A stretch of 64,000 nt of DNA, taken from the NCBI GenBank assembly GCA_031315865.1, contig JALDRJ010000002.1, positions 3,570,001-3,634,000 of the forward strand. The letters are read 5' to 3'. A model generated the notes under the pieces. That model had not been told where the DNA came from. It did not search any database and saw nothing but the letters and a program-made list of their open reading frames with translations. The position numbers and the translations under genes are program-made. Below are positions 1 through 64,000 of this stretch, in pieces (within the stretch, counting starts at the first letter, position 1; each line of letters starts with the position of its first letter). The DNA comes from Nitrospirales bacterium. GTDB taxonomy: Bacteria; Nitrospirota; Nitrospiria; Nitrospirales; UBA8639.

Positions 1-267
1 AAGGGTACGACGGACCGAAAGGTGACGATCCACTACCCCGTGAATATCGGCAACCCGCGGGAACTGACTGTGCTTGAAATTGCCAAACTCGTCCTCAGCC
101 TCACTGGCTCCACCAGCGGAATTGATCACCTCCCCCTTCCGATCGGCGACCCCAAGGTCAGAAGACCGGACATTCAACGCGCCAAATCCGTGCTCAACTG
201 GGAACCGGAAGTGACGTTGGAAGATGGTCTGGCCAAAACCATTGCCTACTTTAAAAACATTGTTTGA
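1..267 (+). CDS. NAD-dependent epimerase/dehydratase, C-terminal fragment (UDP-glucuronate decarboxylase-like)
   Basis: The reading frame is open from the first base and stops with TGA at 265-267, so only the C-terminal ~88 residues are present. The segment PVNIGNPRELTV followed by GDPKVRRPDI and a closing EP..LEDGL helix is the C-terminal signature of extended short-chain dehydrogenases acting on nucleotide sugars, closest in my memory to UDP-glucuronate decarboxylase (UDP-xylose synthase). The catalytic YxxxK and NAD-binding parts lie outside the window. It converges on the proteasome operon with only 12 bases between the two stop codons. A short palindrome (270-284) spans this junction, but it is too small to call a terminator with confidence. 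Confidence 0.8.
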   Translation, partial: KGTTDRKVTIHYPVNIGNPRELTVLEIAKLVLSLTGSTSGIDHLPLPIGDPKVRRPDIQRAKSVLNWEPEVTLEDGLAKTIAYFKNIV

Positions 268-279
268 ACCCTGAATGAT

Positions 280-1761
280 TCAGGTCGGCTTTAAATACGC
301 TTGCACTTCCTGAGCGTAGGTGCGAAAGGGATCAGGCATAAGGAACGCTGACTGCCCCAGTACCTGAAACACGGACCAATTGATCACATAAGGGGGAAAA
401 CGTCGCTCGTGTTGTTCCAGATCCGATCCATCTGGCCACGATCGATCAACTAAATCCTTGACGACTTCTCCACGACCAAAGGCCCGTGTATCTCTGGGCG
501 GTGCGTATTTCGATAATTCGATAGCGTCATGTGTCGTGACGAACGGTACCCGACCTTCGTCCGCTAACCCAAAGTAGAGCCCTTTTTGAGGATTGACATT
601 GTGGTACTCAAGGTCAAGGCTCTTCAGCCACGGATCCTGCCACGATAGTTGTTCCTGCTCGCGAAACGTTTCAAGCAGCCAGAGCTTGGACGCCCAATCG
701 ACCCGACCGATCACTCGTGTATAGTCCACACGCAGGTCATTTAACACACTTTCCCATTGCGCTAACACCCAATCCGTTTCTTCATCCTGACCGTGATACC
801 GTTTCTGTGCCCGTTCGAGAAACCGTTCCTGAATATCGATGGCTGAAAGTCGCTCTCCGGTCGCCAGGGTCAGTTGCCACGTACGTTCAGGATCACGTGA
901 TACTTCCCGAAGTGCTTCGACGGGGTCAGGCAGGTCCAGTCCCGTGGGAGCATGACCATCCTCGATAAGCTGAAGGACCAATCCTGTCGTTCCCATCTTC
1001 AAGGCCGTCGCGACTTCTGAAAGATTGGAATCCCCGACCAATAGATGAATCCGTCGGAATTGCGTGGGATCAGCCAGCGGTTCATCACGAGTGTTGATAA
1101 TCGCCCGATTGTGCTGAACCCACTCAAAAAAATCATTGACGATATAATCCGCCCGCTGGGAAATCTGATAGGGCACCGTGAGTGAACGTTCTGTATTTTC
1201 GGCCGTCTCACGTTCACGAGTGAGATGTTCGAGGGGAATCCAACCATTAGGATTTTCCGCCGCGCCGATTCTACCGGCTCCGGTAAAAATTTGACGGGTG
1301 ACCAGAAAGGGAATGAGCTTGCCTAGCCCGCTATAGCTGAAAGGAAACTCTCGAGAGACCAGGTAGTTTTCATGACAGCCAAACGTCGCATCGGTTTCAT
1401 GATCAATATTATTTTTAATCAGCGAAACCTGTTCCGCCAACCCCATCTCCTCAATGGCGTCCTGCAATAACCAATCGCCCGCCCGGTCAGACGCGACAAG
1501 ATCCCGCAAGGAATGACATTCTGGAGAGGCAAATTCTAGATGGCCCATATCCACATACATTCGCCCGCCATTTAAGAGAAAGCCCCCGTTCCCGGGCGGT
1601 TCATCATACCCGCGATGGTGGAGGTCCAACACCCCGTAGCGCTTGACGCGAAACAGATGGTCGATGATTTGATAGGCAATCCAGGACGGTGGACGATCCG
1701 GCCGCTCTTCGTGAATGAGCAAACCATACTCGGTTTCTATTCCAAAAATACGATTACGCAC
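280..1761 (-). CDS. pafA: Pup/UBact-protein ligase PafA
   Basis: This is a 493-residue member of the Dop/PafA carboxylate-amine ligase family, which joins the C-terminal glutamate of Pup to lysines of target proteins using ATP. The FGIETEYG motif near the N-terminus supplies a Mg/ATP-binding Glu. NGGRMYVDMG contains the catalytic-base Asp (D71), and KNN, CHENYL, SQRADY and NTRDEP follow in family order. I assign PafA rather than Dop because it lacks the Dop loop and ends in the DPFR segment typical of PafA C-terminal domains. It is the last gene of the proteasome operon, 26 bases after prcA. The start is a GTG with no Shine-Dalgarno match; the leader holds CCTCCT instead, so translation may depend on coupling to prcA. 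Confidence 0.9.
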   Translation of the reverse strand: MRNRIFGIETEYGLLIHEERPDRPPSWIAYQIIDHLFRVKRYGVLDLHHRGYDEPPGNGGFLLNGGRMYVDMGHLEFASPECHSLRDLVASDRAGDWLLQDAIEEMGLAEQVSLIKNNIDHETDATFGCHENYLVSREFPFSYSGLGKLIPFLVTRQIFTGAGRIGAAENPNGWIPLEHLTRERETAENTERSLTVPYQISQRADYIVNDFFEWVQHNRAIINTRDEPLADPTQFRRIHLLVGDSNLSEVATALKMGTTGLVLQLIEDGHAPTGLDLPDPVEALREVSRDPERTWQLTLATGERLSAIDIQERFLERAQKRYHGQDEETDWVLAQWESVLNDLRVDYTRVIGRVDWASKLWLLETFREQEQLSWQDPWLKSLDLEYHNVNPQKGLYFGLADEGRVPFVTTHDAIELSKYAPPRDTRAFGRGEVVKDLVDRSWPDGSDLEQHERRFPPYVINWSVFQVLGQSAFLMPDPFRTYAQEVQAYLKPT

Positions 1762-1787
1762 AAGACATACAGCCAGGAGGAATTAGT

Positions 1788-2615
1788 CTAACGGGTCAAC
1801 GTCACCGGAAATGGGAGGAGATCGGTCAATTCATCAGAGGAGAGCATCCGGTATTTTGATTTTCCGGAAATGGTTCGATCCAAGAGGCCGCATTCAAGAG
1901 AAGATTGGGACAATGTTTCACGAAGATGGGCAATGATATCATCATCCGCAAATTGTCGCAGAGACTCCTGCGCCTTTCTTGAGATTTCATCGTTTGGCTG
2001 ATCGTGGTGTTCTCCCCCATCGTTCCTCTGAAGTAAGTCTCCCATGGCCCAAGTTCTCATGCCTAATTCGATGCCTTCTTTAAGCGACAGGATTCGTTCA
2101 GCCATTTGCTTCACGACATGATCAGCCAATATAGCCTGAATCGAAGCGTGACCAGCTAGCACGACACACGAATGAGCCTCGTGAAAGCTTCCATCATAGT
2201 CGATCGTCAGAAATTGGTCTTGCTCCTTCGTCCGGCCCAACTCCACGAGGAGAAGTTTGATGAGAAAGGGCGCCTTAAAGATTTCTTCAAACGCTTGTTT
2301 TAACGTCGGAGCCAACCCGTACTTTAGCAGCCGCGCTCCGGTCACATCAGAGGGCGACCGGTTAAATCCCTCAAGATGCGCCATATCCAATAATTGAAAG
2401 CGTAACTTTTCCAGGTCTGCCGGATGGCCCATGCCACCAAGTGCAATCCGGTCATAGATTTCATACAGCTTGGGCGTCCCACGGTTCAGAGTAAGGAGTA
2501 AAATACCATCTTGGCAGGAGAGTGCGATAATTGGACTTCCCCGCCGTAACTGGTCAGCGACATACTGACGCCGGTTTTCGACAGCTTCTATCCACCGATA
2601 CGGTTCTTCATACAT
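1788..2615 (-). CDS. prcA: 20S proteasome alpha subunit
   Basis: A 275-residue alpha-type proteasome subunit. It forms the outer rings of the 20S core and the gate on which the ATPase docks. The N-terminus (EEPYRWIEAVENRRQYV) matches the alpha-subunit helix that precedes the first strand, and there is no processed Thr. The segment DRIALGGMGHPADLEKLR matches the alpha-subunit region seen in actinobacterial PrcA. Its ATG overlaps the end of prcB by 8 bases and follows an AGGTGA ribosome-binding site. The stoichiometric partner lies directly upstream. Length is close to that of actinobacterial PrcA (about 250), with a longer C-terminal tail. The family assignment is firm; assembly is inferred. 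Confidence 0.92.
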   Translation of the reverse strand: MYEEPYRWIEAVENRRQYVADQLRRGSPIIALSCQDGILLLTLNRGTPKLYEIYDRIALGGMGHPADLEKLRFQLLDMAHLEGFNRSPSDVTGARLLKYGLAPTLKQAFEEIFKAPFLIKLLLVELGRTKEQDQFLTIDYDGSFHEAHSCVVLAGHASIQAILADHVVKQMAERILSLKEGIELGMRTWAMGDLLQRNDGGEHHDQPNDEISRKAQESLRQFADDDIIAHLRETLSQSSLECGLLDRTISGKSKYRMLSSDELTDLLPFPVTLTR

Positions 2616-3402
2616 ATCGCGTCACCTGCGCTTCACACAGTCGTTTGAGATGCTCCGCGGCGATTGGCTCGACCCCACGGGATGTTATCCGTTTGATGAC
2701 GGGAAATAGATTGGCTTCATAATTAATACCGCCAGTCGCAGCATCAAACTCGGCCGCACTACTGAGAAGTCGCAAAATGAGAATAATGGCATCCTCTTCA
2801 GGAAGGTCGTACAACGGTCGTTCACCCCAGCGGTGCAAATAATGAAGTATGCCTCGTATGGTCGGCGAACCCGAGCCAGAAACGGCATAATCCACGCCTT
2901 CAAATTCAGCGCCCAGAATGTCATAGAAGTAAATCTTGCCTTCTCGGTCATCTTGGTCATACCCGGCGAATACAGGTGCTACCGTACCCGTTCCAGCCAA
3001 AGCCGCCGGCGCATTGTCCTTCAAGAGCTTTGTTAATGCCCGCAATTTGCCTTCAAAACTTAAATCTTGGAGCTGGCTCCGTCGATAATACTTAAACGAA
3101 TGCTCCAAGACTCTCGCCATTTCAAACGCGGTTGCCGGGACACCAGCAATAGCCATGATGCAAAATCGATCCAACTCCAACACTTTGTCGGTTCGATCGT
3201 ACATCACCGACATGCCGGCCGTGGCCCGCCGGTCTCCACCCACCAACACGCCATCATGATATTTACACGCCAACACCGTCGTCCCGTGAGTGATCAATTC
3301 CTGTTGTCCGTTCCCCCCCGCCAGGCTGTCAGACCTGAGCTCATCAAAGGCATATCCCTGAGCTTTCAACAGTTGAAAAAAATCACCGTGCCGTCCCATC
3401 AT
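2608..3402 (-). CDS. prcB: 20S proteasome beta subunit (catalytic, with propeptide)
   Basis: A 264-residue beta-type subunit, the proteolytic part of the 20S core. A 40-residue propeptide ends in THG, followed by TTVLA, so self-cleavage would expose Thr41 as the N-terminal nucleophile. Counting from that Thr, Asp17 (residue 57, in VGGDRR) and Lys33 (residue 73, in RTDK) are both present, so the catalytic triad is intact. The motif AVSGSGSPTIRG also fits beta subunits. The gene starts 2 bases after the pup stop, with GGAGAG as ribosome-binding site and two adjacent ATG codons. The order pup-prcB-prcA is the same as in actinobacteria. Confidence 0.95.
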   Translation of the reverse strand: MMGRHGDFFQLLKAQGYAFDELRSDSLAGGNGQQELITHGTTVLACKYHDGVLVGGDRRATAGMSVMYDRTDKVLELDRFCIMAIAGVPATAFEMARVLEHSFKYYRRSQLQDLSFEGKLRALTKLLKDNAPAALAGTGTVAPVFAGYDQDDREGKIYFYDILGAEFEGVDYAVSGSGSPTIRGILHYLHRWGERPLYDLPEEDAIILILRLLSSAAEFDAATGGINYEANLFPVIKRITSRGVEPIAAEHLKRLCEAQVTRYV

Positions 3403-3404
3403 CC

Positions 3405-3647
3405 TTACTCTCCGGTCCGCTGCCGATAACGCTCTGCTTGTTTGGGGTCAACTTTTCGCATCCGTTTTAACAGATTATCCTTCTGGGCTGAATCAGGGTC
3501 CGGACGCTTAGGCCCTCGGTCATCCTCTCCCGGACCAGGTGGTCTGGAAATTGGACTCGGTTGCTCACGTCGCTCACAGTGAGCGGGATTCGACAACCCG
3601 GCAATCAGAATTATGCGATCCTCGGCCGTGTATTGGTGACGTATCAT
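3405..3647 (-). CDS. pup: Pup-like protein modifier of the UBact type
   Basis: An 80-residue, highly charged, low-complexity protein lying exactly where pup is expected, between dop and prcB. The C-terminal half (KRPDP...KDNLLKRMRKVDPKQAERYRQRTGE) is rich in Lys/Arg and ends in R-T-G-E. This tail is the hallmark of UBact, the Pup homologue described in Gram-negative bacteria with proteasomes. Because it ends in Glu instead of Gln, it should be ready for ligation by PafA without deamidation. The ATG overlaps the dop stop (ATGA) and has an AGAGGAG site 6 bases upstream. That supports this start, even though it adds about 20-25 residues (IILIAGLSNPAHC region) ahead of the usual short modifier. 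No folded domain is apparent, as expected for a disordered tag. Confidence 0.9.
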   Translation of the reverse strand: MIRHQYTAEDRIILIAGLSNPAHCERREQPSPISRPPGPGEDDRGPKRPDPDSAQKDNLLKRMRKVDPKQAERYRQRTGE

Positions 3648-5167
3648 ATGACACTCCTCTCGTTCATGCGAGCCAACTCAAAAGGCGTTACGATTCCATC
3701 CAGTTCAGCCTGTATCGCCTGCACCGCTTCCGGCTCCACCACATCATGTAAATCCAGATTGGTTCGTTGCCCGAATTCCGACTTGAACTGTATACGTTCC
3801 CATTGTACGGCATGAATGTCCTTAGCAAATCGTTTCACACATTTTCCACGGATTCCTCCGCGCGTATCCATCGGCCCCTCGCGTATCGCACGCAGGATAT
3901 CCTCCTCCTGACAGACTCGTTTGACTTGACCATCAGCCTCCAAGCTCATGTAGAGTCCCCGTTCTGGATTCACGTTGTGATATTCAAGGTCGATACTCGC
4001 TAACCATGGATCCGACCAATCCAGATGTTCTTCCTGGCGAAATCGTTCGAGCAACCAGAGCTTGGTGATCCAATCCAGAGAGCCGACCAATTCCCATCGA
4101 TCGCGTTTCAATGTGGTAAGGACACGTGCCCATTCTTCGAGAATCCAATCTGTCTCCTCGTCACGCCCCTTGTAAGCCCTTTCGGCAGCCTCAAGATACT
4201 CAGCTTGAATCTCACAGGCCGAGAGCGCAGGGCCTCGACGGGTTTTCATGAAAGTCTTGAGTTCAGGATCTCGAGAAAACGCCTGCACCGCACGAACAGG
4301 ATCTTCCAACTCTACGTCGGGCGTCAATCGTTGTTCGAGCATATCAAGAACGACTCTGGTGGTGCCGACTTTTAACGCAGTCGCATACTCGCACATATTC
4401 GCGTCCCCGATGATCAGATGAAGACGCCGATATTTTGATCGATCCGCATGAGGTTCATCGCGCGTGTTCAAAATCGGGCGATTGTACATCGTATCCACGC
4501 CCAAGACGGCCTCCATAAAATCCGCGCGTTGGGATAGCTGAAAACCTCCAGACTGATATCCCTGTTCCTGCTTTTCGAGGCCAACCTTGCCCGCACCCGC
4601 GATGACTTGTCGACTCACGAGAAACGGCACGAGCGCCTGAACCAGGTCTGAAAAGGGAATGGCGCGGGAAACCAGATAGTTGTCATGACAGCCATAGCTA
4701 TGGCCATGAAAGTCCGTGTTGTTCTTGTAAAGTTGAACGACCGGGCTTCCAAGTTGGTGATTGCGTTTGTCGGCCGATTGCTGCACGATCCGCTCTCCCG
4801 CCCGGTCATGCGCCACAAGATCTCGCAAGGTCCGACATTCGGGAGTCGCATATTCGGGATGGGTATGATCATTATAAAAGCGCGCCCCATTCATCAACAC
4901 CAAATCGCTTTTCATCTCGTAAAACGAGAAGGATCGATGAGCATCTTCTTTGGCAAACGCTTCCTCTTCCTTATCCTGTTGGAGCCCCGACACCCGAAAA
5001 CCTCGCTGATCCTCATGCGGCTCTTCACCTCGATAGTCCCAATGCTGTTTGAATGGTCCCTCATGATGAGCACGAACGAGTTCCATGGATTCAACCACCG
5101 GATCAACGTGGTCTTGATCCTCCCGTGTAATTCCATATTCCGTTTCGATGCCAAATAAACGCAACAC
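3644..5167 (-). CDS. dop: Depupylase / Pup deamidase Dop
   Basis: A 507-residue homologue of PafA assigned as Dop. FGIETEYGI opens the protein, and residues ~36-85 form an insertion (HHEGPFKQHWDYRGEEP and on) placed and composed like the Dop loop. NGARFYNDHTHPEYATPEC carries the catalytic Asp (D100), and GFQLSQRADF and NTRDEPHAD follow. Dop removes Pup from substrates and, where Pup ends in Gln, deamidates it. Here the tag already ends in Glu, so depupylation is the likely job. The frame is open to 5245, but the homology begins at the GTG at 5167, which has AAGGA about 10 bases upstream and lies 13 bases after the mpa stop. The upstream extension is therefore discarded. The stop overlaps pup. 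Confidence 0.9.
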   Translation of the reverse strand: MLRLFGIETEYGITREDQDHVDPVVESMELVRAHHEGPFKQHWDYRGEEPHEDQRGFRVSGLQQDKEEEAFAKEDAHRSFSFYEMKSDLVLMNGARFYNDHTHPEYATPECRTLRDLVAHDRAGERIVQQSADKRNHQLGSPVVQLYKNNTDFHGHSYGCHDNYLVSRAIPFSDLVQALVPFLVSRQVIAGAGKVGLEKQEQGYQSGGFQLSQRADFMEAVLGVDTMYNRPILNTRDEPHADRSKYRRLHLIIGDANMCEYATALKVGTTRVVLDMLEQRLTPDVELEDPVRAVQAFSRDPELKTFMKTRRGPALSACEIQAEYLEAAERAYKGRDEETDWILEEWARVLTTLKRDRWELVGSLDWITKLWLLERFRQEEHLDWSDPWLASIDLEYHNVNPERGLYMSLEADGQVKRVCQEEDILRAIREGPMDTRGGIRGKCVKRFAKDIHAVQWERIQFKSEFGQRTNLDLHDVVEPEAVQAIQAELDGIVTPFELARMNERSVI

Positions 5168-5180
5168 GTGGGAACAGTCC

Positions 5181-6950
5181 TTAGATGATGGGATAAAGCA
5201 TGCGCTCAGTAGAATTGGAACGCCGCCGAAAAGTTGACACGCCAACGACCTGATCGGGGTGATAATCCAGCAGCTTCAACCATTCTTCTGCCGAATCATC
5301 GGGCGGAAAAATATCGCCTTCTTCAAATTCTTCTTTGATCGCCCGCTCACAGTCCGCTTGAGAAAGACCAGCTGGGGATTGGGCTTCACCAGAAATTTCC
5401 CGTTCAATGGCCCGTTCTTTGGCCCGTCGCACAATGTTCGCCAGAATAGCCCCACTCAATACATCCTGTCGATAGAGGACTTCCTGACGACCATTTCGTA
5501 AACGAATAGCCAGCACCCTGCTCTCATCTGTCTTCGTGAACAGCTGATCCAACACACTGACTAGGAGAGCATGTCGCGCCGATTCCGAATCCCCTTGATG
5601 AGCGGCGAGGCAAGTCGCATCGAGTGGAATCCCTTCCGTCAAATAGAGACGAATGATTTCTTCAGCTTCCTCTCGATTGGGACGGCTCACCTTCACTTTT
5701 CGGTCTATTCTCCCCGGCCGCAACACGGCGGGGTCGATCAGATCGGGCCTATTCGAAGCCAGAATGACCACCACGTCATGCAACGTCTCGATTCCGTCTA
5801 ACTCAGCGCAAAACATCGGCACTAACGTATTGGAAATGTTATAGGAACGGGCTGCACGACGAGTCCCGAGAATGGACTCTGCTTCATCGATGAAAATAAA
5901 CGGTAAGCTTCCAGCCTGGCGACGTTCACGTGCTTGGGAAAAGAGATCCCGCACGATACGTTCAGACTCACCCACCCACATATTTAACACCTCCGGACCT
6001 TTGACATGCAAAAAACATCCTTGAGTAATGGGCGGGAGAGAAGACGATCGTTCGATCGAAGAACCATCGTGAGAAAACTGCGCTGCCCCCTCTTGGACCA
6101 GCTGAGCCAGACTTGCAGCTGTCGCTTGCCCGATCAACGTTTTTCCACACCCAGGAGGACCATGTAACAAAAACCCCTTCGGTTGAGTAAATTGATACTG
6201 CTGAAAGGTCTGTGAATGAAGAAGCGGATATTCAATCGCACGACGAATCGCATCGATGGCCGCCTTTTGTCCCCCAATATTCTCCCATCTCACAGTTGGG
6301 ACTTCAGCCAACATGTGGCCGTGCTTTTGCGACCTCTCCATTCGCTCGATGACGTATCGATGAGACGGGTCAATACGAACTTCATCCCCTGCCTTAAATG
6401 CAACGTTCATCAGCTCAGGAATCGGCTGTAGGATGATTCCCTGACGTCCGGGTTCCTGCTCCATTCGCAAGCGCCCATCTGACAGCACCTCACGAACGGT
6501 GAGGAGCGGACCATTCGTGTCATAGCCCAGAGATCGAAGGACAACATAGGCTTCATTCACGAGAATTTGGGCACCAATCTTCAGCGCACCAGGTTCGAGA
6601 CGGGGATCGACATTGGTAAAGTACTCACTCCCTCCGACCAAAATGTGCGCGACGCCTTCCTGAGGAAGATCCAGAAGCGTGCCAATTCGATTTGCGGGAG
6701 CTGTCAGCTGTTCGACCGCAGCCGTCAGTTTCTTCACTTCGGCATCCCGTTGCCGCCGTTCAACACCATGTTGCAACAGCGCCTCTTTGATTCGGCGCAA
6801 CAAAGGCAGCCGTTCATCCCCTTCGGAAAAAGAAGCCAAACACTCGTCGATTAACTGCAAAAGATTGGAGTCGCTAACCTTGGAGGAGAAGACAGACCCT
6901 CGAGAGGAAGAACGTGGAAGTTTGTCGTCAAAACTTTGTCGATCACCCAT
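5181..6950 (-). CDS. mpa: Proteasome-associated AAA+ ATPase (Mpa/ARC)
   Basis: A 589-residue ATPase that recruits tagged proteins, unfolds them and feeds them into the 20S core. Residues ~50-85 are predicted coiled coil (the Pup-binding element in Mpa), followed by OB-type segments at ~90-200. The AAA+ module begins at WENIGGQKAAIDAI: Walker A GPPGCGKT at 264-271, Walker B FIFIDEAES at 351-359, sensor Asn400 and the RPGRID arginine finger at 411-416. It is the first gene of the operon. Unusually, the C-terminus reads LYPII. Actinobacterial Mpa ends with a penultimate Tyr that docks on the alpha ring; here the Tyr is fourth from the end. The ribosome-binding site before the ATG is weak, so the precise start is less certain. 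Confidence 0.9.
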   Translation of the reverse strand: MGDRQSFDDKLPRSSSRGSVFSSKVSDSNLLQLIDECLASFSEGDERLPLLRRIKEALLQHGVERRQRDAEVKKLTAAVEQLTAPANRIGTLLDLPQEGVAHILVGGSEYFTNVDPRLEPGALKIGAQILVNEAYVVLRSLGYDTNGPLLTVREVLSDGRLRMEQEPGRQGIILQPIPELMNVAFKAGDEVRIDPSHRYVIERMERSQKHGHMLAEVPTVRWENIGGQKAAIDAIRRAIEYPLLHSQTFQQYQFTQPKGFLLHGPPGCGKTLIGQATAASLAQLVQEGAAQFSHDGSSIERSSSLPPITQGCFLHVKGPEVLNMWVGESERIVRDLFSQARERRQAGSLPFIFIDEAESILGTRRAARSYNISNTLVPMFCAELDGIETLHDVVVILASNRPDLIDPAVLRPGRIDRKVKVSRPNREEAEEIIRLYLTEGIPLDATCLAAHQGDSESARHALLVSVLDQLFTKTDESRVLAIRLRNGRQEVLYRQDVLSGAILANIVRRAKERAIEREISGEAQSPAGLSQADCERAIKEEFEEGDIFPPDDSAEEWLKLLDYHPDQVVGVSTFRRRSNSTERMLYPII

Positions 6951-7103
6951 CAGATAACGCCCTACCCTTACACCAAGAAAAATCGTCTCAACACAAGAAG
7001 CATTATCATGCTATTCTCACCAATGTTCAAGTCGTCGACATGCTCTTCGACGCTCGATTCGCCCAGAGTAAGGGGCTGTTGAAGCACAACCTCGTTCTGA
7101 GAA

Positions 7104-7133
7104 AATATGTCCTTTGATAACTTCATTATTCAA
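7104..7133 (-). promoter_or_regulatory. Possible sigma-70 promoter of the proteasome operon
   Basis: Read on the minus strand, TTGAAT (7128-7133) and CATATT (7104-7109) are spaced by 18 bases. This resembles a weak housekeeping promoter about 155 bases upstream of the mpa start and downstream of the RRM terminator. It is a pattern match only. Confidence 0.25.
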
Positions 7134-7169
7134 CTCTCTCTTCATCAGTATATCGACACGGGCATGATC

Positions 7170-7207
7170 AAAAAAAAAGCAGAAGGCCTTTCACAAGGGC
7201 TTCTGCT
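7170..7207 (-). terminator. Rho-independent terminator of the RRM gene
   Basis: Arms AGCAGAAGGCCTT (7178-7190) and AAGGGCTTCTGCT (7195-7207) pair with one mismatch around a 4-base loop. On the minus strand the stem is followed by a run of eight or nine T (A run at 7170-7178). It also has a short T run on the plus side, but no plus-strand gene ends here. It insulates the proteasome operon from the RRM gene. Confidence 0.85.
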
Positions 7208-7262
7208 TTTTCGTGCATGAAAATAATGTTCAGGAATTGACGTTGGCGAGTTAGTCAGCCGC

Positions 7263-7562
7263 TTAAAACCTTCTGCCGCCACCCCCGCCAAATCCACCAT
7301 CGCGCGAACGGGGAGTTTGAGGACGGGCTTCATTCACAGTCAACGTTCTTCCTCCCATTTCAGTTCCATTCAATGCCTCTATGGCCGCTTTCGCTTCTTC
7401 TTCCGTGGACATCTCGACAAACCCAAATCCTCTCGATCGTCCAGTAAACTTATCCATAATGATTCGCGCCGACTCTACATTCCCATGGGGCATAAATAAA
7501 TCAGACAACTCTTGGTCTACTGCCGAATAGGGCAGGCCACCCACATAAATTTTTGAACCCAT
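7263..7562 (-). CDS. RNA-binding protein with one RRM domain
   Basis: A 99-residue single-RRM protein of the type found in cyanobacteria and many other bacteria, often cold-inducible. RNP2 is KIYVGGL at residues 4-10 and RNP1 is RGFGFVEM near residue 44, each with the aromatic residues that stack on RNA. The C-terminus is a Gly/Arg-rich tail (GGFGGGGGRRF), also usual for these proteins, which are proposed to act as RNA chaperones. AAGGAGGAA lies directly upstream of the ATG, an unusually strong ribosome-binding site. A terminator follows the stop. It is transcribed in the same direction as the proteasome operon but as a separate unit. Confidence 0.93.
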   Translation of the reverse strand: MGSKIYVGGLPYSAVDQELSDLFMPHGNVESARIIMDKFTGRSRGFGFVEMSTEEEAKAAIEALNGTEMGGRTLTVNEARPQTPRSRDGGFGGGGGRRF

Positions 7563-8209
7563 TGGGTTCCTCCTTTTAATTAAACTATTGTTGTTTTGCA
7601 GGAAAGGTTAAGGAAGGAACGGCCCGAGAGCGCGGTATTGAGGCGACTTAGGTCTGACTTCCGAAATAAGTTCTGAAGCAAAACAACAGCCATTCAGGGC
7701 CAACCTCTTAAACACCTAGCTACCAGGCCCACAGGAAGTAGCTATGGTAGAAGAACGATAGCCTACCGCTCAAAAAAAAGCAACAAAAAAGAGTCTCTCA
7801 GAAACAGACAAAATCAAAAAATCAGCTTCTCAACCGGGTGGAATCCAGTCTTTCACAGGGCCGACCGGCCTCTCGAACAACGGCATTCGCTCCTTCAGCA
7901 TCGCCATACCCATCTGAAGTCAGGTGACCAGCCCTCATGTAATGGACCACGCCCAGAGGTGTTCCATTTTTTACATCTTATTAACGTAGGATCCCGCGTG
8001 TTTTCGATGCCTCTCATTTTTCATGAGTTCCGGCAGGAATCTCAACCACGACATTCAACAATTCGTTGTTCGTGCGGTCAGGATAATCATGTAAGGAAAA
8101 GAATAGCCGTTCATTGTGCTTATGAATGGGAATTCGCTATAAGTTCCTATGAAAACTATTTGGTTATTTGATATGCTCACGATTAAGAAAAATCAGGGAG
8201 GGTTTCCCG
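7563..8209. other. Long divergent intergenic region with inverted repeats
   Basis: About 650 bases lie between the RRM gene (minus) and the lipoprotein gene (plus). Two inverted repeats are visible. GTTGTTTTGC at 7590-7599 pairs with GCAAAACAAC at 7678-7687, flanking some 78 bases just ahead of the RRM start. TAGCTAC at 7717-7723 pairs with GTAGCTA at 7738-7744. If transcribed leftward, these would form a structured 5' leader for the RRM mRNA. A 70-codon open frame on the plus strand (7959-8171) has no support and is not annotated. Confidence 0.5.
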
Positions 8210-8887
8210 ATGAGTAAATGGCAACAGGTTATTCTCTTTGGGATTGTGAGTGTTTTCTTGGCATCGTGTGCAATCCCGGTTGACATACGCAATTCAGGGT
8301 TTTTCCAGGAACAAGACCTCAGGGATTTTGCAGACAATTGGTTGAGGATATCCAGTTACCAACATAGTCCAGGTCATATTAACATCCTTCAACGTGGTTC
8401 GGTGCACATGACCGGCCGCTACCGTTTTGAGGGGGATTCCCTGGCAGGAGGTACGACTGAATTGGGGCAAATTGACCTGGAAATTAATTTTGATGATCGC
8501 GACGAAGTGAGACCCGGTTCCTATGTCATACCGATTACCTCTGGAAAGATCAGTAATATTACGGGACTGTTGCCGGACGTACCAGATTTTGGTGTAGGCT
8601 GGTCTGGCGAGATTCCTATCACCGGAACAATATCAGTGGAAGAAGCCGTTGGAACAGAGGGAGACCCCCCTCTTATCGGCTTTGAGGCGAAGGGAACAGT
8701 AACGTCCATTCCTCGTCGAGATGGAGACGCAGGAAGCTCTCGTGAAGTGCAGCGAATTTTTTCAGGGACATTTTTTCAAGAATTCAAGCTCGGCGTCTTT
8801 CCTCTGTCTGCCGCAGGAACCGTTACACAGGATGTCTCCTCCATAGCTGGGCCAAACAATCAATTCTATCTCGAGCAAGCTCGTTGA
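8210..8887 (+). CDS. Lipoprotein of unknown function
   Basis: A 225-residue exported protein. The frame is open from 8168, but the ATG at 8210 is preceded by GGGAGGG at 7 bases and begins a good lipoprotein signal: Met-Ser-Lys, a hydrophobic stretch, then LASC with the lipidated Cys around residue 20. The mature part is polar with alternating beta-type segments (VHMTGRYRF, IDLEINFDD, GSYVIPITSG) and no family I recognise. It ends just before a tRNA-Leu on the opposite strand. I cannot assign a function; envelope location is inferred from the signal. Confidence 0.75.
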   Translation: MSKWQQVILFGIVSVFLASCAIPVDIRNSGFFQEQDLRDFADNWLRISSYQHSPGHINILQRGSVHMTGRYRFEGDSLAGGTTELGQIDLEINFDDRDEVRPGSYVIPITSGKISNITGLLPDVPDFGVGWSGEIPITGTISVEEAVGTEGDPPLIGFEAKGTVTSIPRRDGDAGSSREVQRIFSGTFFQEFKLGVFPLSAAGTVTQDVSSIAGPNNQFYLEQAR

Positions 8888-8994
8888 GTTCGGCGGAACC
8901 TGCTCAGGACATGCACGATTGATCCCGGCCCCATCAACCCAGCATCGTCGTTCAGCAACAGCACGGACAAGCTCGCGATGGGATTTCATATAAG

Positions 8995-9082
8995 TGGTGC
9001 GGGAGACGGGAATTGAACCCGTATGCCCTTTAGGGGCGCAGGATTTTAAGTCCTGTGCGTCTGCCGATTCCGCCACTCCCGC
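8995..9082 (-). tRNA. tRNA-Leu (anticodon TAA)
   Basis: Read on the minus strand, the gene starts GCGGGAG and ends CTCCCGC-A-CCA, so the CCA end is encoded. The D-loop region (TGGCGGAATCGGCAGACGC) is typical of leucine tRNAs. The anticodon stem-loop carries ACTTAAAAT with anticodon TAA. The variable arm is long, as in class II tRNAs, and the T-loop reads GGTTCAATTCC. Length is 88 with CCA. It lies alone between two protein genes. Confidence 0.95.
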
Positions 9083-9222
9083 AAATCTGAAGTGAAAGCG
9101 ACAAACTCTACCATCGGACTTCCATCATAGCAAGAACTCTCAACCTTGATGTCCGACGAATTCGGCACCATACCGTCACAGAACAATCATGGAAAACCTG
9201 CAGTCTAGGATTAGGAAGAAAA

Positions 9223-9264
9223 ACACGAAGGGCTGTGGAATGTTTCATCCACAGCCCTTCGTGT
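9223..9264 (-). terminator. Rho-independent terminator downstream of the Pal-like gene
   Basis: A perfect 17-base inverted repeat (9223-9239 and 9248-9264) with an 8-base loop sits 25 bases past the stop of the Pal-like gene. On the minus strand the stem is followed by TTTCTTCC. The very long, perfect stem could also stop transcription coming from the other side. Confidence 0.8.
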
Positions 9265-9288
9265 GAAGACGAGTCTTTTCAATGTCAC

Positions 9289-10338
9289 TTAGTTTTGTAA
9301 GTCGATATGTCCACGCCGGTTTTGTTGATAACAGAACTCATTGTGCTCAGAACAAAACGGCCGTTCCTTTCCGTACGAGACTACTTTCAACTGAGAGGAA
9401 TTGACACCCAAGTCAACCAGGTATTCTTTAGCGGCCTCCGCGCGTTTCTTCCCTAACACCATGTTGTAATCTTGCGTGCCGCGTTGGTCGCAATGTCCTT
9501 CAATCGTGACCTGGTGGCCAGGATGGTTCTTCAGCCATTCCGCGTCAGCTTGAAGAGACTTCGCCCCTTCATGGGAAATCTTCCAACTATCGAATGCAAA
9601 ATACACATCCTCGACGTTTCCACCCCAGGAACTCTCGTAACTTCCATACTGACCATTCATAGAAGAAGCACTATGGGATTCACGGGACTGATTCCCTGAC
9701 CCATATTCTGAAGCATAGGGGTTGGATCGGGCGACAAAGACATCTTGATCGACATGTTCAGACATCAACCCTCCCTGAGGCGAACCGTCTTCTGAAGGTC
9801 CCTCAGCAACATTCCCTCGTAAAAAAGCCTCGGCCCATGCTTCAGGGGTAGGATTCACGCCTTCAGCAAACCCACTCCCAAACCCGCTGACCGGCCCGTT
9901 GTTCGAATCATAGCCGGGTACTCCTGAATAATTATGTTTATAGTCAGCCCCAGGTCCAGGTTGATATCCCCGGTCATAGCCGGGATCATATTCTTGGTCA
10001 TATTGTGGGTCATATCCCTGATAGCTATACGCTCCGTTCTTAATCTCCTTTCCATCGGGGATTTGTCCGTTATGATTGTAGGCCGGAGAATACCCGATAG
10101 CGCCGGGGTCATACGACTCACCACTTTCATAGAATGATCGCCCAGTCTGATAGTCGCCATTACTGGGCATCGTGTCTCCTGACTCCTCCATCATCGCAGT
10201 TCCATCGCTCATTGTTCCATCAGGACCACGCTCAGAATCCACTGTGTACCCTACAGAATGAGAACTGCATCCTTGCCCCACGACCAACAGCAAGGCTATG
10301 GCGCTCATCCATAATCGTGAGTGAGATCGAGTATTCAT
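9289..10338 (-). CDS. Peptidoglycan-associated (Pal/OmpA C-terminal) lipoprotein
   Basis: A 349-residue envelope protein. The ATG at 10338, with AGGAGG a few bases upstream, opens a signal with a Cys after VVGQG. The upstream 12 codons of the open frame are discarded. The middle (~residues 30-230) is low-complexity and rich in Tyr, Asp, Gly and Pro, with repeated YDP/YDxGY units. The C-terminal ~110 residues are an OmpA-like peptidoglycan-binding domain: VYFAFDSW, IEGHCDQRGT, NMVLGKKRAEAAKEYL and NRRGHIDL, with the Asp and Arg that grip diaminopimelate. It should anchor the outer membrane to the wall, as Pal does in the Tol-Pal system, but no tol gene is nearby and the long Tyr/Gly linker is unusual for Pal. 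Confidence 0.85.
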   Translation of the reverse strand: MNTRSHSRLWMSAIALLLVVGQGCSSHSVGYTVDSERGPDGTMSDGTAMMEESGDTMPSNGDYQTGRSFYESGESYDPGAIGYSPAYNHNGQIPDGKEIKNGAYSYQGYDPQYDQEYDPGYDRGYQPGPGADYKHNYSGVPGYDSNNGPVSGFGSGFAEGVNPTPEAWAEAFLRGNVAEGPSEDGSPQGGLMSEHVDQDVFVARSNPYASEYGSGNQSRESHSASSMNGQYGSYESSWGGNVEDVYFAFDSWKISHEGAKSLQADAEWLKNHPGHQVTIEGHCDQRGTQDYNMVLGKKRAEAAKEYLVDLGVNSSQLKVVSYGKERPFCSEHNEFCYQQNRRGHIDLQN

Positions 10339-10902
10339 TGAAAACCTCCTCTGAATGAATAAGATGATACGCATGCGTTACTCATCACCAATGTGTCGTT
10401 GAAAGTAGGCGGTGTGAAGGGACGCATTGACGATATCTCGTTACACTTCAAATACATCTGCAAACAAATTTGCGAATGAACGCGAAATTCGCTTCATGCA
10501 GCTAACTATCGGCATTCCGGAGTAAAACTTAAGTACTTTTCAGATCTTCTTGAAAGCAGAACGGCTATTCAGCCTCGGAGCGTTTCAACTTGATAGAAGC
10601 GAGAAGAGGCAAGAAGGTAGGATATTGACTATCAGAAAATCTTGATACAGCGAATTTCGATATCGCCATTAAATGAGGAGCCTCAAGGGATCCAATCAGA
10701 AACGTGGGAAAAAGGAATCAAACGACGATGACACGCCACCATCGTACGCTAGAGAGAAATGCAAGAGGAGAAGGAGGTGAGGAAAAGCAGATTGGCCCCG
10801 TATGCTTCACTTTTTTCACCAAGACATAAAACCGGGCGAAATCGTCGGCATTCCTCCTCCCAGGGTCCCCCTGAATCTGTCAGCAAACATCCCCACGATC
10901 TT
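10339..10902. other. Intergenic region between the epimerase and Pal-like genes
   Basis: About 560 bases upstream of the Pal-like gene and downstream of the epimerase gene, both on the minus strand. The open frames on either strand have no recognisable motifs or ribosome-binding sites. I see no convincing terminator or RNA gene; promoter elements for the Pal-like gene are expected near 10340-10450 but none stands out. Confidence 0.4.
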
Positions 10903-11913
10903 TTAAAGGAATGTGTGTTGGTACCATCGCCAAAATCGCGAGACGCCTTCAGGCACCGAGGTCTGAGGGTTATACCCCAAGAGCTGACGAGTCTTGCTAA
11001 TATCAGCAAAGGTGTAGGCGATATCGGCATCCAGCATGGGAGCCGGAATCAGGTTGGCCGAACGACCCGTTAACTGTTCAATTCCGGTCACAAAGTCAGA
11101 GAGCAAGACCGGCTCTCCTCGCCCTAGATTGACGATATCATACCCTAACGGACGATCCACAGCTGCCACCACGCCGCTCACGATATCCTCGACATACGTC
11201 CAATCACGGTGCATATTGCCTCCATTATAGAGAGGAACCTCTGCACCCTTAAAAATATTATCAAGCACTTTAAACGCCATCATATCGGGACGACCGCGAG
11301 GACCATACACTGTAAAAAACCGAAGAACCGTAAACGGCAGCCCATAGAGATGATGATACGAAAATCCCAGCATTTCACTCGCACGTTTACTCGAAGCATA
11401 GGGAGCCAAAGGCCGATCACAACGATCCTCTGGGACAAATGGCACAATCTGAGTATTGCCGTAGACCGAGGAGGTAGAAGCAAAGACGAACGTCGGCAGG
11501 TTTTTGGTCTGCGAAGAAGACGACTTGACACTCAAACGCCCTACACAAGCATCAAGCAGCGTCAGGGTTCCATTCACATTGACATCATAATAGAGCCCGG
11601 GATCGTCGATCGACACCCGCACCCCGGCCATGGCTGCGAGGTGAACCACGCAATCAATCGAATGACCATCGAAGACTTCCTGAATGATCTTTTTGTCCCG
11701 AATATCACCTTCGACCAATTTAAAAGATTTGAACTGCCCGGAAGGAGAGAGTTGGTCTTCTAGCTCTTGTATATTCGCACGTTTTCGCTTGGGGTCATAG
11801 TAGTCATTAAAATTGTCGATACCGATAACCCGATCGCCTCTTTTTAGGAGCGTTTCCACGGTGTGACTTCCGATGAATCCAGCTGCGCCTGTGACCAGCA
11901 CGGTTTTAGACAT
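10903..11913 (-). CDS. UDP-sugar epimerase (UDP-glucuronate 4-epimerase type)
   Basis: A 336-residue extended SDR. VLVTGAAGFIGSH is the NAD-binding motif, VHLAAMAGVR follows, and YASSK is the catalytic YxxxK. RFFTVYGPRGRPDMM and the C-terminal LGYNPQTSVPEG match the family that includes UDP-glucuronate 4-epimerase (CapI/LpsL-like) in capsule and LPS sugar synthesis. RGRPDMA-type loops favour uronate over glucose, but substrate choice is inference. The ATG at 11913 has AAGGAGAA at 6 bases, so the 8-codon longer frame is rejected. It is not in an obvious operon. Confidence 0.85.
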   Translation of the reverse strand: MSKTVLVTGAAGFIGSHTVETLLKRGDRVIGIDNFNDYYDPKRKRANIQELEDQLSPSGQFKSFKLVEGDIRDKKIIQEVFDGHSIDCVVHLAAMAGVRVSIDDPGLYYDVNVNGTLTLLDACVGRLSVKSSSSQTKNLPTFVFASTSSVYGNTQIVPFVPEDRCDRPLAPYASSKRASEMLGFSYHHLYGLPFTVLRFFTVYGPRGRPDMMAFKVLDNIFKGAEVPLYNGGNMHRDWTYVEDIVSGVVAAVDRPLGYDIVNLGRGEPVLLSDFVTGIEQLTGRSANLIPAPMLDADIAYTFADISKTRQLLGYNPQTSVPEGVSRFWRWYQHTFL

Positions 11914-12320
11914 ACATGTTCTCCTTCTCTTCTTCACTCATGTTCATGATGTGCCGAATCGATTGGCGGTATAGGCGGTGTTTCTCTGACTTTCCAGGAC
12001 GTGCCCTTGCTGTCCCATGACTACCAAGGATTCTATGCCAACGGATATCAATTCAAGGGAACCCCGGCACATATGAGTGAATAAATGACTCCGACAAATT
12101 ACATAGTCTCTATGGAGGATTGAACTCAATCGGTTGGCAAGTTTGACTTACGACACAACTAAATTGTTGGAACGATAAGGAATCCGTCGGTCAATCAATT
12201 AGTTACCTTAACACAGTTCACAGTAATTGTTGAGAATACGGTTTCGCACGACTGCTGTGCTTTCATGCACTTCATTGACCTGAACTTGTGAGCCCTCCAT
12301 GTCGTTGCTACAATACAATC
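11914..12320. other. Divergent intergenic region
   Basis: About 400 bases between the epimerase (minus) and the ClpS-like gene (plus). It should hold both promoters. The candidate for the plus strand is listed separately; nothing else is recognisable. Confidence 0.4.
12286..12314 (+). promoter_or_regulatory. Candidate promoter giving a leaderless ClpS-like mRNA
   Basis: TTGTGA (12286-12291) and TACAAT (12309-12314) are spaced by 17 bases. A transcript would begin about 7 bases past the -10 box, almost exactly on the ATG at 12321. No Shine-Dalgarno sequence precedes that ATG, which fits a leaderless message. Pattern match only. Confidence 0.35.
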
Positions 12321-12626
12321 ATGATCCAAGTGGTGGGTAATCGAACACTTGAGACACCTGCGGTCATTGAGGATACAGGAATCGGCACGGGACAAGATTT
12401 TGAAGCCGAAGTCATCGTCTACAATTGTAACTGCCACACCTATCAACAAGTCATTGCATTATTTTGTGAATATATTCCCGGCATGACACCCGCCAGAGCC
12501 TTTGAGTTGGCATGGCAAATCGATCATCATGGAAGTGCCGCCGTATACCAGGGAGAACAGAAAAGAGCTGAAGGAATCGCCAAACAACTGGCAGGAGGAG
12601 GATTGCGCGTAGAAGTTCGCTATTAA
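12321..12626 (+). CDS. ClpS-like adaptor protein
   Basis: A 101-residue protein matching the ClpS fold by pattern. There is a strand (AEVIVYNC), then a helix, GMTPARAFELAWQIDHHGSAAVYQGEQKRAEGIAKQLAGGGLRVEVR, which lines up with the ClpS core (xxHxxGxxxVxxGxxexAexxaxxL). ClpS delivers N-degron substrates to ClpA/ClpC. The specificity pocket differs: the usual NDD reads N35-C36-N37, and the pocket His (E. coli H66) aligns with Asp68. Ligand preference may therefore be altered or lost. The frame is open 11 codons upstream, but homology and the promoter pattern favour 12321. No clp gene is adjacent. Confidence 0.75.
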   Translation: MIQVVGNRTLETPAVIEDTGIGTGQDFEAEVIVYNCNCHTYQQVIALFCEYIPGMTPARAFELAWQIDHHGSAAVYQGEQKRAEGIAKQLAGGGLRVEVRY

Positions 12627-12715
12627 CATCCGTGTGATTAGTCAGATGTACGCTCTTCACTGACTGATTGTATCATCGATACTGATTTCCTAATTTTCAC
12701 AATTGCCTGTCCTCG

Positions 12716-13249
12716 TTACGGACGGCTCTTCTTTACGTTCCCCTTTTTCAAAGTCTTCTTGGGCTTTGATAAAACAGGTTTAACAGCGGGTTGAGTCTTG
12801 CCAGCTTTCTTAGATTTGGCGGTATGCTTTTGGGTTTGAGCTTTAGGAGACACAACTTTCCGGCTCGACCGAACTGCCTTGTCTGGCGCATTCTTCTTCG
12901 CCGATCTCGTATCCTCTTCCACCTTCCTGGACTGAGGCTTTTTCATCGCTTTATTCGATAAACTGCTAGAGACCATTTTGGGCCTTGCCTCTGAACCGGA
13001 GGACTTTGATTGAGTCTCGGGAGACTTTTTCGTCTTGGGGCTCGACTTCTTCTCGGCATTGAGGGGCTGCGGGTCTTTTGAAAATGAAGTCTTACTCTTC
13101 TTCAGTGTTTCTCCTGTATAGACTTTCACTTGGTACAATTCAAAGAGTAGATCAATAGCTTTTTCATCTCCTTTTCTTGCAAGACCCAGCAGACGCCGGC
13201 GTTGGTTCATTTCTTCTTCTTCCGTATGAGAAGTCACGCGCCGTTCCAT
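12716..13249 (-). CDS. Lys/Ser-rich low-complexity protein
   Basis: A 177-residue protein. Only the first ~45 residues look folded (RRRLLGLARKGDEKAIDLLFELYQVKVY, predicted helical). The rest is a disordered tail dominated by Lys, Ser, Pro and Ala, with KK and SKK clusters resembling histone H1 or bacterial Lys-rich nucleoid proteins. The charge suggests nucleic-acid binding, but composition alone cannot prove it. AAAGGA precedes the ATG at 13249; an internal ATG at 13210 is an alternative. I do not recognise the helical head as a named domain. Confidence 0.6.
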   Translation of the reverse strand: MERRVTSHTEEEEMNQRRRLLGLARKGDEKAIDLLFELYQVKVYTGETLKKSKTSFSKDPQPLNAEKKSSPKTKKSPETQSKSSGSEARPKMVSSSLSNKAMKKPQSRKVEEDTRSAKKNAPDKAVRSSRKVVSPKAQTQKHTAKSKKAGKTQPAVKPVLSKPKKTLKKGNVKKSRP

Positions 13250-13502
13250 CCATCGTTCCTTTGCGATTGTCTAGTTAAAGAGTTATCCAGGGTTATCAAG
13301 CCTGGGGATTGTACAGAAACAGTCACCGTTTGTCAGTATCACCTAGTGTTTTTTTCTCATTCAACATGACTAGAGTCAAGAACTAATCAGTAGGATAGCC
13401 AAGAATCGTATGTTCTTTCCCCTTACTCAAGGGCTTCTTAGGAATTTGAGAAAACCGTTTTGCTTCTCGCTCTCTTGTCCCATGGAAAAGCGGTAGCCAA
13501 GC

Positions 13503-15794
13503 TTACAGACTCTTTAATGTTGACTTGGCTTCCTCCGATCCAGGGAAATTACCACTCAACTGCAGAGCCGCTTCTAACGACTTTTTGGCTCCCTCTCGAT
13601 CGCCTTTTTTAAACTGTGCCATGCCATAGTGAAATTGCACTTCTGGGTTATCTTGCAGCTTTTCAGCGGCTTCTCCCAGAAGAGAAACGGATTTCAAATA
13701 CGCATCCTTCTTATAATAAATCCATCCGAGCGTATCCGCGATATGCGGCTCTTCAGGCTGCTGCTCTCTAGCCGTTTGCGCATGAGACAGCGCAACATCC
13801 AAATTCCCCCCGTGCTCAGCCATGATCCACGCCAGATTGTTCGCTGCCGGGGCAAACTTGGGTTGGATCTTTAGCGTCGCTTCATAATGTTGCTGGGCTT
13901 TCTCGTATTCTTGTTGCTGTTCAGCGATCATGCCTAAAACCATATGGGCCGACACCAGCTTGGGGTTCCGTTCCAACAGTTGCTCATATTCTCTTACCGC
14001 TTCAGTTGTTCGCTTGGTCACACGGTACAATTCCGCTAAGTGCAAGTAGGAAGCTTGAATATCTGGGTTGATCTCAATGGCTTTTTTGAAAGCCGCTTCG
14101 GCCTGATCGGCATCGTTGGCCTGCATCCATAATTGTCCTAGCAGACTATAGAACAGTGGGTTTTGTGGCGACGTTTCGATCTGCGTTAACACTCGTTGAC
14201 GAGCAGCCTTGGCATCTCCTTTCGCGAGTTGTACATTGGCAAGTTGCGATAAGGCTTGCAAAAAGTCAGGGCTTCCCCTGAGGGCAGCTTCAAAGTGCTC
14301 GATAGCCTTGTCCCAACGCTTATCAGCTCCAGCGATAAGACCTAGTTGATAATGGCTTGATGATTCGAGCGGAACTTGCGCCACGATCATTTCAAACACC
14401 TTTTTGGCCTTGTCAACATCGCCCTTTTGAAGATAGGCCGCACCAAGAATTCGAACGGCTTTCAGGTTCCGGGGGTTCAGTCGGATACCAATTTTGGCGT
14501 CTTCAATCGCGAGATCGTAATCTCTGGCGGCCAAATGCACTGCCGCAAGAGCCGTTCGGGCTGTGACGCTGTTCGGAGCCAACTTCACGGCTTCCAACAA
14601 TTCAGTCACCGCTTGGTTGAGGTCTTTTTTGGCCCCATACGCAACCCCGAGATATTCGTGAGCTGGCGCGAAGTCCGGTTTGTCATTCACGACATGTTGC
14701 AAAAGCGTCACCGCATCATCAGGCTTTCCCTCAGCTAGCAGAATACGCGCTTGGTGCACGCGTCCCATTAAATCATGTTTATCCTTGTCCAATGTCTGAC
14801 GAATTTGCTCTTTGGCTTTAGCAAATTCTCCCGTGTCGATATAGTGATTCGTGAGTCGTTCACGCGCATCCAATGAGTCAGGAGTAACCTCCAAGGCTCG
14901 CTGGTAACTCGACAATGCCTGATCGAATTTATTCATGGACGTATAATAATCACCCAAAAACAAGTATGGTTTTTCACTCGTGGGTTTTTGCGACGCCAGT
15001 TGTTGGTACGTCGCTTCAGCCTGATCAAATTTCTGATACGCTTGAAAGAAGAGCGCGAGCTTGACGTAGAGACCTTGATTGTCAGGATCCAGCTCGATCG
15101 CTCTCCGGTAGCGAGCCTCTGCCTCTGCCGGCTTCTTTTGAATCGCATAAAAATCGCCCATGGCCATCATGAGCTGCGTCGAGTCGGGATGTTTGGTCAA
15201 CGCCTCTTGAAGCGCGTGCTCTGCGGAGGGAAAATCCTTCAAGCCGACATACGCCCTCGCCAAGTCAAGATAGATTTGAACGTTGTCAGGGTCCAGCTCA
15301 ATAGACTTCTTCAATTCGGAGATACCCTCGTTGTATTCTTTCTCACTAATTAAACTTCGTCCCCGTAACAAATGCCCTTTGGGGTCCTGAGGCGAGGACG
15401 CCAGAACGATTTCTGCCCGCTCTCTGGCCTCAGCCGGCTTCTGCCCGAGCAAGTACAATTCTCCGAGCTTCAATTGCGCATCATCATTCTTGGGATCCAG
15501 GTCAACCGTCTTGGAGAGCTCCCCATACGCACGCTGCATATCAGGTATTCCACCAACTTTGAGATGACTCAACGCCAGCTGGTAGTGGCCTTTGGCATCT
15601 TTGGGATCAAGTTGAACCACATTCTTAAATTCAATGATGGCCTCTTCGTATTTTTCATCCTCAAAATATGCCATTCCCCTCTTATAGTGAATGGCTTTCT
15701 TTTCTTCAGCCGTCATTTGCGTACAATTGCCAAGGACCAAGAGCAGCAATGGAAGCCATATCGCCCATAAGGGAACCGCTCGTCTACATGTCAT
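13503..15794 (-). CDS. Multi-TPR lipoprotein (PEP-CTERM-system TPR type)
   Basis: A 763-residue protein built almost entirely of tetratricopeptide repeats (~20 units with W/L-G-Y-A-P spacing, e.g. AIIEFKNVVQLDPKDAKGHYQLA). A hydrophobic N-terminus ends in LVLGNC, probably a lipidation site although Asn at -1 is atypical. The arrangement resembles the TPR lipoprotein (PrsT) linked to PEP-CTERM/exosortase exopolysaccharide systems, but no exosortase gene is visible nearby, so that link is inference. GAGGAG lies 9 bases before the ATG at 15794, which I prefer over upstream in-frame ATGs. TPR solenoids of this kind scaffold envelope complexes. Confidence 0.8.
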   Translation of the reverse strand: MTCRRAVPLWAIWLPLLLLVLGNCTQMTAEEKKAIHYKRGMAYFEDEKYEEAIIEFKNVVQLDPKDAKGHYQLALSHLKVGGIPDMQRAYGELSKTVDLDPKNDDAQLKLGELYLLGQKPAEARERAEIVLASSPQDPKGHLLRGRSLISEKEYNEGISELKKSIELDPDNVQIYLDLARAYVGLKDFPSAEHALQEALTKHPDSTQLMMAMGDFYAIQKKPAEAEARYRRAIELDPDNQGLYVKLALFFQAYQKFDQAEATYQQLASQKPTSEKPYLFLGDYYTSMNKFDQALSSYQRALEVTPDSLDARERLTNHYIDTGEFAKAKEQIRQTLDKDKHDLMGRVHQARILLAEGKPDDAVTLLQHVVNDKPDFAPAHEYLGVAYGAKKDLNQAVTELLEAVKLAPNSVTARTALAAVHLAARDYDLAIEDAKIGIRLNPRNLKAVRILGAAYLQKGDVDKAKKVFEMIVAQVPLESSSHYQLGLIAGADKRWDKAIEHFEAALRGSPDFLQALSQLANVQLAKGDAKAARQRVLTQIETSPQNPLFYSLLGQLWMQANDADQAEAAFKKAIEINPDIQASYLHLAELYRVTKRTTEAVREYEQLLERNPKLVSAHMVLGMIAEQQQEYEKAQQHYEATLKIQPKFAPAANNLAWIMAEHGGNLDVALSHAQTAREQQPEEPHIADTLGWIYYKKDAYLKSVSLLGEAAEKLQDNPEVQFHYGMAQFKKGDREGAKKSLEAALQLSGNFPGSEEAKSTLKSL

Positions 15795-16036
15795 AACGTA
15801 CATCTCCTCAATCAATAAGTTTTAGCATAATATTCAAAACCGAAGTCTCTTGCATTCATCGAAACAAATTCTCCCGCAGCGATCGCGCGAATGACAGGAG
15901 AAAGTTCGGCCGTTTTCACTTCATTGACAACCCCGCAAAACCGCTTATATAGTAGCCGTCTAGTCATGCTTGCAGTGACAGGATAACCTGAATTTTTGCC
16001 ATAAACACACGGTTATTAACGAAAGTCTTCATCCTT

Positions 16037-16858
16037 ATGCCAGAACAAACGGCCCCGTTTACACCCGCCGAGATAGGATGTGGAAGAGTCCGGTTTTCGA
16101 GTACCGGCATCTTCTCTACCCACAAGGATCACATGGTGGATCCCTACGTGGCCACCCGTATTCCTAAAGAATCGCAAGTTGAAGGGACCCAATATACTCC
16201 TCAAGCCAAAGGGCTGTTTCCCGCCATTGTCCTGCTTCATGACCGTTGGGGACTCACTGTGCATATTCAAACGCTCGCGCAACAATTAGCTTGTGAAGGC
16301 TATATCGTCCTAGCCCCCAACCTCTATGGTCGCCAGGGGGGAATGATTACGGCCAACGACGAAGTGGCCGAAGCCCTTATGAACCGTCTTGAGGAACCTC
16401 TTGCCCTGCAAGATATCAACGCTTGTTGCGAATATTTAAACACCAATATTCCCGAAGATTCGTTACTCGATAATATGAAGCGAAACATGCATGCCGTCAT
16501 TGGGTTCGGGATGGGCGGTGGACTGGCCTTTCAATTTGCGGCTCGTCGTCGTCGGCTGAAAGCCGCAGTGTCATTCTATGGTCCCTTGCCTGACAATAGT
16601 GCGCAACTCGCCAAGGACCTCCACTGTCCGTTGTTGTGTCATGCAGTGGATCTAAATGGGTCTTCTTCTCTGGAGATGATGCATCAGCTTCAGAATCAAG
16701 CCAAAGAGGCAGGGAAAACCATTGATGTTCTTACCTACCCAGATGCCCCAATAGGGTTTTGTAATCAATTAAATCCCACGACCTACCGACCAGAAGCCGC
16801 TCAACAAGCCATCACCAAGACCGTCGAATTTCTTAACGGAATATTGAGGCCTTCCTAA
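16037..16858 (+). CDS. Dienelactone hydrolase-like protein lacking catalytic residues
   Basis: A 273-residue alpha/beta-hydrolase of the dienelactone hydrolase family: FPAIVLLHDRWGL, YIVLAPNLYGR, an elbow motif near residue 156, KAAVSFYG and YPDAPIGF line up in order. The nucleophile elbow, normally GxCxGG, reads G-F-G158-M-G-G, so the Cys is replaced by Gly. The catalytic His of the YPxAxHGF motif is Ile239. The fold appears intact but catalysis is not expected, suggesting a binding or regulatory role. It is a full-length, uninterrupted frame, so it is not a decaying gene. No Shine-Dalgarno match was seen before the ATG. Confidence 0.8.
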   Translation: MPEQTAPFTPAEIGCGRVRFSSTGIFSTHKDHMVDPYVATRIPKESQVEGTQYTPQAKGLFPAIVLLHDRWGLTVHIQTLAQQLACEGYIVLAPNLYGRQGGMITANDEVAEALMNRLEEPLALQDINACCEYLNTNIPEDSLLDNMKRNMHAVIGFGMGGGLAFQFAARRRRLKAAVSFYGPLPDNSAQLAKDLHCPLLCHAVDLNGSSSLEMMHQLQNQAKEAGKTIDVLTYPDAPIGFCNQLNPTTYRPEAAQQAITKTVEFLNGILRPS

Positions 16859-16967
16859 ATTCATGAATGTCCTTTTTGGTACAATTGTACCAGAATAGGG
16901 CAATTTGACTAGTGTCTAATGTTTTTGAAATGCTGAGACAGAGACACAATCCTGCCTAAGTTTATAG

Positions 16968-18125
16968 ATGTCGATGTATAAACTATGGGAGCAAACCTTT
17001 TTCATAGGATTTTGGGTCGGAATTTTTGTGTTTTTTTCTTCCCTTGCCTCAGCCTCACCCCCTGATCATATAGCTCTCAGTAAAGAAGTCGAGCAAAAAC
17101 TCCTATCCATTACATCAGATCAGCAGGCTATTCGATTCTACCGGCAATCCTTGGGGTTATCTCGGCAATCCACAGACCATCGCACCCGATATAATCCTCA
17201 AACATCCTCCCAACTCTTTCCCAAGACCCAGCAGAAGATCATCTCTCTGACAAGAAATCTTCTGGCGACAACGGTGGCGAGAACGATTCAAACTTACGTG
17301 CAACACCATGACCTCAACAATCTGACGTACCTTGATGAACATGCAGAAACAATCGAATGGATGCGTTCCCATTCATCCCTTCCTCCATCAGTCAGCGACA
17401 TGATGACCTTCCATTCACACCTTCAGGCCTATTTTAAAAATGGCTTGACACTCACGAATCGTCCTGACGATTTTGAGGCCTTCGCAACGTTCATAGACCA
17501 TCGTTACCCCATGCTGACCGGTTCGCAGGACTCATGGGTCCATCTTATGGAACAGGGAGAATTAGAGAAGATATCTGAACGTCTTACTGAATATTGGGAT
17601 GCACCGGCATCTCAAAGCCATCTTGACGGCGGGCCATCAGAGCTACAAGACCATCGAGTATCCCCGCTCAATTACGCCCATTATTATAGCCAGACACGAC
17701 TGTGGCCGATCTTTAGAGCCTATCTTCTCAGCCTCGCTATTCGTGCGGAGGCGGAATCTCTTCTATCTGCCGAGCAAACACTGACATCCATACACAATGA
17801 TCAAGAGTCGGACACCCTAACACGAGCGAAAGCGCGCATATGCGGAAAATGGCAATGGACTGTTCACAATCATCAAAATCATGGCGACCATAAACTCATC
17901 ATGTATTTGGGAGAATCCAAGGATTTTCCCGCCTCCCAACCTCAACCAACAGACGTGCAAATTCACGGAAACACAGTCTACTTGCTGTGGAAATTCCCCC
18001 AGGGCTTCCAGGAAGATAGCCTGTTATTGAGCAACAATGATGGACGACTAGAAGGGACGTTCCAAAACACGTTCGGTCCCTATGGAAGCATTACGGGAAA
18101 ACGCCTGTCTTCATGCAAAAAATAG
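16968..18125 (+). CDS. Exported protein of unknown function
   Basis: A 385-residue protein with an N-terminal hydrophobic stretch (residues ~10-28, IGFWVGIFVFFSSLASA) ending in a probable signal-peptidase site. The mature part is mostly helical and polar. Its C-terminal ~100 residues, after a CGKWQWTVHNHQNHG segment, look like beta strands closing with a Cys (CKK). I do not recognise a family. The start could be the ATG at 16968 or the one two codons later; neither has a clear ribosome-binding site. It lies between the hydrolase-like gene and putA on the same strand, about 100 bases from each. Confidence 0.65.
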   Translation: MSMYKLWEQTFFIGFWVGIFVFFSSLASASPPDHIALSKEVEQKLLSITSDQQAIRFYRQSLGLSRQSTDHRTRYNPQTSSQLFPKTQQKIISLTRNLLATTVARTIQTYVQHHDLNNLTYLDEHAETIEWMRSHSSLPPSVSDMMTFHSHLQAYFKNGLTLTNRPDDFEAFATFIDHRYPMLTGSQDSWVHLMEQGELEKISERLTEYWDAPASQSHLDGGPSELQDHRVSPLNYAHYYSQTRLWPIFRAYLLSLAIRAEAESLLSAEQTLTSIHNDQESDTLTRAKARICGKWQWTVHNHQNHGDHKLIMYLGESKDFPASQPQPTDVQIHGNTVYLLWKFPQGFQEDSLLLSNNDGRLEGTFQNTFGPYGSITGKRLSSCKK

Positions 18126-18221
18126 CCCCCACCTAAGTTCAGTCTGAGAGCTGATTCATCCAAGGCCTCCTCTTCTCGAAAAAGTGCAGTATAATGAAAA
18201 GGAAAGGGGGCAAGAATCATC

Positions 18222-21203
18222 ATGGTATCCCCGGATGTACTCGAACCATCCGTTCAACGCATCGGTCACTCTCTCAACGCGAGATCACGGCATACATTAG
18301 ATCTATTTAACCACCGCCGCTTAATCGACCTTTTGCTCGACTGGGGAACCAGAGATGAGCAACTCAAGGTACAATTATTCCGCTTTATCGATGTGCTGCC
18401 GGCACTGCGGACTGACGAACAATTTTTTCTGGTTTTCAAAGAGTATTTTCAGGATCTCCCGACTCTTCCTTCCGCCGTCCGTTGGGTTCTGAAAGAGACT
18501 CCGGCAGGGTCCGTTCGTGCGCGCGTTGGAACATCCCTGCTCAGACGACAATTTCTCAGAACGGCCAAAACCTTTATGGCCGGGAATTCGGTCGAGCAGG
18601 CGCTTGCCACACTCCATAAACTCTGGCGGTCTGGCAGCGGATTCTCTGTCGACTTACTCGGAGAGGCCACAGTAAGTGAAGACGAAGCCGATGACTACCA
18701 GGAACGCTGTCTTCATACCTTGCGCTACCTTGCACAGGCCACACAATGCTGGGAAGAACGTTCGATTCTGGAACATGACCACCTGGGACCGATTCCTCAA
18801 GTTCAGCTATCCATAAAAATTTCAGCACTCTACTCACAACTGGACCCGATTGACCCAGATGGAAGTTTTTCAGCGGTCGCGTCTCGACTACGCCCCATCC
18901 TTGACCTGGCCCATTCGCTTCCCGCTGGCATCACGTTTGATATGGAACAAGTTGAGCTCAGAGATCTGACGATCAACATCTTTACCCGCATACTGTCCGA
19001 GGAGGCCTATTCGTCCTACCCGCATGCGTCCATCGCACTTCAGGCCTACCTCAAAGATACTGAGCAGAGTTTAGATCAACTCGTGATGTGGGCAAAAAAA
19101 CGGGGAGCTCCTATTGGCATTCGCCTGGTGAAAGGAGCCTATTGGGATTCAGAAACTGTGCAGTATCAGCAGCGAGGCTGGCCAATTCCTGTCTTCGTGA
19201 ATAAAGCCGAAACCGACCAAAATTACGAAAGACTGACGCATACGCTCCTACAAAATCTTGATGTCATCCGACCGGCTTTCGGCACGCACAATTTGCGCAC
19301 GCTGTCGCACACTCAAGCATTGGCCGACTTTCTCAATCTCCCGAAAGAAGTCTATGAATTCCAGATGCTGTACGGCATGACGCATGGCTTACAGGAAGCT
19401 GTGATCGGCTCGGGACACCGCATGCGTATTTATACTCCCGTCGGAGAGTTGATCCCAGGCATGGCTTACTTGGTTAGGCGGTTATTGGAAAATTCTTCCA
19501 ATGAAGGATTCATTCATAAGCTGCATGAACAAGACAGCTCGCTCGACCAATTGCTATCTCCGCCACTCGTTCACGGTGAACAGAATGGACTGCTGATATC
19601 TTCCTCTATATCACAAACGATATCAGCAGATACCGACCCTCCGACATTTCAAAACGAACCCCTCCTGGATTTCTCTCAACCCGGCTCTCGTCAACCCATT
19701 GAACAGGCCGTCCATCGTATACGTCAGCAATTGGGCGAGACGCATACGTTTCCTCTTCCGACGGGCCGCACTGGATCAGGACCTGACCTCGTCACGGTCA
19801 ACCCCAGTGCACCGGATGAGATCATCGCCACATTCCCGAGCGTCACAGTCCAGGACATCAACGCGACAATCGAGGCGGCCAGATCTTCCCTGCCATCCTG
19901 GCGCCGTACCTCCCAGGCACTGCGAATTCAGATGATGTTCAAAGCGGCTTCGTTGATGAGAGAACGGCGATCAGAACTCATCGCCTGGGAAATCCTGGAA
20001 ACCGGGAAGCCGTGGCGCGAAGCTGATGCCGATGTGGCTGAAGCGATAGACTTCCTTGAATTTTACGGGCGGCAGATGCACCACATTTCTCAAACCGCTT
20101 CACTGCGATCTGAACCTGGAGAAGCCAACCAACTTCGATACAGTTCCAGAGGACTTGCCGCCATCATCGCTCCCTGGAATTTCTCACTGGCCATTCCGAC
20201 TGGAATGCTTTCTGCCGCGCTGGTCACCGGAAACATCACACTCTTTAAACCATCCGAACGGTCGACGATGGTCGGCTATCAACTTTATCGGCTCTTTCGT
20301 GAAGCTGGAATTCCAGAGTCTGCCCTCTACTTCCTCCCGGGTGGACCGACGGTAGGACAGACGCTAGTCCGTCATCCTCACGTACACCTGGTCGTCTTCA
20401 CGGGATCGAAAGACGTGGGCCTCGAGATTATCTCCGAAGCCGCCTATGTCCAGCCCAAACAACATCATGTCAAACATGTGATCGCCGAAATGGGCGGAAA
20501 AAACGCGATCATCGTCGATGAAACGGCAGATCTCGATCAAGCAGTCACAGGAGTATTGACGAGCGCCACTGGATATCAGGGACAGAAGTGTTCAGCTTGC
20601 TCACGCGTCATCGTCATCGAGTCAATCCATGATGTGTTCCTTCAACGTTTACTGCAAGCCGCACAGAGTGTGCCGGTCGGTCCCCCAGAACACAGTCACC
20701 AGCGCATGGGGCCGCTGATCGACGCACGGGCGCTTGCCCGCGTTCGTCACTACGTTGAAATCGGCAAGGGCGAAGGCGTATGTGCGCTGGATCGAAAGAT
20801 GGAAGGACCCGGGTTTTTTCAAGGCCCAGTTATTTTCACCGACATCAAACCGCACCATCGTCTGGCGCAAGAAGAAATTTTCGGCCCAGTCATGGCGATC
20901 ATGAAGGCAACGGATTTCAATCATGCACTGAAACTCGCCAATGATTCATGTTTTGCCCTCACCGGGGCAATTTACTCTCGAAGCCCCCGCAACATCGAAG
21001 AAGCGTGCCAAAATTTTGATGTTGGGAATTTCTACATCAATAGGCCATCAACTGGGGCATTGGTCGGACGCCAGCCATTCGGTGGGCATCGCCTATCAGG
21101 AATTGGCATGAAGGCAGGGGGAGAACAGTACTTACGGCAGTTTCTGGTCGAACGCGTGATTAGTGAGAACACGCTTCGTCGCGGATTCGCTCCGGCTTCC
21201 TAA
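18222..21203 (+). CDS. putA: Bifunctional proline dehydrogenase / glutamate-semialdehyde dehydrogenase
   Basis: A 993-residue PutA that oxidises proline to glutamate in two steps: FAD-dependent proline dehydrogenase, then NAD-dependent oxidation of the semialdehyde. The N-terminal half (to ~480) is the ProDH barrel with LSIKISALYSQLDP, RLVKGAYWDSE and FGTHNLRTL. The C-terminal half is an aldehyde dehydrogenase with IIAPWNFSLAIP, FTGSKDVGL, EMGGKNAIIV (general-base Glu) and GQKCSACSR (nucleophile Cys near 790). There is no N-terminal DNA-binding domain, so it is a purely enzymatic form. AAAGGGGGC precedes the ATG. The last 72 bases overlap the end of a convergent gene. Confidence 0.95.
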   Translation: MVSPDVLEPSVQRIGHSLNARSRHTLDLFNHRRLIDLLLDWGTRDEQLKVQLFRFIDVLPALRTDEQFFLVFKEYFQDLPTLPSAVRWVLKETPAGSVRARVGTSLLRRQFLRTAKTFMAGNSVEQALATLHKLWRSGSGFSVDLLGEATVSEDEADDYQERCLHTLRYLAQATQCWEERSILEHDHLGPIPQVQLSIKISALYSQLDPIDPDGSFSAVASRLRPILDLAHSLPAGITFDMEQVELRDLTINIFTRILSEEAYSSYPHASIALQAYLKDTEQSLDQLVMWAKKRGAPIGIRLVKGAYWDSETVQYQQRGWPIPVFVNKAETDQNYERLTHTLLQNLDVIRPAFGTHNLRTLSHTQALADFLNLPKEVYEFQMLYGMTHGLQEAVIGSGHRMRIYTPVGELIPGMAYLVRRLLENSSNEGFIHKLHEQDSSLDQLLSPPLVHGEQNGLLISSSISQTISADTDPPTFQNEPLLDFSQPGSRQPIEQAVHRIRQQLGETHTFPLPTGRTGSGPDLVTVNPSAPDEIIATFPSVTVQDINATIEAARSSLPSWRRTSQALRIQMMFKAASLMRERRSELIAWEILETGKPWREADADVAEAIDFLEFYGRQMHHISQTASLRSEPGEANQLRYSSRGLAAIIAPWNFSLAIPTGMLSAALVTGNITLFKPSERSTMVGYQLYRLFREAGIPESALYFLPGGPTVGQTLVRHPHVHLVVFTGSKDVGLEIISEAAYVQPKQHHVKHVIAEMGGKNAIIVDETADLDQAVTGVLTSATGYQGQKCSACSRVIVIESIHDVFLQRLLQAAQSVPVGPPEHSHQRMGPLIDARALARVRHYVEIGKGEGVCALDRKMEGPGFFQGPVIFTDIKPHHRLAQEEIFGPVMAIMKATDFNHALKLANDSCFALTGAIYSRSPRNIEEACQNFDVGNFYINRPSTGALVGRQPFGGHRLSGIGMKAGGEQYLRQFLVERVISENTLRRGFAPAS

Positions 21204-21995
21204 GATCGTTGGCTCTTGAAGCGTCGATTGTTCCAGTTCCTCAATCACCTCGATCAGTCGATCATTCTCAGACCGTAATGACGGGATGGTTTGACGTTCT
21301 TCATACTTTAGCAGGCCTATGCCCCGCCCAAACCAGGCCGTCATCGTATCGGTTCCATGTACCACAGTGTCTAGCCCAGATAAATGGACATTCATGGTCA
21401 TGTGAGCCACCACACGAATGGCCTCGGCGTACGTACCAAGTGGAACGGTCACAGTTTCTTGTCCTTCCACAGACACCGTGGCTTGCACATCAACTTTCTC
21501 CGTTTGTCCATCACGATCCAAATCCAGGCCTAGATTGAGCCCTTTGCGATTCAGCTGCTGAAAGGAATTCGGGATTGTCAGCGGAAATCGAATAATCTGA
21601 TAAGGAACCAATTGTTTTTCAAGGGTGGTCCCAGGCTTCGACCCAAAATAGCGAATACCAGCAGCATCACGACGATAGTAACTGTCCGATGGTCCTTGAT
21701 CGCCGGGATTGGTATCGTGAAAGACCGTCAATTCCACCCCATCTTTCATTTCTGTTCCTATTACTGTAGACACATTCGTGAAGGACTTCTCTGCAATCTG
21801 CACCATCGTGCCATCAATAAACCGCCCTCGATAGGTCCACTCATTTCCCTTCTGGTCAGGAAAATATTCTTCAATGTTGGATACGACGATACCTGGAGAA
21901 CTCGCAAGACTATCGATTGGAATGCCAAGAACACCGGAACAGGCCAAGCCGAGGCATAGACTCACGCACATAACATTGACCATTCTAAAGACCAA
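21132..21995 (-). CDS. Exported protein of unknown function
   Basis: A 287-residue protein with an N-terminal hydrophobic signal (MCVSLCLGLACSGVLG). The mature domain begins SNIEEYFPDQKGNEWTYRG and continues with beta-strand segments, TVPLGTYAEAIRV and a WFGRGIGLLKYEE closing motif. The pattern (x-G-N-x-W-x-Y near the start, W[FY]xxGxGLVK near the end) recurs in many secreted proteins of unknown role, often annotated as hypothetical lipoproteins. The C-terminal ~23 residues overlap putA on the opposite strand, so part of the tail may be dispensable. Function unknown. Confidence 0.7.
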   Translation of the reverse strand: MVFRMVNVMCVSLCLGLACSGVLGIPIDSLASSPGIVVSNIEEYFPDQKGNEWTYRGRFIDGTMVQIAEKSFTNVSTVIGTEMKDGVELTVFHDTNPGDQGPSDSYYRRDAAGIRYFGSKPGTTLEKQLVPYQIIRFPLTIPNSFQQLNRKGLNLGLDLDRDGQTEKVDVQATVSVEGQETVTVPLGTYAEAIRVVAHMTMNVHLSGLDTVVHGTDTMTAWFGRGIGLLKYEERQTIPSLRSENDRLIEVIEELEQSTLQEPTILGSRSESATKRVLTNHAFDQKLP

Positions 21996-22305
21996 AACAC
22001 CCTCCTTTGTCTATGATAAATTTCCTAGGGCACAATATCATAGACTTCCGCACTCAGCAAGAAATGAGTTCGAGCACATACAATCGACCTCATCCATTAC
22101 TCCCCTAAGCCACATTGGATGCCTCCGTCCTTTAACTTTTTGGACATCCCGTTTTATGCATGAAAGAAAGCCATAGTCTTGACGGATTGCGACTGGGCAC
22201 CTCTCTTTCGTTTTTCATACGGCTCATGCTCTAATTGCCAAGCCTCTAGAGTCAATCAACATCTTGGCATGCCGAGACTTGCTTTTCAGCCGGAATGCGA
22301 TTTGT
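21996..22305. other. Divergent intergenic region
   Basis: About 310 bases between an exported-protein gene (minus) and the SDR gene (plus). It presumably contains both promoters. I see no strong -35/-10 pair, hairpin or riboswitch. Confidence 0.4.
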
Positions 22306-23046
22306 ATGAGCACTTCAACAAAATTCAACCCTCCATGCGCGTTAGTGGCGGGAGGGTCGGGAGTCATCGGCAAAGCGATTGCTCAACACTTTGGACAACA
22401 TCGTTGGCATGTTGGCATTCAGTATTGGACGAACCAGGATTCAGCCAAAGAAATATCACAAGACATCCATGCTTCCGGCGGAACTGCGACCATCTATCAA
22501 GCGAACATTCAGGACCCAGTACAAATTCAAAGGATGGTTGCTCAATGTATTGAAGAGCAACAACGACTTGACGCGTTGATTTGGGCCATCGGGATTGCGC
22601 ACAGCCGCCTGCTAGCTCAGACCACTCCTGAATCATGGGCTGCTCAATTAACCACGAACTTAACCGGGTGCTTCCGGTTGCTACATGCCGTGGCCCCAAT
22701 CTTCGAGGAGCAACAATTTGGAACAATTGTTCTTGTCGGATCACTGTCAGGCGCACAAGGAAGGACAGGACAGTCTGCGTATGCTTCCTCGAAAGCTGGA
22801 CTCATCGGTCTGATGAAGAGTGTCGCCAAAGAGTGGGCTCCTTGGAATATCCGAGTGAATACAATATTTCCAGGCTGGCATCGTTCTCCGTTATCGGGTA
22901 AAGCCCTCTCACGTGCCGACACATTGGGGAGTCATGTTCTTACAACTCGACCAGCGATCACAGACGTCGCCGCAGCTGTTTATCAATTAGCGGCCATGGA
23001 AGGGATCTCGGGGCAAGTCTGGAACATGGACAGTCGAGTTGAATGA
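22306..23046 (+). CDS. Short-chain dehydrogenase/reductase (FabG-like)
   Basis: A 246-residue classical SDR. GGSGVIGKAIA is the cofactor-binding motif, and the NAG-type motif reads WAIGIA. Catalytic Ser sits in LVGSLSGAQG, with Tyr and Lys in YASSK. NIRVNTIFPGW follows as in FabG-type ketoreductases. The ATG at 22306 is preferred because the upstream 14 codons add nothing recognisable. It lies 74 bases ahead of bioD on the same strand, so a role in making or modifying the biotin precursor chain is possible, but that is inference from position only. A simple oxidoreductase of unrelated pathway is equally possible. Confidence 0.8.
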   Translation: MSTSTKFNPPCALVAGGSGVIGKAIAQHFGQHRWHVGIQYWTNQDSAKEISQDIHASGGTATIYQANIQDPVQIQRMVAQCIEEQQRLDALIWAIGIAHSRLLAQTTPESWAAQLTTNLTGCFRLLHAVAPIFEEQQFGTIVLVGSLSGAQGRTGQSAYASSKAGLIGLMKSVAKEWAPWNIRVNTIFPGWHRSPLSGKALSRADTLGSHVLTTRPAITDVAAAVYQLAAMEGISGQVWNMDSRVE

Positions 23047-23120
23047 CTCTTACACAAGTCATTAATGTGATCTGGTAATAGATACTCAAGACAACCGTTT
23101 TTCCCCTCAGAGAATACACA

Positions 23121-23852
23121 GTGAGAAATGGCCTCTTCATCACAGGAACAGGTACCGGAGTCGGCAAAACCGTGATAACCGCTGCACTTGCGCGATATAT
23201 GCAAGAACGGGGATGCGACATTGGCGTGATGAAGCCAATTGAAACTGGAAGCAGTCAAGATGAGCCTCCATCATCCGATGCCTATCGATTGAGACAGGCT
23301 AGCCGATCTGGTCAATCACTTGATTCCGTTTGTCCGTATCGCTTTCCCGATCCAATCGCTCCTCTTGCGGCCGCTCATCGAAGAGGAAAAACCATTGACC
23401 TGTTCTCGATTCAAACTCATTATCGAAGGCTGCAGGACCAGTTTGAATGGGTTCTGGTCGAGGGCGTGGGTGGGCTCATGGTTCCGCTTACTAAACAGGA
23501 GACTGTACGGGACCTTATCCAGCTCCTGGACTTGCCCTGCCTCGTCGTCGGTCATGCCACGCTAGGAGGCGTCAATCATCTCCTGTTGACGCTTGAAGCC
23601 TTGGAAAATGTCCACATTCAAGTTTTGGCGATCATTTTGATCCAATGTGAAGCGTCAACGAATCAGGACATTCAGAACCTACAGATGGCCTCCACGATTG
23701 ATCTCGCTCGAACCTTGAGCAAGCCCCCCGTGTTGGGTCCATTACGGTATGTCGAGGCATTCAATCGGGACTGGGAGGAAGGCATCAACCGACTGCAACA
23801 CCAGGATGCAATCAAAAACCTGGCCGACCTGCTTATGCAAAGGCTGACATAA
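23121..23852 (+). CDS. bioD: Dethiobiotin synthetase
   Basis: A 243-residue ATP-dependent carboxylase that closes the ureido ring of biotin (DAPA + CO2 to dethiobiotin). GTGTGVGKTVITAAL is the P-loop, VMKPIETG binds DAPA, and VEGVGGLMVPL is the second family motif. It starts with GTG. The last 20 bases overlap thiE, which converges from the right. No other biotin gene is visible beside it except possibly the preceding SDR; the user of biotin, acetyl-CoA carboxylase, is encoded 1-3 kb downstream. Confidence 0.93.
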   Translation: MRNGLFITGTGTGVGKTVITAALARYMQERGCDIGVMKPIETGSSQDEPPSSDAYRLRQASRSGQSLDSVCPYRFPDPIAPLAAAHRRGKTIDLFSIQTHYRRLQDQFEWVLVEGVGGLMVPLTKQETVRDLIQLLDLPCLVVGHATLGGVNHLLLTLEALENVHIQVLAIILIQCEASTNQDIQNLQMASTIDLARTLSKPPVLGPLRYVEAFNRDWEEGINRLQHQDAIKNLADLLMQRLT

Positions 23853-24474
23853 ACCCTGCCAGGGCTGACTGAATCTGTGTAGCCCCAAGAATAGCCGATG
23901 CGACAGCCACGCCATCGGCCCCCGCGGCAATCAGGGTTGGCACTGTTTCGGCCGTGATTCCCCCAATGGCAAAAATCGGAAGCGTCGTCATGTTTCGCAC
24001 AGCTTGCAACCCTTGAACACCCACGAGCGGTTCCAAGTTGGCTTTCGTATTCGTTGAATAGATGGGGCCAAAACCCAGATAATCAGCCCCTTCAGCAATC
24101 GCGGCGTGAACTTCCTCTAATCGATGCGTCGAGACGCCGAGCAAACAGTCTTCCCCCATCAGCTGTCGCACCATGGATACAGGAAGATCCGACTGCCCGA
24201 CATGCACCCCATCCGCGTCGACCGCCTGGGCAAGATCACAGCGATCGTTTACGATAAACTGCATGCCTAATTGACCCGCCTGTTCCCGAAACATGCTGGC
24301 CCGCTTATACATCTCCCGCATATTGCCTTGCTTGTTCCTATACTGGACCAATCGGACTCCAGCTTCTCCAGCCTGCTTCAACACGTCACTCAACGTATAC
24401 CGGCATGTCAAAGATTCATCTAAAATCAGATAGACTCCACTCAGGTGGGAGCGGCATGAGGAAGAAGGAGACAT
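23833..24474 (-). CDS. thiE: Thiamine-phosphate synthase
   Basis: A 213-residue TIM-barrel enzyme that couples hydroxymethylpyrimidine diphosphate with thiazole phosphate to give thiamine phosphate. GVRLVQYRNK, FIVNDRCDLA, ADGVHVGQSDLP, GVSTHRLEE, ADYLGFGPIYST and FAIGGITAETV are the ThiE motifs in order, with the diphosphate-binding Asn/Asp pair present. It is transcribed towards bioD and overlaps it tail to tail by 20 bases. It follows accC on the same strand by 12 bases, so it may be the last gene of that transcript. No TPP riboswitch is seen. Confidence 0.93.
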   Translation of the reverse strand: MSPSSSCRSHLSGVYLILDESLTCRYTLSDVLKQAGEAGVRLVQYRNKQGNMREMYKRASMFREQAGQLGMQFIVNDRCDLAQAVDADGVHVGQSDLPVSMVRQLMGEDCLLGVSTHRLEEVHAAIAEGADYLGFGPIYSTNTKANLEPLVGVQGLQAVRNMTTLPIFAIGGITAETVPTLIAAGADGVAVASAILGATQIQSALAGFMSAFA

Positions 24475-24486
24475 GGGAATGGATAC

Positions 24487-25839
24487 CTATGAGACTGGAC
24501 GTGGCGTCATCACGCGATCCAAGAACCTCGTTGACACCTGTCCCTTTTGAAAGTCCGGATGATCGAGCACGCGTCGATGTAGAGGAATGGTTGTTTGAAC
24601 CCCTTCAATGGTGAACTCATCAAGCGCCCGTCGAGTTCTTGCCAGAGCTTCCTCCCGATCACGTCCATAGCCAATGAGCTTTGCGACCAGAGAGTCATAA
24701 TAAGGGAGGACAACCCCGGACGACTCCATGGAGGAATCCACCCGGATACCAGGTCCGCCTGGAGGATGATACCTGGTCACGATGCCAGGACTTGGAGTAA
24801 ACCGATCGGGACATTCGGCATTCACTCGACATTCGATCGCATGCCCGGTCAACCGTATATCTCGTTGACTAAATGAAAGTCGTTGCCCCGCAGCGATTCG
24901 AATCTGCTCTTTGATTAAATCAATGCCCGTCACCATTTCCGTCACAGGATGTTCCACCTGAATGCGTGTATTGACCTCCATAAAATAAAACTGGCCATCA
25001 CGATCGAGTAAGAATTCAACGGTCCCGGCATTTTGGTAATTGACAGACTTCATGACCTGGATCGCCACTTTTCCCATCCTCTGACGCAATTGCTCATTCA
25101 TGCCAGGAGATGGAGATTCTTCGATAAGTTTTTGATACCGCCGCTGGACGGAACAGTCTCGTTCGCCGAGATGCACAACACGACCGTACTGATCGGCCAA
25201 GACCTGAATCTCAATATGACGAGGATCTTGGAAAAACCGCTCCAAGTACACGCCGCCATGACCAAATGAGGATTCGGCTTCTCTTTGAGCTGCCTGGACT
25301 GCCACGAGCAAATCCTCCGCCTTTGTCACGACACGCATCCCCCGTCCCCCTCCACCGGAAGAGGCTTTGACAATCACGGGAAACCCGATCTTTGCGGCAA
25401 TTTTCTGGCAATCTTGATCAGGACCAATCTCGCCATCACTTCCGGGGAGCACCGGAATTCCCTCCCGGCTGAGCTGTTGACGAGCCTTGGACTTATCTCC
25501 CAATAAGGCGATGTGTTCAGATGTTGGTCCGATAAATTTTAGGCCGATCGACTCGCAGACTTCAGCGAAGTGGGCATTTTCTGCGAGAAACCCATAGCCT
25601 GGATGAATGGCGTCGACTCCGGTGACTTCCGCTGCACTCAACACATTAGGGATATTTCGATAGCTCAATGCCCCATCAGCCGGTCCGATACAAATATGTT
25701 CATCCGCTTGTCGTACGGGGAGCGACCCGGCATCCACATCGGCATACACGATAACCGATCGAATGCCTAGCTCCCGGCAGGCCCGGATAATCCGAAGCGC
25801 AATTTCCCCACGATTCGCGACGAGAATTTTTTTAAACAC
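24487..25839 (-). CDS. accC: Acetyl-CoA carboxylase biotin carboxylase subunit
   Basis: A 450-residue ATP-grasp enzyme that carboxylates biotin on AccB, the first half-reaction of fatty-acid synthesis. FKKILVANRGEIALRIIRA begins the domain, ASSGGGGRGM is the ATP-grasp glycine loop, RDCSVQRRYQK follows, and MEVNTRIQVEHPVTE holds the catalytic residues. The frame is open to 25893, but homology begins at the GTG at 25839, so the shorter start is chosen. Length matches E. coli AccC (449). Contrary to the usual tight accBC pair, 427 bases separate it from accB. Confidence 0.95.
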   Translation of the reverse strand: MFKKILVANRGEIALRIIRACRELGIRSVIVYADVDAGSLPVRQADEHICIGPADGALSYRNIPNVLSAAEVTGVDAIHPGYGFLAENAHFAEVCESIGLKFIGPTSEHIALLGDKSKARQQLSREGIPVLPGSDGEIGPDQDCQKIAAKIGFPVIVKASSGGGGRGMRVVTKAEDLLVAVQAAQREAESSFGHGGVYLERFFQDPRHIEIQVLADQYGRVVHLGERDCSVQRRYQKLIEESPSPGMNEQLRQRMGKVAIQVMKSVNYQNAGTVEFLLDRDGQFYFMEVNTRIQVEHPVTEMVTGIDLIKEQIRIAAGQRLSFSQRDIRLTGHAIECRVNAECPDRFTPSPGIVTRYHPPGGPGIRVDSSMESSGVVLPYYDSLVAKLIGYGRDREEALARTRRALDEFTIEGVQTTIPLHRRVLDHPDFQKGQVSTRFLDRVMTPRPVS

Positions 25840-26266
25840 TATCCATATTCCAATCAATTTAACGGGCTGTGCCGTATGCCTCGGGTATTTCAAGCCACAT
25901 TTCCGTATGTGCCAGCACGAAGCATATTACCCGTTGGTTCATCTCATCACTCTGTCTCATCCTCCGATCTTTCAACGGCTTCATGAACGAGACCCGCATC
26001 TAAACCGTTCTCGTGTGACCAATGGAGTAATGTGTAAACCGACTCCTCTTCGTTTAAGGACTATTGAGAATTTTAAAACCCTACACATCATCAGAAAACC
26101 TCTACAGAGCCCCTCTTTGGCGTTTTCAATGAAGAGGGTTTTGACATGGGTGAGATTCCTGCCTATGGACCACTCAGTCTTGGCAAGAGCAAAAAGATAC
26201 GTCAGGGCTGTTCCTCGTCATCTTCATTCGACATTCACGACAGAGGAACCATTCTCAGGAATGGAG
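25840..26266. other. Unusually long accB-accC spacer
   Basis: No minus-strand gene fits in these 427 bases. A 199-codon plus-strand open frame crosses the region and runs into accB and accC, but it has no motif or start signal and is rejected. A small inverted repeat (CCCTCTT...AAGAGGG near 26119-26145) followed on the plus strand by TTTT is present. The region may hold a separate accC promoter or leader. Confidence 0.45.
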
Positions 26267-26731
26267 TTAAGACACCGCAACGGGATCGATAAGAAACAAA
26301 GCTTGTCCATACTCGACAGGCATCGTACTTTCAACCAACACCTTCATAATTCTACCGTCTGATTCCGCTTCAATTTCATTCATCAACTTCATCGCTTCGA
26401 CAATACAAAGAACTTGTCCTTTTTTGACAAAGTCCCCTTCCTCCACATATGGATCGGCATCTGGTGACGGTGAACGATAGAACGTGCCAACGATCGGAGA
26501 CGTCACCGTCACAAACTTGCCTTGGTCGGCAAGATGAGCAGGCATTGACGGTTCAGGGGCGTTCCCTTCACGAGTTTCACTGGGCTGATCGGCTGCGGGA
26601 AGAGACAATGGGGCTGGATCCCGCCTGATACGAATCCGTACGCCGTTTTTTTCAACCTCTACTTCAGTCAGTTGATGCTGATTGAGCAGATACACCAACG
26701 ATTCAAGCTCCTCTCGTTGCGTCTCACTCAT
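26267..26731 (-). CDS. accB: Biotin carboxyl carrier protein of acetyl-CoA carboxylase
   Basis: A 154-residue carrier. The N-terminal ~40 residues pack against AccC, followed by a Pro/Ala/Ser-rich linker (~38-72). The biotinyl domain then runs from VTSPIVGTFYRSPSPDADPYVEEGD to the end. The biotin-accepting Lys lies in EAMKLM near residue 114, and the protruding thumb (YRSPSPDADP) is that of true AccB. It lies downstream of efp (92 bases) in the order aroQ-efp-accB, a cluster seen in many bacteria. Confidence 0.95.
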   Translation of the reverse strand: MSETQREELESLVYLLNQHQLTEVEVEKNGVRIRIRRDPAPLSLPAADQPSETREGNAPEPSMPAHLADQGKFVTVTSPIVGTFYRSPSPDADPYVEEGDFVKKGQVLCIVEAMKLMNEIEAESDGRIMKVLVESTMPVEYGQALFLIDPVAVS

Positions 26732-26823
26732 AAGACAACGAAGCCATCCTTTTGCAATGTGCCCCCCTCAACAGGAACGAGGCATACATGAGTCGGTACA
26801 GGGGGAGAAGACCAGTCAACCTG

Positions 26824-27384
26824 TTATCGGACACGTTCAACGTATTCTCTTGTTCGAGTATCAACCTTGATCGTTTCGCCATTTTCGAGATAAAGCGGAA
26901 CCTTGACGACCGCACCAGTTTCGACCACGGCGGGCTTGGTTCCGCCTGAGGCCGTATCGCCTCGTATCCCTGGATCGGTTTCGACGACCTTGAGTTCCAT
27001 AAAGATCGGCAACTCAACTGAAATCGGTTCGTCGTGGTAGAGGAGAATATTGACGTTCGTGTTTTCTTTTAAGAGATCAGTATTCTCTCCGAGTTGGCTT
27101 TTTTGATAGGTGAACTGTTCATAGCTTGACGTATCCATGAACGTATAGTCCTCTCCCCCACTGTATAAAAATTGCATTTCCCGTTCATCAAGATTGGGCT
27201 CTTGGAATTTTTCTCCTGAACGAAATGTTCGGTCAATTACACTTCCCGTTCGATACGCTTTGAGCTTCGTTCGAACAAAGGCTCCACCTTTTCCAGGCTT
27301 CACATGTTGAAATTCCACGATATAATAGGGAACCCCGTCAATTTCCAGTCGAACGCCATTTCTAAAGTCTGACGTAGATATCAC
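26824..27384 (-). CDS. efp: Elongation factor P
   Basis: A 186-residue EF-P, which enters the ribosomal E site and relieves stalling at polyproline. The KOW-like domain I contains VKPGKGGAFVR; Lys32 in the tip loop corresponds to the modified Lys34 of E. coli. Domains II and III follow, with GDTASGGTKPAVVETGA near the C-terminus. The Lys at the tip implies lysylation rather than rhamnosylation, but no epmA or epmB gene is in the window. It starts with GTG overlapping the aroQ stop (GTGA), with AGAGGAG upstream. Length and motifs are normal. Confidence 0.95.
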   Translation of the reverse strand: MISTSDFRNGVRLEIDGVPYYIVEFQHVKPGKGGAFVRTKLKAYRTGSVIDRTFRSGEKFQEPNLDEREMQFLYSGGEDYTFMDTSSYEQFTYQKSQLGENTDLLKENTNVNILLYHDEPISVELPIFMELKVVETDPGIRGDTASGGTKPAVVETGAVVKVPLYLENGETIKVDTRTREYVERVR

Positions 27385-27875
27385 GATCTCATCACTCCTC
27401 TGTCTAAGGGGGTCACATTCCGCGTTTTTTCTGTGTTTCTTTGTCGCACATAGTCAATCATCGCTTGGACTCCAAGCAGATAACTTGCCACTCCTAAACC
27501 TGAAATTTGGCCAAGGGCCACTGGCGCAATCAGTGATCGTTTGCGAAACGCCTCACGGCGATGAATATTGGAGAGATGTACTTCGACCGTCGGCACCTCG
27601 ACTGCCGCAATCGCATCTCGGATCGCGATACTGGTGTGAGTATACGCGGCAGGATTGATCACTAATCCCTGGTACTGCCCCTGTGTGTCTTGAATCCAAG
27701 TCACTAATTCGCCTTCATGATTCGACTGTCGCGCGTCGACATGCACCCCTTCGCGTCTTGCCAATTGCCCGATTGACATGTTGACTTCATTCAGCGTTTG
27801 AGTCCCATACGTCCTTTGCTCTCGAGTTCCGAGCAAATTCAAATTGGGTCCATGCAAGACCAGAATACGTATCAT
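27381..27875 (-). CDS. aroQ: 3-dehydroquinate dehydratase, type II
   Basis: A 164-residue dodecameric dehydratase of the shikimate pathway. ILVLHGPNLNLLGTRE opens the domain. The catalytic Tyr is in RTYG, QSNHEGELV and INPAAYTHTSIAIRDA follow, and the catalytic His lies in VEVHLSNIHRRE. The ATG at 27875 with GAGG about 8 bases upstream is chosen over a GTG six codons earlier. It is the first gene of the aroQ-efp-accB group and is translationally coupled to efp. Confidence 0.95.
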   Translation of the reverse strand: MIRILVLHGPNLNLLGTREQRTYGTQTLNEVNMSIGQLARREGVHVDARQSNHEGELVTWIQDTQGQYQGLVINPAAYTHTSIAIRDAIAAVEVPTVEVHLSNIHRREAFRKRSLIAPVALGQISGLGVASYLLGVQAMIDYVRQRNTEKTRNVTPLDRGVMRS

Positions 27876-28171
27876 CACCGGTAACCTCGGCACCTAAGCT
27901 GAAAGGACAGGCCCCACCACTCACAACAGGGGAGCCCGATTTCTCGAACTATCGCCATACATTTGGGGGTGACCACGTCACCCAATGTAACAACCCATTT
28001 CAAAAATGGAAATTTATTGAGTCGGTTAGAATCAACGGTAGGGTCGAAATCAATTCTATCAGGCCACTTGCAAGGGGTCAACGGAGTGCCACCTCGGTCG
28101 ATTCCACTCCCCTATCCTCCAAACTATCAAAAAGACGCTTGAGAAGTTCGGAAAGAAACGCTAAGCCTACG

Positions 28172-29665
28172 CTAGAAGAAAGCGCTATCCACTCCCGCAG
28201 TCTTTTTTAACAGTACTCGCCGCAACTCTAACATTCCTAACGTATCCCTCGCGCAATACCGGATGAGATTATCGGCCATACGGGAACGTTCGAATAAATC
28301 CTGCTCCTCAAAGACCATTTTGCGATACACAACTGACGCCATCGCCCCATTCTGAACATCGAGATCATCGTACGCCATGTGCGGAACCAAAGCCGGCAAG
28401 ACCGATTTGATGGATAACGACCCCTGAAAATCCGGATGATAATAATGTTCCTGCAGAATCCATAAAAGGTCCCAAAGACGATCGACTATCGTGTGAAGGG
28501 CCTCTTTGAGTGCAGGACACGTTTCGGCCAGGGATAACAACACATGCCGCTCGTTCTCGGAATACACGCAAATCGTGCCAACCTCGCCGACCGATTTCAC
28601 CACGCTCATGGCAATCTCTTCACGTGGATCCTTGGCATCGCGGCAGAGGTATGTTTCATGTCTAACCGTTCCATCCTGCTCTTCGATATGATTGGACCAC
28701 TGAATGGGAATAGGCCGGTAAGGCCGCGTTCCGGGATATGGGGGAATGGCCGGCATAAACATCTCAAAATCCAGGTGATGCACGGGGTACTGGACCGAAC
28801 GTAAGATCTGTGGAAATTCATCAGACATCCACTCGACATTGTCTTTCATGCGTTGTTGGAGGACCGTCAATTGAACCGTCTCGGGAATTTCGTCAATCGT
28901 CTCGATTCCCTTGGATTGCAGTTCGTGAAATGTCTGCTTCCCCCCCGGAAGACCATAGATCCACCGCGAAGGTTTTCCCTTGGTACAATGTCCCCAGAAC
29001 GGACATACGTATGGTGAATGACAATGCCCATCTGGAGCGATGGCCGGAGGAGAAGGCTCTAGTAGCATCTGTCGCATGGTGCCCAATTGCCCGCCAACGG
29101 TCTTGCGTCGTTGCTCTACGGCTTCGGTCATATCAGCAATGAGAAACAATTCATTTAAATCCAAGTCTCCACCTTCATACACATACCGCGTATTCACGTG
29201 CATTAACGCGGTCCCGGTCAACATGATCCCGGCGCCTCTAAGAACTTCAGCCTGGACGGCCAGATCATGCATGTGAACCGGCTTTACCTTCGCCGTTGAT
29301 TTCACTTCTATCAGTTTCCATGCTGAGCCTTCTTCCCGATCCAAGATATCAACCCGCACCAGGGTTCCCTGCGATTCAAAAGCCCCTTCAAATATCGTGG
29401 TGGTCGTTGGATCATGTACGAGCTCCTCCGTTCGCCGCAACGCCGCATTCGTTTGTCGATACGTTTCCTTCACGAGAATTCCTTGAGGAAATCGATCACG
29501 GGCAAGATGCCCGATTTCTGTGCCCATATCCATGATGGCTTGTCGTTCAGGGTCGATGTCATCAGCCAATTCAGGAAAATGTACCTCAAGGTACAAGCGT
29601 TTCGCGCATTGCAGACCCGATAAAAATCGACTTTTTGAGAGGCGAATCGGCCTCTGGTCATTCAC
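28172..29665 (-). CDS. Cas4-like Fe-S nuclease with C-terminal RNase H-like (DUF2779) domain
   Basis: A 497-residue protein. The N-terminal ~230 residues look like a PD-(D/E)xK nuclease with a Cas4/AddB-type iron-sulfur site: Cys20 in LQCAKRLYL and Cys215, Cys221, Cys227 in CHSPYVCPFWGHC. The active-site residues are Asp106 and E120-V-K122 in LIEVKSTAK. The C-terminal ~200 residues have HLDFEM and YCARDTLGM, suggesting a DEDD-type RNase H-like exonuclease, the region known as DUF2779. Role unknown; DNA repair or defence is plausible. It starts with GTG behind a GGAGGAAA site. It is a single gene with no adjacent cas or helicase gene. Confidence 0.8.
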   Translation of the reverse strand: MNDQRPIRLSKSRFLSGLQCAKRLYLEVHFPELADDIDPERQAIMDMGTEIGHLARDRFPQGILVKETYRQTNAALRRTEELVHDPTTTTIFEGAFESQGTLVRVDILDREEGSAWKLIEVKSTAKVKPVHMHDLAVQAEVLRGAGIMLTGTALMHVNTRYVYEGGDLDLNELFLIADMTEAVEQRRKTVGGQLGTMRQMLLEPSPPAIAPDGHCHSPYVCPFWGHCTKGKPSRWIYGLPGGKQTFHELQSKGIETIDEIPETVQLTVLQQRMKDNVEWMSDEFPQILRSVQYPVHHLDFEMFMPAIPPYPGTRPYRPIPIQWSNHIEEQDGTVRHETYLCRDAKDPREEIAMSVVKSVGEVGTICVYSENERHVLLSLAETCPALKEALHTIVDRLWDLLWILQEHYYHPDFQGSLSIKSVLPALVPHMAYDDLDVQNGAMASVVYRKMVFEEQDLFERSRMADNLIRYCARDTLGMLELRRVLLKKTAGVDSAFF

Positions 29666-29943
29666 GCCACGTTTCCTCCCGAGTAGAGATAGCCGTTTCA
29701 GTGATGCCGAAACGATACAGCGCTCCCTTGCACGCCTGGGCTTTTCAAGACGTGAGAGAAATATCCATGTGTGTCAAGGCATTCAAGCGGATAGTACCTT
29801 CCGTCTGGTTCAATGTCGCACCGCACGGGGTGTGTCGTCTGTATCGATTGGCACGTATGTGGATTCGCGATATTTACGCGATCAACTGACTTCAGATAGG
29901 GTAGCAAGGCATCAAATGATCCGATCGAAAAATTTCAGGTGAC

Positions 29944-30447
29944 ATGCCAATCCCTCACTCATCACAAAAGTCCAACCCATCCCCATGCGGCCGTCCCTCC
30001 AGTGATCTGGCCAAGATGATTGCGACTCTTCTCGACTCGGCCTTTACCATACCTGGAACCAAGATTCGCATCGGACTTGACCCTTTACTTGGTCTGATTC
30101 CTGGAATCGGCGACTATCTGGCCAATCTTATCGGAACGTCCTTACTCTTTTTGGCCACTCGATCTGGAGTGCCTCGAATCGTGATTTTTCGTATGTCACT
30201 GAACATTTTTCTTAATATGGTCATCGGCGCGATCCCAGGAATTGGAGACCTTTTCTCATTCTGGTTTAAGAGTAATGTCCGTAACGCCGAACTCATTCAA
30301 CGTTACAGTCAAGTTCCCCCTCCAGCATCTACCGCCATGGATTGGATTTACGTCGGAACATTGATGACCATCATCGTTATGACACTCACAGGACTTCTCT
30401 TTGCCGTCGTCTGGTCCATCGGTCAAATTTGGCGACTTTTATCGTGA
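29944..30447 (+). CDS. DUF4112 membrane protein
   Basis: A 167-residue inner-membrane protein. After a polar ~25-residue N-terminus, the DUF4112 core shows DSAFTIPGTKIRIGLDPLLGLIPGIGD and a second GAIPGIGDLFSFWFKSN repeat. The two PGIGD segments are diagnostic of the family. A further hydrophobic segment lies at ~139-160. AGGTGAC precedes the ATG closely. Function is unknown for the whole family. Confidence 0.85.
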   Translation: MPIPHSSQKSNPSPCGRPSSDLAKMIATLLDSAFTIPGTKIRIGLDPLLGLIPGIGDYLANLIGTSLLFLATRSGVPRIVIFRMSLNIFLNMVIGAIPGIGDLFSFWFKSNVRNAELIQRYSQVPPPASTAMDWIYVGTLMTIIVMTLTGLLFAVVWSIGQIWRLLS

Positions 30448-30941
30448 AGCCAATCCTCTGACCAGTCCTCTGCATCACCGGACCTCTGATAATGAAGACT
30501 CCTATTCATCGTTAGGAATATTCCGATACCCATCGTACGCATTCAATGCCCTTCAAGCATGCAAGGTTTTCTCCAAGCTACATGCCTATCCTGTTCATAA
30601 CCTCTTGCTTTTTCAGAGCAATCATGCCATGACTGAGTTTTCATATTTTTGAACGTCAAATCTTCGAGGGTACATGTATTCAACAGAATCGTTTCAAGAC
30701 ACTAATAATAAAGACTTTTTTAAAACTCATACAAAAACACCCGCCAAATATCACCTATTTTTCCAGATGAGTGTCACGTGTTTGACTATCCACAAAATCT
30801 GTGGGAAAACTCTTTATAATCCTGTGAATAAATCTCGTGAGCACCGATAGGTCGCATGAACGACCAAGTTGCCTGATTTTTAGGCAAATCAAATTTAACG
30901 CAAGATACTTTCCTCCATATGTTACATTCAGCATAAAAAAC
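30448..30941. other. AT-rich intergenic region with DnaA-box-like sites and hairpins
   Basis: About 490 AT-rich bases between the DUF4112 gene and hemW, whose 3' ends face each other. Within 30786-30831 are CTATCCACA (30786-30794), TGTGGGAAA (30800-30808) and TGTGAATAA (30823-30831). The first and third match the DnaA box TTATCCACA or its complement at 8 of 9 positions. A TATAAT lies at 30815-30820. Two small hairpins follow (30850-30865 and 30869-30887). No protein gene is supported. Confidence 0.5.
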
Positions 30942-32120
30942 TCATAACAACTGAACCGCGATACTATCCAGTTGGCGACTTCCCATTTCCGTCGTCTTCA
31001 GTCGATTGTTTTCCCAGACGAGCAACCCCCCGTCAATCATCCTTTCGATAGAGGACTGCCATTGCCCTTCGCAAATCGGCACAATATCATCGCTGGGAAC
31101 GCCTTGCGTCATTCGTAATCCAAAAATGACGCGTTCTCGTGCACGTTCTTCCTGTGACAAGACATCCAAAGATTCAATGGGCAATTCTTGACGGTTTAAC
31201 ATGTTTCCATACGCCGCAAGATCCGCTACGTTACCGAACCGCATGCCAGACACATACGATTGGGCACTTGGTCCGGCTCCAAGATAGTCTTTTCCTGACC
31301 AATACCGAAGATTATGCCGACATTCCATGCCGGGCCAGGCAAAATTAGAGACTTCGTAATGCTGATATCCCTCAGCTCCAAGGTATGAGATCGCCAGATC
31401 CTGCATGACCATTTCCAACACTGGTTCTGTAGCTGGCAAGTTTCCCGCCTGAGTATCTCGATGAAATCTCGTGCCTTCCTCTAGCGTCAACGCATAACAG
31501 GAAATATGCTGAGGTCGAAGTTCAATGGCTTGTCTTAATGACTGTTGCCAGGATGTCAACGTTTGCTTCGGCAGTCCATACATGAGATCTAAGCTCACGT
31601 TCGAAAAACCAATTTGCGTTGCTAACCACGTCGCATGAGAAATGGCATTCATGCCTCCCGACCGCCCCAACAGACTCCACTCTTCCCCCTCAAATGTTTG
31701 CACTCCAAAACTGAGTCGATTCACTCCCATCGACAAGGCAGATTGCAAACTCGTCTCATTGACGGTGCTCGGATCCATCTCGATGGTTATTTCGACTTGA
31801 GAGTCCAGACTGAACGCTTCTCCAAGAACATATAGGATTTCCATCAGTTGTTGATTTTTCAAAACGGAAGGCGTTCCTCCGCCAAAATAGACGGTAGAAA
31901 TGGGACAACGATGGAATAATGCTCTTTGCCCATAGCAGGTGAGCTCTGTCACTAATGCCGACACAAACTCCTGGATTCGACGTTCATGATAGGGGGTGAC
32001 ATAAAAAGAACAAAAATGACAACGCGTACGGCAGAATGGGACATGAATATAAAGCCCAAGGTCTCGTGGGTGAGCATGGGTCTCCAGCCCCTTGAGCAGT
32101 CGTTTTTCAAAATTCGTCAA
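30942..32120 (-). CDS. hemW: Radical SAM heme chaperone HemW (coproporphyrinogen oxidase-like)
   Basis: A 392-residue radical SAM protein. LYIHVPFCRTRCHFCSF carries the CxxxCxxC cluster motif with Phe, not Cys, two residues later, which marks HemW rather than the oxygen-independent coproporphyrinogen oxidase HemN. FGGGTPS, ITIEMDPST, GVQTF and DLMYGLP follow. HemW binds heme and delivers it to respiratory proteins. It starts at a TTG with AAGG 8 bases upstream, since a nearby ATG runs into a stop at once. Length matches the family (~380). Confidence 0.88.
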   Translation of the reverse strand: MTNFEKRLLKGLETHAHPRDLGLYIHVPFCRTRCHFCSFYVTPYHERRIQEFVSALVTELTCYGQRALFHRCPISTVYFGGGTPSVLKNQQLMEILYVLGEAFSLDSQVEITIEMDPSTVNETSLQSALSMGVNRLSFGVQTFEGEEWSLLGRSGGMNAISHATWLATQIGFSNVSLDLMYGLPKQTLTSWQQSLRQAIELRPQHISCYALTLEEGTRFHRDTQAGNLPATEPVLEMVMQDLAISYLGAEGYQHYEVSNFAWPGMECRHNLRYWSGKDYLGAGPSAQSYVSGMRFGNVADLAAYGNMLNRQELPIESLDVLSQEERARERVIFGLRMTQGVPSDDIVPICEGQWQSSIERMIDGGLLVWENNRLKTTEMGSRQLDSIAVQLL

Positions 32121-32270
32121 TTCATATACCTTATATAGATACGAAGATGTTTCAACAGGACCTCGCTACCCGCGAATATATCTCAGAGCACGGATACGGG
32201 CCAATGTGACAAAGAGAGATGTCCTGCAAAGATCGGTTCATGAAAGATCGGCAATCTGAGTTCTGATGCC

Positions 32271-32981
32271 TTAGAATTCTTCTTGATATACAGGACACGG
32301 CCCTTTGCGACTGAGGATTTCCGTCACCTCATTCACCATGCTTTGATGACCACAGACATAGACCGCTAAGTTTTCCACGGACGGCAAACTGGTAACCAGC
32401 TTAGTCACCCGACCCGTCTGGCCCTGCCAATTCGAGTTGAAACGTGTCAGGGTTGTCTCAAATGTAAACCATGGGTATCGGTCTGCCAGCTCATGAAAAT
32501 CCTCCTGATAATACAAGTCTTCTTCACTCCGAAGCCCCCATATCAATCGAACTGACTTTGCGGGAGGACTGTCCTTCATGGCATGGAGCATGGATCGAAA
32601 AGGTGCAACCCCCGTGCCTGTCGCCACGAACAAAAGATCCCGTCCTTCATCAGGTCGAAGAAGAAACGTCCCATGAGGTCCATGCAAATTCACCTCAGCG
32701 CCTATGTCCTGCTGGCTGAGATAGGACGCGCCAATGCCTTCTTCCGACAAACTGAGAAGGAACGTGACAGATTCCGGCTTCTGATGAGATGACGCAAGAG
32801 AAAAATACCGCAGTACCGTGTCTCGGTCGTGTACGCCGGGAATTTCTATAGCCATCGACTGTCCTGGGGAGAATCGGAACTGGCCACGGCTCCAGCCTGC
32901 GAGCCGAAGGGTGACTTCACGGACGGTCGGGGCAAGATCACGAATCGATTCGAGATGTGCGGTATAACGAGTCGGAGACAT
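32271..32981 (-). CDS. Ferredoxin-NADP reductase-like flavoprotein
   Basis: A 236-residue protein of the ferredoxin-NADP+ reductase superfamily. RYFSLAS is the FAD-binding RxYS motif, LHGPHGTFLL lines the flavin, GTGVAPFRSML is the pyrophosphate-binding loop, and YVCGHQSMV is the NADP/NAD-binding Cys motif. There is no 2Fe-2S domain, so it likely transfers electrons between NAD(P)H and a separate partner that I cannot identify from context. It is transcribed as hemW, 150 bases upstream of it. Confidence 0.85.
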   Translation of the reverse strand: MSPTRYTAHLESIRDLAPTVREVTLRLAGWSRGQFRFSPGQSMAIEIPGVHDRDTVLRYFSLASSHQKPESVTFLLSLSEEGIGASYLSQQDIGAEVNLHGPHGTFLLRPDEGRDLLFVATGTGVAPFRSMLHAMKDSPPAKSVRLIWGLRSEEDLYYQEDFHELADRYPWFTFETTLTRFNSNWQGQTGRVTKLVTSLPSVENLAVYVCGHQSMVNEVTEILSRKGPCPVYQEEF

Positions 32982-33156
32982 CTGAGGGTAATCTAGTCGA
33001 ATCCCTTAAGGAATGACAACCTTTTCAAGGTTTGTTGAGCAACACCGCCTCCCTTCGTCACGGAAGATAATGTCTATCGTATGTCTGAATCTGATATGAT
33101 GAGTGATATTTTAGCAATCCTTCTCACACCCACAATCATACACACTAGGGGATCTT

Positions 33157-33558
33157 ATGAACGAAAAAATCCACAAAAGCGACGAAGAATGGAAACAGAG
33201 CTTAACTCCGGAACAATATACGGTCACGAGGCAACGCGGGACTGAACGGGCTTTCACAGGCCAATATTACGATCATAAAGGAAATGGCACATATCAATGT
33301 GTCTGTTGCGGCAAACCACTGTTTCGCTCGGATCATAAATTTGATTCCGGGACCGGGTGGCCCAGTTTTTCCCAACCCATACAAGAAGAAGCCATTGAGT
33401 CAGAACCCGATGAAAGTCATGGAATGCGGAGAACGGAAGTGACGTGTGCCGCCTGTGATGCACACTTAGGACATGTGTTTGAGGATGGCCCACAGCCTAC
33501 CGGACAGCGCTATTGTATTAATTCCGCCGCCCTGCGATTTGAAGAAAAACCCAAGTGA
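33157..33558 (+). CDS. msrB: Peptide-methionine (R)-S-oxide reductase
   Basis: A 133-residue MsrB, which repairs oxidised methionine in proteins. The zinc site is made of Cys48, Cys51, Cys97 and Cys100 (CVCC and CAAC). [10 protein letters not shown] binds substrate, and RYCINSAAL holds the catalytic Cys120. AGGGG precedes the ATG. The stop overlaps the GTG of the next gene (GTGA), so the two are co-translated. Confidence 0.95.
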
Positions 33559-33893
33559 CTTCTTCACTCGGACCCTCTTCATCTCATGAAGAAAGTAGCC
33601 TAGTCGAAATTTGCCTTAGCTACCGGTATTCGCAAGAACACCCATGGGTCGTTCAAGGCATCACCGGATTTCTTTCAGCGTATTATATGGAACAGCCTGA
33701 CTTTCACGTTCGCAGACATTATGACGAATTGGAGACCGGAAGACATATTTGGGTCTGTGACGTACCCGACGCCATGAACATTCGCCATCTTCTGAAACGA
33801 CTCCAATGTGACCTTCCGCCCTCCGCCGTTTCCCAAGGCACCTTGCTGGCCAAGCAACCCATACGATACCTCATCGACATGCCCGAAGACTGA
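33555..33893 (+). CDS. Small protein of unknown function coupled to msrB
   Basis: A 112-residue soluble protein starting with GTG inside the msrB stop. Conserved-looking features are the [42 protein letters not shown] segments (given here as landmarks, residues ~31-70), a single Cys, and a helix-strand layout like a small alpha/beta domain. I do not recognise a family. The overlap argues that it is genuinely translated; a role with MsrB is only suggested by position. Confidence 0.6.
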
Positions 33894-33928
33894 AAAGGCT
33901 ACATACCAAAGGCTCCAGTTGGTAGGAA

Positions 33929-35998
33929 CTATCGGGAGATCCCTGCCAAATCCAAGAGAAAGGCATAGGTTGACGCTGTTTCTCGATACCGCTTAAACCG
34001 CCCCGATGCCCCGCCATGCCCCGCATCCATGTTCGTCCTCAGGATAAGGCGATTCTTATCAGTCTTCAGCGTTCGCAGTTTGGCCACCCACTTCGCCGGC
34101 TCCCAATACTGTACCTGCGAGTCATGCAGGCCTGTCGTGACATACATATGCGGATACGCCTTGGCCTCGACGTTGTCATACGGAGAGTACGACAACATGT
34201 AGTCGTAATCGGGCTTCTGATGGGGATTGCCCCACTCATCATACTCCCCTGTGGTCAGAGGAATCGTCTCATCCAACATCGTAGTGACAACATCGACGAA
34301 GGGCACTTGCGCAACAACACCGGTAAAGAGATCAGGACGTTGATTGGCGATGGCCCCAATAAGCAGTCCGCCTGCGCTTCCCCCCATCGCAAAAAACTTT
34401 TTGGGATTTCCGTACCCATGCGCCAACAGATATTCTGCACAAGCGATAAAATCATCAAACGTATTCTTTTTTTGAAATAATTTTCCCTGCTCATACCATG
34501 CTCTGCCCAATTCTTCTCCTCCGCGAATATGGGCAATGGCAAACACAAACCCACGATCCAACAGACTGAGACGAGCCGAGCTAAAACTCGCATCCATGCT
34601 CGCGCCATAGGAACCATATCCATAGAGGAGCAATGGCGCTGTACTATCTGGGACGAATCCTTGATGATACACGATCGAAATAGGTACGAAGGTCCCGTCC
34701 TTGGCCGTTGCATGCAGACGTTCTGTTCGGTACTTGCTAACACAAAATCCCCCCAACACTTCCTCTTGCTTGAGAAGAACCCGTTCCTTGGTCTCCATAT
34801 CATAATCATAGATACTCATCGGAGTGGTCATGGACGTGTACCCAAACCGCAAGGTTGAAGCATCCATTTCATAGTTATCCCCAAAGGCCGCGTAGTAGGC
34901 GGGTTCCCCAAAATCAATCTCGTGCTCTTTTCCTCCATCCCAAGGAATGATGCGAAGATGAATCAGCCCTTGAATACGTTCCTCTACCACTAAGAATCGA
35001 GAAAACAGTTCGATCCCTTCCAACAGAACTTCATCTCGGTGAGGGATGAGCTCTGCCCAATGATCGATCGCATGATGTTCCACAGGTGCAACCAGCAGTC
35101 GGAAGTTCGTCGCCTGATAATTCGTTCGAATATAAAACTTTCCGTCAAAATGATCGACGTCATACTCATGCCCGCGAGAGCGTGGATGAAAAACGCGAAA
35201 TTCCCCGGAAGGCTCGTAGGCATCAAGGAAACGATATTCGCTCGACACTGTCTGGTGTGAGGCGATCATGAGGTACTGTTTTGATTTGGTCTTGAACACA
35301 TAGGTCGAGAATGTTTCATCTTTTTCCTCGTACACCAGCTTGTCTTTCTCGGGCTCCGTCCCGAGCACATGCCGCCAAACCTGACAAGATCGCAACGTGT
35401 CCGGATCTTGTTTGCTGTAGAAAATCGTGCGATTGTCATTGGCCCAATCCATGTTTCCCGTCACATTTGAAATCGTCTCATTCAGCACCTCGCCCGTGAC
35501 AAGGTTTTTAAAATACAACGTATAGATCCTACGGCCCTGAGTATCCACCGCATAGGCTAAGAAATCTTGTCTCGAGCTCACCATCCAATTCCCAAGAGAA
35601 AAGTATTCACAATCCTGTGCTAACACATTGCCGTCCAGCATGACTTCTTCAGGATTTTCCAAGGTCTCGTATTTTCGGCAATAGATGCCATACTCACGTT
35701 CAGGTTCGTAACGAACATAATAGTAATAGGCTCCCATCTTAAACGGAACCGACCAGTCGGACTGCTTGATTCGTCCTTTAATTTCTTGAAACAATTGCTC
35801 TTCCAGCGGTTTCGTATGCGCCATGACCTCGTCAGCATAGGCATTTTCGTCAGTGAGATACCTCACGACATCCGCATTCTGGCGTTCGCGAAGCCAATAA
35901 TAGTCATCAACCCGGACATGGCCATGTTCTTCTAATCTGAACGGGACGCGCTTGGCACTCGGTGGTTGAGGGCCCTTCGATCGTGACGATATAGACAT
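33929..35998 (-). CDS. ptrB: Oligopeptidase B (S9 prolyl oligopeptidase family)
   Basis: A 689-residue serine peptidase that cleaves short peptides after basic residues. The N-terminal seven-bladed propeller starts at DDYYWLRER; the C-terminal hydrolase has GYGSYGASMDASFSS, AHIRGGEELGRAWY, the nucleophile motif GGSAGG and the His in MDAGHGG. EYDEWGNP and the SYSPYDN segment are those of oligopeptidase B rather than prolyl oligopeptidase. The open frame begins at 36151, but the ATG at 35998 with AAGGAA upstream avoids overlap with arfB and matches family length. It may remove peptides produced by the proteasome. Confidence 0.92.
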   Translation of the reverse strand: MSISSRSKGPQPPSAKRVPFRLEEHGHVRVDDYYWLRERQNADVVRYLTDENAYADEVMAHTKPLEEQLFQEIKGRIKQSDWSVPFKMGAYYYYVRYEPEREYGIYCRKYETLENPEEVMLDGNVLAQDCEYFSLGNWMVSSRQDFLAYAVDTQGRRIYTLYFKNLVTGEVLNETISNVTGNMDWANDNRTIFYSKQDPDTLRSCQVWRHVLGTEPEKDKLVYEEKDETFSTYVFKTKSKQYLMIASHQTVSSEYRFLDAYEPSGEFRVFHPRSRGHEYDVDHFDGKFYIRTNYQATNFRLLVAPVEHHAIDHWAELIPHRDEVLLEGIELFSRFLVVEERIQGLIHLRIIPWDGGKEHEIDFGEPAYYAAFGDNYEMDASTLRFGYTSMTTPMSIYDYDMETKERVLLKQEEVLGGFCVSKYRTERLHATAKDGTFVPISIVYHQGFVPDSTAPLLLYGYGSYGASMDASFSSARLSLLDRGFVFAIAHIRGGEELGRAWYEQGKLFQKKNTFDDFIACAEYLLAHGYGNPKKFFAMGGSAGGLLIGAIANQRPDLFTGVVAQVPFVDVVTTMLDETIPLTTGEYDEWGNPHQKPDYDYMLSYSPYDNVEAKAYPHMYVTTGLHDSQVQYWEPAKWVAKLRTLKTDKNRLILRTNMDAGHGGASGRFKRYRETASTYAFLLDLAGISR

Positions 35999-36041
35999 AC
36001 TGAACAATTCCTTTTCATCCTCAATACGCACGGAATGACTC

Positions 36042-36470
36042 CTAATCCTCATTTCTCCGTACCGTAGTTCGATTCTTTTTGATTTGGCCCCGACGTTTCT
36101 TTTGGTCGAGCCTCTGTTCTTTGATGGCTTTTGACGCATGCGTGGGAACACGATGCGGTTTTGGCGCTAGGGCTTGTCGAAGTTGATGGGCGAAACGATC
36201 CATAAGCTCCGCGCGATTCATGGATTGCATACGATGTTTTTGACACGCAAGGCGCAACATCCCTTCGGCGTTGACCCGTGAACCCAAGACAGACAACACG
36301 CGAGACTTCTGAGCCGGGGATAAAAATGGACTACCAACAACATCAAAATGCAGAGTCACACGGCTATTCACCTTGTTCACGTTTTGCCCCCCTGGGCCCT
36401 GACTGCGAGATGCGGTAAAAACCAAAGCTCTCTCGGGAATCAAGAGTCCCGGCTTAATCATCATGTTCAT
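36042..36470 (-). CDS. arfB: Alternative ribosome-rescue factor ArfB (peptidyl-tRNA hydrolase YaeJ)
   Basis: A 142-residue protein of the class-I release-factor-like family. SRSQGPGGQNVNKVNS carries GGQ at residues 27-29, which hydrolyses peptidyl-tRNA on stalled ribosomes. The basic C-terminal tail (KKRRGQIKKNRTTVRR) inserts into the empty mRNA channel. No codon-recognition domain is present. Its ATG overlaps the stop of an upstream small frame, and there is no clear ribosome-binding site, which points to coupling. Confidence 0.92.
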   Translation of the reverse strand: MNMMIKPGLLIPERALVFTASRSQGPGGQNVNKVNSRVTLHFDVVGSPFLSPAQKSRVLSVLGSRVNAEGMLRLACQKHRMQSMNRAELMDRFAHQLRQALAPKPHRVPTHASKAIKEQRLDQKKRRGQIKKNRTTVRRNED

Positions 36471-36724
36471 GGTTTATCACGGTGCCTCGGCTCGACGGGA
36501 TAACTTCCCCCTACATAACGTCTCTTGAAGTCACCCATCTCATCGGCCATTGCAAAATCCACCAGGTGGAAGATAATCCTGAAGTGTGACTTCGGTGCCC
36601 TCCCCATACCTGTTCGGCAATCTGCAAGGGCGTGTTGAATAATGAGGGTATCAAGGGTCATATTCTGCCAGAAAGATGTTGTACCCCAACAGCTTCGAGG
36701 CGGTTCAAAAAAGTCTTGGCTCAT
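36467..36724 (-). CDS. Possible small protein upstream of arfB
   Basis: An 85-residue frame starting at the ATG at 36724 and ending in an ATGA overlap with arfB. It is Arg/Asp/His-rich with no family I recognise. There is no proper ribosome-binding site, but the ATG itself overlaps the stop of another 44-codon frame upstream. Two successive ATGA overlaps support real translation; composition does not decide. The longer TTG-started frame to 36805 is less likely. Confidence 0.4.
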   Translation of the reverse strand: MSQDFFEPPRSCWGTTSFWQNMTLDTLIIQHALADCRTGMGRAPKSHFRIIFHLVDFAMADEMGDFKRRYVGGSYPVEPRHRDKP

Positions 36725-37136
36725 CTTCCGTGTTTCAGTTCTGTTGAACACTTCATCATGCGAGGGAAGGGGCCATTGGCGAAAATCATGAGCAATGCGA
36801 GCCAAGCAGCAAGGCCGAGAACGCCGGCGGCGGCTTTTTTCAACAGTCCCGGCAAGAAAATTTGATAACAGCCAGTCTCATTCGTCGCCTATTGTAACCA
36901 GGCGACAAGAACGTAAAAAAGGCGTAGGAGCCTGACGGCTCAGGTCCTACGCCTTTTCGCTAGATGTTGAGGGGATTAACGATTGTAACCTATTACATGA
37001 ATGTTACCTATATTCAATGACTTCCGCGCGTCTGAATATCTCGTCTCACGGAGTTCATGGCTAAAAACCTACATGCATATACTTAAATCACTCTATTTCT
37101 GACCAAACTGCTTAGAACCATCAAAAAGGACAACAA
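36725..37136. other. Region between the sigma-factor gene and arfB
   Basis: This stretch holds a strong terminator (36917-36957). Below it, a minus-strand frame of 44 codons from a TTG at 36855 to a TGA at 36721 encodes a hydrophobic segment (AAAGVLGLAAWLALLMIFANG is 21 residues; core GVLGLAAWLALLMIF). It could be a tiny membrane peptide. A plus-strand frame across the same bases has no support. Confidence 0.35.
36917..36957 (-). terminator. Rho-independent terminator, usable in both directions
   Basis: A 13-base perfect stem (AAAAGGCGTAGGA / TCCTACGCCTTTT) encloses a second stem CCTGA/TCAGG with a CGGC loop; one base is bulged. A/T runs on each side fit use in both directions. It lies ~180 bases beyond the stop of the sigma-factor gene and separates it from the arfB group. 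Confidence 0.85.
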
Positions 37137-38390
37137 TTAGCGCAATTCAGCCAGTAAAGACTTCACTCTAGGCTCTTTGAGCTTTCTAAGCGCGACTCCT
37201 TCAATTTGCCGTATTCGCTCGCGTGTCACCGACAAACTTTGGCCGACCTGTTCCAAAGTCCATGGCTCATCTTGCCCAATCCCAAATCGCAAACGAACCA
37301 CTTGGCGCTCACGAGGAGTTAAGATCTGGAGAACTTGGTCAAGCTGCTGCGCAGTTTTCTTCTTATCTATTTCTATATCTGGTGAAACGACTTCCAGGTC
37401 TGGAATGAGATCTCCAATCTGGCCATCACCCTCTGCTGGAGTAGCGTCCAAAGATATAGGTTCTTGAAAGGCTTGAATCGTTTCTTTAATACGTTCCCGA
37501 CTCAATCCCATCTCGGCCGCGAGCTCTTCATAGGTTGGCTCACGATCGAGCTGTTGGGCTAATTTTTGTGCTGTGCGAGCAATCCGATTCGAAGCCTCTG
37601 TCGTATGGACCGGAACTCGAATCGTCCTGGATTGATCAGCTACCGCCCGAGTAATACCTTGGCGTACCCACCAAGTCGCGTACGTGCTGAACTTGAAGCC
37701 TCGCTGATAATCAAATCGTTCAGCAGCCTTCATGAGCCCAATATTTCCCTCTTGCACCAAATCCAGGAACCCAAGACCGCGATTGAGGTATCGTTTGGCA
37801 ATGTCGATGACCAAGCGAAGATTACGCTGCACCAGTTCATCTTTCGCTCGTTCGATCTTTTTTCGGGCTAGTTCCACCGAACCGAGAAGCTCTTCGAGCT
37901 GGAGGCTGACACTTTCCCCCTTTTTCCCATATTGATTTACGAGCGAACCACAAGTATTCAACGCATCGATGACTTCTTGGATGTTCGGAGCTGAAAGGCC
38001 ACTGAGTTCTTCAATTTCTCCAAGCCGCGTCGATAGAAATGAAAGTTCTTGATGTGAACTCCATGGCTGACAGAGGCGTCTCGCCGTACGTAGAACCTCT
38101 CGTATGGTGGACGACCCTTCATGGAGTTGTCGAGCCAGAAGAAGCTCTGCATCAGGGTCAAGAAGCGGCCTGGCTCGAAAGTCGCGAAAATAGACTGTCT
38201 CGAGTGAGACCGATCCTTCGCCATTGGGAACCGGCACTTTATCAAATACTCCGACTTCATGCTCAGAACTTCGTTTAGTCCATTTCTGAGGCATCCCACC
38301 GTCAATATCGTTGTCGTTTTCTTCATGATATTGTCTGGCGATTTTGCCTTTCCTCTCGAGATGTTCTCCTGTTTCATGCAAGACCATCAT
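37137..38390 (-). CDS. Alternative sigma-70 family factor (RpoS/RpoD-like, group 2)
   Basis: A 417-residue sigma factor. Region 1.2 begins around DPDAELLLARQL. Region 2 has LRLVIDIAKRYLNRGLGFLDLVQEGNIGL and [22 protein letters not shown] (promoter melting and -10 contact). Region 3 follows, then region 4.2 with [21 protein letters not shown] for the -35 box. There is no long region 1.1 or non-conserved insert, so it is a group 2 factor. A housekeeping RpoD is encoded 2.6 kb away. The ATG at 38390 follows AAGGAGG at 7 bases. Stress or stationary-phase use, as for RpoS, is likely but inferred. Confidence 0.9.
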   Translation of the reverse strand: MMVLHETGEHLERKGKIARQYHEENDNDIDGGMPQKWTKRSSEHEVGVFDKVPVPNGEGSVSLETVYFRDFRARPLLDPDAELLLARQLHEGSSTIREVLRTARRLCQPWSSHQELSFLSTRLGEIEELSGLSAPNIQEVIDALNTCGSLVNQYGKKGESVSLQLEELLGSVELARKKIERAKDELVQRNLRLVIDIAKRYLNRGLGFLDLVQEGNIGLMKAAERFDYQRGFKFSTYATWWVRQGITRAVADQSRTIRVPVHTTEASNRIARTAQKLAQQLDREPTYEELAAEMGLSRERIKETIQAFQEPISLDATPAEGDGQIGDLIPDLEVVSPDIEIDKKKTAQQLDQVLQILTPRERQVVRLRFGIGQDEPWTLEQVGQSLSVTRERIRQIEGVALRKLKEPRVKSLLAELR

Positions 38391-38462
38391 GACAAGCCTC
38401 CTTCTTTCTTTCCTTTTGCATTAGCCCTAGTCAATTTCCAATTCTTTTCTGCCGTTCCCTGC

Positions 38463-38666
38463 TCATAAGTCCTCTGTTGCTCTCATCCGGCATGCCCTCA
38501 TAATGCACCCACGCCGTGACTGCCTCGCGACGGGAACCAGTGCCCTTAATGAGAAAAAGTCTGGAACCATCCACCCAAGCAAACGATTTGTCGACCAATC
38601 AATAGTTGACAGCTGTCGGAAATCCTCTAAACATTCCCTTAAAAAACGAATGGCTTTGTGTTTCAT
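38463..38666 (-). CDS. Possible small basic protein upstream of the sigma factor
   Basis: A 67-residue frame starting MKHKAIRFLRECLEDFRQL, preceded by an unusually strong GGAGGAGG site. The rest is basic with three Cys and no domain I recognise. It ends 72 bases ahead of the sigma-factor start on the same strand, so it could share its mRNA, either as a small regulator or as a leader peptide. The ribosome-binding site is the main support. Confidence 0.45.
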   Translation of the reverse strand: MKHKAIRFLRECLEDFRQLSTIDWSTNRLLGWMVPDFFSLRALVPVARQSRRGCIMRACRMRATEDL

Positions 38667-38785
38667 ACAACCCTCCTCCATGCGTCACTGAGCACCCTTT
38701 CTCGTATATATACTCACGAGACATGAAGGGAGGATTAAGTTTAGATTAGAATTTTTTAATGTAACCGGTCGGGATGGGAATGTGG

Positions 38786-40198
38786 CTACAGGCCAGGTGA
38801 GTGGATTGGCAAGAGGACGGTGAAGCAAGAACCGGCATGAGTTGAGCTCTGGATCTCAATAGTTCCTCGATGAACCTCGACGATCCATTTACAAATGGCA
38901 AGCCCCAACCCCGTCCCCTTCGATGTGTGAGCACGGGCCGTGTCTGTGCGATAAAACCGATCGAAGATCCGCTGTTGTTCGACAGAAGAGATGCCAATCC
39001 CAAAGTCCCGGACTTCTAGCTTGGTTTGAGTGCCTACCGTAGTCAGTGAGATCTGCACCTTGCCATTCGTGTGGGAATACTTAATCGCATTATCGACCAA
39101 ATTCAACAAGAGTTCACGAAGTCTAAGTTCATCACCGAGTATGGTGACCGGGTCAACACGTTCTAAGACGGTCTCAATGTGTCGTTCTTGACCAAGAACC
39201 GTGGCTTGCCATTGAACTTCCCGGACTAACTCATCAAAATGAACCTCGGTCATCGTCATTTTGATCTCGCCCAGATCAGCCCGAGATAAAAATAACAATT
39301 CATCGACAATTCGGCTCATACGATCGATTTCTTCCAGATTGCTTTCAAGAGCTTGCCTGTAATCTTCAGCCGCTCTTGGACGACGCAGAGCCAATTCGGT
39401 TTCTCCCTTCGTGATCGTCAAGGGCGTACGAAGTTCATGGGAAGCATCGGCGCTGAACTGGCGGATTTGACGAAAAGAAATTTCAAGCCGCGCAATCATG
39501 TCATTGAAGACCGACGCCAGACGTCCGATTTCATCGGTCGAGCGTGGACTCGTAATCCGCTGCGTTAAATCACCATCCGCGATCCGTTCGGCCGCACGAG
39601 TGATCACATTCACGGGTTCCAACGCGCGACCGGCCAAGAACCAGCCACCCAGCAAAGAGACAATGATCGCGATCGGTGAGGCAATAAGAAGAGCCAAGAG
39701 CAGTCGTTGCAACATTTTCTCGGTCGGGTACAGGGACGTTCCAACTCGGAGAATGCTGACAAGCCGATCCGTATGGCGAATAGGCACTGAGAACAATCGG
39801 AACGGAACTCCATGATCAAATCTGACAGATTCAAACGTCGAATGGCCTTTAAGCGAAGCTTGAAAGGCCGTCTGGCTGAGCGGAATCTCCCGGCTCTTAA
39901 TATTCGCGGATTGGATGGTCACCTGGCCCGCCGGGCCAAAAATCTGAAAAAATTTATCGAGCAAAGCCAGTTCTGGAAAATTTTGTGACAAATCTTCGAA
40001 AATCAAGAATGGTCCAAACCGGTGCTCTCCTAATGTTCGAATGGCGGCCGAAGCCGCCTCTTCAAGTGAAGCATCAACCTGATCTCGCAATGCGCGAGAC
40101 ATGACAAAATACATGGTTCCGGCAAACACGATCAGAATCAACGCTAACGCTGTCCCATACCACAACGTCAGTCGGACTCGGATCGAGGCCTGACTCAT
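38786..40198 (-). CDS. Sensor histidine kinase (OmpR-type partner)
   Basis: A 470-residue membrane kinase. TM helices at ~15-33 and ~166-190 flank a ~130-residue periplasmic sensor. A HAMP linker follows (RALEPVNVITRAAERIADGD). The HisKA box SADASHELRTPLTI places the phosphorylated His at 254; the ATPase domain has NLVDNAIKYS (N box), FGIGIS (G1) and GTGLGLAI (G2). The ATG overlaps the stop of the response-regulator gene by 4 bases. Layout resembles the heavy-metal/CusS-type sensors, but the periplasmic domain gives no ligand clue. Confidence 0.93.
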   Translation of the reverse strand: MSQASIRVRLTLWYGTALALILIVFAGTMYFVMSRALRDQVDASLEEAASAAIRTLGEHRFGPFLIFEDLSQNFPELALLDKFFQIFGPAGQVTIQSANIKSREIPLSQTAFQASLKGHSTFESVRFDHGVPFRLFSVPIRHTDRLVSILRVGTSLYPTEKMLQRLLLALLIASPIAIIVSLLGGWFLAGRALEPVNVITRAAERIADGDLTQRITSPRSTDEIGRLASVFNDMIARLEISFRQIRQFSADASHELRTPLTITKGETELALRRPRAAEDYRQALESNLEEIDRMSRIVDELLFLSRADLGEIKMTMTEVHFDELVREVQWQATVLGQERHIETVLERVDPVTILGDELRLRELLLNLVDNAIKYSHTNGKVQISLTTVGTQTKLEVRDFGIGISSVEQQRIFDRFYRTDTARAHTSKGTGLGLAICKWIVEVHRGTIEIQSSTHAGSCFTVLLPIHSPGL

Positions 40199-40869
40199 GT
40201 CTCCGACCTCATGACATATCCAGAGCCGCGTACGGTCTGAATGAGGCTCTGTTTACGCCCTCGATCAATTTTATTTCTCAGGTAACTGATATAAACATCG
40301 ATCACATTCGTAAAGGTATCGAAGTCTAAATCCCAGACATGTTCCGTGATCATCGGCCTGGTAAGCACTCGTCCGGCATTTCGCATTAAATATTCTAAGA
40401 GGGCATACTCCTTGGTGGTTAAATCTATACGCTGGTCGCCCCGCGTGACTTCTCTTGTGACAGGATTTAAGACTAAATCATCAACCTGCAAAATCCCCGT
40501 AGGAGCTCCCCCAGCACGGCGAAGAAGCGCTCGAGTACGGGCTAATAACTCCTCGATAGCAAAGGGCTTGGTCAAATAGTCATCCGCCCCCGCATCCAGG
40601 CCCTTCACACGCTGATCTACTTCCGAACGAGCCGTCAGGATAACCACGGGAGTCTTGACCCCCCCCCGACGGATTTGTTTCAGCAGCTCAAGCCCAGGGA
40701 TTCCCGGCAACATCAGGTCTAGAATAATTAAGTCGTAGTCGACCGACTGCGCCCAATCTAGACCCTGCTGGCCATCCGCGCAAACGTCCACGGCATAGCT
40801 TTCTTCTTCTAAGGCTCGTCGTATAAACGAGGCGACTTTGGGCTCGTCTTCAACAACCAAAATACGCAT
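40195..40869 (-). CDS. OmpR-family response regulator
   Basis: A 224-residue regulator. The receiver domain has the acidic pair VVEDEP, phosphorylated Asp51 in ILDLMLPG, Thr in VILTARS and Lys in YLTKPF. The C-terminal winged helix (from ~125) contains LTTKEYALLEYLM and VRGSGYVMR, the OmpR/PhoB type. It is the first gene of the pair with the histidine kinase. Targets are unknown; auto-regulation is usual in this class. Confidence 0.95.
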   Translation of the reverse strand: MRILVVEDEPKVASFIRRALEEESYAVDVCADGQQGLDWAQSVDYDLIILDLMLPGIPGLELLKQIRRGGVKTPVVILTARSEVDQRVKGLDAGADDYLTKPFAIEELLARTRALLRRAGGAPTGILQVDDLVLNPVTREVTRGDQRIDLTTKEYALLEYLMRNAGRVLTRPMITEHVWDLDFDTFTNVIDVYISYLRNKIDRGRKQSLIQTVRGSGYVMRSET

Positions 40870-40962
40870 AGTTCATCCATAATACCATTTAAGAAAGCAC
40901 GCTAGAAGAGGTGCAACGCTAGAACGCCATATACTTATATCTATCAAAACATGGCTCAACAA

Positions 40963-40992
40963 AAAGGCCCCGTCATTCATGACGGGGCCTTT
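40963..40992 (-). terminator. Rho-independent terminator of rpoD
   Basis: A perfect stem of 14 bases (AAAGGCCCCGTCAT / ATGACGGGGCCTTT) with a 2-base centre, 30 bases past the rpoD stop. On the minus strand it runs into a TTTTTG tail. It separates rpoD from the two-component genes. Confidence 0.88.
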
Positions 40993-41021
40993 GACGGTAA
41001 GAACAATGTAATGGAAGAACG

Positions 41022-42836
41022 TTAGATATGCTCGACAAGACTCCTCAGCTTATGACTGCAACTTGGGTGACGCAATTTTTTGAGCGCTTTGGCCTCAATC
41101 TGACGGATCCGCTCTCGTGTCACGTCAAAATCCTGTCCGATTTCCTCTAACGTATGATCGGTACTATCCCCGATCCCAAACCGTTTTCTGATCACGGTTT
41201 CTTCCCGAGGTGTCAGCACACCAAGAGCATTCGCGATTTGACGTTGAAGATCATACCGATTGGCCGCATCCATCGGAGAGACGGCATTTTTATCCTCGAT
41301 AAGATCGCCAAGTTGACTATCTTCCTTTTCTCCGATTGGTGTTTCTAATGAGATAGTCCCCTTGGAAATATCCAACATCATTCGAACTTTTTCAGCCGTG
41401 AGCCCCATACGGTTGGCGATTTCCTCAGGGGTTGGCTCCCGACCAAGTTGCTGCACTAATTGTCGTGCCGTTCTCGCGAGTTTCGTGTTGGCTTCGATCA
41501 TATGAACTGGAATCCGAATGGTTCGTGCCTGATCTGCGATCGCGCGGGTTACGCCTTGTCGGATCCACCAGGTTGCATAGGTGCTGAATTTATAGCCGCG
41601 TTGATACTCGAACTTATCCACGGCCCGCATGAGTCCAATATTTCCTTCCTGAATAAGATCGATAAACTGAAGGCCTCTATTGGTATATTTCCGTGCAATG
41701 CTCACCACCAAGCGCAGATTGGCTTCAATGAGCTGTGCTTTGCCGCGTTTCACTTTAGATTCGGCTCTCCCAAGATTATTCAAGGCATCTTGAAACTCGT
41801 TGAGTGGAATCAATACGATTTCCTCTTGTACTTCTTTTAACCGATGCTTGGCTTCAGCGATCGCATCTTTAAGCTTCGCGACTTCCTGGGTACTCAACTC
41901 GACTTTCCGCCGCCCAATAGTCGTCTTTGACGAAGCACGAGAACGTGATGAAAGAACTTGCATGCTATCTTGGTTCGCGTACCCCAACCGGGCCGTACTC
42001 CGACGTATGACGGCTTCACATTCAAAAATCTCTTTCCCGATATCCTTGATACGTTTTAACATCTGATCCCGAACACGCTGATGCAAGTTCAAGGCTTCGA
42101 TCTGATCGACAAACTGATCACAAACATCAGAGATTCGTTTTTCCAACTGCCCCTTCTTCGTCTTGGAAGATGCAGCTTTTCGCTGATTCCCATACAAAGT
42201 CATCAAGGATCGCCCATGTTTTCGGATTGCACCGAGGATCTCCAATGTTCGCTGGTGCAACTCTTCATCCTCTTGCTCGCTAGCCTGAGGCTCTTCCTCA
42301 ATTTCCTCCTCATCGAGTGTGTCTTGGAGTAAAACCAAGTCACGCACGCGAATCTCCTGATTCTTGAGTTGTTCGTAAAGCATCTCAAACTGTTGAATGG
42401 TCACAGGCATCCCGAACATGGCGCATGCCAGTTCGCGCTTTCCCTCTTCGATGCGTTTAGCAAGATCAATTTCTCCGTCGCGAGTCAACAGCGGCACCCG
42501 TCCCATCTCCTTCAAGTAGAGTCGAACAGGATCATCGATTCGAGTGGGTTCACCAGGCGTTAAGTCTATGTCACTATTACTATTGTCTGAATCATCGTTG
42601 GAGTGATCTGAGTCTTCGATGTCTGCTCCGGATGCCGCATGTTGAATGACATCTTTAGGTAAATCCAAGACCTCAATGTTCATTTCGTTTAAGGCCAAGA
42701 GGACAACATGGAGCTGATCTGACGTCACGATTTCTACTGGGAGAACTTGAGAAAGATCCTTATGCGTTAGGTGCCCTTTTTCTCTCGCGAGGGTGATTAG
42801 CCGCTGAACATCACCAACAATTTTTTCTTTTGACAT
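41022..42836 (-). CDS. rpoD: Housekeeping sigma factor RpoD
   Basis: A 604-residue primary sigma-70. Region 1.1 is the N-terminal ~80 residues ([24 protein letters not shown]). An acidic stretch leads to region 1.2 ([22 protein letters not shown]). A large non-conserved insert with many Glu follows, then region 2 ([49 protein letters not shown]), region 3 and region 4 ([44 protein letters not shown]). The ATG at 42836 is favoured over one 7 codons upstream since AAGGGG precedes it. A strong terminator follows. Confidence 0.96.
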
Positions 42837-43488
42837 GCAACACCCCTTCACAAACAATGATTAGAATGCTTTCTCACCATCTTCTTCACTCGAACACGCC
42901 GCCTAATGTTTTCTTAAAATCGAGTAATGGAACTTAAGATTTCAAAAACAATTTTATCTTCATTTTATTTTCGCAAAAAGCGAGTTATCAAAAAAACAAA
43001 CGTGGAAATTCTTATTAAACTATACTTATTACCTGTTACCTATTGAAGAAATTTTGGCGTGACGTGTCTGGTCATACAAATCGAAATAAGTTTTATCAAA
43101 AAACTACTGACGATAATTTTCTTAAGCCTATGATTTATAGGAAAAAAGTCACAGTAACTCAATTCACAATCCACGCGGGTTCCGTCTAGGCAAAACTTAT
43201 AGCTACTATACGGTGTTTCATTGAGAAAGTAAAGGAAACTAACACCTAAGAACATATGCGCATTTACGACATTACGAATCATTAAACAATAATCTCATAT
43301 AACCAATTGTAATAAAAGGATATTCATGTATTTCTGTGGGCACAAAATAGCCAAGGCCCTATCATGTTTCTCACGAGTCTTTGCTTGTTTTTTGCTGAAG
43401 CTGATGAGACTCAGAAAGCGAGAGGAAAATTTCAGGTTCCTCAACTGAAAGGGAGGAATAGCGGCGAGAAAAACAGAAATGATGTGAG
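42837..43488. other. AT-rich intergenic region upstream of rpoD
   Basis: About 650 bases, clearly richer in A and T than their surroundings. They lie upstream of rpoD and downstream of the repeat-protein gene, both on the minus strand. An 80-codon minus-strand frame (43040-43282) has no ribosome-binding site or motif and is not called. Multiple promoters for rpoD are likely here, but no single site stands out. Confidence 0.45.
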
Positions 43489-44862
43489 CTAATGCTGGAA
43501 AAGACTCACCTGATTAAATTGCGTCCCCTCACCGATGAATACACCACCATTCGCTTGAATGCCATCCATACTGAGGGTTTGCGAAAATGTTGCCCCGACA
43601 ATAGCAAGTCGGCCTTGAACCTGAGCCTGATCGAGATTGACTGAACCAAAGCGGTCATTTTCATACAGATTCAAACTTCCTCCAACATGAATGGCTTTCA
43701 TGTTGACGGTCCCGCAAATTTCCACGTCGATAAATAGTACGGGACCTCCGACATGAGCATCGACTAAGTCTACTGCGCCCAATCGGACGTGAGCGCCCAA
43801 AATGAGACTGCCAACAACTTGGACGGCTGTCATCGTGACCTTCTCTGTACCCTGCACGTCAACGAGCGTTAACGATTGCCCCACGGTGGCTCCAGACAGA
43901 TTCATTGAGTGACAAGACAGCCCTCCTCCAATAAATAACGAACCATCGATCTCCGCTCCTGCTAAATTTATTCCCCCTGCGATACGCTCACCTTGAATCG
44001 TCACAGAACCTCCACAATGTGCGTTCCGAAGATCCAGCAGCTCACATCGTAGGCCCGATCGAAGAAACAGTCCCCCCTGCACTTCAAGGCTATGCAAATG
44101 CACCGCATGAACGATTACCGTTTTTTTAAGAGAAAGATTGCCATGAATAGTCGCCCGGCTCAATGACAACGAGGACAGAACCTCCGATTGTTCGACAAAC
44201 ACATTTCCTCCAATTTGAGCCTGCTCAAGATCTACCATTCCGTAAATTGTGATCCCGGATAGTGTCAGACCACGGTCCAGACGACTTCCCCGAAGTGAGA
44301 TAGACGCGAAACATCCGGCCGAACCAGCCCAGAGCAATCCACGCACGTGCAAATGCATCATGTCCAACGGCATGGACATCGTGCATCGATCAAACACGAG
44401 GTCTCCATCGATTGTCCCGTTGCCCAATGATAATTTTTCAACGAATGAAGACCCCTCAAACGAAAGAGTACCCTTGATTTTTACATACTCAAAATGAACG
44501 GGTTGCTCAAAATAGCAAGCGTGAAGCCAAAGCTCATGGGCAATCAGACAGTGTGCCCCGTTTATTTCATCCTGCCACCATGCCCCTTTGATTCGAACGC
44601 CTTGCCTAGGAATCGCGCATGAGTAGTGTTTATCGAGAAGAATGCAACAAAGAAAAGAGGCGCGCAGAATTCTAGATTGTGGCCAGCACGCGGGCTGTGT
44701 GGGGTCCAACACGTGAGTGAGCCCATCATATTCATTTAAATCTGCTATATGCCCTTGACATATCCTCTCCCATACCCATCGTTCTTGGGCGGTCCAAGAC
44801 ATTCGCGCAGGAACAGGCAAACAACAAGATGAGTCTGAGAGGCTATGCCCCGTCATATACAA
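43489..44862 (-). CDS. Beta-solenoid protein with 15 tandem 22-residue repeats
   Basis: A 457-residue protein. From Ile129 to the end it consists of 15 consecutive repeats, each exactly 22 residues with no insertion or gap except that the last lacks one residue at the stop. Each reads roughly x-x-G-x-L-x-L, six or so variable residues, then x-V-x-L-x-x-A-x. One repeat per coil of a parallel beta-helix is the natural reading, related to but longer than the 20-residue coil of pentapeptide-repeat proteins. The N-terminal ~128 residues are rich in Trp and Cys and not recognised. There is no clear signal peptide. A structural or assembly role is possible; function unknown. Confidence 0.75.
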   Translation of the reverse strand: MYMTGHSLSDSSCCLPVPARMSWTAQERWVWERICQGHIADLNEYDGLTHVLDPTQPACWPQSRILRASFLCCILLDKHYSCAIPRQGVRIKGAWWQDEINGAHCLIAHELWLHACYFEQPVHFEYVKIKGTLSFEGSSFVEKLSLGNGTIDGDLVFDRCTMSMPLDMMHLHVRGLLWAGSAGCFASISLRGSRLDRGLTLSGITIYGMVDLEQAQIGGNVFVEQSEVLSSLSLSRATIHGNLSLKKTVIVHAVHLHSLEVQGGLFLRSGLRCELLDLRNAHCGGSVTIQGERIAGGINLAGAEIDGSLFIGGGLSCHSMNLSGATVGQSLTLVDVQGTEKVTMTAVQVVGSLILGAHVRLGAVDLVDAHVGGPVLFIDVEICGTVNMKAIHVGGSLNLYENDRFGSVNLDQAQVQGRLAIVGATFSQTLSMDGIQANGGVFIGEGTQFNQVSLFQH

Positions 44863-45308
44863 TTCACGCTTCTGTCACCAAGAGTCTCAGAGTTTCCTAT
44901 TTACACCGCCCGCTACACTTTCCGCGTAAGAGCCAAAACCTAAAAAACAGGGCCAAGGATGAACGAAGTGTTTCTCAATCATCCATATGTCGGTCAAACG
45001 AGATGAAGAATGAACCCCATGAAACACCCTACAACCAAGAGCAAGATCAAAAGAGAAGCCAATTGGAACGCCGCAGTCGTCAGAGAGAGATGGGAATGGA
45101 GGGGCACTATCGGTGAGGAAAATGTCAGACCTTTGACGCCGGGAAAATTCAAACAAAATACCGGGCAATTTCTTCCAACACGAATCAACCGGCCACCGCT
45201 AAATTATTTTCCCAATAACCTCAAGCATCGAGAACGAAGTCCCGAAAAGATATAGAGGTACGCAGCAACAAACGATATTGTCCAACAATACAAGAAGGAA
45301 ATCTCACC
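44863..45308. other. Divergent intergenic region
   Basis: About 445 bases between the repeat-protein gene (minus) and the REC-GGDEF-EAL gene (plus). Several open frames of 60-95 codons overlap each other on both strands with no motifs; none is accepted. One minus-strand frame has a hydrophobic end but only a TTG start without support. Confidence 0.4.
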
Positions 45309-47027
45309 ATGGCCCAGTCAGACCCGACCCTGCTCAATGTTCTTCTCGTCGATGATGACCTTGATGATGGAACTCTTATTCTCGAGATGATTAAAGACGG
45401 ACTGGGCACACAATTCACATTCACACAGGCCACGAGTCTTAGAGAAGCATTTACACTCTTTCAACAATCGACATTTGATATCCTGCTCCTCGATTTGGAC
45501 TTGCCTCAATCCCTCGGACTCGACACCCTGCGACAACTTCGTCAGGCACACCCATCGTCTGCCATTCTGATCTTAAGCGGCCTCGAAGATGAAGCCTTGG
45601 CGGTTCAAGCCGTTCAAAACGGCGCTCAGGATTACCTGATCAAAGGACAGGTCAATAGCCATGCCCTCAGTCGAGCGATTCGATACGCGGTCGAGCGCCA
45701 TCGCGTCCATGAACAGGTCACCTATCAGGCCCATTATGACCATCTGACCGGTCTCGCCAATCGTGGCTTATTTCATGAACGCCTCCACTATGCCCTGGCC
45801 CGATGTAACCGAAACGACACCGCGATTGCCCTGTTGTTTCTTGACTTGGATCAATTCAAAGCCATTAACGATACATTTGGGCATGCCTATGGCGACATGG
45901 TGTTAAAGACCGTTGCCAGCCGACTCAAAAAATGCATACGTGAAGTGGATACCGGCGTCAGGATGGGGGGAGATGAATTCGCTATTCTTCTCGACGAAAT
46001 CTCGTCTGTCGAGAATGTTGGCATGATCGCGCAACGGCTGATCGATCTGGTCTCACAACCCATGATGGTGCAAGATCATGAGCTCCATGTTACTTGCAGC
46101 ATAGGCGCCACGATCTACCCTTGGGATTGCGCCAAAGCGCAGGACTTATTGAAGCATAGCGATACCGCGATGTACCGGGCCAAGGCACAGGGCGGGAACA
46201 ACTTTCAATTTTATACGGCCGGCATGCAGAATTCGCCACTGGATGGAAACACGATCGACGTTGAACTCCGTCGGGCTCTGACGAAAGGTGAGTTTTTACT
46301 GCACTATCAACCCCAATTGGACCTTCGTACCCGACAAATCATCGGCATGGAAGCGTTGCTTCGTTGGCAACATCCTTACCAGGGCATGATTGGTCCTATG
46401 GATTTTATCCCGAAAGCAGAAGAATCCGGGTTGATCGTGCCCATCGGAGAATGGGTTCTGCACACAGCGAGTGCACAGCTCAAAAAATGGGAAAGCGAAG
46501 GCCTGCCGATTTCTCCGGTCTCGGTGAATCTTTCAGCTCGACAAGTGCACAAGCGAAGCCTGCCGGCCGCCATCGAGTCCATTCTTCAAGAAACCCAACT
46601 TGACCCGCAATTCCTGAGAGTGGAGCTTACGGAAAGCTTTTTAATCAATGAATCACCCAGCACCCTCTCCACCTTGCAAGAACTGAAAGCCATGGGCGTG
46701 AGAATTTACATCGATGATTTTGGAGTTGGCTATGCCTCACTCCGTTATCTTAAAGCCTTTCCATTGGACGGGCTCAAACTCGACCAGTCACTCATCCATG
46801 ACATCAATACCGATACGAACAACGCTGCGATCGTCAGAGCGATTATCGCCCTCAGCAACACATTAGGACTGACGATCATCGCCGAAGGCGTTGAAACCGA
46901 ATCTCAAGCTGATCTTCTGGCGGAATTCGGCTGTGACATCATCCAAGGGTATTGGGTCACACCTCCGATGCCCGCCCACGAGAGCTGTCATTGGCTTTCA
47001 AAAACATTACAGGTAAACATGGCATAA
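45309..47027 (+). CDS. Response regulator with GGDEF and EAL domains
   Basis: A 572-residue c-di-GMP enzyme. Residues 10-125 form a receiver domain with acidic DDD and Asp62 in LLDLDLP. Next comes a GGDEF diguanylate cyclase with intact MGGDEF near 218 and an RxxD inhibitory site (REVD) five residues before it. An EAL phosphodiesterase domain follows with MEALLRW near 345, IDDFGVGYASL, KLDQSLI and EGVETE. Both catalytic motifs look intact, so net activity cannot be predicted. AAGGAA precedes the ATG. No kinase gene is adjacent. Confidence 0.94.
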   Translation: MAQSDPTLLNVLLVDDDLDDGTLILEMIKDGLGTQFTFTQATSLREAFTLFQQSTFDILLLDLDLPQSLGLDTLRQLRQAHPSSAILILSGLEDEALAVQAVQNGAQDYLIKGQVNSHALSRAIRYAVERHRVHEQVTYQAHYDHLTGLANRGLFHERLHYALARCNRNDTAIALLFLDLDQFKAINDTFGHAYGDMVLKTVASRLKKCIREVDTGVRMGGDEFAILLDEISSVENVGMIAQRLIDLVSQPMMVQDHELHVTCSIGATIYPWDCAKAQDLLKHSDTAMYRAKAQGGNNFQFYTAGMQNSPLDGNTIDVELRRALTKGEFLLHYQPQLDLRTRQIIGMEALLRWQHPYQGMIGPMDFIPKAEESGLIVPIGEWVLHTASAQLKKWESEGLPISPVSVNLSARQVHKRSLPAAIESILQETQLDPQFLRVELTESFLINESPSTLSTLQELKAMGVRIYIDDFGVGYASLRYLKAFPLDGLKLDQSLIHDINTDTNNAAIVRAIIALSNTLGLTIIAEGVETESQADLLAEFGCDIIQGYWVTPPMPAHESCHWLSKTLQVNMA

Positions 47028-47119
47028 ACTTCGACGTGCCCCTGAAAGATCATCCTTGACGACTTCTCTCCCTGTCGAGATGGAGAATCAATCGCATACT
47101 GAGCGGATCAAGATAATTT

Positions 47120-47545
47120 TCACTTCGCATATCGATACCCACCACTGAGATGGCGTTCGAAGGTCGAGGAAAGACCAAGATGATTCCGGTATAATGTCGT
47201 CTCGACAATGCTCGCACTCGTTGGAGCCAACCTTCCGGCCTGCTGAAAATGCCGTGTCGCCCCTTCATGGTCTTCGAGTTTGTGTAATGTCAGAGCCAGA
47301 TTGAAGTGAGCCTCAGGCAATTGCGCATCAATCAACACCGCCTGCTCAAACTGCTGCCTCGCCTCCTCCCACTTCCCGCTATTATAAGCTTCAATCCCCA
47401 GACGATTGTGCTCAGCCGCATCCGGGCTCACGATCGGTAACGTCGCGAGCGGCCCTGTGGACGTCACACACCCTTGCGCGAGGATCATGAGCAGCCCAAG
47501 CATCCCCATGCGATACAGAATGTAGTATGGCCATTCAGATTTCAT
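47120..47545 (-). CDS. Small TPR lipoprotein
   Basis: A 141-residue exported protein. A hydrophobic start ends in LAQGC, a likely lipidation site. The mature part holds about two TPR units (HNRLGIEAYNSGKWEEARQQF and PEAHFNLALTLHKLEDHEGA are each close to the consensus). The frame is open to 47605, but the ATG at 47545 places the signal peptide at the N-terminus; a later ATG pair is an alternative. The gene points away from the neighbouring flavoprotein gene with ~75 bases between starts. Confidence 0.7.
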   Translation of the reverse strand: MKSEWPYYILYRMGMLGLLMILAQGCVTSTGPLATLPIVSPDAAEHNRLGIEAYNSGKWEEARQQFEQAVLIDAQLPEAHFNLALTLHKLEDHEGATRHFQQAGRLAPTSASIVETTLYRNHLGLSSTFERHLSGGYRYAK

Positions 47546-47619
47546 ACACAACAAAGTTGCACATCTGTCCCATTCAGAGTAGGATCGGCTCCGGTTTCCT
47601 CTCAACCGCGCATAAGAGC

Positions 47620-48993
47620 ATGAACCACGACGTGATCATCATCGGCGGCGGCTCTGCCGGATATGCTGCCGCACGAACCGCACAAGAAAACGGCGCCGAT
47701 GTGGCTATCATCGATCACGGCCCCTTAGGAGGCCTGTGCATCCTTCGCGGCTGCATGCCAACCAAAACGCTCCTTCGCTCCTCCGATGTCATGTCGCTCA
47801 TGCAAAGGGCCGAAGAATTCGGACTCTATCCGGTCTCGGCCAAAGCCAACCTCTCCGCTATTATCGACCGTAAGGTTCAGTTGATTCAAGAATTTGCCGA
47901 TTATCGAATCGACGCCCTGAAAGATCCGCGGTTCACCCTCTATGAAGAACGTGTGCACTTTCTTTCTCCTACCGAAGTCCAGGCCGGCCCACATCGCTTG
48001 ACGGGCAAAGCCTTCATTATCTCCACCGGGTCGGTTGTCTCTCGCATCCCGCTACCCGGCTTAGAGGAAGTGGGCTATATCACCAGTGATGAGGCCCTGG
48101 ATTTACGCACGCTTCCGGAGTCGATGATTGCCCTCGGCGGCGGAGCGGTCGCCCTTGAATTGGCTCAATTCTTTTCACGACTCGGCACCCGTGTCACGCT
48201 CCTGCAACGAAGCGGACATGTCATGTCTCAGGGTGATGAAGATTTGGCACGTCCCCTTGAAGCACGCCTTCAGAAAGAAGGGATGCGCGTCTTGACCGGC
48301 ACAACGATTCGGCGCGTTGAGCAAACCGGGAACGAGAAAACGGTTCACTTCCACCACCAAGGGAAAGAACAAGCTGTATCTGCCGCGGTCATTCTTCAGG
48401 CGCTAGGACGTCATCCCAATATCGCGAACCTTCAACTAGAAAAAGCCAACGTCAAAGTCCACAACGGCGCCATCAAGGTTTCCAGCGACATGCGGACCTC
48501 CACACCTCACATCTTTGCGGTCGGGGATGTCAATGGGCTCCATGAAATTGTCCACATCGCGATCCAACAGGGAGAAATCGCCGGCTGGAATGCCGTTCAC
48601 CCGAGCGCCACGCCCCGCCTGCAGGATGACCGCCTGAAAGCCCAGGTCGTGTTCACCGATCCTCAAATCGCAAGCGTGGGGCTCTATGAACGAGAATGCC
48701 AGCAGCAAGGCATCGACTATCTGGCGGCCTCATATCTCTTTAACGAACACGGAAAATCGCTTTGCCTGGGAGAAACATACGGGCATGTCAAAATCCTGTG
48801 TCACCCGAAAACCGGAGAAATCATCGGCGGACATATCGTCGGGCCTGAAGCGTCCGAACTGATTCATGAATTTATCGCCATCATGTATTTCCGTGGCACA
48901 GTGCATGATTTGATCAGGATTCCACATTACCATCCGACCCTCGCTGAAATCTTAACGTATCCGGCTGAAGAACTCGTATCAAAACTTTCCTAG
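47620..48993 (+). CDS. Flavin-dependent disulfide oxidoreductase (dihydrolipoamide dehydrogenase/MerA-like)
   Basis: A 457-residue pyridine nucleotide-disulfide oxidoreductase. VIIIGGGSAGYAAA binds FAD, GLCILRGCMPTK carries the redox-active Cys pair, ALGGGAVALELAQFFSRLG binds NAD(P)H, FAVGDV closes the FAD site, and HYHPTLAEIL provides the catalytic His-Glu of the partner subunit. It therefore has everything needed for dithiol chemistry, but the substrate is unknown: no lipoyl enzyme genes lie nearby. The ATG at 47620 matches homologues; 31 upstream codons are discarded. It converges on a TVP38-type gene with a 4-base overlap. Confidence 0.88.
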   Translation: MNHDVIIIGGGSAGYAAARTAQENGADVAIIDHGPLGGLCILRGCMPTKTLLRSSDVMSLMQRAEEFGLYPVSAKANLSAIIDRKVQLIQEFADYRIDALKDPRFTLYEERVHFLSPTEVQAGPHRLTGKAFIISTGSVVSRIPLPGLEEVGYITSDEALDLRTLPESMIALGGGAVALELAQFFSRLGTRVTLLQRSGHVMSQGDEDLARPLEARLQKEGMRVLTGTTIRRVEQTGNEKTVHFHHQGKEQAVSAAVILQALGRHPNIANLQLEKANVKVHNGAIKVSSDMRTSTPHIFAVGDVNGLHEIVHIAIQQGEIAGWNAVHPSATPRLQDDRLKAQVVFTDPQIASVGLYERECQQQGIDYLAASYLFNEHGKSLCLGETYGHVKILCHPKTGEIIGGHIVGPEASELIHEFIAIMYFRGTVHDLIRIPHYHPTLAEILTYPAEELVSKLS

Positions 48994-49796
48994 CGTTCCA
49001 AACCCTGAACTCCGTTCTTGGCTCCGCACCATGAGCATTTCATCGCTGACGCCGAAGAGGCCCCCGATGTTTCCCCCGTCTCAGGCTTTTCCCCCAACAC
49101 CAATCGAACCCACCACGCCGACCGATTGTTCATGATCAGTTTTGGCAAAAGGATCAAAAGTCCAACCAATATCAGTCCCAAAACAAAGACCATCCAATCA
49201 GCTGCGACCGTGCTGCTTCCAAAGTAGACCAGTGCAAAGGTCGGGGGGATCATGCCAACGAATGTCGCAAGTGCAAACGCCTTGAGACTCATCGTTGTGA
49301 GGCCGGCCCCGTAACTGACGAGATCAAAGGAAAAAAGCGGAAGAAGCCGCGCGACAACGACGAATCCGATAAGATGATGATCCGAACATTTCTCACAAAA
49401 GACCACATCAGTGCGTAGGAGCCGGGTCACGACTTCCCGACCCAACATTCGCCCGATCAGAAAACTGATGATTGCTCCAATTTCAGCACCAATCACTGCA
49501 TAGACTGTCCCCATGAACGGCCCAAAAACCGCGCCAGCCGCTAAATCCAATGGAAGGCTGGGAATGGGACTCACGACCACTGCCAGCGCCATCATTCCTA
49601 TGAACACCATGGGTGCAAGGAGACCAAATCTCTGAAAAAATTCAACGAGTCGGTCCGGGTGAAAATACTGCACGATATCTGCCTGCTGGAAGGCCCAGTA
49701 GGCGGTAGCCAATATCACGACGAACATCACAATCTTTCCCCATAACCTAGTATTCCTGATGGGACTCTTGTAATCTAACGACGGATGTTGCTTCAT
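48990..49796 (-). CDS. TVP38/TMEM64 family membrane protein with C-terminal CxxC
   Basis: A 268-residue inner-membrane protein of the TVP38/TMEM64 (SNARE-associated, VTT/DedA-like) family. There are about six hydrophobic segments, the PIPSLPLDLAAGAVFGPFMGT motif, and a second re-entrant region RLLPLFSFDLVSYGAGLT. A C-terminal soluble tail ends in MKCSWCGAKN, a possible zinc-binding knuckle not usual for the family. These proteins are linked to lipid scrambling or transport. It lies back to back with a second family member and converges on a flavin disulfide reductase. Confidence 0.88.
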   Translation of the reverse strand: MKQHPSLDYKSPIRNTRLWGKIVMFVVILATAYWAFQQADIVQYFHPDRLVEFFQRFGLLAPMVFIGMMALAVVVSPIPSLPLDLAAGAVFGPFMGTVYAVIGAEIGAIISFLIGRMLGREVVTRLLRTDVVFCEKCSDHHLIGFVVVARLLPLFSFDLVSYGAGLTTMSLKAFALATFVGMIPPTFALVYFGSSTVAADWMVFVLGLILVGLLILLPKLIMNNRSAWWVRLVLGEKPETGETSGASSASAMKCSWCGAKNGVQGLER

Positions 49797-50054
49797 ACTT
49801 TTATGCGTAAGACGCCAAGACTCACGAACAACCAGCTTGAGGATTCAAACAGTCGGACTATTTTGATGTACATACCAGGAACCATATGCCTCGTGCGATC
49901 GCCTCTGCCAACAGTCAACAAAAAACTTATGTAACGACTATCTCCTTTCGAAGACATCAATGCAGTCGTCGAAGTCATGATTGCTGGTGTTGGAGTTTCC
50001 AACACCCAGGATCACCAATAAAATAGCGAGCGACCCCACCCTGGGAGCTGGCCA

Positions 50055-50789
50055 TTGAACAAGACATCCAGCACAACTCTTCAAGAACCGCCAAAGTCAC
50101 TCGGGAAAATCGTTCTCACATTCCTTTTCGCAGCTGGAATCGGCATTTTTTTCTACTTTGACCTTGGTCAATACCTTTCTTTAGCATCACTACAATCCAA
50201 CCGGGATCAACTGCTCGCCTATACTGAAAGCCACTTCACGATCGCCGCGTCTCTCTTCATCCTGGTGTACATCACTCAAACCGCGTTTTCACTCCCTGGA
50301 GGTGCCATTCTGACCCTCGCCGGCGGATTCCTGTTCGGAAGCTTTTTCGGAACTCTATTAGTCAACATCGGCGCCACTACTGGAGCCACACTCGCATTCC
50401 TTGCCGCACGTTATCTTCTGCGTGATTGGATTGAGACGAAATTTGGAGATCGCCTGGGGCCGATTCAAGCGGGATTCGCCCAAAATGCTTTCAGTTATCT
50501 GATGACACTACGCCTGATTCCGGCGTTTCCGTTTTTTTTGGTCAACTTGGTGTCCGGCCTGACACGAGTGAACCTTGGAACCTACATCGCGGCCACGGCT
50601 CTGGGAATCATTCCCGGGAGCTTTGTGTTTGCATTTGCCGGCCGTCAACTCGGCACGATCAATTCATTATCGGAAATCGCATCTCCACCAGTATTACTGG
50701 CCTTTACGTTTCTGGGCTTACTCGCCATCATGCCCATTGTCTACCGGAAGCTTACTGGGAAGAATAACCCGGAATCCTTATCGCCGTGA
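50055..50789 (+). CDS. TVP38/TMEM64 family membrane protein
   Basis: A 244-residue inner-membrane protein of the same family as its left neighbour. FSLPGGAILTLAGGFLFGSFFGT is the first family motif and RLIPAFPFFLVNLVSGLTRV the second; five to six hydrophobic segments are visible. It begins with TTG, with GGGAG 7 bases upstream. It is followed after 67 bases by a mercuric-reductase-like gene on the same strand. Such pairs, and even fusions of the two domains, occur in other bacteria, suggesting that they work together. Confidence 0.88.
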   Translation: MNKTSSTTLQEPPKSLGKIVLTFLFAAGIGIFFYFDLGQYLSLASLQSNRDQLLAYTESHFTIAASLFILVYITQTAFSLPGGAILTLAGGFLFGSFFGTLLVNIGATTGATLAFLAARYLLRDWIETKFGDRLGPIQAGFAQNAFSYLMTLRLIPAFPFFLVNLVSGLTRVNLGTYIAATALGIIPGSFVFAFAGRQLGTINSLSEIASPPVLLAFTFLGLLAIMPIVYRKLTGKNNPESLSP

Positions 50790-50856
50790 ACCGGAATCCA
50801 CTAAGCCATCCGTGCCAACTCTTACCACCATACCACGACGACGATAGAGGGAAACG

Positions 50857-52416
50857 ATGATTCAACCGAAGCCCATGACTGTCGATTCGACCCAAGTGTT
50901 ACCCATGGACCAATTCAATCAAGAGCTGGTCAACAACGTACATCCGCCTCAATGGATCAACCCTGAACCAGCGGAACAATATAATCTGGTGGTCATCGGG
51001 GCTGGGACTGCAGGCCTGATTACCGCGGCTGTCGCGACCGCACTCGGTGCCCGCGCCGCCTTAATTGAACGCCATCTTATGGGCGGCGATTGTCTGAATG
51101 TAGGGTGCGTCCCTTCCAAAGGGGTAATCCGTGCCGCACGAACGTGGGCGGAAGTGAAGCGCGCGAATGAATTTGGCATCGAACTGCCTCCCAACGGAGT
51201 CACACGTGATTTCGGGACGGCAATGGAACGAATGCGGAAACTCCGCGCCCGGATCAGCCATGTGGATTCAGCTCACCGGTACAAAAAACTGGGCGTTGAT
51301 GTCTTCATCGGCGAAGGAAAATTCACTGGCTCCAACACAGTTGACGTGAATGGTCAAACTCTACGTTTTACGAAAGCGGTTATTTGCACGGGGGCTCGGG
51401 CTGCAGCGCCTCCAATTCAAGAGTTAGACAATGTAGGCTATCTCACCAATGAAACGATCTTCACGTTAACCCGCCTTCCACGGCGTCTGGCCGTCATTGG
51501 AGCCGGTCCCATTGGATGCGAAATGGCTCAGTCGTTCGCCCGCTTTGGGAGTGACGTCCACCTTTTTGAGAGGACCGAACATATTCTTCCACGGGAAGAT
51601 ACCGATGCCGCTCAAATCGTCCAGGAACAAATGAGAAAAGACGGCGTGAGTTTCGTGTCTCAATCTGACATTCAAAGGATTGAATCTCGAGGTCCTGAAA
51701 AAATCGTATACTTTGAATCGAAAGGACACCAGCAAGAACTGATCGTCGATGAAATTCTAGTCAGTACAGGACGAGCCCCGAATGTCGAAGGTCTTGGGCT
51801 CGACACTGTGGGCATTGCCTATGATCATCGCTCGGGGGTGAAAGTCAATGACCGGCTTCAAACGACGAACGCCAACATTTACGCGGCTGGGGATATTTGC
51901 TTTCCCTTTAAGTTCACGCACATGGCTGACGCCATGGCTCAAATCGTGATCCAGAATGCACTCTTTCCGCATCCTTTTGGTCTCGGATATGCCAGCACGC
52001 ATTCCCTCATCATTCCTTGGTGTACCTACACCCAGCCAGAAATCGCGCATGTGGGTTTGTATGAACAAGAGGCACGATCGAAAAACATCGCGATCGACAC
52101 ATTCACGTTTTCACTGAATGAAGTGGATCGCGCTATCCTGGACGGAGAAGATGAGGGATTTGCGAGGGTGCATGTGAAAAAAGGAACTGATACAATCCTG
52201 GGCGCGACGATCGTGGCCGCTCATGCGGGGGACATGATCAGCGAGTTTACATTGGCGATGAAAGCCCAAATCGGCCTGAGCACCATCACCGGAACCATAC
52301 ATCCCTACCCGACTCAAGCTGAAGTCATTAAAAAAGTCGCAAACGCATGGAGAAAAACGACATTGACAGATTGGAAGAAGCAACTGCTCAAGAAATGGTT
52401 CGCATGGACACGGTAA
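50857..52416 (+). CDS. Mercuric reductase-like flavin disulfide oxidoreductase
   Basis: A 519-residue FAD enzyme. An N-terminal extension of ~42 residues precedes LVVIGAGTAGLITAAVA. The active-site pair is GGDCLNVGCVPSK, IGAGPIGCEMAQSFARFG binds NAD(P)H, and YAAGDICFPFKFTH closes the FAD site; HPYPTQAEV carries the His. The C-terminal vicinal Cys pair that binds Hg(II) in MerA is absent, and no merR/merT is nearby, so mercury reduction is unlikely despite the usual database label. The C-terminus is basic. A GAGGGAA site precedes the ATG. It likely acts with the preceding TVP38-type protein. Confidence 0.9.
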   Translation: MIQPKPMTVDSTQVLPMDQFNQELVNNVHPPQWINPEPAEQYNLVVIGAGTAGLITAAVATALGARAALIERHLMGGDCLNVGCVPSKGVIRAARTWAEVKRANEFGIELPPNGVTRDFGTAMERMRKLRARISHVDSAHRYKKLGVDVFIGEGKFTGSNTVDVNGQTLRFTKAVICTGARAAAPPIQELDNVGYLTNETIFTLTRLPRRLAVIGAGPIGCEMAQSFARFGSDVHLFERTEHILPREDTDAAQIVQEQMRKDGVSFVSQSDIQRIESRGPEKIVYFESKGHQQELIVDEILVSTGRAPNVEGLGLDTVGIAYDHRSGVKVNDRLQTTNANIYAAGDICFPFKFTHMADAMAQIVIQNALFPHPFGLGYASTHSLIIPWCTYTQPEIAHVGLYEQEARSKNIAIDTFTFSLNEVDRAILDGEDEGFARVHVKKGTDTILGATIVAAHAGDMISEFTLAMKAQIGLSTITGTIHPYPTQAEVIKKVANAWRKTTLTDWKKQLLKKWFAWTR

Positions 52417-53237
52417 TCGCTCACTCAGACACGTCACCTGGCACCCGCTGCTCCTCCGCAGAACAAACTCGGCGCCTCCGTTTCCGTACGTACGCCACGG
52501 GATGGATGATTGTCGTCTGGATCATCTTCTGTTGGTGGCCGGCCGCCAGCATCGCGGACTCAACCTCCGACACAACCCTTGAAGTTGGAACATTCTCTCA
52601 CGCTCAAGAAGGAGAGGAATTCCCTACTGGTTGGGAACCATTGACCTTCGACAAAATCAAAGAGCACACACGGTACGAGCTCGTCAAAGACAATGATCAG
52701 GTCGTCGTCAAGGCCACGAGTGTCGAAAGCTCATCCGGACTCACACGACCCATTACCATAGACCCGAAAGAGTTTCCGATCGTCTCCTGGCGATGGAAAG
52801 TCGAAAATGTGTTTAAAAATGGAGACGTCACAAAAAAGGACGGCGATGATTATCCGGCGCGAATCTATATTACCTTTATCTACGACAGCACCAAGGTCGG
52901 GCTATTCGAAAAGGCCAAGTATGAAGCGGCCAGGTTACTCTATGGTCAGTATCCCCCTCTTGCCGCGATCAACTATATCTGGGCAAGCAAAAGTCCTGTC
53001 GGGACCGTTGTCCCGAACCCCTACACGGATCGCGTCCAAATGTTCGTGATTCAAAGTGGTGAGGACAGGCTTGGCAAGTGGGTCACCGAAGAACGCAACG
53101 TGTATGAAGATTACAAACGCGCCTTTGGCCAAGAACCTCCGATGATTTCCGGAGTGGCTCTCATGACGGATACCGACAACACCAAAGAGGCCGCCATCGC
53201 GTATTATGGGGACATCACTTTTAAAAAGAAGCAGTAA
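52404..53237 (+). CDS. DUF3047 family exported protein
   Basis: A 277-residue protein with an N-terminal hydrophobic segment (TGWMIVVWIIFCWWPAASIA) that is probably a cleaved signal. The mature domain shows LTFDKIKEHTRYELV, SWRWKVENV, DDYPARIYITF and the closing TDTDNTKEAAIAYYGDI, all typical of DUF3047. A beta-sandwich, sugar-binding-like fold is likely; function unknown. The frame is open from 52347; I prefer the ATG at 52404, which overlaps the preceding gene by 13 bases, but neither start has a good ribosome-binding site. Confidence 0.78.
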   Translation: MDTVIAHSDTSPGTRCSSAEQTRRLRFRTYATGWMIVVWIIFCWWPAASIADSTSDTTLEVGTFSHAQEGEEFPTGWEPLTFDKIKEHTRYELVKDNDQVVVKATSVESSSGLTRPITIDPKEFPIVSWRWKVENVFKNGDVTKKDGDDYPARIYITFIYDSTKVGLFEKAKYEAARLLYGQYPPLAAINYIWASKSPVGTVVPNPYTDRVQMFVIQSGEDRLGKWVTEERNVYEDYKRAFGQEPPMISGVALMTDTDNTKEAAIAYYGDITFKKKQ

Positions 53238-53268
53238 GACGAAGAACGTGCTTCATCTCTTGTCTTTC

Positions 53269-53847
53269 TCAAAAATAATCCGGCTCATTTCCTGATTTCC
53301 ATTTAATATTACATCCCGCACTTGGCCGCTGATCTTGGGGAACGGACTTGCCGGCTAACACGAGTTCAACCGCAGCTCGTAAATCCTTCCCTGTTACCGG
53401 CTTGCCATTTCCTGGACGACTGTCATCTAGTTGACCTCTGTACACCAACGTATGCTTGTTGTCGAAAAGAAAGAAATCTGGCGTACAGGCTGCGGTGAAG
53501 GTTTTGGCCACCGCCTGATTTTCGTCATAGCACATCGGGAAAACAAACCCTAAAGACTCAGCCATCGTTTTCAAGGAGTGCGGCGCATCGTCAGGATACT
53601 TGCTCACATCATTACTGCTGATGGCGATGATACCGAGACCTCTGTTGCGATAGTCCCTTCCAATACGTGCCAGTTCATCTTCGACATGGACGACGAACGG
53701 ACAATGCTTACAGATAAACATGACTAAGACACCTTGGGAGTCGCTGAAGATTTCCTGGGAAACCCTCTGCCCCGACTTAACATCTGGTAATTGAAAAGGC
53801 GGTAGCGGTGTCCCAAGGGGAAGCATCGTCGAATTCGTCAAAGCCAT
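53269..53847 (-). CDS. Thioredoxin-family protein (AhpC/TSA-like)
   Basis: A 192-residue thioredoxin-fold protein. The active site is C46-K-H-C49 in MFICKHCPFVVHVEDEL, followed by GIIAISSNDVSKYPDD and ACTPDFFLFD, where a cis-Pro is expected. The motif series matches a family annotated as thioredoxin or redoxin family protein, without signal peptide, so it should act in the cytoplasm. GAAGGAG precedes the ATG. It lies 120 bases downstream of an anti-sigma/ECF sigma pair on the same strand, so it may belong to the same regulon. Confidence 0.85.
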   Translation of the reverse strand: MALTNSTMLPLGTPLPPFQLPDVKSGQRVSQEIFSDSQGVLVMFICKHCPFVVHVEDELARIGRDYRNRGLGIIAISSNDVSKYPDDAPHSLKTMAESLGFVFPMCYDENQAVAKTFTAACTPDFFLFDNKHTLVYRGQLDDSRPGNGKPVTGKDLRAAVELVLAGKSVPQDQRPSAGCNIKWKSGNEPDYF

Positions 53848-53967
53848 AGATTACACTCCTTCGCCGAAGAGCCATCAATACTTGTTTGCAACAAAAACCT
53901 GGTGGATCACTCAAGAAACAAGACCAGATGAGCCCTAACACTGTTTCTTGCCCATGAAAACAGAAGA

Positions 53968-54246
53968 TTACGTCTTCTTCCAATCCCGAAAACGTCGAAG
54001 CAGCTCTTCCCGAACCTCTGGCGAGATCGGTTCCGATGGAAGTTGTCTGAGTGTTTGAATCGTATATTTCATCTGTCGCAAATAATTCCTACAGGACCGG
54101 CAGAAACCCAAATGCATATGAAATCGTATCCATGTAGTCCATGACATCGTTCCCTCGAGATACTCCGTCACGATCTCAGCTACATTCTGACAGGATAAAT
54201 TTCCTGTCATATATGCCAGAAGATGGTCTTTGAAGCTGTGACTCAT
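53968..54246 (-). CDS. Zinc-binding anti-sigma factor (ZAS, zf-HC2)
   Basis: A 92-residue soluble protein. The ZAS motif is H45-x3-C49-x2-C52, with an earlier Cys19 in NLSCQNVAEIVTEYLEG. There is no membrane segment, so it resembles cytoplasmic redox-sensing factors such as RsrA, where zinc loss through disulfide formation frees the sigma factor. It starts 2 bases after the sigma-factor stop, so the two are translationally linked. Confidence 0.88.
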   Translation of the reverse strand: MSHSFKDHLLAYMTGNLSCQNVAEIVTEYLEGTMSWTTWIRFHMHLGFCRSCRNYLRQMKYTIQTLRQLPSEPISPEVREELLRRFRDWKKT

Positions 54247-54248
54247 GG

Positions 54249-54941
54249 CTATTGCCCTGACCGCCCCTCAATGTACTGGGCCAAAGCTTTTCGAACCCGA
54301 GTCCGTGCACGATGCAACAGAACCCGTTGATTAGTCTCTGTTACACCCAAGATGTTACAAACTTCCCCTGAACTCATTCCTTCAAGATCGCGAAGCGTCA
54401 TGACTTGTCGTTGCGTGTCAGGAAGCGCAGCTATTGCTCTTTCAATCTGTTCTCGGCTTTCTTTCGATAATGCTAATCGTTCTGGCGTCCCATGATCCCA
54501 TGCGTGCGGCGGCGTAATCCAATGGCCGGCCTTGGAACCGGTTTGAATGAATGCATCCACGTCCACACCCTGTCCCTCATCTCCATCCTCGGGTTTACCT
54601 TTTTCCGGGAAAGGCATGTACCGACTTTCTCGTTGGCCTCGAGTTTTGGCCCGATTGGTCAGGATCGTAAAGAGCCACGTTTTAAAGGAAGATCGGCCTT
54701 CAAATCGAGGGAGTCCTGCAAGCACCCCCATCCACGTTTCTTGTACGACTTCTTCAGCCACCGCTCGACTGGGAACATAGGCCATCGCCACTCGCAAAAG
54801 CGAATTTGAATATTCATCAACCACCTGCATAAACGCACGTTCATCGCCGTTTCGCAATGCCTCGAGCAAACGTGATTCATCTTGTTTCGCCCCAGGGCTC
54901 GCCATGGCAAACACCAGACCAATTTGGCTGAGTACATTCAT
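54249..54941 (-). CDS. ECF-type RNA polymerase sigma factor
   Basis: A 230-residue sigma-70 of the extracytoplasmic-function class. Region 2 runs ~25-95 (FMQVVDEYSNSLLRVAMAYV, AEEVVQETWMGVLAGLPRF, SSFKTWLFTILTNRAK) and region 4 from ~165 (ALPDTQRQVMTLRDLEGMSSGEVCNILGVTETNQRVLLHRAR). A ~45-residue acidic linker joins them. It is controlled by the adjacent anti-sigma factor. NQRVLLHRAR is typical of ECF groups with soluble ZAS partners. Promoter specificity is unknown. Confidence 0.92.
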   Translation of the reverse strand: MNVLSQIGLVFAMASPGAKQDESRLLEALRNGDERAFMQVVDEYSNSLLRVAMAYVPSRAVAEEVVQETWMGVLAGLPRFEGRSSFKTWLFTILTNRAKTRGQRESRYMPFPEKGKPEDGDEGQGVDVDAFIQTGSKAGHWITPPHAWDHGTPERLALSKESREQIERAIAALPDTQRQVMTLRDLEGMSSGEVCNILGVTETNQRVLLHRARTRVRKALAQYIEGRSGQ

Positions 54942-55108
54942 CTAGATCCTAGGATAGTGAGAGAGGTTGGCGGATAATCGACTGGTCGATTATCTTCGTT
55001 GAGCTTCAGAGAATCAAGTCAATGGACACACAATGGGATGGGCAAATCCGATTAAGACCGGCAGGACTGCACGATTACCGAATTGAGTCGGAGACAAAAA
55101 CGCAGGAT

Positions 55109-55810
55109 TTATGAATCTTGATAGATTTGGGCAAGAATGCCCGTGCGAGTCGAGGATTTGGTTTTTTTGAGGAGATGCCGAACATGTTCTTTGACCGTAT
55201 GCTCGCTGATGGACAAGGCTTTTGCGATTTCTTTATTCGTCAGACCATCGGCGATATGTTCGACGATTTCTTCTTCTCGATCCGTTAGGTGAAACCGTTC
55301 TTTTGTTTGCGTCGGGATCACCTGGCTTTCTCGACCAATTTTTTCCATGAGGATCAAAAGTCGGGTATCCGTCGCCTGATGTCTGTCAGGTAAGACGAAC
55401 CCTCGCAACAAAACAGGCAACTGTAAATTGCCTGTGACCCGGCGCAATTCCAACTGTTCACAATCTTCCGCGGTCATGGGCTTCTGTAATGACGCTTGAA
55501 GGTCGTCACACAGGTCTAACACCTCAGAGGGAAAGCGATCGCCGCTCGCATTTCCATTTCGACTTCCGATGATCTGGCGACTGAGCACTTCCGCCTCTGG
55601 GTTCATGAACAGCACTTCGCCTGTGGCAGAAAATGAGAGAACCCCCGGCACAGCCCGTCGATCGGCGATGGCTTCCAAAAAAGATTTCAAAGGTCTCGCC
55701 TGAACATCGTCATCTTGATTCAATCGTGAATGATGATCCTGGTATACAGCCACAGTCCCTCGCTCGGTCAACACTAACGATTCACAACGGGAATAAGAGG
55801 TCAGATACAC
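55109..55810 (-). CDS. LuxR-family transcriptional regulator with PAS-like N-terminus
   Basis: A 233-residue regulator. Residues ~45-155 look like a PAS-type sensor (GVLSFSATGEVLFMNPEAEVL), and the C-terminal ~65 are a LuxR helix-turn-helix (LTDREEEIVEHIADGLTNKEIAKALSISEHTVKEHVRHL, long but canonical). There is no receiver domain. The start is a GTG without a clear ribosome-binding site, so the first ~40 residues are uncertain. It is transcribed as the ECF sigma gene, ~170 bases upstream of it, probably as a separate unit. Confidence 0.82.
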   Translation of the reverse strand: MYLTSYSRCESLVLTERGTVAVYQDHHSRLNQDDDVQARPLKSFLEAIADRRAVPGVLSFSATGEVLFMNPEAEVLSRQIIGSRNGNASGDRFPSEVLDLCDDLQASLQKPMTAEDCEQLELRRVTGNLQLPVLLRGFVLPDRHQATDTRLLILMEKIGRESQVIPTQTKERFHLTDREEEIVEHIADGLTNKEIAKALSISEHTVKEHVRHLLKKTKSSTRTGILAQIYQDS

Positions 55811-55964
55811 GCTATCACATGCAGAGCAAGACCAATTCAGGTCTCGTATCTCCTCTTGTCGGTGTTTTTCGAGAAAGACTTAACGAGGTGAATCACTGCA
55901 TCCACCAGAGGCCACAAGTGTGAAGATCGACATCTGTACTGACCTTTCACGTTCTTTCACGGCC

Positions 55965-56285
55965 TTATTCCAACTGGACCGCCGTTCCACTCACGGTGAC
56001 CATGAGCATACTTCCCGACTCACCCAGAACCTCATAATCCAAATCAATTCCCACGATTGCGTTGGCACCAACTCGCACGGCATCCGCTTCAAGTTCTTCA
56101 AACGCGATTTGACGAGCCCTGGCCAATTCTTTCTCATACGCGCCAGATCGACCTCCCACGATATCCCGAATATTGGCGAAAAAATCACGGAAAAAATTCG
56201 CCCCCATGATCGCCTCTCCGGTGACAACGCCAAAATACTCTCGAATTCTCCGACCTTCAATCGATGGTGTGGTGGTTAAAATCAT
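55965..56285 (-). CDS. YbjQ/UPF0145 family protein
   Basis: A 106-residue protein matching UPF0145 (YbjQ): a strand-rich fold with [27 protein letters not shown], the [17 protein letters not shown] helix and [16 protein letters not shown]. These proteins form small pentameric or decameric rings and are sometimes labelled heavy-metal-binding, but their function is unknown. AAAGGAG precedes the ATG. It diverges from dnaE. Confidence 0.9.
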
Positions 56286-56469
56286 CTTGATCTCCTTTGC
56301 GTGTAAGAACCAGAAACTCTGGCCAGGCTTCTTGTTATCCCCATGGTATCCCCAGCAAGATTTTCAGGGAATCTTGCGCTCCTTTTACTCGTGCAATAAT
56401 GCTATACTAGCTGTGATAAACTTGCCTCTGTTACCCTCATTAACATTTTCTCGAAATAGGAACTGCTCA

Positions 56470-59400
56470 GTGGCCTCCCAATTCGTTCATCTTCATCTCC
56501 ACACACAATATAGCCTCCTGGATGGCGCTAACCAACTCGACCCTCTCTTCAAACAAGTCAGAGAATTTGGCATGCCGGCTGTCGCGATGACCGACCATGG
56601 CAATATGTTTGGCGCGATAGATTTCTTTCAAAAAGGCCAAACCCATGGTGTGAAACCGATCATCGGTTGTGAAGCCTACATGGCCCCCGGCAGTCGCCGG
56701 CAACGAAAAGAAGGGCACTTGGCGCACAATGACTATTACCACCTCATTCTTCTCGCCACGAATATCACGGGGTACCAAAATCTCATGAAACTTTCCAGCA
56801 AGGCTTATCTGGAAGGTTTCTACTATAAACCACGGATGGATAAGGAGTTACTAGCCCAACACCATGAAGGGCTCATCGCCTTATCCGGCTGTTTGAGTGG
56901 CGAAATTCCTTACCTCATCGGGCAGAATAACATGGACGAAGCCCTTCGTGTGGCCGATGAATATCGCTCCATTTTCGGGAAAGACCACTACTACCTCGAA
57001 GTTCAAGCCAACGGACTTGACCACCAACGCATCGCCAATCGCGGTCTCGTGGAGATTCACAAGAAACTCGGCATGCCCCTCGTCGGAACCAATGATTGCC
57101 ATTACCTGAAAAAACGGGATGCTCGCCCTCACGAAATCATGCTGTGTCTTCAAACGGGAAAAACCCTCAAAGACCCATCGCGCATGAAATTTGACACCGA
57201 CCAACTCTACGTGAAATCTACCGAAGAAATGGTCGCTGATTTTTCCGAGCTCCCATCGGCCGTCTTGAACACCTGTCAAGTTGCCGAACAATGCAATCTC
57301 GAACTGACGTTTGGAACATCATACCTCCCGAATTATCCAGTCCCGGAAGGAGAGACAAGGGAAAGTTATCTTGAAAAACTGACCAAGGAAGGATTGACCG
57401 CCCGCCTTCGTGAACGACCCACGGGCATCGCGAGTGAGGCCTACGAACGCCGCCTGAAAGCCGAACTCGCCATCCTGACGTCGATGGGCTATGCCGGATA
57501 TTTTCTGGTCGTCTGGGATATCATCAATTTTGCGCGCTCACGCGGCATTCCTGTGGGGCCAGGACGAGGTTCTGCAGCGGGAAGTCTCGTGGCCTACGCT
57601 CTCCGCATAACTGACCTGGACCCGCTTTCCTACAATCTTCTGTTTGAACGCTTCTTAAACCCTGAACGTGTGACCATGCCGGACATTGATATGGATTTTT
57701 GCATGGATCGGCGAGGGGAAGTCATTAACTATGTCATTGAAAAGTATGGAGAGGAACACGTCTGTCAGATCATCACTTTCGGCACGCTAGGCGCGAAGGC
57801 CGCCATTCGCGATGTCGGCCGGGTCATGGATATGCCCTACGCCGAAGTCGATCGTGTGGCGAAACTGGTTCCGACACAACTCAACATTACCCTGCAAGAT
57901 GCTTTGATCCAAGAACCGCGGCTGGAAGAATTGATCGAAAAAGACCCGAGAATGAAAGACCTCATGGACACGGCCCAAGCATTGGAAGGCTTGGCTCGTC
58001 ATGCCTCAACACATGCCGCTGGAGTCGTTATCTCACAAAAACCGTTGATGGAACACGTTCCTCTCTATAAGACCAGCCACGACGAAATCGTGACTCAATA
58101 CTCCATGACGGATGTGGAGAAAATTGGCCTGGTCAAATTTGATTTTCTTGGTCTCAAAACCCTGACGATGATCCACCGGGCTGAATCATTGGTTAATGCC
58201 AAGCACCCCCAAGAAGTTCGCCTAGACATCAACGATATCTCTCTCACCGACACGGCCACCTACTCCCTACTCGCAACCGGTAAAACAACGGGCATTTTTC
58301 AACTGGAAAGTTCCGGAATGCGAAACCTGCTCGTGAAGATAAAACCGGAAACCTTCGAGGATCTCATCGCTATCCTCGCGCTCTACCGGCCCGGCCCATT
58401 GGAAAGCGGCATGGTCGATGATTTCATCAAACGAAAGAGAGATCCCTCGAAGACGGTCTATGATCCGCCACAACTCGAGTCGATCCTCAAAGAAACCTAC
58501 GGCGTCATCGTCTACCAAGAACAGGTCATGGCCATTGCCAACCAGTTGGCCGGATTCAGTCTTGGGCAAGCCGATCTCCTCAGACGAGCGATGGGGAAGA
58601 AAAAGCATGAAGAGATGGCGAAACAGAAAGCCCTCTTCATCGAAGGCGCCAAATGCAAACGGATTCCCGAGAAAAAGGCCGAAAAGTTATTCGACCAAAT
58701 GGCCTTTTTTGCTGGATACGGATTTAATAAATCGCACTCCGCCGCCTATGCGCTGGTTACCTATCAGACGGCCTATTTAAAAACGCATTATCCGACAGAA
58801 TTCATGGCGGCATTACTGACGACGGAAATGGGAAATACCGATAAAATGGTCGGCTATTTTACCGAATGCCGGGAACGGGGATTGAAGATCCTGCCGCCAG
58901 ACGTGAATCAGAGCGGAAAAGACTTTTCTGTCGTCCCGGAAGGCATTCGCTTTGGATTGGCAGCCATCAAGAACGTCGGCGGTGGGGCGGTGGAAAGTAT
59001 CCTGGCGACCAGGGACGAGCAAGGCCCCTTTCGGTCATTTTATGACTTTTGTTGCCAAATCGACTTGCAGAAAGTCAATAAACGGGTTCTCGAAGGCTTG
59101 ATCAAAGTTGGAGCGTTTGATTCGATGAATCTCGTTCGTTCTCAGCTCATGACTATTCTCGAGAAAGCCCTCGAAGAAGCCAATACCGTTCAACGTCGAA
59201 AACGACATGGTCAGACCAGCTTGTTTGAAGCGCTAGACGCCGAATCCGAGTCGGAATCGACCACACCGCTGGAATTTCCACTTCCAACGATCAGTGAATG
59301 GCCCAAGAATGAACTTCTCCAACACGAACGAGAATTAACGGGATTTTATATCACGGCCCACCCCCTAGATCGACATGCGACGACGATCAAACAATTTTCC

Positions 59401-59940
59401 ACAGGGACGACGGCAACGCTATCCGAAGTGAAAGAAGGCAAAGACATTAAACTGTGCGGTGTGATCTCGTCGATCAAAAACCATACGACCAAACGCGGCG
59501 ACCCGATGGCGTATGTGCAACTTGAGGATCTGCATGGCACCGTGGAAGTCATCGTGTTTCCTGAACTCTATAAGACCAGCACCGAACACCTCATCCCGGA
59601 GTCGATCATCCAAATCACCGGAACCGTTGACCAAATGGATAGCGGGACGAGAATTAAAGCGACCGCCATTCTCCCCATTCATGAATTGTTATCTCGGTCC
59701 ATTAAATCATTAACGGTCAAAATCGAGGAATCGGGGACACAAGACTCCTGTCTCCTTCAACTCCAACGTATTTTCCAAAAACACCCGGGCCCTGTCTCCG
59801 TGTCCTTGCAGATTGCCCTGGAAAGTGATATTCACGTTGCCACGTCTTCTCTTCCAAACGTGGGCGTCTTACCGAATGCCGAATTCATGGAAGAAATAGA
59901 ACATCTTCTTGGCCAATCCATGGTCACACTCCATGAATAA
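56470..59940 (+). CDS. dnaE: DNA polymerase III alpha subunit
   Basis: A 1156-residue replicative polymerase. The N-terminal PHP domain begins FVHLHLHTQYSLLDG. The palm carries PDIDMDFCMDRRGEV with the catalytic Asp pair, preceded by GPGRGSAAGSLVAYAL, and ITFGTLGAKAAIRDVGRV follows. FNKSHSAAYALVTYQTAYLK and a C-terminal OB domain (LCGVISSIKNHTTKRGDPMAYV) come later. The open frame extends to 56173, but the GTG at 56470 with AGGAA at 7 bases gives the standard N-terminus, and the extension would overlap ybjQ. accA follows after 18 bases, an order also found in other bacteria. Confidence 0.96.
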   Translation: MASQFVHLHLHTQYSLLDGANQLDPLFKQVREFGMPAVAMTDHGNMFGAIDFFQKGQTHGVKPIIGCEAYMAPGSRRQRKEGHLAHNDYYHLILLATNITGYQNLMKLSSKAYLEGFYYKPRMDKELLAQHHEGLIALSGCLSGEIPYLIGQNNMDEALRVADEYRSIFGKDHYYLEVQANGLDHQRIANRGLVEIHKKLGMPLVGTNDCHYLKKRDARPHEIMLCLQTGKTLKDPSRMKFDTDQLYVKSTEEMVADFSELPSAVLNTCQVAEQCNLELTFGTSYLPNYPVPEGETRESYLEKLTKEGLTARLRERPTGIASEAYERRLKAELAILTSMGYAGYFLVVWDIINFARSRGIPVGPGRGSAAGSLVAYALRITDLDPLSYNLLFERFLNPERVTMPDIDMDFCMDRRGEVINYVIEKYGEEHVCQIITFGTLGAKAAIRDVGRVMDMPYAEVDRVAKLVPTQLNITLQDALIQEPRLEELIEKDPRMKDLMDTAQALEGLARHASTHAAGVVISQKPLMEHVPLYKTSHDEIVTQYSMTDVEKIGLVKFDFLGLKTLTMIHRAESLVNAKHPQEVRLDINDISLTDTATYSLLATGKTTGIFQLESSGMRNLLVKIKPETFEDLIAILALYRPGPLESGMVDDFIKRKRDPSKTVYDPPQLESILKETYGVIVYQEQVMAIANQLAGFSLGQADLLRRAMGKKKHEEMAKQKALFIEGAKCKRIPEKKAEKLFDQMAFFAGYGFNKSHSAAYALVTYQTAYLKTHYPTEFMAALLTTEMGNTDKMVGYFTECRERGLKILPPDVNQSGKDFSVVPEGIRFGLAAIKNVGGGAVESILATRDEQGPFRSFYDFCCQIDLQKVNKRVLEGLIKVGAFDSMNLVRSQLMTILEKALEEANTVQRRKRHGQTSLFEALDAESESESTTPLEFPLPTISEWPKNELLQHERELTGFYITAHPLDRHATTIKQFSTGTTATLSEVKEGKDIKLCGVISSIKNHTTKRGDPMAYVQLEDLHGTVEVIVFPELYKTSTEHLIPESIIQITGTVDQMDSGTRIKATAILPIHELLSRSIKSLTVKIEESGTQDSCLLQLQRIFQKHPGPVSVSLQIALESDIHVATSSLPNVGVLPNAEFMEEIEHLLGQSMVTLHE

Positions 59941-59958
59941 GACGATAGGAGTCATGCC

Positions 59959-60942
59959 GTGAAAGAATACCTCGACTTCGAAAAACCTCTACGCGAATTG
60001 GAAGAGCGCATCAATCGACTCAAGCGATCTGGATCTCTTAAAAAATCCGTTCGAGACCAAATACGGAAACAAACAGCCAGACTGCACGAGTTGGAAACAG
60101 AATTATACAGTCAGCTCACACCTTGGCAACGCAGTCAAATCGCAAGACACCCTGAACGTCCATCACTTTCGAACTACGTTGGCTTGATCACGCAAAACTT
60201 TCTCGAACTTCACGGGGATCGCGTGTTTGGTGATGACCAGGCCATCATGGGGGGGTTCGCGCTCTTTCAAGAACGGCCGGTGATGATTATCGGCCAGGAA
60301 AAAGGCAAAACCCTCAAGGAACGCATGCGCCGCAACTTTGGCATGCCCAACCCCGAAGGGTATCGCAAAGCGCTTCGACTCATGAAAATGGCCGAGAAGT
60401 TTCAGCGTCCGATCATTACCTTTATTGATACTCCTGGAGCCTATCCTGGACTAGATGCCGAACAGCGTGGACAGGCCGAAGCCATCGCGAGAAATCTCAT
60501 GACCATGGCCCGCCTTCGTGTACCGATCATCGCCGTTATAACCGGAGAAGGGGGAAGTGGAGGCGCCTTGGCCTTAGGCGTGGCCGATCGAGTCATGATC
60601 CTCGAACATTCCATCTATTCGGTCATTTCCCCTGAAGGATGCGCAGCCATTCTGTGGGGAGATGCATCCAAAGCGTCACAAGCCGCTTCTGCCCTGAAGC
60701 TTACAGCCTCGGAGCTTTTCAAACTTGGCATCGTTGACCATGTGATTACTGAGCCAATGGGCGGCGCTCATCGAGATGCAGAAACGACTGCGCAGCGCCT
60801 CCAGGAAATCCTGGATTCCACCCTACAGCAACTCTCTCATATCCCCACTGAAACTCTATTACATGAACGTGATCAGAAATTCAGAAAAATGGAAGCTATC
60901 CGGTATCTACAGGAAACGACTGAAACGAAGACTTCATCATAA
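59959..60942 (+). CDS. accA: Acetyl-CoA carboxylase carboxyltransferase alpha subunit
   Basis: A 327-residue subunit that, with AccD, moves the carboxyl group from biotin to acetyl-CoA. The N-terminal helical part (~1-90: YLDFEKPLRELEERI) and the crotonase-fold core (FIDTPGAYPGLDAEQRGQ, GEGGSGGALALGVADRVMILEHSIYSVISPEGCAAILW) are both standard, with the oxyanion-hole glycines present. It begins with GTG behind AGGAG. It is probably co-transcribed with dnaE; accB and accC are 33 kb away. Confidence 0.96.
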   Translation: MKEYLDFEKPLRELEERINRLKRSGSLKKSVRDQIRKQTARLHELETELYSQLTPWQRSQIARHPERPSLSNYVGLITQNFLELHGDRVFGDDQAIMGGFALFQERPVMIIGQEKGKTLKERMRRNFGMPNPEGYRKALRLMKMAEKFQRPIITFIDTPGAYPGLDAEQRGQAEAIARNLMTMARLRVPIIAVITGEGGSGGALALGVADRVMILEHSIYSVISPEGCAAILWGDASKASQAASALKLTASELFKLGIVDHVITEPMGGAHRDAETTAQRLQEILDSTLQQLSHIPTETLLHERDQKFRKMEAIRYLQETTETKTSS

Positions 60943-61888
60943 TCGCTACCATCGTTTCACTATACTTTCACTCCGGTACTGACCATTATTTTCTTCTATC
61001 CAACCAACAACATCTCATCAAAATTGCCGAGAGCCTGAGAAAGATGGACAAACAAAGAAGAGTGATCCAGGCATTCGGATACAATACAGGCCAACGCAAC
61101 GCAGAAACCACAAAGTAAACACTAGTGCACTTTGACCTTGATTAGGCGGGATTTCCTATTGGGAGCCAGACATTCTCTTTCATTCCCTCAATACTTCACA
61201 GTTCCACCCAGAGAATATATTTGACAATTTATCCTCATACGGTCATGATACAAACACACGCTATACCCTGTTTCTTTTCATTTCTCGCAGGCATGAGTGT
61301 TTAAGTAAAATTTCTGAATACTCAAAAGTCCTGAAAAAGAGAATGCCACAGCTTTCTGTAACAACTGCCATGAAGACAGTCAGAGGAACTGTTCGTCAGA
61401 GCGATACAGACCAGCCTCCAAGACGGTCATTCAATATGGCCCTGAGGGTTGAGAGACCAAGTTCTGGCCAGCGATGGACATCGTATGGTGAATGCAAGTG
61501 TTACCGTCCCTAGCTGGATGGCGCAGAAGTCTCAAGCCAATAGTCCACCATTATCCGGTTCATTATTCATCAGCACAATTCATAGCATTTCTGCTCTCGT
61601 CCTCTTGTCGCGAAATGCGTGCAAGAAGAGTCATCATGACCTTACCGTGCTGTCCAAATCATTAGGTTTCAAGTCCAAGGATAGTTCTGAACGCCTGCTC
61701 TGTCCCTCTGATCCTTTACGACAACCCTTCAGAATTCCCATGAGCCTTCGGCTAGATGCTATCAATCAGAATCTGACACCACGTGAAACGACTGTGAGGA
61801 AGAGGTCATCTTTCATCCTTATCCTCCTAGCCACAACCAGGCAACCACACGGTGTCCTTAACAGACGTAGTAGGTTGGTGAAGAGCGC
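60943..61888. other. Gene-poor kilobase between accA and glpD
   Basis: Nearly 950 bases with no convincing gene. A 147-codon plus-strand frame (61449-61892) is rich in Ser and Arg, has no motif and no ribosome-binding site, and runs over the glpD start; it is rejected. CTGAGA near 61035 is not accompanied by the other TPP-riboswitch elements. It may be a decayed gene or a long regulatory region. Confidence 0.45.
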
Positions 61889-63574
61889 ATGAATCGATCC
61901 TTGGAGGGCATTTCAGAGATAGAGTATGACGTGATCATCATCGGGGGTGGGATATATGGCGTGTCGGCAGCGCGGGATGCCGCTTTCCGTGGGTTGAAAG
62001 TTCTTCTTCTCGAACAGGGAGATTTTGGGCATGCCACCTCAAGCAACAGTCACAAAATTATTCATGGGGGACTACGCTATTTACAACATGGGGATCTGCC
62101 TCGAATGAGGGAATCCATCGCCGAACGTAGTACACTCGTGCGTATCGCGCCCCATCTCGTCAAACCCATGCCGTTTTTAATTCCGACCTATTCCCATATC
62201 GGAGCCAAAAAGCTTCTGCTCCGTGTCGCGCTCGCGATGAATGATTGCATTGCCTTCGACCGCAATCGTCATTTGCCCGAGCCATCGCAATTTCCACCTA
62301 GCAGGATCATGTCCAGCCGTGAAACTCTGGAACGTGGCAAGATCATATCCTCGTCCCAGCTCACTGGTGGGGCTTATTATTTTGATGCTCAAGTGCGTAA
62401 TTCCGAACGTCTAATACTCTCTCTGTTACAATCGGCTCATGAAAAAGGGGCGGTGTGCTTGAATTACGTGCGTGTTTCGAAACTTTTAACGAACCATGGC
62501 TCCGTTTGGGGTGTCCAGGCCGAAGACATCCCGGGAAAAACCACATTAGAGATCCGCGCGAAATGCGTCGTGGATTGCAGTGGCCCATGGGTGAATCGGT
62601 TGGTGCCGTCGGAAACCCGTTCCACCACTCCAGGACCACTCCCACTCCTTAAGGCGGTGGTCCTCGTGACCGATCTTATTCTGGAGGACGTGGCTCTCGG
62701 GGTCCCAGGCCACTCCACGTATAACGATACTGACGCCGTTATCAACAAAGGACGACGGTATTTTTTTATTGTCCCCTGGCGTAACAGATCGTTAGTTGGA
62801 ACCTTTCAGACACCATACGACGGCCACCCAGACGAGGCCTCTGTATCCGAGCAAGAGATTGACATGCAGCTGGAGGAGGTCAATGCCAGTCTCCAGCAGA
62901 CAAAGATTACTCGAAAGCACGTTCAGTTCGTCTACTGGGGCCTTCTACCAAGAAACGATGGGCAGGGTAGTACGCACGGAGACGTGCAATTATCGAAGCA
63001 CGCGGTGATCTATGATCATGAGACGCAATCCGGCATCAAAGGCCTCATTTCCGTCTCCGGGGTCAAGTTTACGACGGCTCGAGCCGTCTCGGAAAAAGCG
63101 ATTAATCTCGTCATGACCAAACTTCGCAGGCCGTCGACACGATGCACCACAGCGACCACTCCGGTTTACGGAGGAGACTTTTCTTCATACGAGCAAGTAT
63201 TGCAGGGTGCTTTGGCTCGAAAGCCTCCGAGCCTGTCTTCTGATATCGTCACACATCTCGTGGAAACCTACGGCTCCCGTTTCATCGAAATCTTTCAGTA
63301 CATTGAAGAAAATCCAGAATTAGGCACCAGGCTCGTGGCAGATATACCGGTCAGTAAAGCCGAAGTCATCCATGGAATTCGGGAAGAAATGGCACAAACG
63401 CTAAGTGATATCGTGTTTCGAAGGACTGAGCTTGGCACGGCCGGCTACCTCAGCGATGATGGGCTTCTTACCTGTGCGAACACCATGGCTAGGGAACTCG
63501 GATGGGATGAACACCAGCTTCGAGATGAAGTGTCTAAAACGAACGCAGATTATCGCCGAAGGGGGGTCATCTAA
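61889..63574 (+). CDS. glpD: Glycerol-3-phosphate dehydrogenase (FAD-dependent)
   Basis: A 561-residue membrane-associated flavoenzyme that oxidises glycerol-3-phosphate to dihydroxyacetone phosphate and passes electrons to quinones. VIIIGGGIYGVSAARDAAFRGLKVLLLEQ binds FAD (landmarks at ~14-42), and TSSNSHKIIHGGLRYL is the GlpD signature. VDCSGPWVN, GRRYFFIVPWRNRSLVGT and SVSGVKFTTAR follow, with a C-terminal helical cap. Its stop shares one base with the next ATG (TAATG), so the two are translationally coupled. That neighbour is a glycosyltransferase, so a role in envelope polymer synthesis rather than glycerol catabolism is possible. Confidence 0.9.
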   Translation: MNRSLEGISEIEYDVIIIGGGIYGVSAARDAAFRGLKVLLLEQGDFGHATSSNSHKIIHGGLRYLQHGDLPRMRESIAERSTLVRIAPHLVKPMPFLIPTYSHIGAKKLLLRVALAMNDCIAFDRNRHLPEPSQFPPSRIMSSRETLERGKIISSSQLTGGAYYFDAQVRNSERLILSLLQSAHEKGAVCLNYVRVSKLLTNHGSVWGVQAEDIPGKTTLEIRAKCVVDCSGPWVNRLVPSETRSTTPGPLPLLKAVVLVTDLILEDVALGVPGHSTYNDTDAVINKGRRYFFIVPWRNRSLVGTFQTPYDGHPDEASVSEQEIDMQLEEVNASLQQTKITRKHVQFVYWGLLPRNDGQGSTHGDVQLSKHAVIYDHETQSGIKGLISVSGVKFTTARAVSEKAINLVMTKLRRPSTRCTTATTPVYGGDFSSYEQVLQGALARKPPSLSSDIVTHLVETYGSRFIEIFQYIEENPELGTRLVADIPVSKAEVIHGIREEMAQTLSDIVFRRTELGTAGYLSDDGLLTCANTMARELGWDEHQLRDEVSKTNADYRRRGVI

Positions 63575-64000
63575 TGTCTGCCCAATCAATGTCTAACCGT
63601 ATTCTGGTGATTGCGCCTACACCATTTTTCGCAGACCGTGGTTGTCATGTACGCATCCTGGGAGAGATTCGAGCTCTACAAAAACTGGGCTATGAGGCGC
63701 GGCTATGCACCTATCATTTAGGACGCGATATCCACGGGATTGACACCGTTCGGACCATGAACATCCCTTGGTATCATAAGCTGTCAGCTGGGCCCTCCAT
63801 CCATAAGTTTTATATCGACCTCTTCTTATTGTGGGATGTATGGCGTGTGTGTCGCTCTTTTCGACCGGGCATTCTTCATGCACATTTACACGAAGGAATC
63901 GTGATCGGAAAACTGGTGAGCCTCTGGTACGGCATTCCCATGGTTGCTGATTTACAGGGAAGTTTAACGGAGGAGGTGCTTGATCATAACTTTCTCCCAA
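63574..64000 (+). CDS. Glycosyltransferase family 4, N-terminal fragment
   Basis: The first 142 codons of a gene that leaves the window. It begins MSAQSMSNRILVIAPTPFF, then ADRGCHVRILGEIRALQKLGYE and LHAHLHEGIVIGKL, followed by PMVADLQGS. This is the acceptor-side Rossmann domain of GT4 enzymes (DxG replaced by DRG, and the HxH substrate-contact motif). Donor and acceptor cannot be told because the C-terminal nucleotide-sugar domain is missing. It overlaps glpD by one base. Confidence 0.78.
   Translation, partial: MSAQSMSNRILVIAPTPFFADRGCHVRILGEIRALQKLGYEARLCTYHLGRDIHGIDTVRTMNIPWYHKLSAGPSIHKFYIDLFLLWDVWRVCRSFRPGILHAHLHEGIVIGKLVSLWYGIPMVADLQGSLTEEVLDHNFLP

Follow-up and report, generated by a model that had tools for sequence, protein, structure and literature searches.

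A UBact tag with an encoded terminal glutamate and a poorly conserved N-terminal leader, in a Nitrospirales genome that also carries a Pup-type proteasome system

Analysis of the window (the whole 64,000-nucleotide stretch of Nitrospirales DNA) identified a UBact gene within an intact proteasome operon. These data suggest that UBact is a Pup-like tag with its conjugating glutamate already encoded, and that its N-terminal leader is probably an unstructured threading tail, tolerant of sequence change. Such a tag would be translated with the conjugating glutamate in place. Judging by homology, the pafA product would activate the glutamate side chain and attach it to lysines of substrates; tag removal would fall to the dop product, and degradation of tagged proteins to Mpa/ARC together with the 20S core. 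The leader would lengthen the stretch that enters the ATPase pore, leader and Pro/Gly-rich linker together acting as the threader, with both letters and length tolerated. This would resemble Pup, whose disordered N-terminus threads into the Mpa pore, the first 15 residues having been seen in the channel (PMC8755798).

The UBact gene and its operon

The UBact protein (MIRHQYTAEDRIILIAGLSNPAHC-ERREQPSPISRPPGPGEDDRGPKRPDPDSAQKDNLLKRMRKVDPKQAERYRQRTGE, C-terminus RTGE) scored 66.8 bits against PF20513 (curated Pfam cut-off 27.8) and 68.1 bits against NF033388 (curated NCBIfam cut-off 35). Since both curated cut-offs were exceeded and the operon is conserved, the open reading frame is not a chance occurrence. 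PF20513 was the sole Pfam match of the gene, the Pup family PF05639 not being matched, and a search for solved structures matching UBact by sequence found none. UBact was reportedly described by Lehmann et al. in 2017 (BBRC; cited in PMC12751074). Like other members of PF20513/NF033388, the window gene has the conserved body KRMRKVDPKQAERYRQRTG[EQ] and shares its operon with genes for Dop, PafA, the proteasome and the ATPase. The order Mpa/ARC-dop-UBact-prcB-prcA-pafA is intact, with all genes on the (-) strand (Table 1). The Dop-loop region of the window dop aligned as HWDYRGEEPHEDQRGF, and the active-site Asp is conserved (YNDH). The window pafA scored higher against Dop than against PafA structures or models. 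On the 5′ side of Mpa/ARC, positions 7263-7562 (-) encode a small protein that, judged by eye, looks like an RNA-binding protein of the RRM type and has a glycine-rich tail.

Table 1. Features of the UBact operon in the window.
Feature	Positions	Strand	Description	Basis
Mpa/ARC	5181..6950	(-)	Proteasomal ATPase, UBact system; C-terminus YPII	Family matches
dop	3644..5167	(-)	UBact-type deamidase/depupylase homologue; Dop-loop region present	Family matches
UBact Shine-Dalgarno	3654..3660	(-)	AGAGGAG, within dop 3′ end	Sequence; SD pairing -8.8 kcal/mol
UBact	3405..3647	(-)	80 aa, RTGE end	PF20513 and NF033388 matches; ORF
UBact leader	3576..3647	(-)	Residues 1-24, N-terminal; predicted translated; length kept genus-wide, letters not conserved	
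UBact linker	3498..3575	(-)	Residues 25-50, Pro/Gly-rich, charged, from conserved ERREQP	Alignment
UBact body and tail	3408..3497	(-)	Residues 51-80, conserved basic two-helix body	Alignment, AlphaFold, charge counts
prcB	2608..3402	(-)	Proteasome beta, UBact system	Family matches
prcA	1788..2615	(-)	Proteasome alpha, UBact system	Family matches
pafA	280..1761	(-)	Tag ligase homologue without Dop-loop	Family matches

The start and end of the gene agreed with the reading in the earlier note. The terminal Glu codon is GAG (3408-3410, (-)), giving the R-T-G-E end. The ATG lies 6 nt downstream of AGAGGAG and overlaps the dop stop codon as ATGA; its modelled Shine-Dalgarno (SD) pairing was -8.8 kcal/mol, whereas a TTG, the single alternative start in frame ahead of the body, showed essentially no pairing. 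Judged by these signals, the ATG is the only well-supported start. The protein is also longer than the ~60 residues given for UBact in the earlier note: it has 80 aa, against the 64 aa usual in Nitrospira, because its variable leader is longer.

The N-terminal leader

The leader was compared among five genomes of the genus (the window, NPIRA01, NPIRA02, NPIRA04 and OFTM51). It comprises 24, 24, 24, 24 and 25 residues, including Met, before ERREQP, and a strong upstream SD and ATG precede it in all five. Most of the family has leaders of 12-25 residues (12-22 in the other members among the sequences listed), and a distant group (f21) has 21-26. In Nitrospira, where the protein is typically 64 aa, usually just 5-7 leader residues were found, several of these starts being judged by eye as the choice by SD energy fell inside the body or far upstream. 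The 684 leader codons held no in-frame stop, against 78 stops among the 1292 codons read in the two alternative frames, a difference partly built in by the selection of open reading frames. From its start signals and reading frame, the N-terminal extension claimed earlier appears real and common to the genus. The earlier note had also considered that homologues might all begin near residue 25 with their own SD. Nitrospira does begin close to the body, but the genus and most of the family do not; since they share the long start, the objection does not hold for the organism's own genus. Because Nitrospira manages with 5-7 residues, the leader is not essential for function in general.

The letters of the leader behaved differently from those of the body. 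Across the five genus genomes, leader pN/pS was ~0.8-1.3 in 9 of 10 pairs, the remaining pair giving 0.69; the final 44 codons of these genes gave 0.02-0.15. The ratios are rough, as synonymous sites are near saturation for most pairs, which does not affect the contrast. Pairwise amino-acid identity in the leader was 4-26%, rising to 70% in the closest pair. The leader sequence is hardly constrained and evolves almost freely, near the rate without constraint on its letters. The conservation of the first ~25 residues that an alignment of relatives might have revealed was thus found for length within the genus and hardly for the letters. A loose genus pattern was visible in the last ~12 leader positions (P near -4 and a hydrophobic pair near -13), which leaves room for weak constraint. 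The AlphaFold model, built from a 30-row alignment, placed helices at residues 51-63 and 68-78, with low confidence (~55) in the leader. The near-neutral leader, together with a hydrophobic run (IILIAGL) found solely here among 38 long leaders, speaks against docking through a specific motif and favours an unstructured tail used for threading.

The best-surviving alternative is that the leader is a by-product of a start codon coupled translationally to the dop stop, with length and sequence both neutral. The SD inside the dop end, the ATGA overlap and the near-neutral sequence would all fit, as would the drift of start position and leader length between genera. However, a leader of 24-25 residues has been kept in the five genomes despite heavy substitution, and relatives differ in the spacing of dop stop and UBact start. 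This explanation therefore seems unlikely, if less so than those below. Against the threading reading, the constant leader length may come from a scarcity of indels and not from selection.

The earlier note had proposed that the extension, with its hydrophobic stretch, could dock onto or gate the ATPase. Such a stretch is present, with a maximum 7-residue hydropathy of 3.21 at IILIAGL, and the loose pattern of hydrophobic positions is common to the genus. Against this, the highest value among the 37 other long leaders was 1.94, so that the run occurs in 1 of 38; pN/pS is near neutral, the leader is nearly absent in Nitrospira, and AlphaFold confidence is ~55. A specific docking or gating role is accordingly improbable. 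An internal true start near residue 25, leaving the leader untranslated, was rejected as highly improbable: low leader constraint and the Nitrospira proteins starting a few residues before ERRE would suit it, but no ATG, GTG or TTG with an SD lies near residue 25 here, and every genus member has the strong upstream SD-ATG. Two other roles for the leader were also considered. A lipobox at PAHC-E was rejected as the site does not match the motif and genus relatives have Leu there, and a transmembrane role is unlikely with a hydrophobic run of ~7 residues.

The Gly-Glu end and the role of Dop

Among 139 distinct UBact sequences sampled from Nitrospirota, 113 ended in RTGE and 26 in RTGQ, with terminal codons GAA/GAG (Glu) or CAA/CAG (Gln). 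A Gly-Glu end is ordinary for UBact. Changes between the two ends were counted on a 101-row Dop tree, from which seven stray rows were left out. About 13 switches were found, or 14 and 18 when branches below SH-aLRT 80 and 95, respectively, were collapsed as hard polytomies, and at least 9 when branches below 95 were taken as unresolved. Some switches separate close neighbours, for example L148 (Gln) and L024 with L038 (Glu). From the 113 to 26 ratio and the recurrent switches, Glu is the commoner end, readily gained or lost, with dop retained either way; dop adjoins UBact in all rows of this tree by construction. One further locus (L169) carries two UBact genes, each with an RTGE end.

In species with a Glu-ending Pup, Dop mainly removes the tag (PMC3511204, PMC12288473). 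By analogy, UBact-Glu would need no deamidation, and the remaining role of Dop would therefore be removal. The suggestion in the earlier note that Dop serves for removal alone is thus sound by analogy, and has already been published for Glu-ending Pup (PMC3511204, PMC12288473).

A second, Pup-type system in the same genome

When the relatives were searched with the window dop, two further Dop/PafA homologues came to light in the organism's own genome. These belong to a complete second operon (L191; G000 C2:2036000-2054000, positions 7793-14189, (-)) with Mpa2, dop2, prcB2, prcA2 and pafA2, itself without a pup gene. Its proteins scored above the NCBIfam curated cut-offs for Pup-type equivalogs, while the window copies scored below. 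A classical Pup gene (L221; G000 C2:633621-633812, (-)), encoding 67 aa with a GGQ end and matching PF05639 at 71.9 bits, lies as an orphan far from both proteasome operons.

Tags and proteasome subunits were counted in 59 relatives, own genome included. Clear UBact was found in 34, all of which had two beta-subunit matches. Two alpha matches were found in 33 of these 34 (one in G034), and Pup scored above cut-off in 33 (the exception being G030). G013, where UBact is partly masked, had two beta matches and Pup. The remaining 24 genomes, without UBact, had one beta match (22 genomes) or none (2). Several genomes of the same family (G007, G014, G016 and others of g4) are without UBact and have Pup-type proteasome genes only.

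The two tags share much. Both are small and predicted to be disordered, with two C-terminal helices and a Gly-Glu/Gln end, and Pup (PF05639, in Actinobacteria and in this genome) is likewise served by Dop/PafA homologues and Mpa. They differ in their ends, RTG[EQ] for UBact and GG[EQ] for Pup, and in charge, the C-terminal part being basic in UBact and acidic in Pup: over the 29 residues that precede the last, mean net charge was +4.8 (+2 to +6) and -6.0 (-8 to -2), respectively. Differences were also found in the enzymes. In an alignment of both enzymes, 14 columns were more positive in the Pup-type versions of Dop and PafA alike, and 8 in the UBact-type versions of both, each number exceeding what 5000 column shuffles gave. 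As a guess from the alignment, the charge-shifted columns may line the tag groove; common descent within each system would give the same pattern. No net-charge difference between the two Mpa types was found in the coiled-coil part of the ATPase, so the charge argument is confined to tags and enzymes.

The ATPase tails diverge as well. Of 57 copies of UBact-system Mpa, nearly all have an Ile-Ile end; the window copy ends YPII and its relatives mostly NQII, HTII or GQII, and the Tyr that stands next to last in the GQYL/HbYX docking tail is missing. Pup-system Mpa ends in GHY[FLV] in 10 of 10, resembling the docking tail of mycobacterial Mpa, which is GQYL (PMC8755798). The best tree joins Dop and PafA of each system (support 98) and does not sort them by function, though branches are long and grouping by function was not rejected (p-AU 0.07). 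The window pafA groups with its own dop and not with Pup-type pafA.

It is conceivable, and we put it forward tentatively, that UBact-positive Nitrospirales hold two insulated tag-proteasome systems per cell: a UBact system with a basic tag, more acidic sites in Dop and PafA and an Ile-Ile ATPase tail, and a Pup system with an acidic tag, more basic sites and an ATPase tail with Tyr next to last. Separate origins of the ligase/remover pair in the two systems are even possible. A 2026 review assigned a single alpha and a single beta subunit to species of Actinomycetales and Nitrospirales, the orders having bacterial core particles, Rhodococcus erythropolis excepted (PMC13022661). The two-system genomes contradict this statement for Nitrospirales, including Candidatus Nitrospira defluvii.

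The coexistence of UBact and Pup in one genome may already be noted in Lehmann et al. 2017. The frequent switching of the terminal residue yields natural, near-identical pairs (for example L024/L038 and L148) suited to testing whether deamidation is needed. The dual-system context deserves attention more than the N-terminal extension, and the two-system genomes offer a way to study how tag-proteasome systems avoid cross-talk.
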